A stretch of 64,000 nucleotides of DNA from Fervidobacterium pennivorans. Its GTDB lineage: Bacteria > Thermotogota > Thermotogae > Thermotogales > Fervidobacteriaceae. The DNA is taken from contig NZ_CP011393.1 in NCBI RefSeq assembly GCF_001644665.1, forward strand, positions 1,076,001 to 1,140,000, in the 5' to 3' direction. The position numbers and the translations under genes were made by a program. Positions 1 to 64,000 of the stretch are shown here, in pieces. Below the pieces are notes generated by a model. That model was given only the letters and a program-made list of their open reading frames with translations. It made no database searches and had not been told where the DNA came from. The stretch's first letter is position 1. Each line of letters begins with the position of its first letter.

Positions 1-196
1 AACTAATGACCTTTTGAGGCTATTAATAGCTGTTAAACGACAACATTTAATTATTTTCACGTTTTGCTTTTGTTCCGTTAACTCTATAAAGCAGAAAGAA
101 TTTCCCAGCACGCACAGTATCGAAAAAATAAACGCTATCTTAATCTAAGTTTATCAATAGAAAGCAAAGTAAAATCAATATTTACAAGCATAGCGA

Positions 197-225
197 TTGA
201 CCCGCATTTAAAAACCAAATATAAT
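197..225 (+). promoter_or_regulatory. Sigma-70 type promoter of the peptide-binding protein gene
   Basis: TTGACC at 197-202 and TATAAT at 220-225 are separated by 17 bases. Transcription would start near 232, giving a leader of about 74 bases with a GAGAGGAGGA ribosome binding site just before the ATG at 306. Bases 1-196 upstream show no gene. Confidence 0.75.
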
Positions 226-305
226 TATTTTTGCTAAAGAGGGGGGAAGCTGCAAGGGACACTATTTTTCAAACATCAGACACTACACTGAGAGGAGGAA
301 GTCAC

Positions 306-2156
306 ATGAAAAAGTCACTGGCACTCTCGCTACTTGTATTTGCCTCTATTCTCCTACTTGCAGCTTTCGACCCAACAGTATTTGTTGAAGCAACCATAGG
401 TGAACCAGACACGCTTGATCCCCATCTAGCATATGACACAACAAGCGGTGAAGTACTCTACAATATCTATGAAAACCTCATAGCCTACAAAGGTCAAAGC
501 GTTAGCGAGTTTGAGCCGAGACTTGCTACGGAAGTTCCAACTGTCAAGAACGGACTCATTAAAGATGGTGGAAAAACGTATATTTTTCCAATTAGAAAGG
601 GTGTAAAATTCCACAACGGTAATCCACTTACCCCAGAAGATGTGAAGTATTCATTTGAACGCGGTCTTCTTTACGACCCAGATGGTGGTCCAATGTGGAT
701 GCTCTGGTATGCTATCTTTGGTTTCCATTCGAGAGACGAAGCTATTGAACAGTTTGTTGGAAAGCCTGTTAGCGAAATATTCGACCAGAATGGGCAGCCA
801 AAACCAGAATATAGAGAAAAACTTGTTAATTTTTACAAGCAAGTCATTGACCCGGCGATCCAAGTTCAAGGAGATAATGTGGTAATTAAGCTCAAGAGAC
901 CATATGCTCCTTTCCTCAACATCATCGCACAGAGCTCACACTGGGCAGCAATACTTGACAAAGAAACATGTGTGAAAATTGGACTTTGGGATGGTAAACC
1001 AGACACATGGTGGAAATACAAAGACGTTACGAAAGAACAGTCACCACTCTATTCTTATGCAATTGGAACAGGTCCGTACAAACTTGTAGAATGGGACAGA
1101 AAACAACAAAAAGTAATTCTCGTTGCAAATGAGAATTATTGGAGAGGACCAGCAAAGATTAAGAAAGTAATAATTTGGGCAATTCCTGAGTGGTCAACAA
1201 GAAAAGCAATGCTCGAAAAAGGTGATGCAGATACTATTGACGTCGCAATTGAATTTGTTGACCAACTTAGCTCAAACAAAGATATCCAAATAATAAGAAA
1301 CCTTCCAACGCTTGCTGTTACGGTTCTGTTGTTCAACTGGTCAGTTAACCCTAACAGCAAATTCATAGGTAGTGGAAAGCTTGATGGAAACGGAATACCA
1401 CCTAACTTCTTCAGTGATATTAATGCAAGAAAAGCGGTTGCCGCAGCTATCAATTACGATGCACTTATCCAGGAAGTGCTAAAAGGTTCTGGTAAAAGAG
1501 TTCCAACAGCTTTACCACAAGGCTTGCTAGGTTACGACCCTTCATTACCACTTTACAAGTTCAGTTTGAACGAAGTAAAAATGTACCTACAAAAGGCTTG
1601 GAACGGACAAGCTTGGCAGAAAGGTATTAAATTCAGCATCGCGTTCAACGAAGGTAACACAGCAAGGCAACGAGTTGCAGAAATGATAAAGATGTACATG
1701 GAAATGGCAGCACCTGGAAAGGTTAAAATTGAAGTTCAACCACTTCAGTGGCCCAATTTCCTTGATGCAACACAGAACGGAGAAATTCCGGTTTCCATAA
1801 ACGCATGGCAAGCGGACTTTCCAGACCCAGATAACTTCATATTCACACACTACCACAGTATGGGAGATTACGCAGATAGACAGGGAGAGGCATTCAAAAA
1901 ATTTGTGAGCACTCCAAGAAAAGAACTGGGTGGAAAGAGCCTTGACCAACTTACTGAAAATGCTGCAGCAGAGACAGACGCACAAGTTAGAGGAAAACTC
2001 TATGCGCAGATTCAAAAATTTGTTGTTGACAATTGTCTCAGTGTCCCACTCTATCAACCAACTGCGACGTATGTTTTCAGAACATGGGTTAAAGGTTGGT
2101 ACTACAACCCAATGAGACCAGGTCACGACTTCTTCACACTTTACAAAAAACAATGA
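306..2156 (+). CDS. ABC transporter substrate-binding protein, oligopeptide family (SBP_bac_5)
   Basis: A 616-residue periplasmic solute-binding protein of the DppA/OppA family. It begins with a basic-hydrophobic signal peptide (MKKSLALSLLVFA) that has no lipobox cysteine, so the product is probably released into the periplasm. The family signature is visible: an early EPDTLDPH segment, then FHNGNPLTPEDVKYSFER near residues 105-120, and TGPYKLVEW. The ATG at 306 is chosen because GAGAGGAGGA precedes it and the signal peptide starts there; an in-frame start at 231 would lie before the predicted transcription start. No permease or ATPase genes follow, and a strong terminator closes the unit, so it is an orphan binding protein. 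Ligand unknown: in Thermotogota this family includes peptide and oligosaccharide binders. Confidence 0.92.
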   Translation: MKKSLALSLLVFASILLLAAFDPTVFVEATIGEPDTLDPHLAYDTTSGEVLYNIYENLIAYKGQSVSEFEPRLATEVPTVKNGLIKDGGKTYIFPIRKGVKFHNGNPLTPEDVKYSFERGLLYDPDGGPMWMLWYAIFGFHSRDEAIEQFVGKPVSEIFDQNGQPKPEYREKLVNFYKQVIDPAIQVQGDNVVIKLKRPYAPFLNIIAQSSHWAAILDKETCVKIGLWDGKPDTWWKYKDVTKEQSPLYSYAIGTGPYKLVEWDRKQQKVILVANENYWRGPAKIKKVIIWAIPEWSTRKAMLEKGDADTIDVAIEFVDQLSSNKDIQIIRNLPTLAVTVLLFNWSVNPNSKFIGSGKLDGNGIPPNFFSDINARKAVAAAINYDALIQEVLKGSGKRVPTALPQGLLGYDPSLPLYKFSLNEVKMYLQKAWNGQAWQKGIKFSIAFNEGNTARQRVAEMIKMYMEMAAPGKVKIEVQPLQWPNFLDATQNGEIPVSINAWQADFPDPDNFIFTHYHSMGDYADRQGEAFKKFVSTPRKELGGKSLDQLTENAAAETDAQVRGKLYAQIQKFVVDNCLSVPLYQPTATYVFRTWVKGWYYNPMRPGHDFFTLYKKQ

Positions 2157-2176
2157 TTAGAGTACATAAGAATTCG

Positions 2177-2215
2177 AAACACAGGTCACCGAAAGGTGAC
2201 CTGTGTTTTTTTTTT
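2177..2215 (+). terminator. Rho-independent terminator after the binding-protein gene
   Basis: A perfect 12-bp stem (ACACAGGTCACC with its complement) around a GAAA tetraloop is followed by a run of T. It lies 20 bases after the stop codon. Confidence 0.95.
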
Positions 2216-2392
2216 ACGTGCCAAACATCAGCATAGCGGTAAGGTGAAGGACTGATTAACGAAAAAATCTAATGATGCGCCTTTAATCTTTTGAATTATC
2301 TGTCGGTATCACTGTAGTTTCTCCTTATTGCTCAATTATTTGTTGTTTTACTTTTCATCGAATATCTAAATAAATTGTGTAAAATACATATG

Positions 2393-2422
2393 TGGACAAA
2401 GTCTATCTTTTTATGTTATAAT
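2393..2422 (+). promoter_or_regulatory. Promoter of the ior/kor operon
   Basis: TGGACA at 2393-2398 and TATAAT at 2417-2422 are 18 bases apart, 47 bases before the iorA start. The rest of 2216-2392 holds nothing I can identify. Confidence 0.65.
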
Positions 2423-2468
2423 AAGTTAAACCTAATTCACTTACATCTTTACTATGAGAGGTGGTTAG

Positions 2469-4322
2469 ATGAAAAGTTTAGGAGAGTTGTTAGTCCAGCC
2501 TGGTCCTTTTTCGGAAATTGTTATTGGAAACACTGCAATTGTGAGGGCAATGATTGAAAGCGGTGTAAGAGTGGTAACGTCATATCCTGGTTCGCCCACA
2601 CCTGAGATAGCCGAAGCGATAAATTCCATACCAAAAGACAAAAATCCGCTGTATTTTGAGTTTTCAACAAACGAAAAGGTAGCTTTAGAAGTAGCGTTTG
2701 GTGCAGCAGTTAACGGATTTACCTCATGTGTGTTTTTCAAAAGTGTCGGTATGAACGTGGTTGCCGATTCTTTTGTCCAGCTAAGCATGATGGAAATCCC
2801 TGGTGGGATGGTAATTGTAACAGGCGATGACCCGGGTGCGAACAGTTCACAAAATGAGCAAGATAACCGACATTACGCAAGGCTTTCCTACACCCCTGTC
2901 TTTGAACCGAAAGACGCACAAGAGGTCTACGAGATGTTCAAACAAGCTGTCGAATACTCCAAAAAGCTACGTTCCCCTGTAATTCTGCGCTTAACAACCC
3001 ACACTGCTCACTTCAAACAAAAAGTCAACTTTGGAACGTTTATTCCCTCACCGCTAGGTTCCCCTGTCTTTGATGTTAAAAATAACGGTCCATACATTCC
3101 GATAGCTCAAAATGTTCCAATAATGAAAAGAAGAGCGCTTGAAAAATTGCAAATGTGGGCTGAGATTTCGGAAAAATACGCTTTTATAACAAACAACGGG
3201 AGTGAGATAGGAATTATAACGGCTGGACTTCCTTACCTTTCATTGCTCGATGTGCTGGGAGAAAATGTGAAAAGAGTAGACATTTTAAGACTTGGCATGG
3301 TCTACCCATTACCAAGGAAGGCAATAACAGAATTTCTTAAAAAGCACAAAATAGTGAAAGTTCTGGAAGAGTTAGATGATTTCATCGAAGAAAAGGTGAA
3401 AGCGATTGCCTTTGAAGAAAGAATAGATGTAAGAATTGTTGGAAAAATGGACTTGGAGGACTGGATTGGGGAGTACACTCCAGAAAAAGTTTATTCAGTT
3501 CTTTCGAAATTTGCACCAGAGTTGCTCAGAAATATCAAGGTTCCAAACAACACAATGCGAGTTCTAAACCGTCCACCACAACTTTGTCCGGGTTGTGGTC
3601 ACAGACCTGTTTTCTATGTTCTCTCAAAAATTTTGAACGAAAAAGATATATCAGTAGCTGATATTGGGTGTCATACACTCGGATTTTTGGAACCTTACAA
3701 CGTGGGACAAGTCCTACTATCGATGGGACACTCAACAGGAACGGCATCTGGTCTTAGCATGTTCAACCCTGATAGAAAAGTTGTTGCATTCCTCGGAGAT
3801 TCCACATTCTTCCACGCTGGAATACCCGGAATTATAAACGCTGTGTTCAATAAGCACAACTTTACACTAGTTATAATGGAAAACGGGACAACAGCCATGA
3901 CCGGTCATCAAGACCATCCAGGAAAAGCGATTAAAATTCGACAGATTCTCGAAGCTATAGGTGTGAAGTATATTTGGGAAGTCGATACATACCAGCAAGA
4001 TAAACTCGAAGAAATCTTGCGAACAGCTCTTGAAACAAAAGAATTCAACGTCGTAATTGCGAAACATCCATGCATGTTGAAATTCACAAGGGAAAGAAGA
4101 AGGAAGGGTGTAATAAAAGTACCTCAGATGAAGGTAACCAACAGATGCACACTTGCTGGTGTGTGTATAACCAAATTTGCTTGCCCATCGTTCCAAAGAG
4201 CAGATGATGGAAGTATCTTTGTCCATGAAGACCTCTGTATTGGCGATGGTTCTTGTATGATTGCCTGCCCATCGGGAGCGCTGGAGTTTGAAAAAGTAGA
4301 ATCAGGTGGTGATGCAAAATGA
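2469..4322 (+). CDS. iorA: Indolepyruvate:ferredoxin oxidoreductase alpha subunit-like (TPP enzyme)
   Basis: A 617-residue thiamine-diphosphate enzyme subunit that oxidatively decarboxylates aryl-pyruvates to acyl-CoA while reducing ferredoxin. Seen: an N-terminal pyrimidine-binding domain with SYPGSPTPEIAEA and FSTNEKVALEVAFGAA, LCPGCGHRPVFYVL, and the TPP/Mg motif GDSTFFHAGIPG near residue 443. The C-terminal ferredoxin-like segment is unusual. The first motif is C560-T-L-A-G-V-C566 with C572, and the second is C590-I-G-D-G-S-C596 with C600. The second cysteine of each CxxC is therefore Ala563 or Asp593. An Asp ligand in this position is known in Pyrococcus furiosus ferredoxin. The gene overlaps iorB by 4 bases (ATGA) and has a GAGAGGTGG ribosome binding site. 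The family is clear; the actual 2-oxoacid is inferred. Confidence 0.88.
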   Translation: MKSLGELLVQPGPFSEIVIGNTAIVRAMIESGVRVVTSYPGSPTPEIAEAINSIPKDKNPLYFEFSTNEKVALEVAFGAAVNGFTSCVFFKSVGMNVVADSFVQLSMMEIPGGMVIVTGDDPGANSSQNEQDNRHYARLSYTPVFEPKDAQEVYEMFKQAVEYSKKLRSPVILRLTTHTAHFKQKVNFGTFIPSPLGSPVFDVKNNGPYIPIAQNVPIMKRRALEKLQMWAEISEKYAFITNNGSEIGIITAGLPYLSLLDVLGENVKRVDILRLGMVYPLPRKAITEFLKKHKIVKVLEELDDFIEEKVKAIAFEERIDVRIVGKMDLEDWIGEYTPEKVYSVLSKFAPELLRNIKVPNNTMRVLNRPPQLCPGCGHRPVFYVLSKILNEKDISVADIGCHTLGFLEPYNVGQVLLSMGHSTGTASGLSMFNPDRKVVAFLGDSTFFHAGIPGIINAVFNKHNFTLVIMENGTTAMTGHQDHPGKAIKIRQILEAIGVKYIWEVDTYQQDKLEEILRTALETKEFNVVIAKHPCMLKFTRERRRKGVIKVPQMKVTNRCTLAGVCITKFACPSFQRADDGSIFVHEDLCIGDGSCMIACPSGALEFEKVESGGDAK

Positions 4323-4891
4323 GAAAATTCGACATATTCCTTATAGGTGTTGGCGGACAGGGAATAGGACTTTTGAGTGAAGTATTAATCCGTGCCATCG
4401 ATTATAGTGGTCAAAAATGCATAGGTGTCGATACTCACGGCTTAGCCCAAAGGGGTGGGATTGTCTCTTCACACATAAGAATTGGAGATGTGAACTCTCC
4501 ACTTGTGCTACCTGGAGATGTTGATTTGGCACTTGCACTTGAAAGACACGAAGCTGCACGTGCGCTTAACTATCTGAAGAATGGCGGAACTCTTGTTTAT
4601 TACAACACATCCTGGCAACCATTACCTGTAAGGTTAGGCAGGGAAGGTGAAATAAAAGAGGAAGAAATTGAAAACGTAGCTAACAAGCGAGGCATAAGGG
4701 TATACAAAGTCAAATACGAATTGCCAGATGCACGGATGCAGAATATCGCATTACTCGGTGTAGTTGCTAAAAACAACCTTATACCTAGCGTCGAACCAAA
4801 GCATTATCTGATGGCTATGGAAGATTTAATGAACGAACGAATTTATACTGCGAATAAAGAAATATTCGAAAGGATTTTGGAGGCGATATGA
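4319..4891 (+). CDS. iorB: Indolepyruvate:ferredoxin oxidoreductase beta subunit-like
   Basis: A 190-residue gamma-type domain protein of the 2-oxoacid:acceptor oxidoreductase superfamily, partner of the preceding alpha subunit in a cytoplasmic heteromer. The signature is at the N-terminus: [17 protein letters not shown], followed by [21 protein letters not shown]. Its length matches typical IorB (about 190-200). Its start overlaps the iorA stop and its end overlaps the next start (ATGA at 4888), so the four oxidoreductase genes are probably translationally coupled. Confidence 0.88.
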
Positions 4892-6576
4892 GTATGGAAA
4901 AGAAGAGTGAGATTTCAATTGTATTAAGTGGTGCCGCAGGGCAGGGGATTCAAGCCGTAGAACACATTCTAACAAGAGTAGCAAAGGATTCTGGATTCCA
5001 TGTCTTTGCAACAAAAGAATACATGTCCAGAGTGCGCGGAGGTAATAACTCAACGGAGATACGTATATCATCTCAACCAGTAAAAGCCTACGTGGACCGT
5101 ATCGATATTTTAGTTCCTCTCAACGACAACGCTATTGAACGATTAAGACCGCGTATCACGGAAGGAACGATTATCCTTGGTGAAAAGAAATACGTTGAAA
5201 ATGAAAAGAACTCTATAGGAATCTTGCTTGAAGAGATTGCAGAAAGTTTTGGTAACAAGATATACGAAAATTCAGTAGCGATAGGTATCTTGGCCGGGAT
5301 TATAAACGCTGACGAGGACGCATTAGTCAATAACATAAAAGTCTACTTTTCTAAGAAGTCTGAAGAGGTGATTAAGGCAAACGTTAATGCAGCCCTCAAA
5401 GGTTACGAAATCGGTAAATCGTTGGGTCTAAGGTTTGAAATTACGCCTTCCAACGAAGTAAAAAAACAATACCTTCTAAACGGTTCAGAAGCAGTTGCGA
5501 AAGGTGCCATAGCCGGTGGTTGTAATTTCATATCATCTTACCCTATGTCCCCAGCAACAACGGTATTTACAGAACTATCAAGATTATCAAAACAATACGG
5601 TATACTTGTTGACCAAGCAGAAGATGAAATCGCTGCTGCCAATATGGCAATTGCTGCATGGTACGCAGGAGCTCGTGCAATGGTATCAACCTCCGGTGGT
5701 GGTTTTGCACTGATGACAGAAGCCATCAGTTTGTCGGGTATGATTGAAACGCCGATAGTCGTGCACCTCGGTCAAAGACCAGGACCAGCTACAGGTTTAC
5801 CAACAAGAACCGAGCAAGGAGATTTGAACCTTGTTTTATACGCAGGGCATGGTGATTTTCCAAGAATCATTTACGCTCCTGGAAACTTGTGCGAAGCCTA
5901 TGAGCTCAGTGCAAAAGCGTTCAACATGGCTGATAAATATCAGGTACCAGTTTTTATCCTCACCGACCAGTATTTCCTTGACTCATTCTACAATGTGGAT
6001 GAAATGCCACAAGTAAAGATAGAACGTTATATTGTCAAAACCGATGAGAATTACAAAAGATACACACTTACAGAAGATGGAATATCACCACGTGGTATTC
6101 CTGGCTATGGAAAGGGATTGGTAAGAGTTGATAGTGACGAGCATGATGAGTACGGGCACATAACAGAAAGTGCGGAAGTTAGAAGAAAAATGGTTGAAAA
6201 GCGCTTGAAAAAGATGGAAAAAATTATCCAAGATGCAGTTCCTCCTAAACTTTTCGGAAGTGAGAACTACAAATACCTCATTGTCACTTGGGGCTCCACT
6301 CAATTGATAGTCAAAGAAGCACTTGAAAAGCTTGGTAACAAAGATGTAGCGATGCTTCACTTCTCGCAGGTGTACCCTGTGCCACCAATTGCAGAAAGTT
6401 ATCTAAAAAAAGCACAAAAAGTAATATTCCTTGAGCAAAACGCAGCAGGACAATTTGCGAATCTTATAAAATTAACATTTGATGGTGTAGACACCCGAAG
6501 AAGAATATTGAAATACGATGGCTTCCCGTTCTCAGTTGAACAGGTTATGGAAGCCATTTCTAAGGAGGTTGAGTAA
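4888..6576 (+). CDS. 2-oxoacid:ferredoxin oxidoreductase, fused gamma-alpha subunit (KorA type)
   Basis: A 562-residue subunit with two domains. Residues about 1-185 form the gamma domain ([17 protein letters not shown] and [14 protein letters not shown]). Residues about 190-560 form the alpha (pyrimidine) and transketolase C-terminal-like domains, with [18 protein letters not shown] and [18 protein letters not shown]. This fused layout is the KorA/2-oxoglutarate:acceptor alpha type. With the next gene it would oxidise a 2-oxoacid with CoA and reduce ferredoxin. The substrate (2-oxoglutarate, branched-chain or another acid) cannot be told from sequence alone. It overlaps iorB by 4 bases, and its stop is one base before the next start. 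Confidence 0.88.
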
Positions 6577-6577
6577 T

Positions 6578-7426
6578 ATGGGCAGTACGAATACCGCATT
6601 TGACCCAAAAATCTACGACATTCCCGATGCTGATATCGCCTGGTGTCCAGGATGCGGAAATTTTGGAATAATCAATGAACTAAAAACGGCTCTTGCACAG
6701 TTACAACTTGACCCAACCCAAGTAGTGTTGGTCTCTGGTATAGGTCAGGCAGCAAAAATGCCTCAGTATGTTAGAGCTAATATGTTTAACGGACTGCATG
6801 GAAGGTCGCTACCTGCAGCGGTTGCTATAAAGATGGTTAACCCGAACCTTGTTGTAATTGCCGAAAGTGGAGATGGGTGTACATACGGTGAAGGTGGTAA
6901 CCATTTCATACACACGATAAGAAAAAATCCAGATATAACAAACATAGTGCACGACAACCAAATATACGGGTTAACGAAAGGTCAAGCATCACCAACAACC
7001 GCACGCGGACAGGTAACAACGCTACAATTTGATGGAGTTATCGTTGACCCATTCAACCCTATCGCTGTTGCTGTTGCACTCGATGCATCTTTTGTTGCCA
7101 GAAGCTTTTCTGGGAATTTCCAGCTAACTGTAGAACTTATCAAGATGGCTATAAAACACAAAGGATACGCTTTAATTGATATATTACAACCCTGTGTCAC
7201 GTTCAACAAAGTTAACACATACCAGTGGTACAGAGAGAACACATATTTGCTACCCGATAGCTACGACCCAACTGACAGACAAGCTGCATTTAAGATAGCA
7301 ACCGACACCTCAAAACTCGCACTTGGAGTGATATACATGAACCCAAACAAGCCCGTTTACGAAGAACAACTTGCACCATACCAAATTGATAAAACACCCG
7401 TTGCTTTGAGGGGGTTGGAGTTATGA
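6578..7426 (+). CDS. 2-oxoacid:ferredoxin oxidoreductase beta subunit (KorB type, TPP binding)
   Basis: A 282-residue TPP-binding beta subunit. It shows [14 protein letters not shown] near residue 22 (the four-iron cluster and TPP region), [15 protein letters not shown], and the TPP-Mg motif [35 protein letters not shown] is the conserved NxxYGMTGGQ-like stretch of KorB proteins. TAAGGAGGTTGAGT precedes the ATG at 6578; a further upstream in-frame codon lies inside korA and is unlikely. The stop overlaps the next gene by 4 bases. Electrons would pass to ferredoxin, which links this operon to the hydrogenases further along. Confidence 0.88.
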
Positions 7427-8400
7427 TTCAATCACGCTATAAACTCATTCCTCAGTTTACTTTAAAAGATGAAGAAGGAAAAGATTTTTCCTGGACAAAC
7501 CTTTTGGGAAGGTATACAGTGGTTTATTTCTATCCCAAAGCAAATACTCCAGGCTGTACACTCGAGGGTATTGATTTCACAAGACTTCTCGATGAATTTA
7601 ACGGCAATGTAATAGGCATATCCCCTGACGATTGCAAAGCCATCGCAAGTTTTAAATCTAAAAAGGGACTAAGAGTAAAATTACTTTCAGACCCAGATAA
7701 GATAGTAGCAGAGCAATTTGGTGCAGCAAAAGATGGAAAATTGATAAGGTCTACATTCATAGTCGACCCCTGGGGGAGAATCAGAAGAGAATGGATTAAA
7801 GTTAGTGTGAATGGACATGCGGAAGAAGTATTGGAAGAATACAAAAGAATCATCGAAAAAGACCAAACTCTTAACGACGATATCCTTGTGAGAAGGGCAT
7901 TTAGAGGTATAAGACCGGACCCTGTTGAAGATGAAAAGATAGAAACTCTTTTGAAAGCAGCCCATTTGGCACCTTCATGTATGAACAAACAACCTTGGAG
8001 ATTTCTTGTGGTGAGAACAAAAGAGAATCTCGAAAAGCTTCACTCTACACTTTCGGAAGGAAATTACTGGATGAAGCAAGCCCCCGTTATGCTCATCGTT
8101 TATACAGACGATGAATTAGGTTGTCAACTGAGCGACAGGAGAAATTACTCGCTATTTGACACAGGAACTGCCGTTGGATTATTGTTAACCCAAGCAACAC
8201 AGATGGGACTTGTTGCACATCCAGTTGCTGGGTATGACCCTGTAAAGATAAAAGAGATATTCGGGTTGAACGGGATAATTATTACCGTAATAGCAGTAGG
8301 TTATTGGGGAAATCTCGATATACTTAATGAAAAACATGCAACAATTGAACAGGGCGATAGGATAAGAAAACCGCTCGAAGAAGTGGCAAAGTTTATATAA
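7423..8400 (+). CDS. Peroxiredoxin-nitroreductase fusion protein
   Basis: A 325-residue two-domain protein. Residues about 5-145 are a PrxQ/Bcp-type peroxiredoxin with the peroxidatic Cys45 in NTPGCTLEG and a second cysteine (Cys69) in the DDCKAI segment. Residues about 150-325 are an FMN nitroreductase domain ([24 protein letters not shown] is its start; then [13 protein letters not shown] and [17 protein letters not shown]). A fusion of this kind is known in Thermotoga maritima, where the flavin domain is proposed to supply electrons for peroxide reduction. It overlaps korB by 4 bases, so an oxygen-defence enzyme is made together with oxygen-sensitive Fe-S/TPP enzymes. A terminator follows. 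Confidence 0.9.
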
Positions 8401-8417
8401 GCATATGTGTGAATAAG

Positions 8418-8446
8418 AAGACCACCCGACTGGGTGGTCTTTTATT
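8418..8446. terminator. Terminator between convergent units
   Basis: A 10-bp stem (AAGACCACCC with its complement) around a 4-base loop is followed by TTTTATTATTT. It serves the plus-strand operon. The A-rich left side is short, so action on the minus strand is less certain. Confidence 0.88.
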
Positions 8447-8470
8447 ATTTACCCGATAATCCCAAATACT

Positions 8471-8755
8471 TTATCCGTTAATCTCTTTCTTTTCTTTTTT
8501 CTTGTCTTCCCAGAATACGGTTATAACATACAAAACTTTTCCTGAAAGTTGCAATATGGCATTGATTTCGCCGTTGGTGATTTTGAGCCTGAAATTCTTT
8601 TGAAGGACAGCCATTGAATCTTTTGATTCAAGCAATTTTACAAGGTCTTCCAGAGTGACTCCTCTTTCAACCATGCGTTCGTATACGTGAGGTGTAAGCA
8701 GAACATCTCTATCTAATAATGAAACATGGATAATCGTGTCTTTGTTGTTTTCCAT
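8471..8755 (-). CDS. Small DUF4258-like protein
   Basis: A 94-residue protein. The stretch HVYERMVERGVTLEDLVKLL resembles the opening of DUF4258 proteins (HxxxRMxERGI), a small fold related to RelE-like toxins. The rest (LKITNGEINAILQLSGKVLYVITVFW) fits the family's paired beta strands, and the tail is Lys/Glu-rich. It lies 20 bases downstream of the Gfo/Idh gene on the same strand and is probably co-transcribed. No antitoxin gene is next to it, so a toxin role is not supported. The family call rests on pattern memory only. Confidence 0.6.
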   Translation of the reverse strand: MENNKDTIIHVSLLDRDVLLTPHVYERMVERGVTLEDLVKLLESKDSMAVLQKNFRLKITNGEINAILQLSGKVLYVITVFWEDKKKEKKEING

Positions 8756-8775
8756 ACTAATCTGTTCAACCTCTT

Positions 8776-9786
8776 TTAAGCCTCTTTTATCAACCTTTCT
8801 ATCTCTACCTTTTCACCTTTCGACTTGATGGCCGCTTCAAAAAATGCAAGGTCCTTGAGTGCTTCCGCAGGGTTTCCAAGGATATTTGGCTTTTCGGTTG
8901 TCAAAACCTCGTAGAAGTCTTCAAATTCCTTCTTGAACGTATTCTCCTGGATAAGTGGAATCTCTTCGTTTACTTTTCCAGACAATACTATTGAATTCGG
9001 TGTTAATCTTATCTTCCCTTCTGTCCCAACAATCTCGAAATACTTTTCTCCCTTGACCGCGTAACTAACTGTATAATTACCTACAACACCTGTTTTGAAT
9101 TCAAAAAGAGTAGAGAGGAAATCAACGTCTCCCAAATAATCTGTGATGCGTTTGACTTGTCCACTAACCCATTCGATGTCTCCTAACATAACCCTAAGTG
9201 CGGCGATATGATGAACCCCGCCATCTGACAAAAAACCACCTATGTGTTTTGGAATTTGTCTCCAAGTTGTTTTCACATACTTGTTTTCCTTATCCATACC
9301 AATCCATAGATGCCAGTCAACGAAAATAGGCTGACCAATAGCTCCTTCGTGCAACAGTTCTCTTATCTTATTGTACTTAAACGCATGCCTGTAGTTTTCA
9401 GCAATGTATATCACCTTGTTAGTTTGAAGTGAGAACTCAACTAATTCCTTCCCACTTTTCACATCAGTTGATATCGGTTTTTCACAAATCACATGCAAAT
9501 CATGTTCAACGGCTTGCTTTATGAAAGGCACGTTCAACTCTATGGGTAAGGTCAAATCCACCGCATCAACTTGCTTTGAGAGTAGTAATTCTTCGTAGGA
9601 GTTAAATACCTGCGGAGTAGAACCTAACGTCTCGGACACCAACTTTGCAAAATCCTCAGCATGTTCTCTGGTTCTACTCGTAACAGCAACTATTTCAAAC
9701 TTGTCTGTTAGTTCCTTCAACGCAGGAAAATGCAACTCACGAGCAGCAATACCACAACCAACGATACCTAAACGGATTTTCTTCAT
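8776..9786 (-). CDS. Gfo/Idh/MocA family NAD(P)-dependent oxidoreductase
   Basis: A 336-residue cytoplasmic dehydrogenase of sugar or cyclitol type. The Rossmann motif GIVGCGIAARELHFPAL is at residues 8-24. The catalytic EKPIST motif is near residue 102, and GGFLSDGGVHHIAALRVMLG near 190 contains the conserved GG..D.G.H segment. Length is normal. GAGGTGATATGA precedes the ATG. Neighbours (a phosphatase and a small DUF4258-like gene) give no clue to the substrate. Confidence 0.88.
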   Translation of the reverse strand: MKKIRLGIVGCGIAARELHFPALKELTDKFEIVAVTSRTREHAEDFAKLVSETLGSTPQVFNSYEELLLSKQVDAVDLTLPIELNVPFIKQAVEHDLHVICEKPISTDVKSGKELVEFSLQTNKVIYIAENYRHAFKYNKIRELLHEGAIGQPIFVDWHLWIGMDKENKYVKTTWRQIPKHIGGFLSDGGVHHIAALRVMLGDIEWVSGQVKRITDYLGDVDFLSTLFEFKTGVVGNYTVSYAVKGEKYFEIVGTEGKIRLTPNSIVLSGKVNEEIPLIQENTFKKEFEDFYEVLTTEKPNILGNPAEALKDLAFFEAAIKSKGEKVEIERLIKEA

Positions 9787-9919
9787 TCATATCACCTCGT
9801 TCGGCATTATTTAAGCCTCGATAATCTAACTTTCCGTGTTTCTTAACTATTGCCGTATTATTTTTTGAATCCGGGGCTGTAATTTTTGGACTATTAGCCA
9901 AAAGGTTGCGCCGTAAGTG

Positions 9920-10390
9920 TTATCTTTGCTTGATGAATCTATGAAGAATGTTTTCAAAAAGCCTCAGTATCTTTGTCCCAAACGCTTCCTTTGACTTATC
10001 AAGCGGCTCGACTTTGATAACATCAACTCCGAGTAATTTTGCAAAAAGCACGTCCGTAAAGACTTGGTCACCAATGACCAATACCTCTTCTTTTCGTTTA
10101 AGTTTCTGGTTGAGCTTCAATCTTACCTTAAAAGCAAAGGGCTTGAATGCACGCCAAATAACTGGGACTTCATAATCCAAGTTTCGCTTACGGCCGTTGG
10201 AAACGATATAAATTTCTGCGCCTTTTGATTTGAGATAATCAAATAATTTTGCAGCTTGTTCTGGAACATGTGTTGAACGCCATACGTTTATTGTATTGTC
10301 GAAATCAAACAGAAAAATCCTCTTTCCCGAGTTTAAAAGCTTATCAAAATCTATATCATGTATGGATTGCACCTTTTTGACTTTTGCCAA
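9920..10390 (-). CDS. YqeG family HAD phosphatase
   Basis: A 156-residue HAD-IIIA phosphatase. Motif I is FLFDFDNTINVW (the two Asp are nucleophile and acid/base), motif II is IYIVSNGRKRN, and motif III/IV is VLVIGDQVFTDVLFAKLLG. This pattern and length match YqeG of Bacillus, whose substrate is not firmly established. The start is taken as TTG at 10388-10390 because GAGGG lies six bases ahead and the sequence then begins with the usual basic stretch followed by SIHDIDFDKLL. It is the last gene of a three-gene minus-strand set with the sigma factor and NagD-like genes. Confidence 0.85.
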   Translation of the reverse strand: MAKVKKVQSIHDIDFDKLLNSGKRIFLFDFDNTINVWRSTHVPEQAAKLFDYLKSKGAEIYIVSNGRKRNLDYEVPVIWRAFKPFAFKVRLKLNQKLKRKEEVLVIGDQVFTDVLFAKLLGVDVIKVEPLDKSKEAFGTKILRLFENILHRFIKQR

Positions 10391-10422
10391 ACATATCCCT
10401 CGCTTTGTTTAATCTACGATGA

Positions 10423-11046
10423 TTACCCTTCCAAGAACGGAAGAATTGAAGCACTGAGTCTGCTTCTAATTATTCTCTTCACCTTCTGAATGGTATTGTC
10501 GACCTTTTTGAAGTTAACACCCACTTGCTCTTCTATCTCTTTGTAGCTATAACCATCCAACCAAAGCTCGAATATCTTAATCTCGTCTTCCTTCAGAGAT
10601 TCAAGAATCTCTTCATGAACTATGCTCAGAATTGTATTCCTAACAACATTCGTTGTTGTTGACGTATCGGCTACAAAATAATCTATCTGCTCATCGTCGA
10701 CGTCATCAAAGATTGAATCCATGCTTGTGGAGTCAGATAACATTTTGTTCTTCTTTCTGTTTTGGTAGGTTATAAATGTTTTGACTTCCGATTCTATGCT
10801 TCTCCATGCAAATGTAGAAAATGAACTTTTACCTGGTTCATAGTAGAATATGGCTTTGATGAGTCCTATCAGCCCGTTTTGAACGATATCATCAAATTCC
10901 GCCCAAGGAGCATAAAATTGTGAGGCTATCCTCACAACCATCGGATAAAATTTCTCTATGATAAGGTCCATCGCTTCCGTCAGACCACTTTGTGCAAGTT
11001 CTACAAGCTTTTCCGTAGGCTTACTCCTAAGTGCGTATTTTATCAT
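10423..11046 (-). CDS. RNA polymerase sigma-70 family factor (SigH-like)
   Basis: A 207-residue alternative sigma factor. Region 2 is clear: FDDIVQNGLIGLIKAIFYY with FSTFAWRSIESEVKTFI, the core-binding and -10 recognition helices. Region 4 lies at residues about 145-200 (EDEIKIFELWLDGYSYKEIEEQVG, then a helix-turn-helix). A low-complexity acidic linker at residues about 106-125 (SIFDDVDDEQIDYF) separates them. It is shorter than housekeeping sigma and lacks regions 1.1 and 3, as in SigH/Spo0H. No anti-sigma gene is adjacent. Its regulon cannot be told from the window; the promoters recognised here are sigma-70 like. Confidence 0.85.
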   Translation of the reverse strand: MIKYALRSKPTEKLVELAQSGLTEAMDLIIEKFYPMVVRIASQFYAPWAEFDDIVQNGLIGLIKAIFYYEPGKSSFSTFAWRSIESEVKTFITYQNRKKNKMLSDSTSMDSIFDDVDDEQIDYFVADTSTTTNVVRNTILSIVHEEILESLKEDEIKIFELWLDGYSYKEIEEQVGVNFKKVDNTIQKVKRIIRSRLSASILPFLEG

Positions 11047-11075
11047 CTAGGATACCCACCAAGTTCTTTTCTATG

Positions 11076-11927
11076 CTATATTCCACCAAGAAGGATATCG
11101 GCAAGCACACCAATATCCTTTGCGATTAGATGCGGTTTTATTGGACTTTTCTGAACTTGCTCCATATTAGCTTCTCCAGTGAGTACTAACACGGTCCAAG
11201 TCCCTGCTTGAATACCTGCAAGTATGTCTGTGTACAACCTATCTCCGACCATACAAGCCTCATTCTTGCCGACATTGTTGTGCCTAATTACCATCTCGAT
11301 TAACTTAGGTTCTGGTTTCCCAAAAATAATGTTGGGATAAACTCCTGACGCCTTTCTTACAGCGGATGCAATTGCACCTGCATCAGGAAGTGGCCCTTCA
11401 GATGAAGGACAATTGAGGTCGGGGTTAGTTACAACAAAGAGCGCACCTTTTGAAACAAATTGTGTGGCTTTCTTGATTTTTTCATATGTTAGAGTCTTAT
11501 CAAACGTTACAACGACCACTTCGGGGTCTTCTTCTACAACTGTGTGCCCAACTCTCTGAAATTCGTATTTTATATCATCCGTTCCAACAATGTACACACG
11601 CTTTGGACCGAATTCCTCTAAAAGATACTCAGCTGTCGCCACTCCTGCTGTAACTATTTGATTTCTGCCAAGCTTGATTCCCATCTCTTCAAATTCGTTG
11701 ATATAACTTTCTATCGTTCTATTGGAGTTGTTTGTAAGAAAAACTAGCTTTTTACCTAATCTTCCAAGAGCATCCACAAATTTTCGAGAACCTTCGAAAG
11801 GTTTTCCGCTTAGATAAAATGTCCCATCGATGTCAAGTATGAAAAGCTCGCAGTTTTTAATTCTTTCTTTTGCACCTTCCTTCAATTCCGCGTAAGGCTC
11901 ACTGAGGTTTTGATTTGCATTATCCAC
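11076..11927 (-). CDS. HAD-IIA family phosphatase (NagD/4-nitrophenylphosphatase-like)
   Basis: A 283-residue HAD-superfamily hydrolase. Motif I is LFILDIDGTFYLSGKPF, motif II is LVFLTNNSNRTIESYI, and a C2-type cap follows. Motif IV is ACMVGDRLYTDILAGIQAGTWTVLVLTGE near residues 235-260. GKPEPKLIE provides the conserved lysine. Members dephosphorylate small phosphorylated metabolites; the substrate here is unknown. The start is a GTG at 11925-11927 with GGAGGG seven bases ahead. First gene of the sigma-factor/yqeG set. Confidence 0.88.
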   Translation of the reverse strand: MDNANQNLSEPYAELKEGAKERIKNCELFILDIDGTFYLSGKPFEGSRKFVDALGRLGKKLVFLTNNSNRTIESYINEFEEMGIKLGRNQIVTAGVATAEYLLEEFGPKRVYIVGTDDIKYEFQRVGHTVVEEDPEVVVVTFDKTLTYEKIKKATQFVSKGALFVVTNPDLNCPSSEGPLPDAGAIASAVRKASGVYPNIIFGKPEPKLIEMVIRHNNVGKNEACMVGDRLYTDILAGIQAGTWTVLVLTGEANMEQVQKSPIKPHLIAKDIGVLADILLGGI

Positions 11928-11981
11928 GATTCATCCCTCCGAACTGTTTTAAAAACAATATCAGCAGTTGCTTTCTTGATT

Positions 11982-11990
11982 ATTATACCA
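11982..11990 (-). promoter_or_regulatory. Extended -10 promoter of the NagD-like/sigma/yqeG operon
   Basis: TGGTATAAT reads on the minus strand, 55 bases before the GTG start. The TG dinucleotide makes an extended -10, and no good -35 is visible. It is divergent from the extended -10 at 12027-12035. Confidence 0.6.
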
Positions 11991-12026
11991 CACTGAAGAA
12001 ACCTTTTGGTGAAATAACTATGTAAG

Positions 12027-12035
12027 TGGTATAAT
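12027..12035 (+). promoter_or_regulatory. Extended -10 promoter of the secreted protein gene
   Basis: TGGTATAAT lies about 140 bases before the ATG at 12178, with TTGGTG 18 bases upstream of the hexamer. The leader of about 135 bases shows no stable structure that I can see. Confidence 0.6.
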
Positions 12036-12177
12036 TGCTTAAGTTTAAGACGCACCTACGAAATGTTCAATTTGTTGAACGTTCCAACAAAAGAGAGAGT
12101 CTAAAAAGTGCTGGATGAAAAAAATAATTCCAAATTTTTCGATTCATCCATTTCAAATCTCTCGAGGAGGTGAAAAC

Positions 12178-13026
12178 ATGAAGAAACTGCGAACAATACT
12201 TGCTCTGAGTTTTCTAATCATCGCATTTAGTATCTCTTTGGCAGTGCAAAGTGGAGATTTCGTGGTGAGCATCGTACCACCACACAAGGAAGGATTGTTT
12301 GTTGAGTTTACCTCTATAGGTTACTCGTTTGGCAACTGGGAAATTTCTACACAACCACTGTTCGATATCGTAGGGGCTTTCAATCTCAAAATACGCTATT
12401 TCCCATCAGAATCCACAGTCTTCAACCTTGAAACATTCTTGTGGGATCCATTCTTTATTAACAAAGCATATCTTGGTGAGGCTGTGGACCCAAGCTTCCA
12501 AACATATATCCTTCTCAATATGGCACATATTCACAACAACACAATACTCGGACCGATAATCGTGCGTCCTTATCTGCAATCGGCACTTGCAACGATTTTC
12601 TTACCTGGTCAGTCTGAGTACGTTTCAGTTCTAGTGGCACGTGGTTTTTTGAGCAATGGAATCTTACTTAGCAAGGACTTTGAAGTTTTTGGACTACTGG
12701 AAGGTGGTATGTTGATAAATGTTTGGCAGTCACAAGCGCCGCCCGAAGATTGGCAGAGTGTTTTGGAAGAAGCAAGAAGGCAATCACAGTACGTGATGGC
12801 AAGATTTGGAGGCATATGGTATTACGACAGATACTCTGGAATAGAAATCGGGTATCGAATAACTTTGCACGGTCATGAGAGTCCACTCAGACTGATTCAG
12901 GGATACACTTTCACAGACTGGATTTATAATTACTTTAATGCTGTTTTTTACGCTAATCCAGATCAAAGAATTTCAATCCCATTCATAACGACGGATTATT
13001 ACCTCAGTTTTTCAACAAAGTTCTAA
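12178..13026 (+). CDS. Secreted protein of unknown function, possibly an outer-envelope beta barrel
   Basis: A 282-residue protein with a clear signal peptide (MKKLRTILALSFLIIAFSIS). The mature part is rich in aromatic residues and short amphipathic stretches, for example FVEFTSIGYSFGNWEI, and ends with YYLSFSTKF, a terminal Phe as in many outer-membrane barrels. Thermotogota have an outer sheath, so a toga-associated barrel is plausible, but I recognise no family. The ATG at 12178 is chosen because CGAGGAGGTG precedes it and the signal peptide begins there. It is a single-gene unit between the NagD-like operon and the hydrogenase genes. Confidence 0.75.
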   Translation: MKKLRTILALSFLIIAFSISLAVQSGDFVVSIVPPHKEGLFVEFTSIGYSFGNWEISTQPLFDIVGAFNLKIRYFPSESTVFNLETFLWDPFFINKAYLGEAVDPSFQTYILLNMAHIHNNTILGPIIVRPYLQSALATIFLPGQSEYVSVLVARGFLSNGILLSKDFEVFGLLEGGMLINVWQSQAPPEDWQSVLEEARRQSQYVMARFGGIWYYDRYSGIEIGYRITLHGHESPLRLIQGYTFTDWIYNYFNAVFYANPDQRISIPFITTDYYLSFSTKF

Positions 13027-13164
13027 TCGCAGTTGCGGTAACACATGTGAAAAATATGATTTTTTCTTTGTTTTGCATGTTCTCAAAAATAGCAATTAGG
13101 ACTGAATTTCAAAATATAAAACAGAAATTCTCTCATTTTCTTTTCGAATTTTAGTATTTGTCAC

Positions 13165-13193
13165 TTGTGAAATTTTTACTTATGTGGTAGAAT
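13165..13193 (+). promoter_or_regulatory. Promoter of the first hydrogenase gene
   Basis: TTGTGA at 13165-13170 and TAGAAT at 13188-13193 are 17 bases apart, 47 bases before the ATG. The leader is short, unlike that of the second hydrogenase gene. The preceding stretch 13027-13164 holds no gene. Confidence 0.6.
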
Positions 13194-13240
13194 AGCATTA
13201 GACTTATTCTTTGCTATCATTATACGGAGGTGGGTGGCCG

Positions 13241-15007
13241 ATGGTAACTATCTATATCAACGACAAACCTTATCAAGTTCCAGAAAACAAAACAGTGCTT
13301 GAAGCTGCGGCAGATTTAGGTTTCAAAATTCCAACCCTTTGTCACCATCCCGAACTCGAACCAATTGGAGCTTGTAGAATATGTGTTGTTGAAATTGAGG
13401 GGGCAAGAACGCTCCAACCTGCTTGTACAACAAAAGTTGCCGATGGAATGAAGATAAAGACAAACACGGAAAGAGTAGAAAGCGCAGTCAAGTTCAACCT
13501 TTCTTTGATAATGTCGAACCATCCCCACGAATGTATGTACTGTGAAGCAGATGGGCGCTGTGAACTTCAAAAACTTGTTCACATGTACGATGTTCAACCT
13601 ATATTTGGTGTAAATGTTAACATAGAAAAAGAAATAGATATGAGTAGCCCTTCTGTTCACAGAGACCTGTCCAAGTGTATTAAGTGTCAGAGATGTGTGA
13701 GAGTGTGTAGTGAAATACAGGGTATGAACATATACTCAATGATTGAACGTGGTTACGAATCCCTACCAGAGACAGAATTCGGCGTCCCACTTTACGAAAC
13801 TGACTGTATAAGCTGCGGTCAGTGTGCCAACTTGTGTCCAGTAGGAGCTATTTACGAAGCACCAGACTGGAAGAAAGTTTGGAAAATGCTAAACAGCAAG
13901 GAACCCGGCAAAGTTTACGTTGCACAAACAGCTCCATCTGTCAGGGTTGCAATAGGTGAAGAATTTGGCATGGAACCCGGAAGCATAAGCACAGGGAAGA
14001 TGGTTGCTGCACTTAGAAGACTTGGTTTCGACTATGTATTTGATACAAACTTCGCAGCTGACCTTACAATTATGGAAGAGGGTTACGAACTCATTGGAAG
14101 GCTCCAAAACGGCGGTAAGTTCCCAATGTTCACAAGCTGCTGCCCTGGTTGGGTAAACGAAATGGAGAAAGAATGGCCCGAACTCAGAGAACACCTCTCA
14201 ACGGCAAAGTCCCCACAACAGATGATGAGTAGTGTTGTCAAAACATACTTTGCACAAAAGATAGGTGTGAAACCTGAAGATATAGTTATGGTATCAATTA
14301 TGCCATGTACAGCTAAGAAAGACGAAATAACAAGACCACAACAATTGGTCGACGGTATCAAAGTAACGGATTACGTCATTACAACAAGAGAACTCGGAAA
14401 GCTCATTAAACTCAAAGGTATACCATTCGTAAATCTTCCAGAAGAACAGTATGATAGCCCACTTGGAACATCAACAGGTGCTGCTGCGCTCTTTGGTGTG
14501 ACTGGTGGTGTTATGGAAGCAGCTCTCAGAACAGCTTACGAAGTTTTGACAGGCGAGAAATTACCGAAACTTGTGTTCGAAAGCGTACGAGGCCTGGATG
14601 GTGTAAGAGAAGCAGAAATTGATATCAATGGAAGAAAACTCAAAGTAGCTATTGCACACGGTATGGCAAGTGTGAAAAAATTGCTGAGAGAAATGAAAGA
14701 AGGGAAACGATACTACGACTTTGTCGAGATAATGGCGTGTCTTGGTGGTTGTATCGGTGGCGGTGGACAACCGAAGAGCCTTGACCCAGATATTCTTAAG
14801 AAACGTGCACAAGCTATTTACACCATTGACGAACTCAGCGTACTGAGAAGGTCACATGAAAACCCAGATATCATAAAACTCTACGAAGAATTCTTAGAAA
14901 AACCGAACAGCCACATCGCACACCACTTGTTGCATACACACTACACCGATAGGTCAAGAGCCGTCAGGAAGGCTCAACAACAAAAAGAGGTTGAAAAGGT
15001 TAACTAA
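13241..15007 (+). CDS. hydA: [FeFe] hydrogenase, CpI-like, first copy
   Basis: A 588-residue group A [FeFe] hydrogenase that reduces protons to H2 with electrons from ferredoxin. Domains in order: an N-terminal [2Fe-2S] domain (Cys34, 45, 48, 62); a His-ligated [4Fe-4S] motif HPHECMYCEADGRC; two ferredoxin clusters (CIKCQRCVRVC and CISCGQCANLCP); then the H-cluster domain. H-cluster loops: TSCCPGW with Cys300/301, MPCTAKKDE with Cys356, and MACLGGCIGGGGQP with Cys500/504. These are one residue off the numbering of Clostridium pasteurianum CpI, and all ligands are present. The small-subunit tail HIAHHLLHTHYTDR follows. No HydB/HydC (bifurcating) partners are in the window, so it is probably ferredoxin-linked. 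ACGGAGGTGG decides the start at 13241. Confidence 0.95.
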   Translation: MVTIYINDKPYQVPENKTVLEAAADLGFKIPTLCHHPELEPIGACRICVVEIEGARTLQPACTTKVADGMKIKTNTERVESAVKFNLSLIMSNHPHECMYCEADGRCELQKLVHMYDVQPIFGVNVNIEKEIDMSSPSVHRDLSKCIKCQRCVRVCSEIQGMNIYSMIERGYESLPETEFGVPLYETDCISCGQCANLCPVGAIYEAPDWKKVWKMLNSKEPGKVYVAQTAPSVRVAIGEEFGMEPGSISTGKMVAALRRLGFDYVFDTNFAADLTIMEEGYELIGRLQNGGKFPMFTSCCPGWVNEMEKEWPELREHLSTAKSPQQMMSSVVKTYFAQKIGVKPEDIVMVSIMPCTAKKDEITRPQQLVDGIKVTDYVITTRELGKLIKLKGIPFVNLPEEQYDSPLGTSTGAAALFGVTGGVMEAALRTAYEVLTGEKLPKLVFESVRGLDGVREAEIDINGRKLKVAIAHGMASVKKLLREMKEGKRYYDFVEIMACLGGCIGGGGQPKSLDPDILKKRAQAIYTIDELSVLRRSHENPDIIKLYEEFLEKPNSHIAHHLLHTHYTDRSRAVRKAQQQKEVEKVN

Positions 15008-15022
15008 AACTTACGCTTAGAA

Positions 15023-15055
15023 GCGCTGGTGTGCTTTACGCACACCAGCTTTTTT
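15023..15055 (+). terminator. Terminator after the first hydrogenase gene
   Basis: A perfect 10-bp stem (GCTGGTGTGC at 15025-15034 with 15040-15049) around a 5-base loop is followed by six T. It separates the two hydA genes into different transcription units. Confidence 0.95.
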
Positions 15056-15148
15056 GTTATCCGAAGGAGAAAAAGTGAAAAAATACACAAAGTTATCATA
15101 CATTTTCCAATATTGGTCTTTTTCTAAAAATAAGTCCAAAATTTCAAC

Positions 15149-15178
15149 TTGTATACTCATATGTTTTTGTGTTATAAT
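15149..15178 (+). promoter_or_regulatory. Promoter of the second hydrogenase/maturase operon
   Basis: TTGTAT at 15149-15154 and TATAAT at 15173-15178 are 18 bases apart. Transcription starting near 15185 would give a leader of about 240 nucleotides before the second hydA. Confidence 0.7.
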
Positions 15179-15184
15179 ATTTAC

Positions 15185-15424
15185 GACATGTGAATATTTT
15201 CGCTAAGTGTTTGTTTGTGCTTTCTGAGGTGAAGGAGCGAATTGCTCTGACACCAAGGAAAGAGGGATGGAGATTATATCGTAAAGCAAAACTTTGTATT
15301 GAGCAATAATGGCTTGCACTGTACAAACATAGTTGGGCTTTATTAAAATCAATTCGTCCCTCTTTCCTTGGGTAAAGGAAAGAGGGATTTTTGTTTTTAG
15401 CTCCGCTATGAAAGGAGGGGTACC
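15185..15424 (+). ncRNA. Putative riboswitch/attenuator leader of the second hydrogenase gene
   Basis: The leader contains three mutually exclusive pairing segments: A at 15253-15267, B at 15357-15371 and C at 15375-15387. A pairs with B over 15 bp without mismatch. B (15357-15369) pairs with C over 13 bp without mismatch, and that hairpin is followed by a T-rich tract. A and C are direct repeats of AAGGAAAGAGGGA. Upstream, 15220-15262 can fold into a three-helix hairpin: CTTTC with GAAAG, GGTG with CACC, and GAGC with GCTC, separated by two symmetric UGA/AAG internal loops in opposite orientation. That hairpin uses the 5' half of A, so its formation would free B for the terminator. This is switch architecture by inspection; the ligand or protein is unknown and I recognise no known riboswitch class. 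Confidence 0.75.
15357..15399 (+). terminator. Conditional terminator in the second hydA leader
   Basis: A 13-bp perfect stem (15357-15369 with 15375-15387), a 5-base GGGTA loop and TTTTTGTTTTT at 15388-15398. It ends about 25 bases before the ATG, so it would switch the whole downstream operon rather than end an upstream gene. The alternative partner is segment A at 15253-15267. Confidence 0.85.
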
Positions 15425-17191
15425 ATGGTTACAATTTATATCAACGGTAACAAACATGAGGTTGAAGAAGGGAAAACAATACTTGAAGTAGCGTCACAAC
15501 TTGGATATCACATACCCACCCTGTGTCATCATCCTGAACTCCAGCCCATCGGAGCTTGTAGAATTTGTGTTGTAGAGGTCGAGGGATTCAAGACGCTTCA
15601 GCCCGCATGCGCAACCAAAGTTGCCGATGGAATGGTAATACGGACAAACACAGAACGTGTTGAAAATGCAGTCAAGCTGAACCTTGAATTGGTTATGGCA
15701 AACCATCCACACGAATGTATGTATTGTGAAGCTGATGGTAGGTGTGAACTCCAAAAACTTGTCCATATGTACGATGTTCAACCTATCTTTGGGATTTCTG
15801 TTAGTTTCCCTAAGTATATAGACACAAGCAGTCCATCGATTCACAGAGACCTAACAAAATGTATAAAATGTCAGCGGTGTGTACGCGTGTGTAGTGAGAT
15901 ACAAGGCATGAACATATATTCTATGATAGAGCGAGGATATGAAACAGTCCCAGAAACAGAATTTGGATTGCCTGTTTATGAAACGAACTGTATCAGTTGT
16001 GGGCAATGCGCTTACTTGTGTCCCGTTGGGGCAATATACGAAGCTCCAACTTGGAAAAAACTACTACACATGCTTGAAAACAAAAACGGAAAGGTGTTTA
16101 TAGCACAGACTGCTCCTTCGGTGAGAGTGGCAATCGGAGAGGAATTTGGCATGGAACCAGGAACTGTGAGTACTGGAAAGATGGTTGCGGCACTTAGAAG
16201 ATTAGGCTTTGACTACGTTTTTGATACAAATTTCGGAGCGGACTTAACGATAATGGAAGAAGCACACGAACTTCTCCATAGACTAACAAAAGGCGGAGTA
16301 TTACCTATGTTCACAAGCTGTTGTCCGGGTTGGGTAAACATGGTTGAAAAAGAGTTTCCGGAGTTCATACCAAACCTATCGACAACAAAATCTCCAATGC
16401 AAATAATGAGTAGTACTCGCGAGTATTTTGCAAAGAAACTTGGAGTCGCACCTGAAAATATCGTTATGGTAGCTGTTATGCCGTGCACAGCAAAAAAAGA
16501 TGAGATAGAGCGCTCTCAACACGTTGTAAACGGCATAAAAGTTACAGACTATGTTATAACAACCCGTGAGTTTGCAAAGATGCTAAAGCTTAAAGGTATT
16601 TCATTTGTAAATCTTCCGGAGGAAAAGCATGACAGCCCACTTGGTGCCTCTTCAGGTGCGGGTGCTATATTCGGTGTCACTGGTGGTGTTATGGAAGCCG
16701 CACTGAGGACTGCTTACGAAAAATTCACAGGTGAGAAATTGCCAAGGCTTGTCTTTTCTGAAGTTAGAGGTTTGGATGGGATTAGGGAAGCAGAAGTTGA
16801 TTTCAAAACAAGAAAACTTAAGGTTGCAATTGTAAACGGAACCGGAAATGCTAAAAAGTTGCTGAAGGAAATCAAGGAAGGAAAGAGAAATTATGATTTT
16901 GTTGAAGTCATGGCTTGTATGGGAGGTTGTATCGGTGGTGGTGGTCAACCCAAGAGTTTAGATCCTGATATTATTAAGAAGCGTGCCAGAGCCATCTATA
17001 GTATAGACGAAATGAGCGTTATCAGACGCTCACACGAAAACCCAGAAATTATTCAACTTTATGAAGAATTCATAGGAGAACCTAACGGTCACATAGCTCA
17101 CCATTATCTCCATACTTACTATACGGACAGGTCAAAAGCAAAAAGAAGACAAGAGAAAAGTTCAGTAGAAAAATCAGCTGGAGGGAAATAA
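15425..17191 (+). CDS. hydA: [FeFe] hydrogenase, CpI-like, second copy
   Basis: A 588-residue close paralogue of the first copy with identical domain order: [2Fe-2S] N-domain, His-ligated [4Fe-4S], two ferredoxin clusters, H-cluster domain and small-subunit tail. H-cluster loops are intact: TSCCPGW with Cys299/300, MPCTAKKDE with Cys354, and MACMGGCIGGGGQP with Cys498/502. Differences from the first copy cluster in surface stretches, such as the loop after the H-cluster-proximal Cys pair and the C-terminal tail. AAAGGAGGGG precedes the ATG. It heads an operon with the TM1266-like gene, hydG, the 88-residue gene and hydE, and sits behind the attenuator-like leader. This copy is therefore the one expressed with the maturases. 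Confidence 0.95.
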   Translation: MVTIYINGNKHEVEEGKTILEVASQLGYHIPTLCHHPELQPIGACRICVVEVEGFKTLQPACATKVADGMVIRTNTERVENAVKLNLELVMANHPHECMYCEADGRCELQKLVHMYDVQPIFGISVSFPKYIDTSSPSIHRDLTKCIKCQRCVRVCSEIQGMNIYSMIERGYETVPETEFGLPVYETNCISCGQCAYLCPVGAIYEAPTWKKLLHMLENKNGKVFIAQTAPSVRVAIGEEFGMEPGTVSTGKMVAALRRLGFDYVFDTNFGADLTIMEEAHELLHRLTKGGVLPMFTSCCPGWVNMVEKEFPEFIPNLSTTKSPMQIMSSTREYFAKKLGVAPENIVMVAVMPCTAKKDEIERSQHVVNGIKVTDYVITTREFAKMLKLKGISFVNLPEEKHDSPLGASSGAGAIFGVTGGVMEAALRTAYEKFTGEKLPRLVFSEVRGLDGIREAEVDFKTRKLKVAIVNGTGNAKKLLKEIKEGKRNYDFVEVMACMGGCIGGGGQPKSLDPDIIKKRARAIYSIDEMSVIRRSHENPEIIQLYEEFIGEPNGHIAHHYLHTYYTDRSKAKRRQEKSSVEKSAGGK

Positions 17192-17446
17192 ATGGAAGAA
17201 AAGAAGGAAAGATACTACACGGTTGACATAATTGTCCATGACAGAGAAAATGCTTATTCTAAAGTGAATGAGCTTCTCCATCAATACGCAGATATTATCA
17301 AACTCAGGGTAGGGTATCCGGTTCCTGATGAAAATATAGCCATCGTGTTTCTTATAGTTAGAACAACAAACGACAATGTCGGAGCATTTACGGGAAAATT
17401 GGGGAATATAAAAGGTGTGAAAGTGAAAAGTGTGGCTGTAAACTAA
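17192..17446 (+). CDS. TM1266-like putative hydrogenase system regulator
   Basis: An 84-residue protein with the pattern of the TM1266 family (ACT/NikR C-terminal-like ferredoxin fold), a family regularly found beside [FeFe] hydrogenase maturases and called a putative iron-only hydrogenase regulator. Seen: YYTVDIIVHDRENAYSKVNELLHQY, then IKLRVGYPVPDENIAIVFLIV and GNIKGVKVKSVAV, the expected beta-alpha-beta repeats. It has no DNA-binding domain, so regulation would be by binding a small molecule or another protein. Its ATG follows the hydA stop without a gap; the ribosome binding site GGAGGG lies inside the end of hydA. Confidence 0.82.
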   Translation: MEEKKERYYTVDIIVHDRENAYSKVNELLHQYADIIKLRVGYPVPDENIAIVFLIVRTTNDNVGAFTGKLGNIKGVKVKSVAVN

Positions 17447-17481
17447 GGATATTAAATCGATTAAATTCGGAGGTGGCAAGT

Positions 17482-18891
17482 ATGTATGTATTTACAAAAG
17501 AAGTTGACACAGAAAAAACATTCGTCCCAGAGGCAGAAATTTGGGAATTGCTTGAAAAGACAAAAAACCCTGATAGAAAAAGAGTTTTGGAGATTCTTGA
17601 TAAATCATTGAACAAAAACAGGCTCGAGCCTGAGGAAGTGGCAACTCTACTCAATGTTGAAGACCCAGAACTGCTCGAAGAAATCTTCCATGCTGCAAGA
17701 ACTCTTAAGGAACGTATATATGGCAACAGAATTGTCCTTTTTGCACCACTTTACATAGGAAACGACTGTGTTAATGATTGTGTCTATTGTGGATTTAGGA
17801 CCTCTAACAAAGAGGTTTACAGAAAAACTTTGACCTTTGAAGAGCTTAGAAATGAAGTCAGAGCTCTTGTTTCTAAGGGGCACAAAAGATTGATAGTAGT
17901 TTACGGCGAACATCCAAGATACAGCCCCGAGTTCATAGCTGAAACAATTAGAATAATTTATGAAACCAAAGTCGGAAACGGAGAGATTAGAAGAGTAAAC
18001 GTGAATGCGGCACCACAAACTGTCGAGGGTTACAAAATCATCAAAGAAGCAGGTATTGGAACATTCCAAATCTTCCAAGAAACCTATCATCAGCCAACTT
18101 ACAAAAAACTTCACCCCAGAGGTCCAAAATCGAATTACGCTTGGAGATTATATGGTCTTGACCGCGCCATGATTGCCGGCATAGATGATGTTGGAATTGG
18201 GGCACTCTTCGGTTTGTTCAACTGGAAATTCGAAGTAATGGGGTTAATTTACCACACAATACACCTTGAAGAACGTTTTGGAGTTGGTCCTCACACAATT
18301 TCGTTCCCAAGAATAGAGCCCGCCGTTGGTAGCGAGATTTCATACAATCCGCCACACAAAGTTAGTGATGAAGACTTCAAAAAGCTTGTTGCTATAATAA
18401 GACTTGCTGTGCCATACACTGGTATGATTCTCACAGCTCGTGAACCTGCTCAATTGAGAAGAGAAGTTCTCAAAATGGGCGTTTCTCAAATCGATGGAGG
18501 CTCGAGTATTGGCATTGGTTCGTATTCACAAGACGACCCAGAGAAAGTAAGGAAAAGCCAGTTCATACTTGGTGATAACAGGTCACTTGAAGAAGTTATC
18601 CAAGACCTACTAAAAGAAGGATACATTCCATCCTTCTGTACAGCGTGTTACAGAATGGGACGAACAGGAGAGCACTTCATGGAATTCGCTATCCCGGGAT
18701 TCGTGAAAAGATTCTGCACTCCAAACGCTCTCTTCACGCTCAGAGAATATCTGAACGATTACGCCACAGAGGAAACTAAAAGACTTGGTTATGAGTTAAT
18801 CCAAAAAGAGCTCGAGCGTGTGAATAACAGGGAACTGGTTGAAAAATACCTCGAGCGGATTGACCGCGGTGAGAGAGATGTCAGATTTTGA
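17482..18891 (+). CDS. hydG: [FeFe] hydrogenase maturase HydG, radical SAM tyrosine lyase
   Basis: A 469-residue radical SAM enzyme that cleaves tyrosine to p-cresol and makes the Fe(CO)2(CN) synthon for the H-cluster. The N-terminal cluster motif is CVNDCVYCGF (CX3CX2C) near residue 96. The diagnostic C-terminal motif of HydG, absent from ThiH, is present: CTACYRMG with a third Cys 22 residues later in VKRFCTPNA. Length fits HydG (about 470). A GTG nine bases upstream overlaps the Shine-Dalgarno AGGTGG, so the ATG at 17482 is the better start. Its end overlaps the next gene by 14 bases. Confidence 0.96.
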   Translation: MYVFTKEVDTEKTFVPEAEIWELLEKTKNPDRKRVLEILDKSLNKNRLEPEEVATLLNVEDPELLEEIFHAARTLKERIYGNRIVLFAPLYIGNDCVNDCVYCGFRTSNKEVYRKTLTFEELRNEVRALVSKGHKRLIVVYGEHPRYSPEFIAETIRIIYETKVGNGEIRRVNVNAAPQTVEGYKIIKEAGIGTFQIFQETYHQPTYKKLHPRGPKSNYAWRLYGLDRAMIAGIDDVGIGALFGLFNWKFEVMGLIYHTIHLEERFGVGPHTISFPRIEPAVGSEISYNPPHKVSDEDFKKLVAIIRLAVPYTGMILTAREPAQLRREVLKMGVSQIDGGSSIGIGSYSQDDPEKVRKSQFILGDNRSLEEVIQDLLKEGYIPSFCTACYRMGRTGEHFMEFAIPGFVKRFCTPNALFTLREYLNDYATEETKRLGYELIQKELERVNNRELVEKYLERIDRGERDVRF

Positions 18892-19144
18892 AAAACTCAG
18901 TGAAGTATTAAAACCTTATGCAGAAAGGTTAAACACAAAAATATGGGTATGTGAAAAGATAGGACGGAGGTTGTCTTGTATCGCAAGAGCAGGAGAAGAA
19001 AGTTACCGCGAAAGCTTCATCGCATACGAAGACGATAAATACGCTGTGTTCTGCGAACGCGAAATAACTGATGAGGAGAAAAACTTAATAATGCAAGCTT
19101 TGGATGACATCGTCAAATTCCGCAAGCTCTTGATAAGTTCTTAA
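18878..19144 (+). CDS. Unknown 88-residue protein between hydG and hydE
   Basis: I do not recognise this protein. It begins MSDFEKLSEVLKPYAERL and has a short beta-rich middle (KIWVCEKIGRRLSCIARAG, then YAVFCEREITDEEK) and an alpha-helical end (LIMQALDDIVKFRKLLISS). There are three cysteines (VCEK, SCIA, FCER), none in a CxxC. Charged and cytoplasmic in character, with no signal peptide. It starts inside the last codons of hydG (ATG at 18878, with GGTGAGAG upstream) and ends 25 bases before hydE, so it is co-translated with two H-cluster maturases. An accessory role in H-cluster assembly is inference from position only. Confidence 0.8.
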   Translation: MSDFEKLSEVLKPYAERLNTKIWVCEKIGRRLSCIARAGEESYRESFIAYEDDKYAVFCEREITDEEKNLIMQALDDIVKFRKLLISS

Positions 19145-19169
19145 GATAATTTTAATGAGGTGATTTCCC

Positions 19170-20225
19170 ATGTTGGATGTAAAAAAAATACAAAATGTTG
19201 ACCTGGATTACCTAACACACGTAATAAAGAGTGGAAAATACGATGAGGAGATATTCAAAACAGCTGATGAAATCAGAAGAAAATACGTTGGTGAAGAAGT
19301 TCATTTAAGGGCAATCATAGAATTTTCCAATATATGCACGCAGCATTGCCTTTACTGTGGGCTAAGAGCGGACAACAAGAATTTACAACGGTACAGGATG
19401 AGCCCTGAGGAAATTATCGAACGAGCAAGGCTAATTGCAAAGCTCGGTATTAAAACAATAGTTCTTCAATCAGGTGAAGACCCGTATTATACAACGGAAA
19501 TCATAAGTCATCTGATAACAGAAATAAAAAAGCTTGATGTCGCAATCACACTCAGCATAGGCGAACGTGGGTTTGAAGAATACCGTATATGGAAAGAATT
19601 GGGAGCAGACAGATACTTAATGAGACATGAAACTGCTGCACCTGAACTTTATGCAAAACTCCATCCTAACGATAGTTTTGAAAACAGGAAGGCACACTTG
19701 TATGAGTTGAAACGTCTTGGTTACGAAACAGGTGCTGGTTTCATGGTTGGGTTGCCTGGACAAACAGCGTATGATTTAGCATTAGACCTTGCATTCCTTA
19801 AAGAGCTTGATGCTGACATGATAGGTATTGGACCTTTTATACCAAACCCAGACACACCACTGAAAGATGCAAAAGGTGGGGATTTACAAACGACGCTTCG
19901 AATGATTGCGCTCGCAAGAATTGTTGTACCAACTGCAAACATACCAGCAACAACCGCTCTTGGGTCAATAAACCCGTTTGGAAGACAGTATGGACTAAAA
20001 TATGGTGCAAACGTAATTATGCCCAACTTGACTCCCAACCCATATAGACCAAATTATTCGTTGTATCCTGGAAAGATATGTCTATTTGAAAGAGATACAG
20101 CTTGTGTTGAATGTACAAAGCAAATGATTAGAAGTGTCGGACTTGTTGTAGGAGAAGGTTATGGATACAGAAAGAAGACGGAGATGAGTGAGGAAAAAGA
20201 AGTGCTAAACGTTGAAAAGGCATAA
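19170..20225 (+). CDS. hydE: [FeFe] hydrogenase maturase HydE, radical SAM
   Basis: A 351-residue radical SAM enzyme of H-cluster assembly that acts on the HydG iron-cysteine product. The cluster motif CTQHCLYCGLR (CX3CX2C) lies near residue 55. Then come LQSGEDPYY, the conserved glycine-rich MVGLPGQTAYDLALDL and MIGIGPFIPNPDTPL, a typical HydE stretch. The C-terminal tail (TEMSEEKEVLNVEKA) is variable. Length matches the family (about 350). GAGGTGATTTCCC precedes the ATG. It is the last gene of the hydA2 operon; a GC-rich hairpin follows. Confidence 0.96.
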   Translation: MLDVKKIQNVDLDYLTHVIKSGKYDEEIFKTADEIRRKYVGEEVHLRAIIEFSNICTQHCLYCGLRADNKNLQRYRMSPEEIIERARLIAKLGIKTIVLQSGEDPYYTTEIISHLITEIKKLDVAITLSIGERGFEEYRIWKELGADRYLMRHETAAPELYAKLHPNDSFENRKAHLYELKRLGYETGAGFMVGLPGQTAYDLALDLAFLKELDADMIGIGPFIPNPDTPLKDAKGGDLQTTLRMIALARIVVPTANIPATTALGSINPFGRQYGLKYGANVIMPNLTPNPYRPNYSLYPGKICLFERDTACVECTKQMIRSVGLVVGEGYGYRKKTEMSEEKEVLNVEKA

Positions 20226-20237
20226 AAAATTAAACAT

Positions 20238-20260
20238 GGCGAGACGTTCACCGTCTCGCC
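20238..20260. terminator. GC-rich hairpin after hydE
   Basis: A 9-bp stem GGCGAGACG with CGTCTCGCC around a 5-base loop. There is no T-run on the plus-strand side. Read on the minus strand it is followed by ATGTTTAATTTTTT, so it may terminate the convergent TM1266-like gene better than hydE. Confidence 0.55.
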
Positions 20261-20280
20261 ACTATAATGACGCTACTTAA

Positions 20281-20550
20281 TCACACTTCGAGTTTCATGT
20301 ACTTTGCTTGAACACCATCGATAGTATTCAATTTCTGGCAAAGTTCTTCATGCTTTGTCTCGTCATCAACTAATTCAAGAATGATAAGTCCAACGGGCGA
20401 ACAATACTGACCTGCGCCTTCGTGGAGTCCCAAACGCGTTTTGATATAACAACCATACTCTGTCAAAAGCTTTTGCACTTCGACGGCTGCCTGCTCTCTT
20501 TTGTCAACAAGAATCGCCATAACCGTTCTTACTGTGATATCCTTTGGCAT
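20281..20550 (-). CDS. Second TM1266-like putative hydrogenase system regulator
   Basis: An 89-residue protein of the same small ferredoxin-fold family as the gene at 17192, but divergent from it: TVRTVMAILVDKREQAAVEVQKLL, YIKTRLGLHEGAGQYCSPVG, then LIILELVDDETKHEELCQKL. The middle glycine-rich GLHEGAGQYC stretch, including a cysteine, is a candidate ligand site. It is transcribed away from the ABC transporter/hydF operon from its own strong promoter, unlike the operon-embedded copy. AAGGAGAAGGGGGTG precedes the ATG. Sensing function inferred. Confidence 0.8.
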   Translation of the reverse strand: MPKDITVRTVMAILVDKREQAAVEVQKLLTEYGCYIKTRLGLHEGAGQYCSPVGLIILELVDDETKHEELCQKLNTIDGVQAKYMKLEV

Positions 20551-20582
20551 AGATACACCCCCTTCTCCTTTGTGGTATTATA

Positions 20583-20612
20583 ATTATACTAGAGTAAGCT
20601 ATACTTTGTCAA
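20583..20612 (-). promoter_or_regulatory. Strong promoter of the second TM1266-like gene
   Basis: On the minus strand TTGACA (20607-20612) and TATAAT (20583-20588) are 18 bases apart. Both hexamers are consensus. A promoter for the divergent ABC transporter operon must lie in the same 140 bases, but I see only weak candidates (TATACT at 20600). Confidence 0.8.
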
Positions 20613-20691
20613 AAATGTCACAATGTGTAATTTTTTAAATGAACCAAATTAGAAGAAATAAACAGCCAAAAAAATCGAAAGGAGAATGCAT

Positions 20692-21438
20692 TTGGAAAAT
20701 CTCTGGAAATACCTAACAGGCATATTAGTTATATTTATCACTTGGACAGTGCTCTCGTTTTTAATCAGCTCACAACTAATTCTTCCTGACCCGTTGATGG
20801 TTCTGAAGACCTTGATATCAGAGCTCCAGAAATCAGAAGTTTTGGAGGCGTTGGTTATAACCCTTTCCAAAATAGGGGTTGTCTTAGCAACTACTGTGAC
20901 ATTCGGTGTCCTGATAGGATTTTTTATAGGTTTAAATGATGTAGTATACGACATCTTAAGACCTGGCATACTTGTTATCCAAGCGGTACCAATCATAACC
21001 TGGCTTGCATTGGTAATGTTTATTTGGGGCATAGGGTGGCTTGGACCAGTTATAGTCAGTATATTATCACTCTTGCCACATACTATATTATCAACAGCGA
21101 TTGGTATAAGAACAACAGACAAAAGATTAATAGAGATGGCGAAGGTATATAGAGTGCCTCGCTCAAAAGTGATTAGGAACATATACCTTGGTTCAATTGT
21201 TCCTCAACTTCTTAGTGCTCTACAAGTAATCATAGGTAACGTATGGAAAGTCGTTGTTGTAGCGGAATACATGTGTGGAGACAAAGGTATTGGCGTACTC
21301 ATAGCTTGGGCAAGACAATCAGTTGCAGTAGAAAAAGTTTACGCATACACAGCAATCATAATACTCATAGGTCTTATCGTCGAAAACATACTTAACCACT
21401 TTGTCAGGAAACTTCTAAAAAACTGGGAGTTGGTTTAA
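20692..21438 (+). CDS. ABC transporter permease, NitT/TauT/SsuC type
   Basis: A 248-residue inner-membrane permease with about six membrane segments. The EAA loop motif, in the form KVYRVPRSKVIRNIYLGSIVPQL, lies near residue 155; such proteins import nitrate, sulfonates, taurine, or pyrimidine and vitamin precursors. The start is taken as TTG at 20692, because the AAAGGAGA ribosome binding site abuts the ATG at 20686 too closely and leaves proper spacing for the TTG. It forms a compact operon with the ATPase, the binding protein, hydF and aspA. Confidence 0.85.
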   Translation: MENLWKYLTGILVIFITWTVLSFLISSQLILPDPLMVLKTLISELQKSEVLEALVITLSKIGVVLATTVTFGVLIGFFIGLNDVVYDILRPGILVIQAVPIITWLALVMFIWGIGWLGPVIVSILSLLPHTILSTAIGIRTTDKRLIEMAKVYRVPRSKVIRNIYLGSIVPQLLSALQVIIGNVWKVVVVAEYMCGDKGIGVLIAWARQSVAVEKVYAYTAIIILIGLIVENILNHFVRKLLKNWELV

Positions 21439-22185
21439 TTGGCTAATTTAGATAAAATAAATCGTAAAACATTGGGCAATACACGAAACACAGTTATTCT
21501 AAATGTGAAATCAGTAAGCAAGTATTACGGAAAATTGAAAGTAATTGAAGACATATCCTTTGATTTGAGCAGAGGAGAATCTATAGCCCTGCTTGGTCCT
21601 TCTGGATGTGGAAAGACAACACTCATACGTATTATTGCTGGTTTAATAAACGATTACGAAGGAGCTATCGAATGCAAAGTGCAGAAAATTGGTTACGTCT
21701 TCCAAGAACCTAGGCTGATACCTTGGAAAACGGTTATCGACAATCTGAAATTTGTTGAAGAAAACGAAGAACGAATATTTAAAACCTTAGAAGCGTTGAA
21801 ACTAAAGGACTTTGCTAACTTCAAACCATCAAAACTGAGTGGTGGGATGAGACAACGAGTCAACTTAGCAAGAGCTTTGATTATTGAACCAGAGCTACTT
21901 CTTTTGGATGAGCCGTTTGCTTCTCTTGACGTGCATTTAAAAGTTTCCATAATCTCGGATATAATTGAAAGAAGGAAAGATATGAACTTTTCGATGATTG
22001 TTGTAACTCATGATGTCAGAGAAGCGCTCTTGCTATCAGACAAAATCTATATGTTGAGTGACAAGCCCAGTAGCATAATTGAAGAAATCGACGTTTCCAA
22101 TGTTCCAAAGGATATATCAAATCCGGAATTTCATAAGGCTGAATCTCAAATTCTTTCAAAAATCTTAGGGAGGTGGATTGGATGA
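21439..22185 (+). CDS. ABC transporter ATP-binding protein, NitT/TauT type
   Basis: A 248-residue ATPase. Walker A is GPSGCGKTTL (near residue 55), the Q-loop is VFQEPRLIPW, the signature motif is LSGGMRQRVNLARAL and Walker B is LLLLDEPFASLD, followed by the H-loop VTHDVREAL. These are hallmarks of SsuB/TauB-like importers. It starts with a TTG directly after the permease stop, and its end overlaps the binding-protein gene by 4 bases. Confidence 0.92.
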   Translation: MANLDKINRKTLGNTRNTVILNVKSVSKYYGKLKVIEDISFDLSRGESIALLGPSGCGKTTLIRIIAGLINDYEGAIECKVQKIGYVFQEPRLIPWKTVIDNLKFVEENEERIFKTLEALKLKDFANFKPSKLSGGMRQRVNLARALIIEPELLLLDEPFASLDVHLKVSIISDIIERRKDMNFSMIVVTHDVREALLLSDKIYMLSDKPSSIIEEIDVSNVPKDISNPEFHKAESQILSKILGRWIG

Positions 22186-23120
22186 AAGGCGTTAAGCTAT
22201 TTGGGAAAGTTTTTGTGTTTATATCAGTCTTAGTAACAGTTGCAGTTTTCGGAGTTACGTTCATCAACCCGTTTGGTCCCACAATATTCCCCGTGGCAGG
22301 TTTAATAAGCAAAGAGGTAAAAACGGATATAGCTCTTGACATGAAGTTCTGGAAAACTATGGACGAAGCAACAGCTTACATTGTTTCAAAGAAAGTGAAC
22401 TTTGCTGCATTACCGGTAACCTTTGGTGCGAACCTTTACACAAAAGGTGTCGATGTTAGACTCGTAGGCGTCTATAGCTGGCGATTGTTCTACGTTGTGG
22501 CAAGCCCTGATTTTGAATTTAAAGGTTTTCAGAGCTTCAAAGGAGAAAAGATATACACAGCGCACGGTAGAGGTCAAACAGCAGATGTTGTTCTTAGGTT
22601 CTTACTTGTAAAGAACGGACTTGAACCCGACAGGGATGTTACATTTGCTTACGCCCAGCCACAAGAAATAGTTTCACTTTTCAATAGCGGAAAAATTAAA
22701 ATTGCTGCAATCCCGGAACCATTTGTGACAATGACGTTGTCAAAGGGAAAGGTAATCATGGACTTGCAAGATGAATGGAACAAGGCAACCGGTTTCAAAT
22801 TTGGAATACCAATAACAGGACTCTTCGTGACAGGAAAGTTGATAGATTACCCGCAAACCGTTAAACTCTTTGAAAAGTCGTTCAAAGAAAGCCTTTCATG
22901 GTCATACAAGAACGTAGACAAAGCTGTTGAAATAACAAGCAAACAGCTAGGAATACCTACAAACATCCTTAAGGCATCTCTTGAAAGAAGCCAATACAAT
23001 TACATTTCTGCTGCAGAATGTCGGGACGAAGTTCTCGCATACCTCAAAAAGCTTAACGAACTTTATCCAGATGGTATGCCAAAAGTACCAGATGAAAAAT
23101 TCTTTTACATCGTTAAATAA
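22182..23120 (+). CDS. ABC transporter substrate-binding protein, NMT1/NitT type
   Basis: A 312-residue exported binding protein: the N-terminal hydrophobic segment [16 protein letters not shown] serves as signal or anchor. Features of the NMT1/SsuA-like group follow: [16 protein letters not shown], a polar [19 protein letters not shown] stretch where the ligand usually binds, then [14 protein letters not shown]. Such proteins bind sulfonates, nitrate, thiamine-pyrimidine precursors or related small molecules; the ligand cannot be deduced here. The ATG at 22182 is preferred over the GTG at 22173 because that GTG overlaps AGGGAGGTGG. The next gene is hydF, 23 bases on, which ties the transporter to H-cluster assembly by position. 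Confidence 0.87.
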
Positions 23121-23143
23121 AACCAAAAACGGAGGTGCAGTGT

Positions 23144-24361
23144 TTGTTACCTACAAGCGGATTTAGAAAATACATTTCCATCGTAGGAAGAAGAAATGTT
23201 GGTAAGTCATCGTTCATGAACGCACTAACTGGTCAGGAGATTTCCATAGTAAGCGATGTACCTGGGACAACAACAGACCCTGTCTACAAATCTATGGAAC
23301 TTTACCCAGTTGGTCCTGTAACATTGATAGATACTCCTGGTCTTGACGATGTCGGCGAACTTGGAGAAAAAAGGGTTCAAAAAGCGTTGAAAGCATTTTA
23401 CAAATCGGATGCTGGCATACTTGTGGTTGATGATTTCCCTGGAGAATACGAAAAAAGGATATCCGAGATATTCAAAGAACTGGAAATTCCTTTCATAGTG
23501 GTTGTAAACAAAGCAGATATACTTGGTGAAAAGGCTCAGACAATTGCACAGGAGTATGAGGAAGCCTTTGGTGTAAAAGCATTCGTTGATAGCGCACTTA
23601 ACAAAGAAGGACTTGAGAATATAGGTAAAACATTGAATCAAATCATACCAAGCGACGAAGAACTCCCGTTTATACCCGAATTCGTGGACGCTGGTGATAT
23701 TGTCGTTCTTGTTGTCCCTATCGACCTTGGCGCGCCAAAAGGAAGACTCATAATGCCACAAGTTCATGCAATCAGAGAAATTCTCGACAGAGAGGCAGTA
23801 GCTGTTGTTGCCAAGGAAAGAGAACTGCGATACACAATAGAAAAGCTCAGCGAACCTCCACGCCTTGTTATCACAGACTCTCAAGCGGTTATGAAAGTTG
23901 TCTCAGATATCCCAGAAGATGTGCCATTAACAACGTTTTCAATCTTAGAAGCAAATTATCGTGGAGACATAAGATATTTCGTTGAAAGCGTTTACAAAAT
24001 CGAAGAACTCCAAGATGGTGATACAGTGATTATCATGGAAGGCTGCACACACAGACCACTCACAGAAGACATTGGAAGGGTGAAAATTCCACGTTGGCTT
24101 GTTAACCACACAGGTGCAAATTTGAATTTCAAAATCTGGGCGGGTGTTGATTTACCAGAATACGAAGAAGTGGCAGACGCAAAGCTCGTTATACACTGCG
24201 GTGGATGTGTAAATACAAGAAATCAAATGATGAGAAGGGTAAGAATGTTCAAACGCCTCGGTATTCCTATGACCAACTACGGTATAGTCATATCCTACAT
24301 GCACGGAGTTCTCGAAAGGGCATTAGCACCACTTGGAATTGAAGTCAACAGGGGGACTTAA
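23144..24361 (+). CDS. hydF: [FeFe] hydrogenase maturation GTPase HydF
   Basis: A 405-residue scaffold GTPase that carries the 2Fe precursor and delivers it to HydA. The GTPase domain is N-terminal: P-loop [10 protein letters not shown]2 at PGTTTDP, G3 DTPGLDD, G4 NKAD. The C-terminal cluster-binding domain has the CxH...HCxxC ligands: [11 protein letters not shown] near residue 305 and [13 protein letters not shown] near 355. The start is TTG at 23144, eight bases after GGAGG; a GTG at 23135 overlaps that site. It overlaps nothing but is only one base from aspA. HydF is separated here from hydG and hydE by an ABC transporter. Confidence 0.96.
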
Positions 24362-24362
24362 A

Positions 24363-25760
24363 ATGGAAAATTCAAATACTTTAGAATTCAGAACAGAGAG
24401 CGATTACCTGGGCACAGAACAGATACCCGTTGATGCTTATTACGGCATAGCAACAGCCAGGGCTTTGAAATTGTTCCCAAAAACAGGCGAGCAATTTGAT
24501 GAAAAGTTCATCTGGGCTTACTTCATGATAAAAAAATCAGCCGCACTACTTAATGCAGAAATTGGAAGGCTTGATAAAAACATAGCTGCTGCGATAACTA
24601 CAGCATGCGATGAATGGGAAAGACTAAAAGAATGGGTAGTTGTTGACCCTTTGTCTGGTGGTGCGGGTACATCCGTGAATTTAAATATAAACGAAGTGAT
24701 TGCTAATCAAGCCACAGAGATACTTGGTGGAAAAAAGGGAGAATATCTCGTTGACCCGTACAATCATGTTAACATGCATCAATCAACAAATGATACATTC
24801 GTTACTGCAGGAAAGATGGCAGTTATCTTGAGACTAAGGGAACTCGTCGACTCAGTAATCAAACTCCAAGAAGTGATTCAAGAAAAGGAAAAAGAATTTT
24901 ATTCTATTAGAACAGCTGGGCGTACACAGTTGATGGATGCTCTTCCAATAATGATGGGACAACAATTTGGCGCATGGGCTGACGCACTTGCAAGGGACAG
25001 ATGGAGACTAAACAAGGTAGAAGAACGTATACGAAGTGTGAATCTTGGAGGAACCGCAATTGGAACGGGAGTTGGTGCTCCTAAAGAATACACCCTAAGA
25101 ATAGTGGAAGTTCTAAGACAAGTTGCAAACGTGAAAATAGCAAAAGCGGAAAACTTAATCGATGCCACACAAAACCTCGATACATTCGCCGAAGTTCATG
25201 GACTTTTGAAATCACTCGCTGTTAACTTGTACAAAATATCTAACGATATACGACTCCTCGGCAGTGGACCCAAAACCGCTATCGGTGAACTAATCCTCCC
25301 TGCTGTCCAGGTTGGTAGCACAATAATGCCTGGTAAAGTAAACCCAGTAGTGCCGGAATACGTCTTACAAAACATGCTTGTGGTCTTCGGACATGATGAA
25401 ATAGTTTCCCATGCATGCGCCCAAGGCAACTTACAGCTCAATCAGTTCGCGCCTATAGTTGTCCATTTTACTCTCAAATCGATGAGACTTCTCACTTCAT
25501 CATGCCATGCATTGGCGAAATATGTTAAGCTTTTAGACGTTGATAAAGAACGGTGCCAGCAAAATCTCGAAAGGTCTTCTTCCAACCTTACACCGTTAAT
25601 AAACTACTTTGGTCACGAAGTAGTTTCTGAAGCTATCAGACAAGCAAATTACGATGTTGAAAAAGCCTTACAATTGCTTGCTGAAAAAGAAAATACAACT
25701 GTCAGCGAATTGTTGAAAAAATTGAACATCCAAAAGATGACAGGGCTTGGGTATTACTAA
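24363..25760 (+). CDS. aspA: Aspartate ammonia-lyase
   Basis: A 465-residue member of the aspartase/fumarase superfamily that splits aspartate into fumarate and ammonia. Motifs: QIPVDAYYGIATARAL at the N-terminus, MHQSTNDTF, and the flexible catalytic signature GSTIMPGKVNPVVPE (serine-loop region). The start ATG at 24363 begins the conserved N-terminus. It directly follows hydF. aspA next to hyd maturases recurs in other [FeFe] hydrogenase organisms; the ammonia is a proposed nitrogen source for the azadithiolate bridge. Its stop overlaps that of the convergent methyltransferase by 3 bases (TAA opposite TAG). Confidence 0.92.
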   Translation: MENSNTLEFRTESDYLGTEQIPVDAYYGIATARALKLFPKTGEQFDEKFIWAYFMIKKSAALLNAEIGRLDKNIAAAITTACDEWERLKEWVVVDPLSGGAGTSVNLNINEVIANQATEILGGKKGEYLVDPYNHVNMHQSTNDTFVTAGKMAVILRLRELVDSVIKLQEVIQEKEKEFYSIRTAGRTQLMDALPIMMGQQFGAWADALARDRWRLNKVEERIRSVNLGGTAIGTGVGAPKEYTLRIVEVLRQVANVKIAKAENLIDATQNLDTFAEVHGLLKSLAVNLYKISNDIRLLGSGPKTAIGELILPAVQVGSTIMPGKVNPVVPEYVLQNMLVVFGHDEIVSHACAQGNLQLNQFAPIVVHFTLKSMRLLTSSCHALAKYVKLLDVDKERCQQNLERSSSNLTPLINYFGHEVVSEAIRQANYDVEKALQLLAEKENTTVSELLKKLNIQKMTGLGYY

Positions 25761-26515
25761 ACCTTTTTCGCTACGAAAAATAAATGCTCAGCTTCAAAAA
25801 CAAAATATTTTCCATATTTGATACTTAATTCAACACTTTGCATACTTGCAAGTGCTGTGAGTTCGACAACTTTAAACCCATAGTCTTCGAATGTATTTTC
25901 AATCTCCGCGGGTTCAAAAGCCCGTGCTTCAAAAGTTCCAAACTCTGAACCAATGGGAAGTTTTCTACGATTTGCCAAGTATCTGTAATCTCTCCAAGAA
26001 CCATAACTGATGACATCCTTAACATACGAAAAATAATTATCAACCGTTCCAAAAACGAGGGCACCTTTCTTGGCTGCCCTCGATATATTTTCCATCGTCT
26101 TTTCAAGATTGTCCACATAACTTAATACATCACCAAGTAGAAAAATCACATCGAAATTTTCTTCAAGTCGAAGGAAAGAGTCTAAATCTTCTGCGGAACA
26201 ATTGATAAACTCGATATGAACGTTTCGTAATTCCATACCCATCTCTTTGCTTATCTTTATTCTTGCTTGCTCAAACATCTTTTGGGCAGGTTCGACAAAC
26301 ACTACTTTCGCACCTTTCTTTAACGCCCAGAGGCTCCAATATCCAGTTCCCCCACCGATATCGATAACATTCAACCCTGTAATGGAGGGAACATGCTTCT
26401 CAATTGTCAATTTGATTTGTTGCTTTGCAATAGTCCAATAAATATCTTCGTACATTTTGTCATAGATATGTGCTATTGAGCTGTAATATTCACTTGAAGA
26501 ACGAAAATAGTGCAT
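25757..26515 (-). CDS. SAM-dependent class I methyltransferase
   Basis: A 252-residue cytoplasmic methyltransferase. It begins MHYFRSSSEYYSSIAHIYDKMY, the usual YDxxY opening, followed by motif I LNVIDIGGGTGYWSLWALKKG near residues 50-70 and motif II VVFVEPAQKMFEQA. Motif IV is DVIFLLGDVLSYVDN. The AAGGAGGAAGTGTC ribosome binding site decides the start at 26515; an upstream in-frame ATG at 26569 lacks one. Substrate unknown; small-molecule or quinone-type methylation are both possible. Confidence 0.85.
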   Translation of the reverse strand: MHYFRSSSEYYSSIAHIYDKMYEDIYWTIAKQQIKLTIEKHVPSITGLNVIDIGGGTGYWSLWALKKGAKVVFVEPAQKMFEQARIKISKEMGMELRNVHIEFINCSAEDLDSFLRLEENFDVIFLLGDVLSYVDNLEKTMENISRAAKKGALVFGTVDNYFSYVKDVISYGSWRDYRYLANRRKLPIGSEFGTFEARAFEPAEIENTFEDYGFKVVELTALASMQSVELSIKYGKYFVFEAEHLFFVAKKV

Positions 26516-26569
26516 GACACTTCCTCCTTGCAAATTGCACAATCTTCCGACCTTTACGATACAAATCAA

Positions 26570-26998
26570 TTAAACCACATATTTTCTGAGCCGAAAGTGT
26601 CTTTATTTGGTTTTGATTGGCTTCTAACAAGATTTATATCTAAAAGCTTGCCGCTTAGTATTATAATATCTTGAGTTCGAGCTCATGAAAAGATATGTTG
26701 AATACGGTGCAAAAATTTTGGGCGACTTAATGCTCCTTGAGAATACTTTTTTGACAAAACTTAAGACAGCTCCACTTATGGGAAGTTCTCAGAGCTTTCT
26801 TATTTTTGATTTTATTTGAACATTTCCAGAAATTGCAGGTCAAATATATTAGGAGACACTAACTTTGTTATGCGAATGCAAAGAATCCAAAACAGCGGTA
26901 GGTTTGTAGAAAAAGTTTGGCTAAATCGAGAAAAGATTTATTCTAAAAATTTTCTGTATAAAGGGAAAGTTTATATACTTTGCAGGAGGTGGCTGGTT
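26570..26998 (+). other. Intergenic region before the small secreted protein gene
   Basis: A 430-base stretch. A TATAAT at about 26661 has no good -35. TTGACA at about 26752 and an AGCTC...GAGCT pair with a 19-base loop before TTTCTTATTTTT could be a weak stem-terminator. A 44-codon ORF begins at 26685 without a ribosome binding site and is probably not a gene. Confidence 0.4.
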
Positions 26999-27418
26999 AT
27001 GGATAACATCTTCTATCTTGGTGTAGAGTTTGTCCTCGTAGTAGCTTTGATATTTGTAGTCCCATTCCCCGCTTATTTCATTGCAGGGTATGAGAAAGAT
27101 TTGGGCAACTTTTCCTTGGCAGTTGAGACGTTTGTCTCTCCGGATTCAAACATGTCTGGTATAAACATGGTTGGGTTAAGAGGGCATTTGGGTTATAAAA
27201 TATTTGAAAGTGATTTTCTTACTCTTAAGCTCTTCGCAGGGGACCCAACTATTTCATACGATATGACCAATTCAAACATTGAATTCGACTTTTTACCTAG
27301 AATAGGAGTAAAAGCTGAGTTACTGAAAAGCTTTTCCATAAATGTATCTGGATATGTCAGAACAACTAGCCCATACTTGTGGCCAGGAGCAGGACTTTTT
27401 GTCGAAACCCATTTTTAA
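26999..27418 (+). CDS. Small exported protein of unknown function
   Basis: A 139-residue protein with an N-terminal hydrophobic segment (IFYLGVEFVLVVALIFVVPF), then a mature part with alternating beta-type stretches (LRGHLGYKIFESDFLTLKLFAG, SINVSGYVRTTS) ending in FVETHF. Like the gene at 12178 this suggests a small outer-envelope barrel or surface protein. The ATG at 26999 is supported by GCAGGAGGTGG. Family not recognised. Confidence 0.7.
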   Translation: MDNIFYLGVEFVLVVALIFVVPFPAYFIAGYEKDLGNFSLAVETFVSPDSNMSGINMVGLRGHLGYKIFESDFLTLKLFAGDPTISYDMTNSNIEFDFLPRIGVKAELLKSFSINVSGYVRTTSPYLWPGAGLFVETHF

Positions 27419-27672
27419 AACTTAGTGCGAGCGGTTACACAAAGCAGAATTACCCTAAGGAAATCTAAATAACTAAAATTACACTAAAACTACTATGCAA
27501 TTGGGGTCTTTTAAAAATATCTTCACTGTGAGTAGGTTCATATTAGTTACGTCGAATATCTTTGGCCAAAACCACTTGCAACTACCTCGATAGCTCAGCA
27601 AGATGAATCTTATAGCCAACAAATTACTTGAACAGGTAAGGAAGTTCAAGATTTAAACAGGATACGTGATTG

Positions 27673-27700
27673 AAAAAGGCGCCTTTTAGGCGCCTTTTTT
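27673..27700. terminator. Bidirectional terminator
   Basis: A perfect 12-bp stem AAAAAGGCGCCT with its complement, flanked by A-runs on one side and T-runs on the other. It works on both strands but lies just after the minus-strand GH13 gene. The preceding 27419-27672 holds no gene. Confidence 0.93.
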
Positions 27701-27705
27701 GATTA

Positions 27706-29157
27706 TTAATAAATCCTCTTATACATGTTGTACCCATCTTTTGTTTTATTCGTAACTCTTAGCAATCTGAAGCCTTTAGCTGGGATATCAATTCTCATAA
27801 CCCCTGCAGTAATCCAGAATTCTTCACCGGTCATCAAGTCAGTAAAACACGTTCCTGCTAGTAACCTGCCATCCGGGACTGAAACAGTGACTGATTTTTT
27901 CTCTCCTTTGTTTATCGCAACTATCATTCCATCCAAAATGTGAGGTGTTCTTCTGTAAAATACGAGAGGTTCTTTGTTCAACACTTCGAATGTACCTATC
28001 TTTAATGCCGTTTCGGATTTTCTAATTGTAATAAGTTTTTTGTAAAACTCCCTCAGCTCTTTATCCCATTCTTCCTCATTCCATTTCATTGTTGCTCGAC
28101 ATTCCGGGTCGCCGCCACCTTCAATACCTATCTCTGTGCCGTAATAAACAACGGGCACACCTGGATATGTGAACTGGAGAACTATTGCAAGCTTCCTCAA
28201 TGCTTTGTCTGGTATGACCGTAGCAAGTCTTTCCGTATCATGACTGTCAAGCATATTCCAACAACCATGGATGTTTGGTGTATCGTTGTAAGCACTTTGG
28301 AGTGCATCTGCTAAGTTATCGAATTCACCCTTCAAATAAGCGATAACGGTGTTTCTAAAGTGATAGTTCATTATTCCGTCTACCATATGCCAGTTCGATG
28401 GATAATTCCATGTTTCCGTCACAACGTATTTTTCTATCGAAACTTGTTTTGCAGCTTTTGTGATTAAGGCGTTATTCACATACCCCAGGTCAAAACCAAC
28501 ATCAAGTCTCCATCCGTCAATACCTTGTATCAAATAATGTTTGACAACGCTGAGAATATAGTTCATCACTTCGACTTCCTCAAGATGCCACTCAGGAAGT
28601 GACTTGTGTCCATACCATGCCCTGTGTCCATCATCGTATATTGCAAACTTACTCACGTGTTTTCTATCTCCACGCAGTGCTTTTTTAAACCAAGGATTTT
28701 CGCTACTAAGATGATTAAAAACACCATCCAGAATCAATCTAAAATTCTCACTCTTTGCCTTCTTAATGTAGTATTTAAACGCCTTTTCTCCACCGAATTG
28801 TGGGTCAACTTTCATGTAGTCAATAGCATCGTATTTATGGTTTGTCGGTGAAAGAAAAATAGGATTTGTGTAAATTACATTAACTCCAAGGTCTTTCAGA
28901 TAATCAAGTTTCTCAGCAATACCCCACAAATCGCCTCCATAAAAATCCTTCACGTGTTCTGCTTTATCCTTTCTTTTCGGTGGAACGCTCCACTCGACAA
29001 TTCTTCCACCACGCTTTGTGTAAAGCTCGGCTTTATCTTTCACAGTCTTTCCTTTTCCAATTGCAAATCTGTCTGGAAAAATTTGATAAATGACACTTTC
29101 ATAAACCCATGATGGTACTGGATAAAGATTATTTGCAGTACTATGTATACTAAGCAT
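27706..29157 (-). CDS. GH13 family alpha-glucanase (cyclomaltodextrinase/neopullulanase-like)
   Basis: A 483-residue glycoside hydrolase family 13 enzyme. Family motifs in order: SVIYQIFPDRFAIG at the N-terminus; region I GVFNHLSSENP; region II GWRLDVGFD with the nucleophile Asp; region III VVTETWNYPS with the acid/base Glu; region IV MLDSHDTERL with the stabilising Asp. The N-terminal beta-domain of classical neopullulanases is absent, so it is shorter than most. No signal peptide, so it acts in the cytoplasm on imported malto-oligosaccharides or cyclodextrins. TCCTCCTCCT on the plus strand is a good ribosome binding site for the ATG at 29157. Confidence 0.9.
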   Translation of the reverse strand: MLSIHSTANNLYPVPSWVYESVIYQIFPDRFAIGKGKTVKDKAELYTKRGGRIVEWSVPPKRKDKAEHVKDFYGGDLWGIAEKLDYLKDLGVNVIYTNPIFLSPTNHKYDAIDYMKVDPQFGGEKAFKYYIKKAKSENFRLILDGVFNHLSSENPWFKKALRGDRKHVSKFAIYDDGHRAWYGHKSLPEWHLEEVEVMNYILSVVKHYLIQGIDGWRLDVGFDLGYVNNALITKAAKQVSIEKYVVTETWNYPSNWHMVDGIMNYHFRNTVIAYLKGEFDNLADALQSAYNDTPNIHGCWNMLDSHDTERLATVIPDKALRKLAIVLQFTYPGVPVVYYGTEIGIEGGGDPECRATMKWNEEEWDKELREFYKKLITIRKSETALKIGTFEVLNKEPLVFYRRTPHILDGMIVAINKGEKKSVTVSVPDGRLLAGTCFTDLMTGEEFWITAGVMRIDIPAKGFRLLRVTNKTKDGYNMYKRIY

Positions 29158-29203
29158 ACTAAGTCCTCCTCCTCCTAAGGTTTGATAAAATCGACTACGA
29201 AAT

Positions 29204-29232
29204 ATTATACAAGGAAGATTGAACGAATGCAA
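29204..29232 (-). promoter_or_regulatory. Promoter of the GH13 gene
   Basis: On the minus strand TTGCAT (29227-29232) and TATAAT (29204-29209) are 17 bases apart, 47 bases before the ATG. Confidence 0.7.
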
Positions 29233-29248
29233 TTTTAGAATGAGGGTA

Positions 29249-29257
29249 TGATATAAT
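29249..29257 (+). promoter_or_regulatory. Extended -10 promoter of the DUF4230 gene pair
   Basis: TGATATAAT lies 48 bases before the first DUF4230 start and is divergent from the GH13 promoter. No recognisable -35. Confidence 0.6.
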
Positions 29258-29305
29258 GGAATGCACTTCGTAGTTAGAAAATTTCAAGGAGGCGGTAGAA
29301 TCCTT

Positions 29306-30022
29306 ATGAAAAATCTTTGGAACTTTCTGCTCTTACTCATTGTACTTGTTGTTTTATTTACTGTCATTTTTTATTATCTCGGTAAGGTTCCAGTAATAGG
29401 AAATGTTATTAGTCTTTTATCTAAACTCCTCAATCCATTCAAGCATAGAGTAGAAGTGAAAATAATTGGTTCCGTATTGTACGACATTCAACAGATGGGT
29501 TTCCTAAGACTTGCTACGGTGTTGATGGAAGATGTAGTAAAAACAAGTGATTATGAATACGAATTAGATAGCATATTGGATGGAAAATACACTGTTGATG
29601 GAATATACATATACAGAGCGAAAGCAAGTTACGGTATTGACCTTTTCAAAATTGAACAGAACGATGTAATAATCGATGAATCTCAAAAGAAAATTACAAT
29701 TCATTTACCACCTATAGAATTGCTGGATAGCAATATCAATGTTGAAAGATCAGAAACATTTAATGAGAATTATAGGAGCAAAATATTAGGGACTTTTGAG
29801 GTTGGTGCTATAGATAAATGGGTACCTTTAGATATTAAAGAAAAAGTGAAGAGTTTTTGCGATGAAAAAGCAAGAGAAAAATTGACCGAAAATATTAAAT
29901 ATTACATAATGTCCGAAGATAAGTACAGCGAAATGAAAGCATTGGCGGAGAGGTACATTAGAAATTTATTATCTCCACACACAGAAAAAGGTTATACTGT
30001 TGAGATATCTTTTAAGGAGTGA
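29306..30022 (+). CDS. DUF4230 family membrane-anchored protein, first of two
   Basis: A 238-residue protein with one N-terminal membrane segment (FLLLLIVLVVLFTVIFYYLG) and an extracytoplasmic region. The stretch DVIIDESQKKITIHLPPIELLDSNIN is the DUF4230 core: short beta strands and a conserved PPIE-like motif. Function of the family is unknown. The ATG at 29306 is chosen although its AAGGAGG is 12-15 bases upstream, longer than usual; no better start exists. Six bases from the next gene, also DUF4230. Confidence 0.78.
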   Translation: MKNLWNFLLLLIVLVVLFTVIFYYLGKVPVIGNVISLLSKLLNPFKHRVEVKIIGSVLYDIQQMGFLRLATVLMEDVVKTSDYEYELDSILDGKYTVDGIYIYRAKASYGIDLFKIEQNDVIIDESQKKITIHLPPIELLDSNINVERSETFNENYRSKILGTFEVGAIDKWVPLDIKEKVKSFCDEKAREKLTENIKYYIMSEDKYSEMKALAERYIRNLLSPHTEKGYTVEISFKE

Positions 30023-30027
30023 TGTTA

Positions 30028-30573
30028 ATGAAAAAAGTTTACGTAGTGATACTTATAATATTAGCTATCTTCCTTGCTTTTGTATTCGTTCAAACGAATA
30101 GTAAAAAAACTCCGGAGTTGAGCGAGATTTTCCGCCGGACCGGAGATTTTATTGTAGAAAAGTACACGTATCAATTTATCGCTGACGTTGACGTAAAGGG
30201 TATACTTACTAATTCAAAGTCTCTCTACCGTGTTGTTGCCGAAAGTTATGTCCATCTTAACACCAATGAGATTGTAATTGAAGAAAAAGATAAAAAGACG
30301 ATTTACGTGAAATTACCTCCGTTGCAAGTCGATGAACCAATTATTGATGAAAAAAACATACAAGTCTTAGATGTAAACTATGGATGGTTCACTTTTAACG
30401 ATGAAGAAATGGATAATATGTCAAGAGAGAAAATAAGAAGTAAAGCAAATGAAATCCTTGAGCAACTCAGAGCGGAAAATTATAACAATGAAATTACGAT
30501 GGCAGAGAAAACTGTTGAGACTACTTTGAAAAAATTCTATCCAGATAAAGAAATTATATTCGAACATAACTAA
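30028..30573 (+). CDS. DUF4230 family membrane-anchored protein, second of two
   Basis: A 181-residue paralogue with the same plan: N-terminal membrane segment VYVVILIILAIFLAFVFVQ, then a region with NEIVIEEKDKKTIYVKLPPLQVDEP as the DUF4230 core. It is shorter than the first copy. The third in-frame start at 30028 fits the AAGGAG eight bases ahead. The pair probably forms one functional unit at the cell surface; what it does is unknown. Confidence 0.78.
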   Translation: MKKVYVVILIILAIFLAFVFVQTNSKKTPELSEIFRRTGDFIVEKYTYQFIADVDVKGILTNSKSLYRVVAESYVHLNTNEIVIEEKDKKTIYVKLPPLQVDEPIIDEKNIQVLDVNYGWFTFNDEEMDNMSREKIRSKANEILEQLRAENYNNEITMAEKTVETTLKKFYPDKEIIFEHN

Positions 30574-30638
30574 TTACACGATTTATAGCACGATTTAGTC
30601 TATCTTGGTAGGCTTTTCGTTTACTCTTTTATTTTAGC

Positions 30639-30667
30639 TTGCAGAAAATATGGCGTAATAGTATAAT
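30639..30667 (+). promoter_or_regulatory. Promoter of pyrBI
   Basis: TTGCAG at 30639-30644 and TATAAT at 30662-30667 are 17 bases apart. The leader of about 60 bases contains GTCGGGCAAGACCGGCG, a small hairpin without a U-run, so no attenuator is visible. Confidence 0.65.
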
Positions 30668-30735
30668 ATCGAGGATAGAAATAAGAGTCGGGCAAGACCG
30701 GCGAAAAAACATGAAACGTGGGGGGCGATAAGTTT

Positions 30736-32304
30736 ATGGGCAACTTTTTAAGCCGAACCTTGGCGGTTATAAACGATTTTTCAGTTGAAGAACAGCTCTT
30801 CTTGTATCAATCAACCAAGCGATTGAAGGATAAGCTTAAGAACAGAGATGATGTTTCAGAATTTCAAATCAAGCGAAACACGGGAATTTACATCGTCTTC
30901 GTGGAACCTTCCACCCGAACCAAAGAATCCTTCATTAACGCCGCAAAATTCCACAAAAATGCAAAGGTAAACATCTTCGATTCCGAACACTCCTCGTTTA
31001 ACAAGCAAGAAAGCTACGTGGACACATTTAATATGTTAACAGGTTACAGTGAATACTCTATCTTTGTTTTGAGAACCAGACTCGAGGGTGTCGTGAGATT
31101 GCTCGAAAGAAAAGTTGGAGAGTTTGCAGAAAGGCATGGCATCATGAGACCTGCATTCATCAACGGTGGTGACGGAAAGCACGAACATCCAACTCAAGAA
31201 CTCCTTGACGAATACACTTTCCTTGAACATAACAATTTCGACAATTCGCACATCAGAATAGCTCTAGTTGGTGATTTGCTCCACGGTAGAACGGTCCATT
31301 CTAAAGCCGATGGTCTAAAGGTCTTTAAAAACGTAGAAGTTGATTTGATTGCCCCACCCGAATTGCAAATGCCTGAAGGATACATTCAAAAAATGAAGAG
31401 AAATGGATTTGAAGTAAGGCAGTTCTACTCAATAGATGAGTATTTAAGCCATGGAAAGTCAGCAAATATATGGTATTTCACTCGCTTACAACTTGAAAGA
31501 ATGGGCGAGGATATCTTAGAAAAGGAAAAAATACTGAGAAAAGCCGTAACGTTCAGAGAGGATATGCTCGATAAGATTTCTGAAGGAACAAAGTTCTATC
31601 ATCCACTTCCAAGGCCAAAGTTCAATCCAGAAATCCCCACATTCCTCGACACATTGCCACTCAACGGATGGGAAGAACAAGCGATAAACGGATATTACGT
31701 AAGAATCGTGCTTTTATCAATGCTTGGCGGTGCACTTGAGGCTCCGTTCGATACATCAAGACCTCAGCAACAAGAAGATGAAGATTTCATCATCCCAGCA
31801 CCAATCACGGATGGGACAAAAGGTGTTCTGAAAGAAGGAAAAAGAGGCATTAAACCGATAGAGAATGGAACAGTAATAGACCACATTGCAAAAGGAAAAT
31901 CACAAGAAGAGATTTACAATACTATTGTAAAAATAAGGAAGATACTTAAACTCTACGATGTGGACAGTGCAGACGGAATATTCAAATCAGCAGATGGTAG
32001 TTACAAAGGTTACATAAGCTTGCCAGATAAGTATTTGTCTTTCAAAGAAATTAAGAAACTTTCAGCAATTTCGCCAAATACAACCGTAAATATCATCAAA
32101 AACTCTAGAGTTGTCGAAAAATATCGAATCAAAATGCCACCTCGTATTTATGGATTTGAGGAAATCAGATGCAAAAATGAGAACTGCATAACGAATCCAA
32201 CACACGGTGAAAATGTAACCGCCTCGTTTGTCCAAATCGACGGAAAATTCGTGTGTGAATACTGTGAAACACCACATGAATACCACGAGATTTGGAAAAT
32301 ATAA
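30736..32304 (+). CDS. pyrBI: Aspartate carbamoyltransferase, catalytic-regulatory fusion
   Basis: A 522-residue fusion. Residues about 1-335 are the PyrB catalytic chain: carbamoyl-phosphate site EPSTRTKESF, HPTQELLDEYTF, the HPLPRP motif and TRLQLERMG. After a linker (PQQQEDEDFIIPAPITDGT), residues about 370-522 are the PyrI regulatory chain with a zinc site of four Cys (CKNENC and CEYCE). The enzyme makes carbamoyl-aspartate in pyrimidine synthesis, under nucleotide control by the fused chain. Such a fusion is known in Thermotoga maritima. The ATG at 30736 fits GGGGGGCG better than the GTG at 30718, which precedes that site. A terminator follows; no other pyr genes are in the window. Confidence 0.94.
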   Translation: MGNFLSRTLAVINDFSVEEQLFLYQSTKRLKDKLKNRDDVSEFQIKRNTGIYIVFVEPSTRTKESFINAAKFHKNAKVNIFDSEHSSFNKQESYVDTFNMLTGYSEYSIFVLRTRLEGVVRLLERKVGEFAERHGIMRPAFINGGDGKHEHPTQELLDEYTFLEHNNFDNSHIRIALVGDLLHGRTVHSKADGLKVFKNVEVDLIAPPELQMPEGYIQKMKRNGFEVRQFYSIDEYLSHGKSANIWYFTRLQLERMGEDILEKEKILRKAVTFREDMLDKISEGTKFYHPLPRPKFNPEIPTFLDTLPLNGWEEQAINGYYVRIVLLSMLGGALEAPFDTSRPQQQEDEDFIIPAPITDGTKGVLKEGKRGIKPIENGTVIDHIAKGKSQEEIYNTIVKIRKILKLYDVDSADGIFKSADGSYKGYISLPDKYLSFKEIKKLSAISPNTTVNIIKNSRVVEKYRIKMPPRIYGFEEIRCKNENCITNPTHGENVTASFVQIDGKFVCEYCETPHEYHEIWKI

Positions 32305-32318
32305 ATACGATAAAATGA

Positions 32319-32350
32319 CAAAGCCCCCGAGAAGGGGGCTTTGTTGTTGG
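32319..32350 (+). terminator. Terminator after pyrBI
   Basis: A stem of AAAGCCCCC with its complement, loop GAGAA, followed by TTTGTTGTTGGTTTTT, a moderately T-rich tail. Confidence 0.8.
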
Positions 32351-32367
32351 TTTTTAGAATTTCCTGA

Positions 32368-33144
32368 TTATCCCAACACGTTTGCCATTATTTTTGCCAG
32401 TTCTACAAAACTTTCTTTGAGACTTGCACCTCCAACAAGTGCACCATCGATGTCTGGTTTGACGAATAGTCCAAAGAAGTTCTCTGGAGTGACACTACCA
32501 CCGTAAAGGATGGTTACTGACTGTGCAACTTCGTCACTGTATATCTTTGCAAGGAGTGACCTTACAAATTCATGAGCTTCTTGAGCTTGTTCTGGCGTTG
32601 CCACAACACCTGTTCCTATTGCCCATACAGGCTCATATGCGATAACTACCCTCTTAACTTCTTCCGCATTTATTCCGTACAAGCCTTCTCTAACTTGTTT
32701 TTCAAGCACGCAAAAGGTTAATCCCTTTTGCCTTTCTTCGAGAGTCTCACCTATACAAAATATCGGAGTTAAACCTTCTGCAAGAGCTTTTTTGATTTTT
32801 TTGTTGATAAGTTCATCCGTTTCTCCGAATATTCTTCTCCTTTCACTGTGTCCAATTATAACGGCTTGAACGCCAAGTTCTTTCAGCATTTTTGGTGATA
32901 CTTCCCCTGTGAATGCACCACTGTCTTCGTAGTACATATTCTGTGCTGCGAGTTTTATATTGTTCGAACTAACAACTTCTCTAACCCTATCAAGTGCGAC
33001 AAAAACAGGAGCGATGTATATATCAAAAGAATTAAACCCAGCGAGCGCATTAACCAAAGTGTTGGCAAAAAGTTGCGCTTCGCTGGGTGTTTTATTCATT
33101 TTCCAGTTTCCAGCAAGTATGAATTTTCTATTGGTTATTTTTTT
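32368..33144 (-). CDS. tpiA: Triosephosphate isomerase domain, reached by frameshift from pgk
   Basis: The open frame runs from the A-run at the pgk stop to 32368 and encodes a complete TPI. Its first residues after the run are [14 protein letters not shown]; the substrate-binding Asn-Trp-Lys therefore comes before the first ATG (33099). Later motifs are present: VIIGHSERR (catalytic His), [10 protein letters not shown] (catalytic Glu) and [10 protein letters not shown]. The frame holds no ATG, GTG or TTG upstream of 33099, and a protein from 33099 would lack the catalytic Lys. So active TPI must be made as a PGK-TPI fusion through a -1 shift on nine A, as established for Thermotoga maritima. 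Interconverts glyceraldehyde-3-P and dihydroxyacetone-P. Confidence 0.9.
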
Positions 33145-33147
33145 TTA
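33135..33147 (-). promoter_or_regulatory. Frameshift (slippage) site linking pgk to tpi
   Basis: On the minus strand, GCG-AAT is followed by nine A (33138-33146) and then the pgk stop TAA (33135-33137). In the -1 frame the A-run continues as AAA-AAA-ATA-ACC into tpi. The upstream limit of the tpi frame is a TAA at 33145-33147. Ribosomal -1 slippage or insertion of one A by RNA polymerase would both make the fusion. Confidence 0.85.
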
Positions 33148-34334
33148 TTCGCAATGGAAACGATACCTGGTAATTCTTTTCCTTCGAGAAATTCAAGTGA
33201 TGCTCCACCACCAGTTGAGACGTGGCTAAACTTCTTTTCAAGTCCGAACTGTGCAACTGCTGCTGCGCTGTCTCCACCGCCAACGACAGTTGTTACACCT
33301 TTTTCTGTGAGTGATGCAATAAATTCTGCAACTGCCTTTGTACCAACTGCAAAGTCTTCTATTTCAAACACACCGAGAGGTCCATTCCAAACAACTGTCT
33401 TTGCATCTGCAAGTTTCGATTTGATGAGTTCTACGCTTGCCGGACCGATATCGTAACCAGCCCAACCTTCTGGAATGCCTTCTTCGCATGTGAAGACTTT
33501 CTTCTCAACCCCTGCTTCCATTTTTTGTGCGCAAACCGCGTCTGTTGGTATAACAAGCTCAACACCTTTTTCCTTTGCTTGTTCAAGAAGTTGTTTTGCA
33601 AGTTCTATTTTGTCTTCTTCCACAAGTGAATTACCTGTTTGTTTGCCAAGTGCTCCCCAGAATGTGAACATCATGGCGCCACCAATGATTATTCTATCAG
33701 CTTTGTTGAGGAGGTTGGTTATAACCCCTATTTTATCTGAAACCTTTGCTCCACCAAGAACGACGACGTACGGTTTATCTGGATTGAGTGTTGCCTTTGA
33801 CAGGAACTTAATCTCTTTTTCCATTAAGAAACCTGCAACAGATGGTATAAATTGTGCAATTCCAACGTTACTTGAGTGTGCCCTGTGGGCTGTTCCAAAT
33901 GCATCGTTGACGTGTATATCAGCAAGGCTTGCCCATTTTCTTGCGAGTTCGAGGTCGTTCTTTTCTTCTCCTGGGTCGAACCTTGTATTCTCGAGCATTA
34001 ACACCTCGCCCTCTTTTAATTCAGCAACTGCTTTTTCAACCTCTTCCCCGTAAAGTGCGGGCACGAATTTAACTTCTTTTCCAAGAAGTTCCGATAATCT
34101 TTCTGCAACGGGTTTCAATGAGTATTTTGGATCCGGTCCACCCTTTGGTCTGCCAAGGTGGGAAAGAAGGATTACTTTTGCACCGTTATCGAGGGCATAC
34201 TTAATTGTCGGAAGTGCCTCAACAATTCTTGTATCGTCTGCGACTTTTCCATCTTTCAAAGGAACGTTAAAGTCAACCCTCATTATTACCCTTTTACCTT
34301 TGAGGTCAACATCTCTAATTGTGAGTTTTTCCAT
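33135..34334 (-). CDS. pgk: Phosphoglycerate kinase
   Basis: A 399-residue kinase that makes ATP from 1,3-bisphosphoglycerate. Motifs: [19 protein letters not shown] at the N-terminus, [25 protein letters not shown], and the nucleotide site GGGDSAAAV with [15 protein letters not shown]. The frame ends in three Lys codons (AAA)3 and TAA, where the frameshift into tpi occurs, so both free PGK and a PGK-TPI fusion are expected. A terminator and 90 bases separate it from gap, so it may have its own promoter or depend on readthrough. Confidence 0.96.
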
Positions 34335-34385
34335 CTTCTGACACCTCCCGTGTCATAGTCTTGAAATGCATAATTATGAGCGTAC

Positions 34386-34406
34386 AAAAAAGGGGGACGC
34401 GCCCCC
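34386..34406 (-). terminator. Terminator after gap, before pgk
   Basis: On the minus strand GGGGG-CGCGT-CCCCC is followed by six T. It lies 17 bases past the gap stop and within 90 bases of the pgk start, so expression of pgk-tpi may be attenuated relative to gap. Confidence 0.85.
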
Positions 34407-34422
34407 GTTATTGATTTTCGAA

Positions 34423-35511
<1,089 letters not shown>

Positions 35512-35608
35512 TTAAATTTTTTGAATATTTTTGAAAATTCAGGTAATCATTCAAAAAGTCAACGTGAAATATCGATGGTTATAACCAAAAATGGGCGTTT
35601 TCAAAATT

Positions 35609-35617
35609 ATTATACCA
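35609..35617 (-). promoter_or_regulatory. Second extended -10 upstream of gap
   Basis: TGGTATAAT on the minus strand, 188 bases before gap. No clear -35. The region 35501-35834 otherwise holds only the promoter signals and no gene. Confidence 0.45.
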
Positions 35618-35755
35618 TGAATGTTCGTTTTAAGCAACTAAGCTAAAATTTGAAAGAATTTGAAAGAGATTAGTTACTTTTTAGCTTTATCTAGGAATTT
35701 ACCCTTATCGTTTCTGGTAGTTTTACAAAATTGCTGTAAACTTTCATAAAGCTTA

Positions 35756-35764
35756 TGGTATAAT
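35756..35764 (+). promoter_or_regulatory. Extended -10 promoter of the diguanylate cyclase gene
   Basis: TGGTATAAT, 71 bases before the ATG at 35835, on the plus strand. The -35 region is poor. Confidence 0.6.
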
Positions 35765-35834
35765 ACATTTGCAAAGATGTGAACAGACATGATTTTCTTA
35801 AGAGTGTGTATCTCAAGGGGGATTTTAAAGCTAT

Positions 35835-37337
35835 ATGATAGCACAAAAACTTAGGAAACTCGTCATTCTATCATCTATCATATTCGTCATCTTCACATTT
35901 GTCCTAGGTATTCTGCTATTAAAAAACCTAAAAAGCGCCTTTGATGTTCAGTTCAAAGAGTTCTCTCTAAACGTTTCGAAAGCTTTAGAATTCCAGTTTT
36001 CCCAAAAGACAAAAGAGCTCCAACGGACATTTGATAATTTGAAAAGTCTATTTGATAGACTTCCATTATCTGAAGAGGAGTACGTTTTTTTCAAAGAAAG
36101 CCTGATATCAAACCTAAAGACGCTTAATATAGACTTTCTCGCAATTTATGAAAACAGTGGTCTTGTGCAAATTCATTACCTGGGTGAACAACATTCAACA
36201 AGAGCTGAGAATCTTTTAAATCGGCTCTCCCTTAAACAACTTACGGGAAAGTCTCATTTCTTCTTGGATATCCCGAATTCGTCCTTTCCGATAGAGCTTT
36301 TTGTTCTTTACCCATCTCCAAAAATCTTGAAGCTTTGGGAAGTTGAAACACCCAGTATCATCTTAGTAGGGAAATATTGGACAGTTACAGATTTCGTCAA
36401 ATTAGAAGAATTAACCGGGGCATCAGTCTCTTATTCTACTAATCCTGGTAATTCCTCATTGACCAAGTTGGTCTACTCATACCCGCTTACGGACCAAAGT
36501 AATAAAAACTCTGGGTATTTGGTCTTTTCAAAAAATTTCACACTACTCACTAAGTACCTTATCTACGTTGTAATTTTGGTAATTTTGTCTATTATCCTTC
36601 TTATCTCTATACTCTCCATATTCTACCTACAGCTCAAAAAGTTAGCGCTGGCACCTTTCAGCGACATAATCTACGCTATCGATAACCATACACCCGATAC
36701 AGTTGAAAAGTACATATACCGAGACGATGAAATTGGTAGCCTTGCCAACGCAATTAAGAATTACTTGCACCAACGTGAGCAAATAAATCTTTACCTAAAG
36801 GAACTGGAGACGAAAAATCAGAGCCTAAGGTCATTAAATGAGCAGATTCGCCAACTGCTGGAAAAAGATGTTCTCACTGGACTGCTTACAAGATACGTTT
36901 TCAACAGTCAAATCGAACGCTTATATGTTTCGAGCAAAGCGGACAGAATACCATTATCTGCCATTTCTATTGATGCAGACAATTTCAAGAAAATTAACGA
37001 TACGTTCGGGCATAATGTAGGGGACGAGGTTTTGAAAGGAATAGCTGAAGTAATATTGAAAAACGTTCGAGCAAGTGATTTCCCAATAAGGATGGGGGGC
37101 GAGGAGATTCTGATACTACTTCCTGAGGCAGATATTGATGCAGCACATTTAATAGCAGAAAGAATTCGTACAAAGGTTGAAGAAAAGTTTAAAGAAACCC
37201 CATACAAAGTTACGATAAGTCTGGGCGTTACTCAATTGAAAGGGAACGATACAATTGAAAGTTTTTTGAAAAGAGCAGATGAAGCACTCTATATCTCAAA
37301 ATCCAATGGTAAAAACAGAACAACAGTACTCTTCTAA
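35835..37337 (+). CDS. Membrane diguanylate cyclase with an extracytoplasmic sensor domain
   Basis: A 500-residue protein. A membrane segment at residues about 10-32 and another at about 236-258 flank an extracytoplasmic sensor-like region of some 200 residues. A HAMP-like linker and a coiled coil (QINLYLKELETKNQSLRSLNEQ) follow. The GGDEF domain (residues about 340-500) has the active-site motif GGEEI preceded by an RASD sequence, an RxxD inhibitory I-site at the normal five-residue spacing. It should make c-di-GMP and be subject to product inhibition. No c-di-GMP effector is in the window. Confidence 0.9.
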   Translation: MIAQKLRKLVILSSIIFVIFTFVLGILLLKNLKSAFDVQFKEFSLNVSKALEFQFSQKTKELQRTFDNLKSLFDRLPLSEEEYVFFKESLISNLKTLNIDFLAIYENSGLVQIHYLGEQHSTRAENLLNRLSLKQLTGKSHFFLDIPNSSFPIELFVLYPSPKILKLWEVETPSIILVGKYWTVTDFVKLEELTGASVSYSTNPGNSSLTKLVYSYPLTDQSNKNSGYLVFSKNFTLLTKYLIYVVILVILSIILLISILSIFYLQLKKLALAPFSDIIYAIDNHTPDTVEKYIYRDDEIGSLANAIKNYLHQREQINLYLKELETKNQSLRSLNEQIRQLLEKDVLTGLLTRYVFNSQIERLYVSSKADRIPLSAISIDADNFKKINDTFGHNVGDEVLKGIAEVILKNVRASDFPIRMGGEEILILLPEADIDAAHLIAERIRTKVEEKFKETPYKVTISLGVTQLKGNDTIESFLKRADEALYISKSNGKNRTTVLF

Positions 37338-37355
37338 AGCACCCGAGAACTGGTA

Positions 37356-37383
37356 TTGCCTAACGAAAAATAATTGGTATAAT
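37356..37383 (+). promoter_or_regulatory. Promoter of the Na+/Ca2+ exchanger gene
   Basis: TTGCCT at 37356-37361, then TATAAT at 37378-37383 with a TG one base ahead (extended -10); spacer 16. Confidence 0.65.
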
Positions 37384-37465
37384 TTCTTAATGAACATCGA
37401 AAAACTATTGAACCGTCGCTGATGATATCCGCGATTTATTATTTGATATGATGGAGGTGGCATTT

Positions 37466-38419
37466 GTGTTTTTAAACTTTTCGTTGCTTATCTTAGGACT
37501 TGTCTTTGTAAGCATAGGTGCTGATAAAGTTGTTGAGGGCGCTTCCGCTATTGCAAAAAAGCTTAGGGTTTCAGACCTTGTCATCGGTCTCACAATAGTG
37601 GCCTTTGGTACATCGGCTCCGGAATTAGTCGTAAACATCGTATCTTCAATCAAGAAAAATTCAGACATTGCTCTTGGTAATATAATCGGTAGCAACATAT
37701 TCAATATACTCGTAGTTGCAGGGCTCTCCGCTATGTTAAGACCAATAAGTGTTAAACACTCGACGCTCAAGAAAGAGATTCCGCTAAGTTTCTTAGCTGC
37801 CTTGTCGGTTCTTGCCCTTGGAAACAAGGGAAATAACCTTCCTTCGATAATAACGCGCGGTGATGGCATTGTGCTTTTATCTTTCTTTACAATATTTGTG
37901 GCATACATATTCGAAATGGCGAAAAAAGATAGGGAAATGTTTGAAGAGATGGAAATGGAAAGACTAAAAAATATTAGCACTTGGCTTGCTGTAATTTACG
38001 TAATTGGTGGTTTAGTGGGACTTGTAATTGGTGGCCGTTGGATAGTGAACAGTGCATCTCAGATAGCAAGGGCACTTGGAGTTTCAGACAAAATGATAGG
38101 TTTAACAATCGTTGCTGCTGGGACATCAATACCCGAGCTTGCTACGTCTTTGGTTGCTGCCGCAAAGGGTAATAGCGAAATAGCACTGGGAAATGTTATT
38201 GGTTCGAATATATTCAACATCTTCTTCATACTGGGCATTTCTGCCGTTCTTAATCCTTTGTATTATCAAACGGCGTTGAACGTAGACATAGCATTACTTC
38301 TTATTATAACCGTTTTCTTAATACTCTTCTCAAGGGATTTGAAAATAAACAAAATCGAAGGAGCTCTCATGGTCGCAACATATGTAGGATACACCGCTTA
38401 CTTGATAATCAGAGGATAA
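37466..38419 (+). CDS. Na+/Ca2+ exchanger family protein (CaCA, YrbG type)
   Basis: A 317-residue inner-membrane antiporter with two homologous halves of about five helices. The alpha-repeat signatures are clear: GLTIVAFGTSAPELVVN with GNIIGSNIFNILVVAG in the first half, and GLTIVAAGTSIPELATS with GNVIGSNIFNIFFILG in the second. Exchange of Na+ for Ca2+ or another cation across the membrane is inferred from family. The start is taken as GTG at 37466, because GGAGGTGG is correctly spaced from it and overlaps the ATG codons at 37448/37451. The next gene, pcm, follows 33 bases later. Confidence 0.9.
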   Translation: MFLNFSLLILGLVFVSIGADKVVEGASAIAKKLRVSDLVIGLTIVAFGTSAPELVVNIVSSIKKNSDIALGNIIGSNIFNILVVAGLSAMLRPISVKHSTLKKEIPLSFLAALSVLALGNKGNNLPSIITRGDGIVLLSFFTIFVAYIFEMAKKDREMFEEMEMERLKNISTWLAVIYVIGGLVGLVIGGRWIVNSASQIARALGVSDKMIGLTIVAAGTSIPELATSLVAAAKGNSEIALGNVIGSNIFNIFFILGISAVLNPLYYQTALNVDIALLLIITVFLILFSRDLKINKIEGALMVATYVGYTAYLIIRG

Positions 38420-38452
38420 GATTTTCGATATATTCCCAAGAAGGTGGCGTAC

Positions 38453-39049
38453 TTGTACGAGCATCTTGAGTATTACGGAGTATCAAAGAGAGTTATAGAT
38501 GCTATGAATAAAGTAGACAGAAAACTCTTTGTTCCTGCAGAGTATCAAGATAGTGCATACATTGACACACCTCTTCCAATAGGTTACGGTCAAACGATAT
38601 CAGCACCACATATGGTTGGATTAATGTGCGAATATTTGGATTTACAAGAAGGAGACAAAGTACTCGAAATTGGAACTGGAAGTGGGTACAACGCTGCTGT
38701 AATGTCACAACTCGTTGGACCTTCGGGGGAAATTTACACTGTTGAAGTCGTCGAACCTTTGTACGAAAGAGCGAAGAAAGTTATTGAACAATTAGGAATA
38801 GAAAACATCAAAATGTTTCTCAGTGATGGGAAGCTTGGATTACCACAGTTTGCTCCTTATGACAAAATCGTTGCCACGTGTTACGCAAAAGAAATCCCAC
38901 CCGCACTGATTGAACAACTTCGCGAAGGTGGGATTTTATTAATTCCTGTCGGGAACGAATATATCCAGGTTCTGAAGAGAATAAAAAAATACGGTCAAAA
39001 AATTACCGAAGAATCATTAGGACATGTTAGGTTTGTACCGATGGTGTAA
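38453..39049 (+). CDS. pcm: Protein-L-isoaspartate O-methyltransferase
   Basis: A 198-residue methyltransferase that repairs damaged isoaspartyl residues. It opens YEHLEYYGVSKRVIDAMNKVDRKLFVP, then YGQTISAPHMVGLMCEYL, motif I VLEIGTGSGYNAAVMSQLV, and DKIVATCYAKEIPPALIEQL. Useful in a thermophile, where deamidation is fast. The start is probably TTG at 38453, five bases after AAGGTGG, with a GTG further upstream less likely. It ends three bases from the convergent MATE gene, with no terminator between. Confidence 0.9.
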   Translation: MYEHLEYYGVSKRVIDAMNKVDRKLFVPAEYQDSAYIDTPLPIGYGQTISAPHMVGLMCEYLDLQEGDKVLEIGTGSGYNAAVMSQLVGPSGEIYTVEVVEPLYERAKKVIEQLGIENIKMFLSDGKLGLPQFAPYDKIVATCYAKEIPPALIEQLREGGILLIPVGNEYIQVLKRIKKYGQKITEESLGHVRFVPMV

Positions 39050-39052
39050 GCT

Positions 39053-40471
39053 TCAATCTTCACTGACAGCGTGAGTATGCTGAGCATACGCAAGGTATAG
39101 TTTTTTTATTGTGAGTCTGCCCCACGTGTATGTGATTATAGAAGCCGTGGTATTCCCAATAACTATCCCCAACCACACACCGGTTAAGCCCATCCTAAAA
39201 CCATCAACAAAAATCCACGTCCAGAAAACTTGAAATATGATAGTTCTCAATATCGTTGTTACTAAACTTTTGTATCCATGCCCAATCCCCTGGAACATAC
39301 CTGATGTTAACATTCCAAAAGGTGTCCCTGGAAGAAACATACACAATATCTTGAGCGCTTGTGAAACATTTTCTAAAAGTAGTGAAGAGGATTTTGAATA
39401 CGAAAACATAAGTGCAAGCGGTTTTGAGAAAAAGAAAATTACCAACATCGTTCCTATCGCAAAATACTCAGCGAATTTTATAGCATAATTCAGAGCACCT
39501 TCAAGTTTCTTGATATCCTTCGCCCCGTAAGCTGCTCCGGTCACCGTTGTTACTGCCGAAGAAACTCCTATAATTGTCAACGTTCCCAAGTTTATTATTC
39601 GCCAAGCGCCAGTGAATGTTGCTACTCCCAAATCTCCGGCTGCTTTCGCTGCAAAGAAATTAAGAAAATATATTGCCACAGACATCGTAATTTGAGCAAG
39701 TGCTGTTGGAAAACCAACTATGGAGATGTCATAGAGGATTTCTCTATCTAAAGAAAAGCCCTTAAAAGTTACGTTTAGAAACGTCTTTTTAGAAAAAATC
39801 AGAAGGTACAAAAGCATAGCACTTGCTACAAAAATGGAGATATTAGTTGCCCATGCTGCTCCTTCGATGCCGAATTTGAAAGTGTATATAAAGATAGGGT
39901 CAAGAACCATGTTCAATACAGAGCTAAAAAGAACTATATACATTGGTCGCTTTGAATCGCCTTCTCCACGAAGAATGCCTATAGCGGAGTTGTTGAACAT
40001 CATAAATATTGATGATAGAAAAATTATGAAACCGTAATCTTGCGCTTTTTGCATTGCAAGCCCTGAAGCACCCGTGAATTTCAAAACAAAACCAAGTGAT
40101 AAAATGCCAACAACAGTAGTCAAAAAGCCTACAATGATGGCAAGGATTATAGAATGTTCTGCCACAGAATTTGCGCCTTCGAAATCCTTCGCACCTATTC
40201 TTCTGGCAATTGCAGAACTAGTCCCTACCGCAATTCCAGTAGCAATCGATATGACTATCATGTATATTGGGAAAAATAAACCCATTGCAGCCAACGAGGA
40301 AGGACCAAGGCCAGCAACCCATACAGCGTCCACGAGATTGTAAAGCGTTTGAATGAGCATAGCTATCATGTTTGGTATAGAAAGCTTTATAACAGCTTTT
40401 TTGTAATCTCCTAAGAGTAGTTCAATATTTTTGTTCAACTTCGTGTTTGAGCTTTTTGGAATATTTTCCAC
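39053..40471 (-). CDS. MATE family multidrug/cation efflux protein
   Basis: A 472-residue membrane transporter with about twelve hydrophobic segments. The N-terminal half has the MATE opening KLSIPNMIAMLIQTLYNLVDAVWVAGLG, and the second half repeats this fold (DISIVGFPTALAQITMSVAIY). Members export drugs or organic cations using H+ or Na+ gradients; the substrate is unknown. The start is GTG at 40469-40471 with AAAGGAGGAAAA in front. trmFO is upstream on the same strand, 16 bases away, so the two are probably co-transcribed. Confidence 0.9.
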   Translation of the reverse strand: MENIPKSSNTKLNKNIELLLGDYKKAVIKLSIPNMIAMLIQTLYNLVDAVWVAGLGPSSLAAMGLFFPIYMIVISIATGIAVGTSSAIARRIGAKDFEGANSVAEHSIILAIIVGFLTTVVGILSLGFVLKFTGASGLAMQKAQDYGFIIFLSSIFMMFNNSAIGILRGEGDSKRPMYIVLFSSVLNMVLDPIFIYTFKFGIEGAAWATNISIFVASAMLLYLLIFSKKTFLNVTFKGFSLDREILYDISIVGFPTALAQITMSVAIYFLNFFAAKAAGDLGVATFTGAWRIINLGTLTIIGVSSAVTTVTGAAYGAKDIKKLEGALNYAIKFAEYFAIGTMLVIFFFSKPLALMFSYSKSSSLLLENVSQALKILCMFLPGTPFGMLTSGMFQGIGHGYKSLVTTILRTIIFQVFWTWIFVDGFRMGLTGVWLGIVIGNTTASIITYTWGRLTIKKLYLAYAQHTHAVSED

Positions 40472-40487
40472 TATAATTTTCCTCCTT

Positions 40488-41789
40488 TCATTTGTTATAT
40501 TCTAACCTTTCTACAAACGATTTCATCTCACTCAGCGCACGCTCAGCTGCTTTTTCACGGTTTTTACCAGCACCAAGCAAGCCAAAGTTAGCGTACATAG
40601 GTTTCAGCTCTTCAGCAGTCGTTATATAATCTATAAGTGCGCCACACATGGTTTTCTTCGGAAATTCAACCATCTCTTTTCCTTCCAGTAGTCTTGCTAC
40701 ATTAAGTCCCACGTAAAGACCTGTCATTGCAGATTCTACGTATCCCTCAACACCTGTTATCTGCCCAGCAAAGAATATATTTGGCTGTCTTTTCAATCTC
40801 AAGAATCTGTCCAAAACCCTTGGAGAGTCTATGTAACTATTTCTATGCATCACACCATACCTCAAAATTTCCGCATTTTCCAATCCCGGAATCATTCTTA
40901 TAACTCTCAGTTGTTCTCCCCATTTCAATCGCGTTTGAAATCCGACAAGGTTGTACATAGTACCTTCAACATTTTCTTTTCTCAATTGCACAACAGCGTA
41001 AGGTTCTTTTCCCGTCTTTGGGTCAGGAAGTCCAACAGGTCTCAGTGGACCGTATCTCATAGCATCCTTTCCACTGCGTGCTATTTCTTCTATTGGCTGA
41101 CATCTTTCAAAAAGTAACTTCCTATCAAAATCCTTCATCTCAACAACTTCCGCGTTAACTAAAGCTTCCCAAAAAGCCTCGTATTGTTCCTTATTCATTG
41201 GGCAATTTATATAATCCCCGGAACCTATACCGTATCTATCTGCTACATAGCAAATATCCATATTTATGCTATCCGCACTTATTATCGGAGCGACAGCATC
41301 GAAAAAATTAAATAACCCCCCGCTTACTTCTTTGACCCATTCTGCAAGTACTCCATCTGTTGTAGGTCCCGTAGCGATGACCCAAATGCCATTTTCACCT
41401 GGTTTTGTCACTTCTTCATCTATCACTTCCACCAGCCCTGATGCTAACAATCTCTCTGTTACACACCTTGAAAATTTCTCTCTATCCACAGCCAACGCTT
41501 TTCCGGCAGGTACTTTATTCTCCATGGCGCAATCTAAGATAATACTACCAAACAACTTCATTTCCTCTTTTAAAAGTCCCTCTGCGTTCTTCAAATCCAC
41601 CGACTTCAAAGAATTGCTGCATACCAGCTCTGCAAAGTAATCACTTTTGTGCACTGGTGATTTCTTTATTTTCTTCATCTCGTGAATAATTACCTTATGC
41701 CCTCTTTTCACCAATTGCCAAGCCACTTCACTACCTGCCAAACCCGCCCCTACGACATGGACTTCGTTCACAGCAATCTGTCTGTTCAC
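40488..41789 (-). CDS. trmFO: tRNA uracil-54 C5-methyltransferase, folate/FAD-dependent
   Basis: A 433-residue flavoprotein that makes ribothymidine-54 in tRNA from methylenetetrahydrofolate. The FAD motif is VHVVGAGLAGSEVAWQLVKRG, and HKSDYFAELVCSNSLKS is typical of TrmFO/GidA-like proteins. Also seen: CYVADRYGIGSGDYINCPMNKEQY, and EGYVESAMTGLYVGLNVARLLEG near the C-terminus. The start is taken as GTG at 41787-41789, five bases after GAGGTGG; another GTG at 41798 overlaps that site. Its gene follows directly after the rRNA operon terminator. Confidence 0.92.
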   Translation of the reverse strand: MNRQIAVNEVHVVGAGLAGSEVAWQLVKRGHKVIIHEMKKIKKSPVHKSDYFAELVCSNSLKSVDLKNAEGLLKEEMKLFGSIILDCAMENKVPAGKALAVDREKFSRCVTERLLASGLVEVIDEEVTKPGENGIWVIATGPTTDGVLAEWVKEVSGGLFNFFDAVAPIISADSINMDICYVADRYGIGSGDYINCPMNKEQYEAFWEALVNAEVVEMKDFDRKLLFERCQPIEEIARSGKDAMRYGPLRPVGLPDPKTGKEPYAVVQLRKENVEGTMYNLVGFQTRLKWGEQLRVIRMIPGLENAEILRYGVMHRNSYIDSPRVLDRFLRLKRQPNIFFAGQITGVEGYVESAMTGLYVGLNVARLLEGKEMVEFPKKTMCGALIDYITTAEELKPMYANFGLLGAGKNREKAAERALSEMKSFVERLEYNK

Positions 41790-41872
41790 GTTAACCACCT
41801 CAATTTTCCAATTCTTCTATTTTCAAAAATTTTTCAACATGCTTGTGTAATTTTACCATAACAATCAAAAAC

Positions 41873-41904
41873 AAAAAAGCCTCTGCTTTTTGCAGAGGCT
41901 TTTT
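41873..41904 (-). terminator. Terminator of the rRNA operon
   Basis: On the minus strand a perfect stem of AAAAGCCTCTGC with its complement, followed by six T, 15 bases past the 5S 3' end. A TGGTAAAAT extended -10-like element (about 41854) may then serve trmFO. Confidence 0.93.
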
Positions 41905-41919
41905 GAAGGGTATTAGGAA

Positions 41920-42041
41920 TCCTGGGCACTACCTACTCTCGCAAGGGGTCGCCCCCTTACTACCATCGGCCCGCGGTGGCTTAACGGCCAGGTTCGGAAT
42001 GGAGCTGGGTGTTTCCCACCGCAGTATCGGCACCCAGGGCC
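41920..42041 (-). rRNA. rrf: 5S ribosomal RNA
   Basis: Recognised from the reverse complement: it begins GGCCCTGGGTGCC and ends GGTAGTGCCCAGG, which pair as the terminal helix, with the usual loop segments between. Ends are approximate by a base or two. Last gene of the rRNA operon. Confidence 0.93.
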
Positions 42042-42061
42042 ATTCAAAAGTGCATAGGGTT

Positions 42062-42071
<10 letters not shown>
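42041..42071 (-). repeat. 23S processing stem, 3' arm
   Basis: Its 31 bases pair with 44980-45009 except for one mismatch and one bulged base. The two arms enclose the 23S gene and would form the RNase III-type processing helix. Confidence 0.8.
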
Positions 42072-44979
<2,908 letters not shown>

Positions 44980-44990
<11 letters not shown>

Positions 44991-45009
44991 CCCTATGCAC
45001 TTTTCAATG
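44980..45009 (-). repeat. 23S processing stem, 5' arm
   Basis: Partner of 42041-42071. Part of the stem is the mature 5'/3' helix of 23S, the rest is spacer. The arm reads CATTGAAAAGTGC at its outer end on the minus strand. Confidence 0.8.
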
Positions 45010-45021
45010 ACCCTTCCCCAT

Positions 45022-45097
45022 TGGTGGAGACAAGGGGATTCGAACCCCTGACCCCCTGCTTGCAAAGCAGGTGCTCTCCCAGCTGAGCTATGTCCCC
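45022..45097 (-). tRNA. tRNA-Ala (anticodon TGC)
   Basis: A 76-base tRNA on the minus strand with encoded CCA. Acceptor GGGGACA pairs with TGTCTCC (one G-U), the anticodon stem-loop is CCTGC-TTTGCAA-GCAGG, and the T-arm has GGTTCGAATCC. It lies in the 16S-23S spacer. Confidence 0.97.
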
Positions 45098-45102
45098 ACC
45101 CA

Positions 45103-45179
45103 TGGTGGGCTCGGGAGGAATCGAACCTCCGACCTCACGCTTATCAGGCGTGCGCTCTGACCATCTGAGCTACGAGCCC
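45103..45179 (-). tRNA. tRNA-Ile (anticodon GAT)
   Basis: A 77-base tRNA on the minus strand with encoded CCA. Acceptor GGGCTCG pairs with CGAGCCC, anticodon loop CTGATAA, T-arm GGTTCGATTCC. Five bases separate it from tRNA-Ala. Confidence 0.97.
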
Positions 45180-45180
45180 A

Positions 45181-45207
45181 GTCACTCAAATCCGAATAGC
45201 AGCCACC
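45181..45207 (-). repeat. 16S processing stem, 3' arm
   Basis: Pairs with 46764-46790 over 27 bases with three mismatches. The arms enclose the 16S gene and would form its RNase III-type processing helix. Confidence 0.8.
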
Positions 45208-45218
45208 ACCCTCTCCTT

Positions 45219-46727
<1,509 letters not shown>

Positions 46728-46763
46728 TAATCTCTTCAGGTTTAACCCTGCTCTTATTTTTTC

Positions 46764-46790
46764 GGTGGCTGCTATTCGTATTTCAATGAC
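46764..46790 (-). repeat. 16S processing stem, 5' arm
   Basis: Partner of 45181-45207. On the minus strand it starts GTCATTGAAATACG; the 23S leader arm also starts GTCATTGAAAAG, so both spacers share this motif. Confidence 0.8.
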
Positions 46791-46846
46791 CGGACTCATT
46801 CTTACCTTCTTACCTTCATCGCGTCAACTTTCCGTCGCGCTTTGTT

Positions 46847-46875
46847 AATTTATCACACACTTTCACTTTTGTCAA
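46847..46875 (-). promoter_or_regulatory. rRNA promoter, proximal to 16S
   Basis: On the minus strand TTGACA (46870-46875), a 17-base spacer and TAAATT (46847-46852). Closest of three tandem promoters. Confidence 0.85.
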
Positions 46876-46926
46876 GACCCGAAATTCTTTCGCTTAATTT
46901 TTCTTAAGCGTCCTTAAGCGTTTTTT

Positions 46927-46955
46927 AATTTACCATACTTGCTTTGAATTGTCAA
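46927..46955 (-). promoter_or_regulatory. rRNA promoter, middle
   Basis: On the minus strand TTGACA (46950-46955), a 17-base spacer and TAAATT (46927-46932): the same hexamers and spacing as the proximal promoter, 80 bases upstream of it. Between the two lie repeats of CGCTTAAG. Confidence 0.85.
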
Positions 46956-47014
46956 CTGGCCTTTTTGTCTTATCTGCTTCGTCCTTTTCGTCCTTCTTGC
47001 GGACGGCGATTGCC

Positions 47015-47043
47015 ATTTTACTATGCCTTGTGTTAACTGTAAA
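47015..47043 (-). promoter_or_regulatory. rRNA promoter, distal
   Basis: On the minus strand TTTACA (47038-47043), a 17-base spacer and TAAAAT (47015-47020). Farthest of the three, and its -35 is off consensus by one base. Confidence 0.65.
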
Positions 47044-47130
47044 GTCTATTCCAGTAACGGATTTGCTCTAATCTATGTTACACAATACAAACACTCTCCT
47101 ATCTCTCAGGCGTTTTGAAATAGAGTAGAA

Positions 47131-47139
47131 TGCTATAAT
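47131..47139 (+). promoter_or_regulatory. Extended -10 before the DUF429 gene
   Basis: TGCTATAAT, 47 bases before the ATG at 47186; no -35 recognised. Divergent from the rRNA promoters. Confidence 0.5.
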
Positions 47140-47185
47140 TTATGCTATGATATAAGTGTTGGATGTTACAGTGAGGGTGGTTGTT

Positions 47186-47892
47186 ATGGTTGTGTTTAAG
47201 TATGAAAAGGAATTCCACTATTTTGTAGGTATAGACCCTTCTTGGACAGGGCAAAAGCCTACCGCAGTTGTTGTAGTAAAGTTAAACGAACTATCAAAGA
47301 AACTCGAATTAGAAAGATATATCTATACAAAAGATGTAAAAGAAATAGTTGTCGCTATCTCATCTTTGGGAAAGCCATCTGTGATAGGTGTCGATGCGCC
47401 ATTGGTTATAACGAACGTTTATGGTCACAGGGAAAATGAGCTTGAGTTTATTAGATATTATCCTATAAAAATCCCGCTTTATCCTGTAAATAGTAGTTTG
47501 TACAAATCATTTTTCCCTACAATGTTATACATGGAGTTAAACAAAATCGGTTTTCGTTTTGAAAACAAAAATATTTTCGAGTTTATCCACACGCTACTTT
47601 AACAGCTATATTTTTCGGAAAATTATTTAGCTACAAAAGGGGCAAAAAAGAAGAAAGGCTGGCAAAATTGAAAGTCATAGAGCAAAAAATCTCTCAATAT
47701 ATCGATTTGCCGAATGTTTCTTTTGGGTCACTCAAAGAAAGAGAAGATATTGATGATGCTTTAATATGCGCTTTAACCGTTTACCTTCCAACAATTGAAA
47801 ATTCTTTAATATTCGGAGATTCTTGCAATGGTATGTTACTCGTACCTTTTCCGAAATTTGTTCAAGGGCTTATAGGAGTAGACAACTTATGA
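47186..47892 (+). pseudogene. DUF429 family protein, interrupted by a frameshift
   Basis: A DUF429 protein (predicted RNase H-fold nuclease-like family) split over two frames. The first part, from ATG 47186 (GAGGGTGG ahead), has FVGIDPSWTGQKPTAVVVV and IGVDAPL, the family's acidic-site stretches. At 47579-47584 the frame ends in an unrelated tail and a stop at 47602. Reading base 47581 twice gives EVYPHATLTAIFFGK, the expected EVYPHA motif, and the -1 frame then stays open to 47892 with EDIDDALICALTVYL, another family motif. So one base is missing in GAG(G)TTTATCC. Either a true mutation or a sequencing error; no slippery run is at the site. Confidence 0.82.
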
Positions 47893-48290
47893 AGGGAGCC
47901 TACATTTTTGTTCTAACACTCGATAGCTTTGTCGAATTACAGTTGAGTAGAACTCGTTGGGAGTTAAATCCTGGCACATATGCTTACATCGGCTCAGGTA
48001 TGGGAAATCTTGAGAAGAGAGTAGAAAGGCATTTTTCGTCAGATAAGCGTCTGCGATGGCATATAGACTATTTAACTTGCTATGGGAAACCACTTTTTGC
48101 AATATTGATTCCTTCCAAAGAAAGGATAGAAGAAAAGATTTCTTTAACATTCCAATCACATTTCAGCTGTGTTGAAGGATTCGGTGCTTCGGATTTGAAG
48201 GTAATGTCTAACCTTTATATCATCGACGACTTTCAGAAATTTTCGGAGGTTGTAATTTATTTTCTTGCTCAAGAAGGTGAAAAGCCTTGA
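47889..48290 (+). CDS. DUF123 (GIY-YIG-like) family protein
   Basis: A 133-residue protein with the DUF123 pattern: KGAYIFVLTLDSFVELQL, NPGTYAYIGSGMGNLEKRVERHF, then RLRWHIDYL. The GxYxYIGSG stretch relates it to GIY-YIG folds; DUF123 is often fused to or near endonuclease III. A nuclease or nucleic-acid role is inferred. It overlaps the DUF429 gene by 4 bases and the photolyase gene by 4 bases, so the three form one unit. The ATG at 47889 gives the family's usual length. Confidence 0.85.
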   Translation: MKGAYIFVLTLDSFVELQLSRTRWELNPGTYAYIGSGMGNLEKRVERHFSSDKRLRWHIDYLTCYGKPLFAILIPSKERIEEKISLTFQSHFSCVEGFGASDLKVMSNLYIIDDFQKFSEVVIYFLAQEGEKP

Positions 48291-49681
48291 ACACCGAAAT
48301 CTTTTGTGATTCTCGACGAATTCGGGTTTTAAAAATAGTAGAAAGGCATTTTTCAATTAAAGGTCCTGTTGTCTATTGGATGCAACGTGACCAAAGAGCT
48401 TTTGATAATTGGGCTTTGTTATACGCTCAGTTGTTGGCTTTAAAAAACAACGTTGGGTTGATAGTGGTTTTCAACATCGTGCCATCTTTCCTTAATGCTC
48501 CTCTTAGGCACTACGACTTCATGCTCCAAGGTCTTTTTCAGACAAGGGCTTTTTTAGAAGAGTCAAATGTTCCTTTGGTTTTTACCTTTGGAGAACCGGC
48601 TAGGGAGATTTACAAATTGATAAATGAGGTCAACGCCTGCGCTTTAGTAACCGATTTTAACCCACTGAGGATAGTAAAAAATTGGAAAGAAAACCTAATT
48701 CGAGTTTTGAATATTCCTGTGTACGAAGTGGATGCACACAATGTTGTTCCTGCTTTCTTCGTTTCTCAAAAACAAGAGTACGGAGCTTACACGTTAAGAC
48801 CTAAGATAAAAAGGTATCTGCAAGAGTTTCTAACATCCTTCCCAACTGCTAAGAAGATGCCTGCAGCCAATTTGGAGTTTGGGAAGTTATCTAATCTCAA
48901 TAAATTTGAGGAGATTTTGAAAAAGTTGGATGTAGATAGGTCTGTTGCACCTGTAAATTGGTTAAAACCAGGGTTTATCGAAGGTATGAAACTGCTTGCG
49001 GAGTTTTCAAGAAAGAAACTGAAGTTCTACAGTGAGCTTCGAAACGACCCTACAGAGGATGCAACATCGAATCTTTCCGCTTATCTACACTTTGGGCAAA
49101 TTGCTCCACAACGTGTAGCCTTGGAGGTGATAAAATACGAGTCTGACTATCCAGAAAGTGTTGCAGATTTTTTAGAAGAGCTTATTGTTCGCAGAGAACT
49201 AGCCGATAATTTTTGCTTGTATAACGCAAATTACGATTCGTTCAACGGTTTTCCTGAATGGGCGAAGAAATCTCTGAACGTTCACAAGAATGATAAACGA
49301 GAGTATGTATATTCGCTTGAAGAACTTGAATATGCAAAAACACACGATAATTTATGGAATGCAGCGCAGTTGGAAATGGTGAAGAAAGGGAAGATGCACG
49401 GATTTTTGAGAATGTATTGGGCGAAGAAGATACTTGAATGGACACGTTCGCCAGAAGATGCGTTGAATTTTGCAATATATCTCAACGATAAGTATGAACT
49501 TGACGGTAGGGACCCTAACGGATACACAGGAATCGCCTGGGCAATCGGCGGTGTTCACGATAGGCCTTGGAAAGAAAGACCTATTTTTGGGATGGTTAGG
49601 TATATGAGCTATGAAGGTTGCAAAAGGAAGTTCAACATTGAAAAGTATATACAGTATGTTGAAAGCATCAAAAATGATTAA
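48287..49681 (+). CDS. phr: Deoxyribodipyrimidine photolyase, class II
   Basis: A 464-residue flavoprotein that repairs cyclobutane pyrimidine dimers with blue light. Class II features: PVVYWMQRDQRAFDNWALLYAQ at the N-terminus, then LVTDFNPLR, EVDAHNVVP, HFGQIAPQRVALEVIKYES, VRRELADNFCLYN, and MYWAKKILEWT with YLNDKYELDGRDPNGYTGIAW near the end. This is the class shared by some archaea, eukaryotes and scattered bacteria. It starts with TTG at 48287, seven bases after AAGGTG, and overlaps the DUF123 gene. Its stop overlaps the convergent LysO-like gene by 4 bases. Confidence 0.94.
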   Translation: MNTEIFCDSRRIRVLKIVERHFSIKGPVVYWMQRDQRAFDNWALLYAQLLALKNNVGLIVVFNIVPSFLNAPLRHYDFMLQGLFQTRAFLEESNVPLVFTFGEPAREIYKLINEVNACALVTDFNPLRIVKNWKENLIRVLNIPVYEVDAHNVVPAFFVSQKQEYGAYTLRPKIKRYLQEFLTSFPTAKKMPAANLEFGKLSNLNKFEEILKKLDVDRSVAPVNWLKPGFIEGMKLLAEFSRKKLKFYSELRNDPTEDATSNLSAYLHFGQIAPQRVALEVIKYESDYPESVADFLEELIVRRELADNFCLYNANYDSFNGFPEWAKKSLNVHKNDKREYVYSLEELEYAKTHDNLWNAAQLEMVKKGKMHGFLRMYWAKKILEWTRSPEDALNFAIYLNDKYELDGRDPNGYTGIAWAIGGVHDRPWKERPIFGMVRYMSYEGCKRKFNIEKYIQYVESIKND

Positions 49682-50256
49682 CTTAACAACTTCAAAAAGA
49701 AATTGACAAAAACTGGGACCAGTAAAGAAACGATGAAACCATGTCCGAATGAGACTAAAGCTGTTTCTCTATCGCTATACAGTGCAATAATCCCAAGGAG
49801 GGTGTCCATGGACGTTGCACCAGCAACTGATATTGTTCCATAGCGAGAGCGCTTCAGTGCAAAAGGAGAAATAACGATAGCTATAAGTTCTCTCAAAACA
49901 TTTGAAAAGAACGAGATACTACCTATGTAGGCACTGTAACTACTTGAAATTAATATCGCTGAGAGACTATACCAACCAAAGCCCGATGCCGCAAGAAGTG
50001 TTTCGAGCTTTTTGAGAGGAATGAAAAAAGAGAGTATAAACGCAAAAAGAAGGGTTCCAAAGATTGTTGATAGAATTACAAGAACAATATCCTTAAAGAA
50101 TCTTTTTTCTATCTTCTCCTTGCTCAAATCCAAACCAACAAGTGCAACAAGAAGATACAAAACCACTTCAACGGACCCGTCTGGAAGTTGAAAATGTGCT
50201 ATTCTACCAATAAGTAATCCGAGTAGAACAGAACCAATAAGAAATAATACAGCCAT
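49678..50256 (-). CDS. LysO-like (DUF340) transporter, C-terminal part
   Basis: A 192-residue membrane protein matching the C-terminal two-thirds of E. coli LysO (YbjE), the lysine exporter. Seen: VEVVLYLLVALVGLDL, ASGFGWYSLSAILISSSYSAYIG, NVLRELIAIVISPF and VAGATSMDTLLGI, all typical. GGGGGGAAA precedes the ATG. The N-terminal part is the separate gene upstream, 32 bases away, so the protein is split into two chains. Confidence 0.88.
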   Translation of the reverse strand: MAVLFLIGSVLLGLLIGRIAHFQLPDGSVEVVLYLLVALVGLDLSKEKIEKRFFKDIVLVILSTIFGTLLFAFILSFFIPLKKLETLLAASGFGWYSLSAILISSSYSAYIGSISFFSNVLRELIAIVISPFALKRSRYGTISVAGATSMDTLLGIIALYSDRETALVSFGHGFIVSLLVPVFVNFFLKLLS

Positions 50257-50288
50257 TTATTTTCCCCCCTATTTTTGGAAATTTTTCA

Positions 50289-50555
50289 TCACTTTTTGTT
50301 TCCAAAAGTTTTTTCAAAGAAAAAACCAAAGATGAAGCTTCCCAAACTTCCAGCAATTGCTATCAGAAATCCATAGAGCAGTATTTTATCGATTTTTCCG
50401 AAGAGTTCTTCGTTGCTTCCAATTTCTAAACCGAGTGAAAATAACAATAACATTGTCAATACAAGGATGACCTTGTATTTACCTATCCACTCAGTTTTTA
50501 TAAATCTTCCCAAGAAAAAGCCACTAAAAAATACTACAAGTACCCACCATATCAT
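50289..50555 (-). CDS. LysO-like (DUF340) transporter, N-terminal part
   Basis: An 88-residue membrane protein with three hydrophobic segments (WWVLVVFFSGFFLGRFI, VILVLTMLLLFSLGLEIG, ILLYGFLIAIAGSLGSFIFG). It corresponds to the first helices of LysO. Its own start with GAGGTGA and its own stop show it is a separate gene, not a frameshift. With the next gene it would form one exporter. Confidence 0.82.
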   Translation of the reverse strand: MIWWVLVVFFSGFFLGRFIKTEWIGKYKVILVLTMLLLFSLGLEIGSNEELFGKIDKILLYGFLIAIAGSLGSFIFGFFFEKTFGNKK

Positions 50556-50663
50556 TTTTGCTTCACCTCAGTTTGAATCCTTTTTTTACAAAATGGGAGG
50601 CAAGGGACCTCCCATATTTGTTTCTTACAAAGCAGGAATTTTTAGACTTGTCAAAATATCAAA

Positions 50664-51968
50664 TTACGGATGCACTCTATAAAGTGTTCTTGCAAATGGT
50701 ATAGCTTCCCTTATGTGTTCTAAACCTGCAATCCAAGCTATTGTTCTTTCAACGCCTAGCCCAAACCCACTGTGTGGAACAGAGCCGAACTTCCTCAAAT
50801 CAAGATACCAATCGTATTTTTCGACTGGAAGGTTATTTTCTTTGAGTCTCTCAACTAATAGATCATAATCGTGGATACGTTGGGACGCACCGATTATCTC
50901 ACCGTATCCTTCCGGAGCAAGCAAGTCATCACAGAGCACAACTTCTGGATTCTCTGGGTCAGGTTGCATATAGAAAGCTTTTGCCTGTCTTGGATAGTGG
51001 GTCACAAACAACGGACTATCAAATTGTTTTGCCAAAACTGTTTCTTCATCTCCACCAAAGTCGTCTCCCCACTTGATATCAAAACCTTGTTTTTGGAGGA
51101 ATTTAACAGCTTCCGTGTAGGTCATTCTTGGGAATGGTTTTTGGATTTTTTCAAGTTTTGAAACATCTCTTCCAATAGCGACAAGGTCATCGTATGCACT
51201 GTTGAGAACATATTGTACGATGTAGTAAACCAAATCTTCTTGCAATCTTACGTTATCTTCATGTTCGTAATATGCAACTTCTGCTTCATTCATCCAGAAC
51301 TCAATAAGATGCCTTCTTGTTTTTGATTTCTCTGCTCTGAAGGTTGGACCAAGGTTGTAAACTTTACCAAAAGCCATACAAGCAGCTTCTAGATAAAGTT
51401 GACCAGTCTGTGTAAGGTACACTTTTCCATAGTCAAAGTAATCTACTTCAAATAGGTTGCCTGCTGTTTCACCAATAGCACCTGTAAAGATAGGGGTGTC
51501 TATCTGTATAAAGTCTCTTTCCCAGTAGAACTTCCTTATTGCCTTGATTACGGCATCCCTTATTCTCATAATGTGGAACTGCCGCTTTGCTCTAAGCCAA
51601 AGGTGGCGATGCTCCATGAGATAGTCGATACTGTGGTCTGGTTTTTGGATTGGAAAGTCTTCTGTAGGAATTTGAACGGGAATGACTTCCGTGGCAAGAA
51701 TTTCAACACCACTTGGCGCTCTTTCATCTTTTCTCACTTTACCTCTAACTATAAGCGAGGATTCTAACCTTAGTTTGTCAGCTTTCTCAAAGTTTTCGTC
51801 CCCGACTGTAGTTTTTTCTACAACAACTTGGACAAAACCAGTTCCATCGCGAAATTCTATGAACATTATCTTCCCGCTGGATCTCTTCCTCCTAACCCAA
51901 CCTCGCAGTTCGACTTCTTTATCGATGTAATCCTTCAAGTTCTTTATGTACACCCATTCCATCATCAA
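50664..51968 (-). CDS. asnS: Asparaginyl-tRNA synthetase
   Basis: A 434-residue class IIb synthetase. The anticodon-binding OB-fold comes first (VELRGWVRRKRSSGKIMFIEFRDG), then the class II motifs: motif 2 in GPTFRAEKSKTRRHLIEFWMNEAE and motif 3 in GFGLGVERTIAWIAGLEHIREAI. The C-terminal sequence PFARTLYRVHP is AsnRS-like, with PRxxxR altered to FARTLYR. Length fits. Two adjacent ATG codons (51968, 51965) follow AAGGAGG; either may be used. Confidence 0.93.
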   Translation of the reverse strand: MMMEWVYIKNLKDYIDKEVELRGWVRRKRSSGKIMFIEFRDGTGFVQVVVEKTTVGDENFEKADKLRLESSLIVRGKVRKDERAPSGVEILATEVIPVQIPTEDFPIQKPDHSIDYLMEHRHLWLRAKRQFHIMRIRDAVIKAIRKFYWERDFIQIDTPIFTGAIGETAGNLFEVDYFDYGKVYLTQTGQLYLEAACMAFGKVYNLGPTFRAEKSKTRRHLIEFWMNEAEVAYYEHEDNVRLQEDLVYYIVQYVLNSAYDDLVAIGRDVSKLEKIQKPFPRMTYTEAVKFLQKQGFDIKWGDDFGGDEETVLAKQFDSPLFVTHYPRQAKAFYMQPDPENPEVVLCDDLLAPEGYGEIIGASQRIHDYDLLVERLKENNLPVEKYDWYLDLRKFGSVPHSGFGLGVERTIAWIAGLEHIREAIPFARTLYRVHP

Positions 51969-52013
51969 AACCTCCTTCTCGCATTTTTATTCGAAAAATT
52001 GCACTTACTTTAG

Positions 52014-52022
52014 ATTATACCA
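52014..52022 (-). promoter_or_regulatory. Extended -10 promoter of asnS
   Basis: TGGTATAAT on the minus strand, 46 bases before asnS; TTGAAA lies 15 bases further upstream. A divergent TATAAT at 52065-52070 on the plus strand serves the NlpC/P60 gene. Confidence 0.65.
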
Positions 52023-52109
52023 CACAAGCACATTTTTCAACATGGAATGTGTGTGGTATTATGATATAATGGTCACGGAAAATTCATATTATTTTGGGAG
52101 GATAATTGT

Positions 52110-52658
52110 ATGAACTCGATAAAGGGTTTTGAAAAATTCACAGCTCTTTTTATTCTCCTTATTTTGCTTGCGTTTCTATCGACAAACTTTGCCTTCCAAA
52201 TGCGTGAGTTGTCTGAATCAGAGATAGAAAAGATGTTTTCCGAACTGAAAAGATTGCAAGGATTACCCTACGTTTGGGGTGGAACAAGCAGTTTCGGGTT
52301 AGATTGTAGCGGGTTGGTAATCTATCTCCTTAGAATACTTGGTCATAATCAATTTGTTTATCAAAACTCTCTTGTTTTCGACGTTACTGCAGACAACTTG
52401 TATAAATACAATACCAAACCCATTGCTGACCTTAAGAGCTTGAAAAAGGGAGACTTAATTTTTTTCGATATGAATGAAGATACTGTGTATGACCACGTTG
52501 TTATTTTCGAAAAATTCGACCGATACGGTAACATATGGGTCTGGGATGCTGCAGAAGTATCAGATGGAATACACCAAAATAAAGTCGATAGACGTCCATT
52601 ATCTTTGCTTCAAGCCAGGAAATACGCCCTCGGCAGAATTGTAGTGTTAGGCAAGTAA
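52110..52658 (+). CDS. NlpC/P60 family cell-wall peptidase
   Basis: A 182-residue exported cysteine peptidase, probably cleaving peptidoglycan cross-link peptides. A hydrophobic signal segment (FTALFILLILLAFLSTNFAF) is followed by the C40 domain: LPYVWGGTSSFGLDCSGLVIYLL with the catalytic Cys, then YDHVVIFEKF with the His, and VWDAAEVSDG. Length is typical of single-domain members. TTGGGAGGATAATT precedes the ATG. A single gene that may be co-transcribed with the next one, 35 bases downstream. Confidence 0.92.
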   Translation: MNSIKGFEKFTALFILLILLAFLSTNFAFQMRELSESEIEKMFSELKRLQGLPYVWGGTSSFGLDCSGLVIYLLRILGHNQFVYQNSLVFDVTADNLYKYNTKPIADLKSLKKGDLIFFDMNEDTVYDHVVIFEKFDRYGNIWVWDAAEVSDGIHQNKVDRRPLSLLQARKYALGRIVVLGK

Positions 52659-52692
52659 ACTTTGGTCCGAGATAGCACAGGTGATAGATGTG

Positions 52693-53286
52693 ATGGATAG
52701 TTTGTTACATTTAATAACAAACTTTTTCGAGTTGGTAATGAACGCTTTTGGCAAGATAAAAAGATTCTCGAGAAGGTTCGCTAAGAAAAGTAGTCAAATT
52801 CTTACACTTGCCATTATTCACTACGACGGACGAGGATTGCAGTCGGTTCTAAAAGAATTCTCGTTGGAAGTCAATACGGCGGATGTGCTCATAGCAAGAA
52901 ACATAACGCAAGATGAACTGAAGTTGGTAAAAAAGCTTTTGAAGAAAAGTGTTGTCTTTTTTGATAAAAACGGAGTGTTGATTTTTAAACATGGCAATAT
53001 TGCTAATTTTGTATCTAACTTCGATGTTCAAAAATTGAGAGCACTTGAAAAACACGGAACGAAAGTTATCGTTACACTGGATAAGAAAGTTGCATGGATG
53101 ATTAGTCAGATGTTTCCATTTTACTGCGTTGTACCTGGCGAACCGTTTCAGGAAACTGTTATAACAGCGCCTATTCCTCTCACAAGAAACTCCGACGGCT
53201 TTTATTTTTCAAAGATAGCCTACCGGAACCAGGTTACAATAATTGACCTAAACATCGAAATCCTCAAGGATTTCAAAGTTAATTGA
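52693..53286 (+). CDS. Unknown protein, probably restricted to Thermotogota
   Basis: A 197-residue protein that I do not recognise. An amphipathic-hydrophobic start (LLHLITNFFELVMNAFGKI) and a basic patch RFSRRFAKK precede a mixed alpha/beta body (ILTLAIIHYDGRGLQSVLKEF, DVLIARNITQDELKLVKKLLKK, VIVTLDKKVAWMISQMFPF). The alternating beta-alpha pattern suggests a small regulatory or periplasmic fold. No signal cleavage site is obvious. The ATG at 52693 is chosen over GTG at 52681, which overlaps the AGGTGATAG site. Follows the NlpC/P60 gene. Confidence 0.7.
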   Translation: MDSLLHLITNFFELVMNAFGKIKRFSRRFAKKSSQILTLAIIHYDGRGLQSVLKEFSLEVNTADVLIARNITQDELKLVKKLLKKSVVFFDKNGVLIFKHGNIANFVSNFDVQKLRALEKHGTKVIVTLDKKVAWMISQMFPFYCVVPGEPFQETVITAPIPLTRNSDGFYFSKIAYRNQVTIIDLNIEILKDFKVN

Positions 53287-53410
53287 CAACTTCTGCGAAA
53301 TGATTTTTTCTCCCGCCGTTTTTCGTCCAAAAATAGCCTTTTTTAATCAGCTTTTGTAAAATTTTTCATTATGCTTTTGTAAGGATTGGTATGTTCTTGT
53401 ATGCATTATA

Positions 53411-53438
53411 TTGCAACGATTACTTATCTTGCTAATAT
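53411..53438 (+). promoter_or_regulatory. Possible promoter of glpX
   Basis: TTGCAA at 53411-53416 and TAATAT at 53433-53438 are 16 bases apart; TACAAT at 53444 is an alternative -10. The first start lies about 45 bases before the ATG. Bases 53287-53410 hold nothing else I recognise. Confidence 0.5.
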
Positions 53439-53482
53439 GGTGCTACAATTTTATAGTCAGTATCAAAAGAGGGGGGGACGGT

Positions 53483-54487
53483 ATGGAGAAAGAAATTACA
53501 TTAGAACTTGTCAGGGTAACTGAGGCTGCCGCGTTGATGGCGAGTAGGTATCTCGGACGTGGCGATAAAGAAATGGTTGACAAGATGGCTTCTGACGCAA
53601 TGCGTGGTATGCTAGACTACATCGAGATGAAAGGAACCGTTGTACTTGGTGAAGGTGAGAAAGACAAAGCACCTATGCTTTACATTGGCGAACAAGTTGG
53701 AAGATGGGCAGAGGATGACCCTGAGCTCGATATAGCAGTTGACCCTGTTGATGGTACGAGACTTGTTGCATTCGGGTTGCCAAATGCAATAAGTGTTATT
53801 GCAGCGACGGAAAGGGGAGGTATTGAATATCTCCCTACGTATTACTCATACAAACTCGCAGTTGGTCCTGAACTTGCTGGAAAGCTGGATATTAATGCCT
53901 CTATAAGAGAAAATTTAAGAGTTGCTGCGGCAATTTTGGGAATGGATATTTCAGAACTCACATGCGTTGTTCTGAATAGGGATAGGCACAGGGAGATAAT
54001 AGATGAGATAAGAAGGGTCGGGGCAAGGATAAAGTTGATAAGTGACGGTGATATAGCAGCAGCAATCGCAACCGCACTTCCAGAAAGCAATGTTAATATC
54101 TACATCGGAATAGGTGGTTCTCCTGAAGCTTTGCTGGCTGCTGCTGCATTAAAATCTCTAGGTGGGGAGATTCAAGTAAAACTTTGGCCCATCGATGAAG
54201 AAGAAAGAACAAGGCTTGTGGAACAAGGGTATGATTTGGAAAAAGTTTACAAGACAAATGACCTTATTAAATCAGACAATGTTATATTTGCAGCCACCGG
54301 AGTTACAGATGGAGATATGCTTAGAGGCGTGAGATTCTACAAAAACACAGCAATCACTGAGTCAATAGTAATGAGGTCAAGAACAAGAACAATAAGACGA
54401 ATTATCGCACAGCACAATCTGAACTACAAAACAATCCCTCTAAAAAGCAGTGGCGAGGTAAGATATATTAATGGTGTCAAACGATAA
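53483..54487 (+). CDS. glpX: Class II fructose-1,6-bisphosphatase (GlpX)
   Basis: A 334-residue phosphatase for gluconeogenesis. Signature stretches: EAAALMASRYLGRGDKEMVD, VVLGEGEKDKAPMLYIGE (metal site), DIAVDPVDGTRLVAFG (metal and substrate) and GIGGSPEALLAAAALKSLGG. The C-terminal FAATGVTDGDMLRGVRF is typical of GlpX. The ATG at 53483 follows GAGGGGGGGAC; an upstream in-frame codon at 53411 lies within the promoter. A terminator follows. Confidence 0.95.
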   Translation: MEKEITLELVRVTEAAALMASRYLGRGDKEMVDKMASDAMRGMLDYIEMKGTVVLGEGEKDKAPMLYIGEQVGRWAEDDPELDIAVDPVDGTRLVAFGLPNAISVIAATERGGIEYLPTYYSYKLAVGPELAGKLDINASIRENLRVAAAILGMDISELTCVVLNRDRHREIIDEIRRVGARIKLISDGDIAAAIATALPESNVNIYIGIGGSPEALLAAAALKSLGGEIQVKLWPIDEEERTRLVEQGYDLEKVYKTNDLIKSDNVIFAATGVTDGDMLRGVRFYKNTAITESIVMRSRTRTIRRIIAQHNLNYKTIPLKSSGEVRYINGVKR

Positions 54488-54505
54488 TTTTTTGGGCTTT
54501 AAATA

Positions 54506-54536
54506 AAAGGGCTACCTTTGGTAGCCCTTTGTTTTT
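54506..54536. terminator. Terminator between glpX and the GH65 operon
   Basis: A perfect 11-bp stem AAAGGGCTACC with its complement, loop TTT, then TTTGTTTTT on the plus side. The operon reads into it from the other direction, where the tail is CAAAGGG, so it mainly serves glpX. Confidence 0.85.
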
Positions 54537-54544
54537 CAGGTAGA

Positions 54545-56842
54545 TCACAATCTAAAGATGTTCTCGCCAGGTTTTACAATCTTTCTTTCACCTTTAATTT
54601 TGATCTCAACCTCTGACGGAGAAGTAATTTGTATGCTGTCTTTTTTTATAAGAACATCTAAAGGTATACCACGATAGTTAATTTTGAAGTTTACACTTTG
54701 CCACTTTTCTGGAAGCCATGGTGAAAAGTTTAATAGCTTATCGCTTTCTAGAGTCATTCCACCGAAACCATAGACGACACATTGCCATGCTCCTCCGGCA
54801 CTCGCCGCATGGAATCCATTGTTTGTGTTACCCTGGTTGTCCTCTAAATCAACTAACAATGTTTTCATAAAGTATTTGTAGGCATTGTGAGTGTCACCTA
54901 CCTTCAATCCCATGATTGAATACATAGAAGGGCTCAAAGAAGATTTGTGCATTGTTCTTTTCTCATAGTACTCATAGTTTACTTTCATTTCCTCTTCCGT
55001 GAATTCCTCAGGTAAAACAAGCATCAGCATTACAACATCCGGTTGTTTTATCAGCTTTGTTTCACCCAATTTGGTCAAATCTAGACCTTTTGGCCATTTT
55101 GGAAGCCCGTTTTCATCCCATTCAGTGATTTCGTACTCCTTTAAACCGAAGTAACCTTCAAATTGTTCTATCAGTTCCTCTCCTTCTTTTCTTGGAATGT
55201 AGACTTTTTCAGCTAAGGTCTTCCAGCTACGTACCTCTTTTTCGGTAATTCCCAATATAGTTTTTAACTTCTCAAGTTTTAAGGGGTCTTTTTCTGAAAG
55301 CCATTCGTAATATTCTACAGCTTTCTCCAAGTTCCACTTGGCAAGGTAATTTGTGTAGACGTTGTTATCAACGTGTTCGTGAAATTCATCTGGTCCGATT
55401 ACCCTGCGTATCTCGTATCTATCCTTAATTTCATTGTATTCAAGTCTTGATGCCCAGAAGCGTCCGGTTTCAAGAAGCACTTCAACACCGTAATCTACCA
55501 TGAATTGGTCATCACCGGTGACAGAGTGATAATGAACCAAAGCAACTGCGATGTCAGCGTTAATATGGAATTCCTCATCACCCGTCCAGATTCTCACAGG
55601 ATTACCAAGGTAATCTTCGCCCCACTTCGGAGTGACCTCCAGACCATCATCTGCTGACTCCCAAGGGAACTGAGCACCTTTGTAGCCATTCATTTGTGCA
55701 TTCTTTCTTGCACCATCAAGGGTGTTATACCTATAAAGAAGAAGATTTTTAGCGTATTCTGGAAGAGTGTATAAAAAGAACGGGAACATGAAAATCTCTG
55801 TGTCCCAAAATACATGACCCTTGTATCCCTCACCATGCAACCCTCTTGCTCCTATGCTTACACGTGGGTCGTCTGGTGCACAAGCATAAAGATGGAAAAG
55901 ATTGAACCTGATTCCTTGTTGAGCAAGTTCGTCACCATCAATGAGTATATCCATCCTTTTCCAAACAGACTCCATATGCTCAGTGTGTGCCTTAAGTTCT
56001 GATTCAAAACCAGTTCTGATAAAATTGTTCAGTTCGTTCTTTACTTTTTCTCTAACAAAATCAACAACATCCTTGGCTTTGAGTTTTTCTGATTCTAAAT
56101 CCCTTGATGTGTATACCACACCGTATTTCTCTATAACAACTTGTTGCCCCTCGGTTAAAAAGATTGTATATCCTTCCTGCGGTATATCTCCAATTTGCCT
56201 GAATTTACGATACCGCAGAACATTCTCTCCATGTTTGTCCTTAGCTAAAATGGCATTCGCCAAGACTATAATATGCCCTTTGTCGTGAGTTTTTACCGAA
56301 GCACTGACTCCGGGTTTTAAGTCTTCAACCTTAAGAACTCTGTAGTGCTGTATTTTGTTGTAAGGATCAAGGTAACCGTTGTAAGTTGTTGTATCGATGC
56401 AATTTTCAACAACAATCTTTCCTGAAAAATTCACAGGTGTGATTGTGTATTGTACTCCAAAACGATGGATGTTTGGTCTGCTCACAAATCGTTTAGACTC
56501 TATCCTTATAATCTTTCCTTCAGCGTTGAACTCGTACAATGAATTAAGAATGCCTTGTTTCATATCTAGATACCGGTAGTACTTGGTAAGAGGCAAGTAA
56601 TCAAGATTAAGTTCTTTGTTATCTAAGTAAATTTTGAATCCAAGAGGGTCAGGTAGATTTACAAGTTCTGTGACTTGAGCCAAATACTTGTCGAATATGC
56701 CTGCTACGTAAGTGCCTTTCATTGTAAGATTTGAAAATTCTTCCCGTCCACGCAAGCTTAGATAACCGTTCGCCAATGTGAATATGGTCTCGTACACAAG
56801 ATTTTCTACGGGATGATACTCTTTACGCTCAACGGTCCACAC
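54545..56842 (-). CDS. Glycoside hydrolase family 65 disaccharide phosphorylase
   Basis: A 765-residue cytoplasmic phosphorylase. Seen: the N-terminal beta-sandwich with ETIFTLANGYLSLRGREE, the (alpha/alpha)6 barrel with HVFWDTEIFMFPFFLYTLP and FPWESADDGLEVTP, and the catalytic RVIGPDEFHEHVDNNVYTN with the acid Glu. HAASAGGAWQCVVYGF is the phosphate-site stretch. The family cleaves maltose, trehalose, kojibiose, nigerose or others with phosphate, giving beta-glucose-1-P and glucose; this one's sugar is not deducible. The next gene upstream is a beta-phosphoglucomutase, which fits. The start is taken as GTG at 56842, seven bases after GGAGGG; a GTG at 56857 has no site before it. Confidence 0.92.
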   Translation of the reverse strand: MWTVERKEYHPVENLVYETIFTLANGYLSLRGREEFSNLTMKGTYVAGIFDKYLAQVTELVNLPDPLGFKIYLDNKELNLDYLPLTKYYRYLDMKQGILNSLYEFNAEGKIIRIESKRFVSRPNIHRFGVQYTITPVNFSGKIVVENCIDTTTYNGYLDPYNKIQHYRVLKVEDLKPGVSASVKTHDKGHIIVLANAILAKDKHGENVLRYRKFRQIGDIPQEGYTIFLTEGQQVVIEKYGVVYTSRDLESEKLKAKDVVDFVREKVKNELNNFIRTGFESELKAHTEHMESVWKRMDILIDGDELAQQGIRFNLFHLYACAPDDPRVSIGARGLHGEGYKGHVFWDTEIFMFPFFLYTLPEYAKNLLLYRYNTLDGARKNAQMNGYKGAQFPWESADDGLEVTPKWGEDYLGNPVRIWTGDEEFHINADIAVALVHYHSVTGDDQFMVDYGVEVLLETGRFWASRLEYNEIKDRYEIRRVIGPDEFHEHVDNNVYTNYLAKWNLEKAVEYYEWLSEKDPLKLEKLKTILGITEKEVRSWKTLAEKVYIPRKEGEELIEQFEGYFGLKEYEITEWDENGLPKWPKGLDLTKLGETKLIKQPDVVMLMLVLPEEFTEEEMKVNYEYYEKRTMHKSSLSPSMYSIMGLKVGDTHNAYKYFMKTLLVDLEDNQGNTNNGFHAASAGGAWQCVVYGFGGMTLESDKLLNFSPWLPEKWQSVNFKINYRGIPLDVLIKKDSIQITSPSEVEIKIKGERKIVKPGENIFRL

Positions 56843-56879
56843 GACTTTTCCCTCCACACAACAGATTAGTTTAGTTTTT

Positions 56880-57527
56880 TTAGAATTCTATAAGCCCCAA
56901 AGTCTGGCCTTGAAAAGATTGTATGACTTTATCTGCATCTTTTAAAATCGTTGGATCCCCCACACCTATAACCTTCATACCAGCAGATTTTGCTGCCTGA
57001 ATGCCTGCAACGGCATCCTCAAAGACACAGCATTCCTCGGGTCTAACACTCAGTTCTTCAGCTGCTTTCAAAAAGACCTCAGGGTCAGGTTTAGCTTTTG
57101 AAATTTTTGTTCCATCAATTATTACATCAAAAAAGTCTTTAAGGCCTATTCGTTCGAGTATAGTAATTGTATTTTTACTTGCGGAACCTATTGCTACTTT
57201 TATCCCTGCGCTTTTAAGAAGCTCCAAGAATTCTATAACACCAGGCAAAATTTCATCTTTGGTCATTTGGTTTATATACTCAACATACCATTTATTTTTC
57301 TTTTCAGCTAACTGTAACTTTACATTTTCATCATCGATTTTTATACCACCAACCGACAGTAGAATTTCCAAAGATTCCATACGACTAACACCCTTCAAAC
57401 GCTCGTTGTCCTTTTCTGTAAACTCAAAGCCAAGTTCTTTCGCCAATCTTTTCCAAGCAAGATAATGGTACTTTGCTGTATCAACGATAACCCCATCAAG
57501 GTCAAAGATACAAGCTTTTGGCTTCAT
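56880..57527 (-). CDS. pgmB: Beta-phosphoglucomutase
   Basis: A 215-residue HAD-superfamily mutase that turns beta-glucose-1-P into glucose-6-P. Motif I is CIFDLDGVIVDTAKYHYLAWKRL with the two Asp, the substrate specificity loop contains LKGVSRMESLEILL, motif II is IGSASKN, and motif IV CCVFEDAVAGIQAAKSAGM. These match beta-PGM. It directly complements the GH65 phosphorylase in the same operon. The ATG at 57527 is used because GGGAGG lies seven bases ahead; a TTG just upstream is less likely. Confidence 0.92.
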   Translation of the reverse strand: MKPKACIFDLDGVIVDTAKYHYLAWKRLAKELGFEFTEKDNERLKGVSRMESLEILLSVGGIKIDDENVKLQLAEKKNKWYVEYINQMTKDEILPGVIEFLELLKSAGIKVAIGSASKNTITILERIGLKDFFDVIIDGTKISKAKPDPEVFLKAAEELSVRPEECCVFEDAVAGIQAAKSAGMKVIGVGDPTILKDADKVIQSFQGQTLGLIEF

Positions 57528-57556
57528 CAACGATCCTCCCTTTTAAACTATTCATT

Positions 57557-58456
57557 TTAACCTTTTATTGCCACCGCTTTTCCAGTTTCGATAAAGTAGC
57601 GCTGGAAAGACAAGAATATGATAAGCATCGGTAATGTCATGAAGATAGATGCTGCCATCATGTACTGCCAATAAGTATAGTAGGAGGTTTTGAAGAAGTT
57701 AAGTCCCAAGGTTAGCGTGTACATCTCCTTGTTACTCATAATTATCAATGGCCATTGAAAATCATTCCAAGCTCCTAAGAAAGTGTATATAGCAAGTGCA
57801 CTGAGAGCTGGAAGAGCATTTGGGAGAACTATTTTAAAGTATGTCCTTAATATACCCGAACCATCTATTCGCGCAGCCTCTTCAAGCTCCTTTGGAAAAT
57901 TCAAAAAGAACTGACGCATCAAAAACAAACCAAACACATTTGTTAGTTTTGGTAAAAACAGACCGGTATATGTGTTAACTAAGCCGTACTTAACGAGAAG
58001 ATTGTATTGAGGTATCAATGTTACTTGACCTGGTACCATCATTGTTGCCAGAAACATTGTGAACCAAAAGTTTTTCAGTGGGAAGTTTAGTCTCGCAAAA
58101 GCGTAGCCACCCAGTGAATTTAAGATAATATTTCCAACTGTCAGCAAACCGGCGTAAATAATCGTATTCATAAGCCACCTTTTATACAGAGGTACAACTT
58201 CAAAAATCAATTTGTAATTCTGAAATGTGAGAGGAGCTCCAAACGCTGACGGTTTTGGAAATAAGCGTATCCTTGGCGGCCAGTCAAATATATTTATCCC
58301 TTTCTCGACTCCCTGAGCATCCGTGTAGGTTATAGGCGTGAGGGAAACTAACAGCGCCCAAGTAAAAGGAAAAAGCGTGGCAATTGCGTAGCTTATTAAG
58401 ATGATGTACGATATAATCACGGAAGTTTTTGAAACGCTTCTTACAGAACCTTCCAT
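57557..58456 (-). CDS. Sugar ABC transporter permease, MalG type
   Basis: A 299-residue inner-membrane permease with about six segments. The EAA motif is EEAARIDGSGILRTYFKIVLPNALPAL near residue 200, typical of carbohydrate importers. A stretch between the first two helices (about 70 residues, with YTDAQGVEKGINIFDWPPRIR) projects outward. GAGGTGGTGAAAATAA precedes the ATG. With the MalF-like and binding-protein genes it forms an importer; no ATPase gene is in the cluster, so a shared MsmX/MalK-type ATPase elsewhere is needed. Confidence 0.9.
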   Translation of the reverse strand: MEGSVRSVSKTSVIISYIILISYAIATLFPFTWALLVSLTPITYTDAQGVEKGINIFDWPPRIRLFPKPSAFGAPLTFQNYKLIFEVVPLYKRWLMNTIIYAGLLTVGNIILNSLGGYAFARLNFPLKNFWFTMFLATMMVPGQVTLIPQYNLLVKYGLVNTYTGLFLPKLTNVFGLFLMRQFFLNFPKELEEAARIDGSGILRTYFKIVLPNALPALSALAIYTFLGAWNDFQWPLIIMSNKEMYTLTLGLNFFKTSYYTYWQYMMAASIFMTLPMLIIFLSFQRYFIETGKAVAIKG

Positions 58457-58476
58457 TTATTTTCACCACCTCATTG

Positions 58477-59646
58477 TCAGTACTCTTCCTTTATTATCTT
58501 TCTCTGAACCAATGACAACACAAGAATTACACCAAAGAGAACTACAGCAAGAGCTGAAGCGTAACCCATTTTTCCGTATTCGAAAGCGTTTTTGTATATG
58601 TAGAAAGATATCGTAATATTCCTTAGGTTTCTGATAAGGAAGTAAATTTGATCAAAAACTTGCATACAACCTATTGTTCCCATGATTGAAACAAAAACTA
58701 TCTGTGGCCTAAGCAAAGGTAAAGTTATCTTCCAGAAGATTTGCCAGCCGTTTGCCCCGTCTATTCTTGCTGCTTCATAGATACTTGACGGAATATCTTG
58801 AAGACCTGCTAGGAATGTGACCATAAAATAACCAGCTGTCGACCATATATTCATAGCCATTATTGCGAAAAGTGCGATTCTTGGTTCGTTTAGATAATCT
58901 ACTGGTTGAAATCCGAACCTACCAAAAAGAGCAACAAGTATCTTATTCAAAACCCCTGGTTTTGAATAAATAAGCCAAAAGATCATCGAAAGTGCTGCGG
59001 AAGAAGTTATCGCTGGCAAGAAAAAAACTGATTTAAAAAAGTTAACTCCTTTTATCTTGGAATTTGCTGCTACCGCCAAGATTATAGCCAAAAGTGTCTG
59101 AATAGGCACAACAATAATTGAGTAAAGCAAGGCATTCCAGAATGATGTGTAAAAATACATATCCTTGAGCATGTCTTTGAAGTTTTTTAATCCTACGAAT
59201 CTTGGAATATATTTTGTAAACCTGTCACCGTGTTTATTCATGTATCTTTTCATGAAATCTGCAATTTTGATTTCGTTAGGCAGATTTCCCTCTCTGTAGT
59301 CATTCAATAGATTTAACGAGTCAAAGTATTCTTTTATAAGTTTCTTCTCCTCTTCGCCAAGTTTTACGCCTACGTCAATCTCGACAAAACTTACGGGATC
59401 AAAGTATTCTAACATTTCATCTATGGTATAATTTCTCGCTTCTTCTCTCAAAATTCCTGTATGAATTTCCAAAGCGTCGTAAGGATTAAATATATAGGTG
59501 TATTTCCGAGCTTCCAGAGGTTGATAATCTGTAAGGCTATAGTAAAATGCAGCAACGATAGGGTAAATCGTGAAAACTAAAACAGTTAGTATTATTGGTG
59601 TTGAAAAGAGATAACCTACTATTGCCTCTTTTGTTTTGTATTTCAT
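58477..59646 (-). CDS. Sugar ABC transporter permease, MalF type, with a large extracytoplasmic insertion
   Basis: A 389-residue permease, about 90 residues longer than plain MalF-type proteins. After the first helix (VGYLFSTPIILTVLVFTIYP) a hydrophilic insertion of about 100 residues (roughly 44-148, rich in Asp, Glu and Lys) precedes RFVGLKNFKDMLKD, the usual beginning of the conserved core. The EAA motif YEAARIDGANGWQIFWKITLPLLRP is near residue 300. The insertion recalls the extracytoplasmic P2 domain of MalF, which contacts the binding protein. The start ATG at 59646 has GGGGGATTGTGCT in front; an earlier ATG at 59703 is inside the hairpin region. Confidence 0.88.
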   Translation of the reverse strand: MKYKTKEAIVGYLFSTPIILTVLVFTIYPIVAAFYYSLTDYQPLEARKYTYIFNPYDALEIHTGILREEARNYTIDEMLEYFDPVSFVEIDVGVKLGEEEKKLIKEYFDSLNLLNDYREGNLPNEIKIADFMKRYMNKHGDRFTKYIPRFVGLKNFKDMLKDMYFYTSFWNALLYSIIVVPIQTLLAIILAVAANSKIKGVNFFKSVFFLPAITSSAALSMIFWLIYSKPGVLNKILVALFGRFGFQPVDYLNEPRIALFAIMAMNIWSTAGYFMVTFLAGLQDIPSSIYEAARIDGANGWQIFWKITLPLLRPQIVFVSIMGTIGCMQVFDQIYFLIRNLRNITISFYIYKNAFEYGKMGYASALAVVLFGVILVLSLVQRKIIKEEY

Positions 59647-59667
59647 AGCACAATCCCCCTGTTTAAT

Positions 59668-59693
59668 AAAAGGGAGGCGAGCGCCTCCCTTTT
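59668..59693 (-). terminator. Intra-operon hairpin between binding protein and permease genes
   Basis: A 26-base perfect inverted repeat, AAAAGGGAGGCG with its complement around AG, lies just before the permease start and after the binding-protein stop. On the minus strand it is followed by TTTTATT. It would act as an attenuator that lowers permease relative to binding-protein expression. Confidence 0.8.
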
Positions 59694-59707
59694 GCTCGTG
59701 CAACCAA

Positions 59708-60934
59708 TTACTTCTCTTTTCCTATCCATTTATTGTAATTTGTCTCAATAATCTTTATTGCTTCATCAACCGTAAGTTTCTGATAGAACAGGTCTTTCAG
59801 CAAGGAGTTAATCTGGTCGTTAGCAGTTGCAAACAAACCTGTCGGTGTTGAGACTTTCCAAGGCACACCATATTCTGCACCCTTGTAGAATACTTTCTTT
59901 ACCGGGTCAGTATCCTTGGCTGCTATGGATTTTCTTGAAGCAAGCACACCTGCCCCTTCAACAAATATTTGTTGACCTTCCGTTACAAGGAATTTCAAGA
60001 CTTCCCATGCTGCATCCTTATTTGGTGTTGCTCTGTTGATAGACCAAGCAACTGTGTATATCATTGTTGCTTTCTTTATACCCTTTGGCATTTCAACAAT
60101 CCCCATCTTTTTGAATGTATCTGGGAACGAGCCTTTCATAAAGCCAATTGTCCACGGTCCTTCCATGACAACTGCACACTTTTCAGTAGCAATTGCTTCG
60201 CCCAACCAACCAGAACCAAGTGCTGATGGCTCTTTTGCAACTTTGTATTTTGTGACGAGATCGATGTAGAATTGGATGGCTTTTTTGGAATTTGCTTCAC
60301 CAAGTGCTGTTGAAAGATCTGGCTTTACAAGTCTACCGCCAAAGCTTATAATAAATGGTATGACCCTGTTGAAATCTGGTGCGAGCGCCAGAGGAGTTTC
60401 ATAGCCTGCTGCCTTAAGTTGTTGGAGTTTTTTGAGGAAGGAGTCCCATGTCTCATCGTTGGTGAGATATGGGACTTTGTATTTATCAAATATCTCTTTG
60501 TTAAACCAGACAGCGAGTGTTGAAAAGTCTTTAGCTATACCGTAAAGCCTGTTTTGGTACTTGAAAGCATCGATAAGCGACTGATAAAAATCGCTGAGGT
60601 CAAAGTTATCTCTCTTAACATACGTATCAAGTGGAAGTAGGACGTTTGCTTTGGCTAGTTCCTCGAATACATAAACGTCAACGTAGAAAATATCTGGACC
60701 TGTTCCACCGGACAGTCTTGTCATAAGAACTTGTTTGTAATCTCCGGCAATAGGTTCCCAGACAACTTCTATCCCTTTCTGCTTGCCTATCGTGCTGTTA
60801 AAAGTGTCAACTGCTTTCTTAATGGCTCCCTCCTCGATGGGGTTACCCGGCCAACCTGAAATAGTGATCTTCGTTACCGCGAAAAGTCCTACCGTCAAAA
60901 CAACCGCCAGTAAAACTACCAAAAGCTTTTTCAT
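59708..60934 (-). CDS. Sugar ABC transporter substrate-binding protein
   Basis: A 408-residue SBP_bac_1 family protein with a signal peptide (KKLLVVLLAVVLTVGLFAV). The mature part shows the MalE-like pattern: SRLSGGTGPDIFYVDVYVFEELAKANVLLPL, YGIAKDFSTLAVWFNKEIFDKY, and MEGPWTIGFMKGSFP. The ligand is probably the disaccharide or oligosaccharide cleaved by the GH65 enzyme. AAGGAGGGCGAG precedes the ATG, and the start overlaps the LacI stop by 4 bases. Confidence 0.93.
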   Translation of the reverse strand: MKKLLVVLLAVVLTVGLFAVTKITISGWPGNPIEEGAIKKAVDTFNSTIGKQKGIEVVWEPIAGDYKQVLMTRLSGGTGPDIFYVDVYVFEELAKANVLLPLDTYVKRDNFDLSDFYQSLIDAFKYQNRLYGIAKDFSTLAVWFNKEIFDKYKVPYLTNDETWDSFLKKLQQLKAAGYETPLALAPDFNRVIPFIISFGGRLVKPDLSTALGEANSKKAIQFYIDLVTKYKVAKEPSALGSGWLGEAIATEKCAVVMEGPWTIGFMKGSFPDTFKKMGIVEMPKGIKKATMIYTVAWSINRATPNKDAAWEVLKFLVTEGQQIFVEGAGVLASRKSIAAKDTDPVKKVFYKGAEYGVPWKVSTPTGLFATANDQINSLLKDLFYQKLTVDEAIKIIETNYNKWIGKEK

Positions 60935-61920
60935 ACAACTCGCCCTCCTTTTGAAGAGTTGAGGAACTTTTTAGTTCCTCTAATGACTAAATGCGTGTTA
61001 ATAACTTCTGATTCTACTTGCTCACCTAAGACCAATTGATGAACTTTGCGCGCAACCATTTCACCCACCAAATGAATGTTTTGGTCAACGGTCGTTATAT
61101 TAGCAATTTCAGAGAGCAAAATGTTGTCAAATCCTATCAAAGGAATGTCGATGCCTTTTTGTTCGCAAACCCTCAGAGCTGCGTACGCCATAACATCGGA
61201 AGTGCAAAAAATTCCATCCACTTCATTTAAATAATTCTCAACAATCTTTTGTACATTCTTCTCATCATAATTCGCGAAGGTTTTATATACCTTTCCACCA
61301 AAACCACTCAATCCATCAACAAACCCTCTGAAACGTTCTTTTTCAAATGGTAACGAAGGATCGCCGCCTATGAAAAGAACATTCGTGCACCCAATTTCTT
61401 TCAAATGCTCACCCGCTTGACGTCCTCCTGTATAGTTATCTGTATCGACATAAATAAAGTTATTTTTGTTGTTTCGCCCAACACAGACGAAAGGAACGCC
61501 CAACTCGTTGAGTAACTCCACTCTTATATCATCATCTTTTATGTCCATAAGTATATATCCATCAATAAGCTTCGATGAAACCAAGGTCTTATAGTAACTT
61601 GTGATATCACCTTTGGTAAATACATCAATAATAAGCTTAAGTCCCTTTGATGAAAAATATCTTACAGCACCTCGTAAAAACTTGGATACATATGAATCTT
61701 CAAAAACACGTTCAACACCACTCATCACAGTGAGAGAATAAACGCCTGTCCTTTTGGTTCTTAGTGATTTCGCTATAGCATGTGGCATGTATCCGTATTT
61801 TTCAGCTATTTCCAGAACCCTCTGCCTAGTTTCTGGCTTTACCTTTTCTGGTTCGTTGAATACTCTCGATACAGTTGCAACTGAGACACCACATAAATTG
61901 GCAATTTCTTTTACAGTCAT
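60931..61920 (-). CDS. LacI family transcriptional regulator
   Basis: A 329-residue repressor. The helix-turn-helix is TVKEIANLCGVSVATVSRVFN at the N-terminus, followed by the hinge helix (KVKPETRQRVLEIAEKYGYMPH, IAKSLRTKRTGV). The C-terminal sugar-binding domain has GYILMDIKDDDIRVELL and FDNILLSEIANITTVDQ. Length is normal. It is the first gene of the sugar operon and very probably binds the double operator at 61956-61988 just upstream, so it should repress itself and the operon until a sugar inducer binds. Confidence 0.93.
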   Translation of the reverse strand: MTVKEIANLCGVSVATVSRVFNEPEKVKPETRQRVLEIAEKYGYMPHAIAKSLRTKRTGVYSLTVMSGVERVFEDSYVSKFLRGAVRYFSSKGLKLIIDVFTKGDITSYYKTLVSSKLIDGYILMDIKDDDIRVELLNELGVPFVCVGRNNKNNFIYVDTDNYTGGRQAGEHLKEIGCTNVLFIGGDPSLPFEKERFRGFVDGLSGFGGKVYKTFANYDEKNVQKIVENYLNEVDGIFCTSDVMAYAALRVCEQKGIDIPLIGFDNILLSEIANITTVDQNIHLVGEMVARKVHQLVLGEQVESEVINTHLVIRGTKKFLNSSKGGRVV

Positions 61921-61955
61921 TCTCTCACCTTCTTAGAGAGTTTCACGATAGTTTT

Positions 61956-61988
61956 TAATGTAATCGATTACAGTAATCGATTACATTA
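61956..61988 (-). promoter_or_regulatory. Double LacI-family operator
   Basis: Two palindromic sites stand side by side: TGTAATCGATTACA (61959-61972, perfect) and GTAATCGATTAC (61973-61984). Together, from 61956 to 61988, they form one 33-base palindrome with a single unpaired centre base. The central CG and the half sites fit LacI-family operators. It lies 35 bases before lacI and directly downstream of the -10, where a bound repressor would block transcription. Confidence 0.9.
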
Positions 61989-61990
61989 GG

Positions 61991-62018
61991 AATGTATCAT
62001 TTTTTATCTTTAAAACAA
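61991..62018 (-). promoter_or_regulatory. Promoter of the sugar operon
   Basis: On the minus strand TTGTTT (62013-62018), a 16-base spacer and TACATT (61991-61996), a weak promoter. The operator starts three bases downstream of the -10. Confidence 0.55.
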
Positions 62019-62169
62019 AATTCGAATGTGTCTCAGAAAAACTCACAGACTCTTGTCTTTGAAAAATTTCTTCCTTTTCCTTTTATTATCTAATTTTTTT
62101 ACACTCTTTCATAGTATTCTGTTAGACAAATAATAAACTTCTTCATTGCTTCACCCAATTAACGATGTA

Positions 62170-62178
62170 TGGTATAAT
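62170..62178 (+). promoter_or_regulatory. Extended -10 promoter of the GNAT gene
   Basis: TGGTATAAT, 72 bases before the start; TTCACC at 62150 gives a possible -35. The 62019-62169 stretch is AT-rich and holds no gene. Confidence 0.6.
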
Positions 62179-62249
62179 TTTGCTGATAACAAGGTTTTAT
62201 GTCAGTTTCGATTTTTGTTTGCTCTCAGTCGATAAACGAGGTGATTTTG

Positions 62250-62849
62250 TTGGAAATCATAAGGAAGGCAGAAATTTCCGACGCAGATGTTGTTGCAAGT
62301 TTAATTCTTGAAACCGGACGTTCGTTTTTACCGTTGCTCTTTGGTCCTTATGTGAAACTGATACTTGGTAGATTAGTGAAGACTCCAGGGACAGTCTTTT
62401 CTTTCGACAGCGCCTATGTTCTTGAAATTGACGAAGGAAAAGTTGTGGGAATAATCGTTATGTTCGATGGAAAAACTATTAGGAAGCGTGCTTTGAAAAC
62501 TGCATTTGCACTTTTTCAATTGATGGGCTTTGAGCTTCTCAGAAGGCTTCCCATATTCCGACTCGTCTGGCAACGAAATAAAATTCGAAGCAATGAATTT
62601 TACGTTTCAAATGTTGCTGTTGATAAGAATTACCGAGGTATGGGGTACGGACGAAAACTGATGCTCTTTGCTGAAGAAGTTGCTAAGCAAAGAGGATTCA
62701 AAAAAATATGCTTGGATGTTGAGAATACAAATATTCAGGCTATTGAATTATACAAAAGACTTGGATATGTAGGAACCAGGGTAAACAGAATCAATATTAA
62801 AAACGTGCGTTTTGCGTTCATCAGGATGGAAAAGATATTGTCAAGTTAA
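62250..62849 (+). CDS. GNAT family N-acetyltransferase
   Basis: A 199-residue protein with the GNAT fold. Its acetyl-CoA loop is VAVDKNYRGMGYGRKLMLFAEEVAKQRG near residues 125-150, followed by CLDVENTNIQAIELYKRLGYV. The N-terminal part (KAEISDADVVASLILETG) is family-like. The acceptor substrate is unknown. The start is probably the second TTG (62250), six bases after GAGGTG; the ATG at 62199 lacks a site. The yqeH gene follows 39 bases on. Confidence 0.85.
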   Translation: MEIIRKAEISDADVVASLILETGRSFLPLLFGPYVKLILGRLVKTPGTVFSFDSAYVLEIDEGKVVGIIVMFDGKTIRKRALKTAFALFQLMGFELLRRLPIFRLVWQRNKIRSNEFYVSNVAVDKNYRGMGYGRKLMLFAEEVAKQRGFKKICLDVENTNIQAIELYKRLGYVGTRVNRINIKNVRFAFIRMEKILSS

Positions 62850-62888
62850 GTCGTTATTTAGTCCATCAAAAGTAGGACGGTGAAATGA

Positions 62889-64000
62889 ATGGCAAAGTGT
62901 CCCGGCTGTGGTGCAGAAATTCAATTCGACCATCCCGGCAAACCAGGATTTATACCCTATGAAGTTTACACCAAACGATTAGAGGAAGGAAAAGAAATCG
63001 TTTGTCAAAGATGTTTTAAACTCAAACATTACGGTATGCTTGTGAGCGAAGCTGACGAAGAGGAAATAATGGATTTTATAATGAAAGCAATTAAGAAATT
63101 CAAGCACATTATCTACATCTTCGATGTGTTCGATTTCGAGGGCACCTTTAGGTCTGAAATTGTGGAATTGTTAGCCGGTGCCAATGTGTTCTACGTTGCA
63201 AATAAATTTGATACATTACCAAAAACGGTAAGTGGAAGTCAATTAAAGGAATGGTTGAAACATCGAATTCCTGCAAAGAGTTCAGAGATTTTTATTACAA
63301 GTACGAAAAATGGGTTCGGAATCAGCAAGCTGAAAAAAGAGTTGGAAAATCTAAAAGGTAGTGCTTTAGTCCTGGGTGTTACAAACGTTGGTAAATCGTC
63401 TTTACTTAAAGCTATCACAGACTCAAGTGCGACAGTTTCACCCTACCCTGGAACAACGATCGGACTGATAGAACACAGGTTGGGTAGCCTTAAGTTATTC
63501 GATTCGCCCGGTATCGTTGTCAACGATAGAATGATAGACCTCTTTGACCCAGAGTGTCAGTCGAAAATATTGGCAAAGGGGGAGGTTACAAGAAAGACAT
63601 TCAAACCATTCCCTGAAGAAACTATATTTGTTGGAGGATTATGCCAGTTAAAAGCTGAAATGAAAGATGTTAGTCTAAGACCTATATTCCAAATCTTTGC
63701 ACCAGAGAATGTTACGTTCCACAAGACGAAAAATCAGAACTTTTTGCAAAATTATCCTAAACACTTCGGAAAACTATTATTCCCGCCTTGTGGTAAAATG
63801 GATGTGGAAAAAATAGCATTTAAAGAAGAGAAAGTTGTTGTGGATGTAAACCAGGAACTCTCGATTTCTGGTCTTTGTTGGATAAATGTGAAAAGAGGTC
63901 CTGTGGAGTTCACAGTGAGGGTTCCTGAAAATGTGAGGATTTATGTAAGAGAAGCTTTAATAAAGCCGAAAAGAAAAATTAACCCAAATTCTGAGAATTA
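62889..64000 (+). CDS. yqeH: Ribosome biogenesis GTPase YqeH, circularly permuted (end at window edge)
   Basis: At least 370 codons, beginning MAKCPGCGAEIQFDHPGKPG. A zinc finger (CPGC and CQRC) precedes a circularly permuted GTPase: G4 NKFD comes first, then G1 GVTNVGKSSLLKAI, G2 YPGTTIG, G3 DSPGI. This order and finger define YqeH, a GTPase in 30S assembly. The window ends inside a codon beginning TA, which may well be the stop, so the gene could be essentially complete. GGACGGTGAAATGA precedes the ATG. Confidence 0.92.
   Translation, partial: MAKCPGCGAEIQFDHPGKPGFIPYEVYTKRLEEGKEIVCQRCFKLKHYGMLVSEADEEEIMDFIMKAIKKFKHIIYIFDVFDFEGTFRSEIVELLAGANVFYVANKFDTLPKTVSGSQLKEWLKHRIPAKSSEIFITSTKNGFGISKLKKELENLKGSALVLGVTNVGKSSLLKAITDSSATVSPYPGTTIGLIEHRLGSLKLFDSPGIVVNDRMIDLFDPECQSKILAKGEVTRKTFKPFPEETIFVGGLCQLKAEMKDVSLRPIFQIFAPENVTFHKTKNQNFLQNYPKHFGKLLFPPCGKMDVEKIAFKEEKVVVDVNQELSISGLCWINVKRGPVEFTVRVPENVRIYVREALIKPKRKINPNSEN

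Follow-up and report, generated by a model that had tools for sequence, protein, structure and literature searches.

A two-fold symmetric leader hairpin before H-cluster assembly genes, a candidate target of the TM1266 protein family

Here we present a short RNA hairpin that stands before H-cluster genes in many anaerobic bacteria and that, judged by comparative sequence analysis, most likely shuts these genes off when a partner, probably a protein of the TM1266 family, binds to it. It lies in the window, by which we mean the whole stretch of 64,000 nucleotides analysed here, taken from the genome of Fervidobacterium pennivorans (2.06 Mb, a single contig), in a leader before an operon that opens with a second [FeFe] hydrogenase gene. 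The sequence of the hairpin, its covariation, the set of genes that it precedes and the recurrence of an antiterminator and a terminator are demonstrated below. On balance our judgement inclines, by a little, to a leader that acts as an attenuator, in which the hairpin would be the candidate site of TM1266 and would serve feedback repression of H-cluster assembly. The wider proposal, on which belief and doubt are for us evenly weighted, is that TM1266 proteins form a new family of sequence-specific RNA-binding repressors, in which a lone ACT/NikR-C-like domain would recognise a two-fold symmetric RNA helix by its two tandem G-A loops, take a metal or an H-cluster intermediate as its signal, and, either through termination or through masking of the ribosome-binding site, turn off hydE, hydF, hydG and, at some loci, aspA and a transporter, in Thermotogota, Riflebacteria and Clostridia.

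The leader lies between two hydrogenase genes on the forward strand, which is also the strand of the leader parts and operon genes given below. A terminator at 15025-15049 comes after the hydA1 frame, whose end is at 15007. An extended -10 promoter element (TG-N-TATAAT), absent from the output of a consensus scan, can be read at 15170-15178, and transcription is expected to start downstream of it, near 15185. At the start of the leader there is a Rex-like operator, TGTGAATATTTTCGCT (15189-15204), with 2 mismatches to TGTGAAN4TTCACA; the Rex operator consensus, as given in PMC6391272, is TTGTGAANNNNTTCACAA. The putative sensor hairpin follows at 15220-15262, a two-fold symmetric CUGA-N4-RARG element recognised from its sequence, its relatives and its covariation, which reads CUUUC-UGA-GGUG-AAG-GAGC-gaauu-GCUC-UGA-CACC-AAG-GAAAG. 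The core of its 5′ strand (15225-15234) consists of UGA (15225-15227), the middle stem GGUG (15228-15231) and AAG (15232-15234), and the core of its 3′ strand (15248-15257) of UGA (15248-15250), CACC (15251-15254) and AAG (15255-15257); the two UGA/AAG internal loops in opposite orientation that a first-pass annotation had described are thus present. The 3′ arm of the hairpin overlaps and holds the first 10 bases of segment A (15253-15267), the 5′ strand of the antiterminator, and the hairpin uses the 5′ part of this segment as that annotation had said. Segment B (15357-15371) is the exact complement of A and may pair either with A, as antiterminator, or with segment C (15375-15387), which repeats the last 13 bases of A and, together with a T-rich tract (15388-15398), forms the 3′ half of an intrinsic terminator (15375-15398).

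Sequence reading, folds and a terminator scan agree on the positions of hairpin, antiterminator and terminator, and with them the repeat and complement relations of A, B and C stand as first described. The scan returned a 14-bp stem at 15356-15388, followed by TTTTGTTTTT, upstream of the hydA2 start codon, and the pairing of A with B reaches 19 bp once G-U pairs are counted. The leader folds at -82.4 kcal/mol, where 200 dinucleotide-shuffled sequences give -56.4 (sd 4.3; z = -6.0), and the free energies of the hairpin and the terminator alone are -20.4 and -22.9 kcal/mol. For an RNA that stops after B, the fold of minimum energy pairs A with B; once C is present, it contains the hairpin and the terminator, as is expected of an attenuator decided during transcription. 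These folds support the logic put forward at the outset, in which the hairpin would remove A, B would pair with C and the operon would be off. Two sequence features that mark an intrinsic-terminator attenuator are found, namely a G+C-containing stem and a U-rich tract before the start, with an antiterminator conserved in relatives. The first hydA had been said to have no such leader, and as far as tested it has none, the one exact-pattern match in the genome and the one match of our covariance model R1 at E<=1 both falling at 15220-15262.

Downstream of the leader, the first gene is hydA2 (15425-17191, ATG at 15425), which encodes a group A6 [FeFe] hydrogenase. It is followed by the gene for a TM1266-family protein (17192-17446; profile matches to TIGR03959 and PF21699), our proposed RNA-binding partner, by the maturase gene hydG (17473-18891), by orf101 (18839-19144), a small ORF of 101 aa that overlaps the end of hydG, keeps the same place in relatives and has no match at E<=0.001 in NCBIfam or Pfam, and by the maturase gene hydE (19170-20225). 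Adjoining the operon on the reverse strand is a second TM1266-like protein, of the CPF_0552 family (NF052672, 20281-20550); many genomes of Thermotogota have TIGR03959 matches of low score, which presumably represent this paralogue. An ABC transporter (permease, ATPase and NMT1-like binding protein) lies between hydE and hydF at 20686-23120.

The hairpin is well supported, by alignments of its relatives, as an independent RNA element made of two facing copies of 5′-CUGA-NNNN-RARG-3′. In these alignments the middle stem covaries and the UGA/RAR loops are nearly unchanged. Two-sided changes affect 7 of 12 pairs and 96.9% of cells pair among 16 distinct sequences from the window's family (alignment A1), and all 4 middle-stem pairs show two-sided changes, with 95.1% of their cells pairing, among 56 sequences (A5), both alignments being hand-picked from the matches with duplicates and some matches left out. 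The larger alignment has a covariation score of 0.621 against 0.235 when shuffled, every slid version scoring lower, and two-sided change in 164 cells against 57.6; two of the five measures, the number of pairs with two-sided changes (9 against 8.1) and the number of pair types (28 against 26.3), do not rise above shuffles. Its outer helix pairs in 74.3% of cells. Covariation in relatives had been set beforehand as a test that could refute the element, and the element passed it.

The stem can change altogether. In Clostridia a middle stem of UUGC/GCAA differs from the GGUG/CACC of the window at all eight positions. When candidates were selected by their loops only, so that pairing was not required (other locus scores reward it), a fully complementary 4/4 middle stem was found in 16/29 candidates upstream of TM1266, hydE, hydF or hydG and in 1/41 elsewhere in TM1266-positive Clostridia loci (Fisher 3.6e-7), in 13/44 hyd-upstream against 3/114 elsewhere in genome-contig loci, part of which are in the training set of our model R2, and in 4/9 against 1/49 in TM1266-negative loci; since the genomes are related, Fisher values here and below overstate independence. 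A second type of loop, UGA facing RAA, stands before TM1266, hydE or hydG in several TM1266-positive Clostridia loci that have no R2 match. Since the U of the loops faces G or A, a U-R pair may form at this position, which would leave a G.A / A.R tandem as the conserved core. As the first-pass annotation had recognised no known riboswitch class, so Rfam 15 gave no family at its gathering threshold at the hairpin, in the window and at 15 further loci. CUGA recalls box D. A kink-turn of the box C/D type, considered on that account, was rejected, no 3-nt bulge being apparent.

All 18 loci of the window's family, that is, the window and 17 relatives, carry the hairpin. In 15 of the 17 relatives it directly precedes TM1266-hydG-orf101-hydE, and an extra hydA between hairpin and TM1266 is confined, among the 18, to the window, L032 (G001) and L035 (G004). 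The leader had been read as controlling hydA2, hydG and hydE; a switch leader before the operon it is, and with TM1266 standing first in 15 of 17 relatives it is not specific to hydA. Across the phylum, R1 matches at E<=1e-3 in 63 of 103 genomes, all 63 of which encode TM1266 and HydG; at E<=1 the count is 72 of 103, part of which we treated as noise. The weak matches in G031, G041:C92 and G099 were rejected in this way, having no hyd gene in the stretch around them, and those in G086, G087, G037, G026 and G074 (E 0.03 to 0.8) were left out of the reading of gene context. For 40 further matches, a selection made up of 39 outside the family and the second match of G008, the first TM1266, hydE, hydF or hydG gene within 400 nt downstream was TM1266 in 25, hydF in 6, hydG in 6, hydE in 1 and none in 2. 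The hydF hairpins (L079, L081, L090, L094, L103, L106) lie apart from the hydG locus, and these second, unlinked hairpins in six genomes indicate that the regulated set would be the genes for H-cluster assembly rather than hydA as such. By eye, L102, L105, L108, L109 and L113 have after hydA a hairpin and then, in the usual place of TM1266, a start codon with a terminator-like repeat, which may be a leader peptide or a relic.

The means of switching recurs as well. A and B pair over at least 9 contiguous positions in 50 of 57 phylum leaders and in 47 of 285 mononucleotide shuffles. Of the seven leaders below this length, five (L100, L101, L103, L104, L107) instead carry a GAGGAGG ribosome site in the 3′ arm of the hairpin, just before the ATG. 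Outside the phylum, 14 of 22 hand-picked hairpins are accompanied within 150 nt by a terminator-like structure, and every one of these 14 precedes TM1266; three hairpins of Riflebacteria type and three before hydG have none and adjoin the start codon, and the terminator scan (150 nt) gave no match for L197 and L213. A held hairpin should mean OFF in both layouts, termination and masking of the start codon.

Rex-like operators, with at most 2 mismatches and at most 110 nt upstream of the hairpin, are found in 21 of 56 phylum leaders and in 5 of 560 mononucleotide shuffles. In L040-L048 the leader comes directly after hydA, has no Rex-like site and may separate maturase expression from hydrogenase expression within one transcript. 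Such an operator next to the hairpin, and the fact that A, B and C are repeats or complements of one another, so that a hairpin might arise by chance, are what would speak for there being no RNA sensor, the hairpin serving as an operator in DNA or arising as a by-product of the terminator repeats; this we find very hard to credit, as the unpaired positions are conserved and the paired ones vary with compensation, and as some hairpins have no terminator and abut the start codon. According to PMC6391272, Rex in Caldicellulosiruptor bescii controls a 'CopG family' gene together with hydG, and our guess is that this gene is a homologue of TM1266. Table 3 of PMC7039931 gives for Thermotoga neapolitana under CO2 a joint rise of the regulator (5.98-fold), HydG (6.39) and HydE (7.52), with HydA at 1.8-fold and HydF at 1.28-fold. 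In these values the operon moves as a unit, whatever the mechanism, and HydF does not follow; this flat expression contrasts with the hairpin that Thermotoga-like genomes have before hydF.

What, then, holds the hairpin? Its symmetric shape, its position before TM1266 and its joint presence with TM1266 in the phylum suggest a site for a protein more than an aptamer for a metabolite. The TM1266 protein of the window has 84 residues, is ACT/NikR-C-like and has no DNA-binding domain; it scores 103.6 bits against TIGR03959 (cut-off 60.8), and its only Pfam matches are PF21699 and NikR_C. The predicted structure (pLDDT 93.8), for which Foldseek returned 2NZC and then the NikR C-domain, IlvN and the Rel ACT domain, is that of a lone domain of ACT-like fold. 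Of the 70 HydG genomes of the phylum, 64 of the 65 that encode TM1266 have the motif, counting G054, where it was found outside model R1, and none of the 5 without TM1266 has it; the remaining TM1266-positive genome, G023, has TM1266 and HydG, and no hairpin was found there. The five genomes without TM1266, of which G066 and G068 were read directly, belong to one genus and so amount to about one event of loss, and G071, another species of that genus, has both motif and TM1266. In G027-G030, G038-G040 and G101 TM1266 lies away from the motif, which in some of them stays before hydG, an arrangement that fits a trans-acting factor. The first-pass annotation had proposed an undescribed RNA switch; the switch holds up, and TM1266, whose place directly behind the leader in relatives that annotation missed, is its probable partner.

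The symmetry would suit any homo-oligomer. Another RNA-binding protein might therefore hold the hairpin, be it a maturase such as HydF, the CPF_0552-family paralogue, whose gene lies beside the operon (20281-20550), or a general binder of tandem G-A pairs, and there are hairpins in genomes with no TM1266 match. We nevertheless think this improbable, since the hairpin most often stands directly before TM1266 itself (25 of 40 further matches), and since, for the paralogue, the low TIGR03959 matches that presumably represent it also occur in G042, G045 and G046, all of which lack an R1 match and HydG.

The search for relatives had at first been framed around Fervidobacterium and Thermosipho; conservation there was borne out, and the range proved wider, taking in Thermotogota, MAGs of Riflebacteria type and Clostridia. 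Of 80 TM1266 loci from named contigs, the best 80 of 213 relatives, four (titled Rifleibacterium, Ozemobacter, Riflebacteria and one 'Erysipelotrichia' MAG) have an R1 match immediately ahead of TM1266. In Clostridia, scanning by rules turned up a related hairpin upstream of TM1266, and its score reached at least 15 within 400 nt upstream in 26 of the 80 loci, where 10 of 1600 mononucleotide shuffles reached 14. Model R2 matched 30 of the TM1266 loci at E<1e-3, 23 of which were in its training set, so that these matches are not independent. It matched 27 of the 38 genomes behind those loci at E<=0.05, many of these genomes having been chosen for the motif; its matches away from TM1266 precede hydG (L231, L233, L239, L242), hydE-hydF (L237), hydE (L245, E 0.028) and, in L236, an ABC permease/ATPase pair, and no hyd context surrounds those in L244, L247 and L248.

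In 341 genomes of the class of Thermobrachium celere (Clostridia), R2 gave 30 matches at E<=0.01 in 28 genomes, only that of G103 having been in its training set. Twenty-three of the 30 lie before TM1266 (9), hydF (6), hydG (6, L268 included in our reading as preceding hydG) or hydE (2), and three more before aspA (L257, L267) and a nuoE-like gene (L251); L264, L266 and L269 have no convincing context. The match in L273 comes after TM1266 and before the gene of a membrane protein. Small, similar-looking membrane proteins beside TM1266 and a hairpin match are encoded at L273:1671-2195 and L243:1904-2425; by eye they resemble ECF S-components, and neither has an NCBIfam match at 1e-10.

The link between TM1266 and the hairpin is weaker in Clostridia than in the window's phylum. 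Scored by locus, the hairpin is found in 21 of 46 hyd loci with TM1266 and in 3 of 34 without (Fisher p 0.0004), the other 25 of the 46 having no descriptor match before a hyd gene; by the loops alone the counts are 15 of 46 and 4 of 34 (Fisher p 0.036). These 80 loci include the 20 after which the loop rule was widened to RAA, of which the TM1266-positive ones had been picked for lack of an R2 match and L302 for having one; the 34 negative loci are L302 and the 33 of 48 negatives with a listed hydG position, and the other TM1266-positive regions were chosen by hand among genomes with listed positions. Counted by genome, R2 matches anywhere in 11 of 40 TM1266-positive and 3 of 40 negative genomes, and before a hyd gene in 4 and 1 of 40, the matches L279-L283 in the positives having no hyd context; the positives were drawn by script from 167 double positives minus those reached earlier, and the negatives are 40 of 48 HydG-positive, TM1266-negative genomes, 8 having been dropped arbitrarily. 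Four contexts in TM1266-negative loci were found by loops only, and by eye the hairpins before hydG in L302 (G332) and L304 (G154) are convincing, those in L306 and L319 not; completeness is not given for the two genomes. The motif falls in TM1266 genomes in 63 of 63 cases in the phylum, and in Clostridia there are two convincing exceptions among the 34 TM1266-negative loci.

These two hairpins, and the weak link by R2, are among the reasons why a ligand-binding riboswitch is the main rival to TM1266. The UGA/RAR loops would then bind a small molecule or metal of H-cluster metabolism (e.g. Fe2+, SAM, tyrosine or a CO/CN iron intermediate); the TM1266 gene itself would simply be among those regulated. 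The wide distribution, the near-invariant loops and the two expression platforms, such as riboswitches have, would all suit it. We hold it to be unlikely, if far from negligible, for the element, some 40 nt long, shows no junction, carries two equal 3x3 loops separated by 4 bp and looks more like the site of a dimer, and in the window's phylum it is present and lost jointly with TM1266.

We prefer TM1266 as partner; in the following model, the OFF polarity, the binder, the feedback and the effector are inferred. A factor that holds the hairpin would take segment A away; with A unavailable, the B:C terminator would form, and RNA polymerase would stop before hydA2-TM1266-hydG-orf101-hydE. With no factor, A:B would form, the terminator would be blocked and the operon would be read. 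TM1266, as a homo-oligomer seated on both of the equal loops, would be the factor, its co-effector being a metal, a cofactor or a maturation intermediate, and the operon would repress itself once H-cluster assembly suffices. Genomes with the other layout would use this hairpin to cover the ribosome-binding site.

A specific RNA target would allow a direct test both of the way in which cells adjust their supply of H-cluster maturases to demand and of TM1266, which has a structure (2NZC) and no function in the records. The hairpin is also a tool for searching genomes, its copies marking H-cluster genes, including aspA, the gene of aspartate ammonia-lyase, in three loci (L200:8030-8068, reverse strand; L257:1501-1539, reverse strand; L267:652-696, forward strand). 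The aspA matches fit an independent tie, reported in 2024, of AspA to the dithiomethylamine ligand of the H-cluster: in PMC11736057, AspA together with aspartate provided the nitrogen of this ligand in vitro, and a link between aspA and hyd operons is described. The matches were chosen independently of that paper. The ABC transporter behind the hairpin in one locus (L236) may likewise belong to the H-cluster pathway. A transporter similar to that of the window follows TM1266 in L125, and the hairpin of L236 stands before a permease/ATPase pair; these transporters are possibly suppliers for H-cluster assembly.

The window's protein is a member of the TM1266 / TIGR03959 / PF21699 family (PDB 2NZC), which is annotated only as a putative regulator of the hydrogenase system, and neither records nor publications among the matches listed name a target site for it; the hairpin is a candidate for that target. 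Our literature search, which covered few subscription journals or preprints, gave no report of the hairpin or of an RNA target of TM1266 among the matches listed. The best Rfam score in the leader is that of the PyrG leader (RF02371; 35.3 bits, gathering threshold 65), for a match at 15316-15398 around the terminator stem-loop that excludes the hairpin, and the genes differ; we rejected it, and likewise rejected PyrR (RF00515) as the identity of the leader (cmscan, 21.3 bits against 54). The UAA/GAN internal loop is a known RNA motif. Some copies of the hairpin have UAA facing GAR, but most have UGA rather than UAA, often facing AAG, and the likeness is judged by sequence. The portion of PMC2965389 available to us does not mention hydrogenase or Thermotoga.

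Two systems of protein-bound leaders that decide on termination are also close. The RAT of BglG, LicT and SacY is a short hairpin with two internal loops and a pseudo-two-fold symmetry, bound by a small homodimeric domain; it overlaps the terminator decision, and binding prevents termination. The hydrogenase leader is like it in placing a short, symmetric two-loop hairpin at the terminator decision. It is probably unlike it in sequence, and unlike it in outcome, since holding the hairpin here should cause termination, and Pfam finds no PRD/CAT-type domain in TM1266, only PF21699 and NikR_C. In the PyrR-binding attenuator, a protein-bound hairpin competes with the antiterminator and the bound state terminates. 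This is the same logic as we propose for the hydrogenase leader, at different genes. Attenuators and protein-bound leader hairpins are known kinds; judged by our literature search and Rfam 15, the hairpin before the H-cluster genes adds a new class to them, and its partner may be an RNA-binding protein of a new type.
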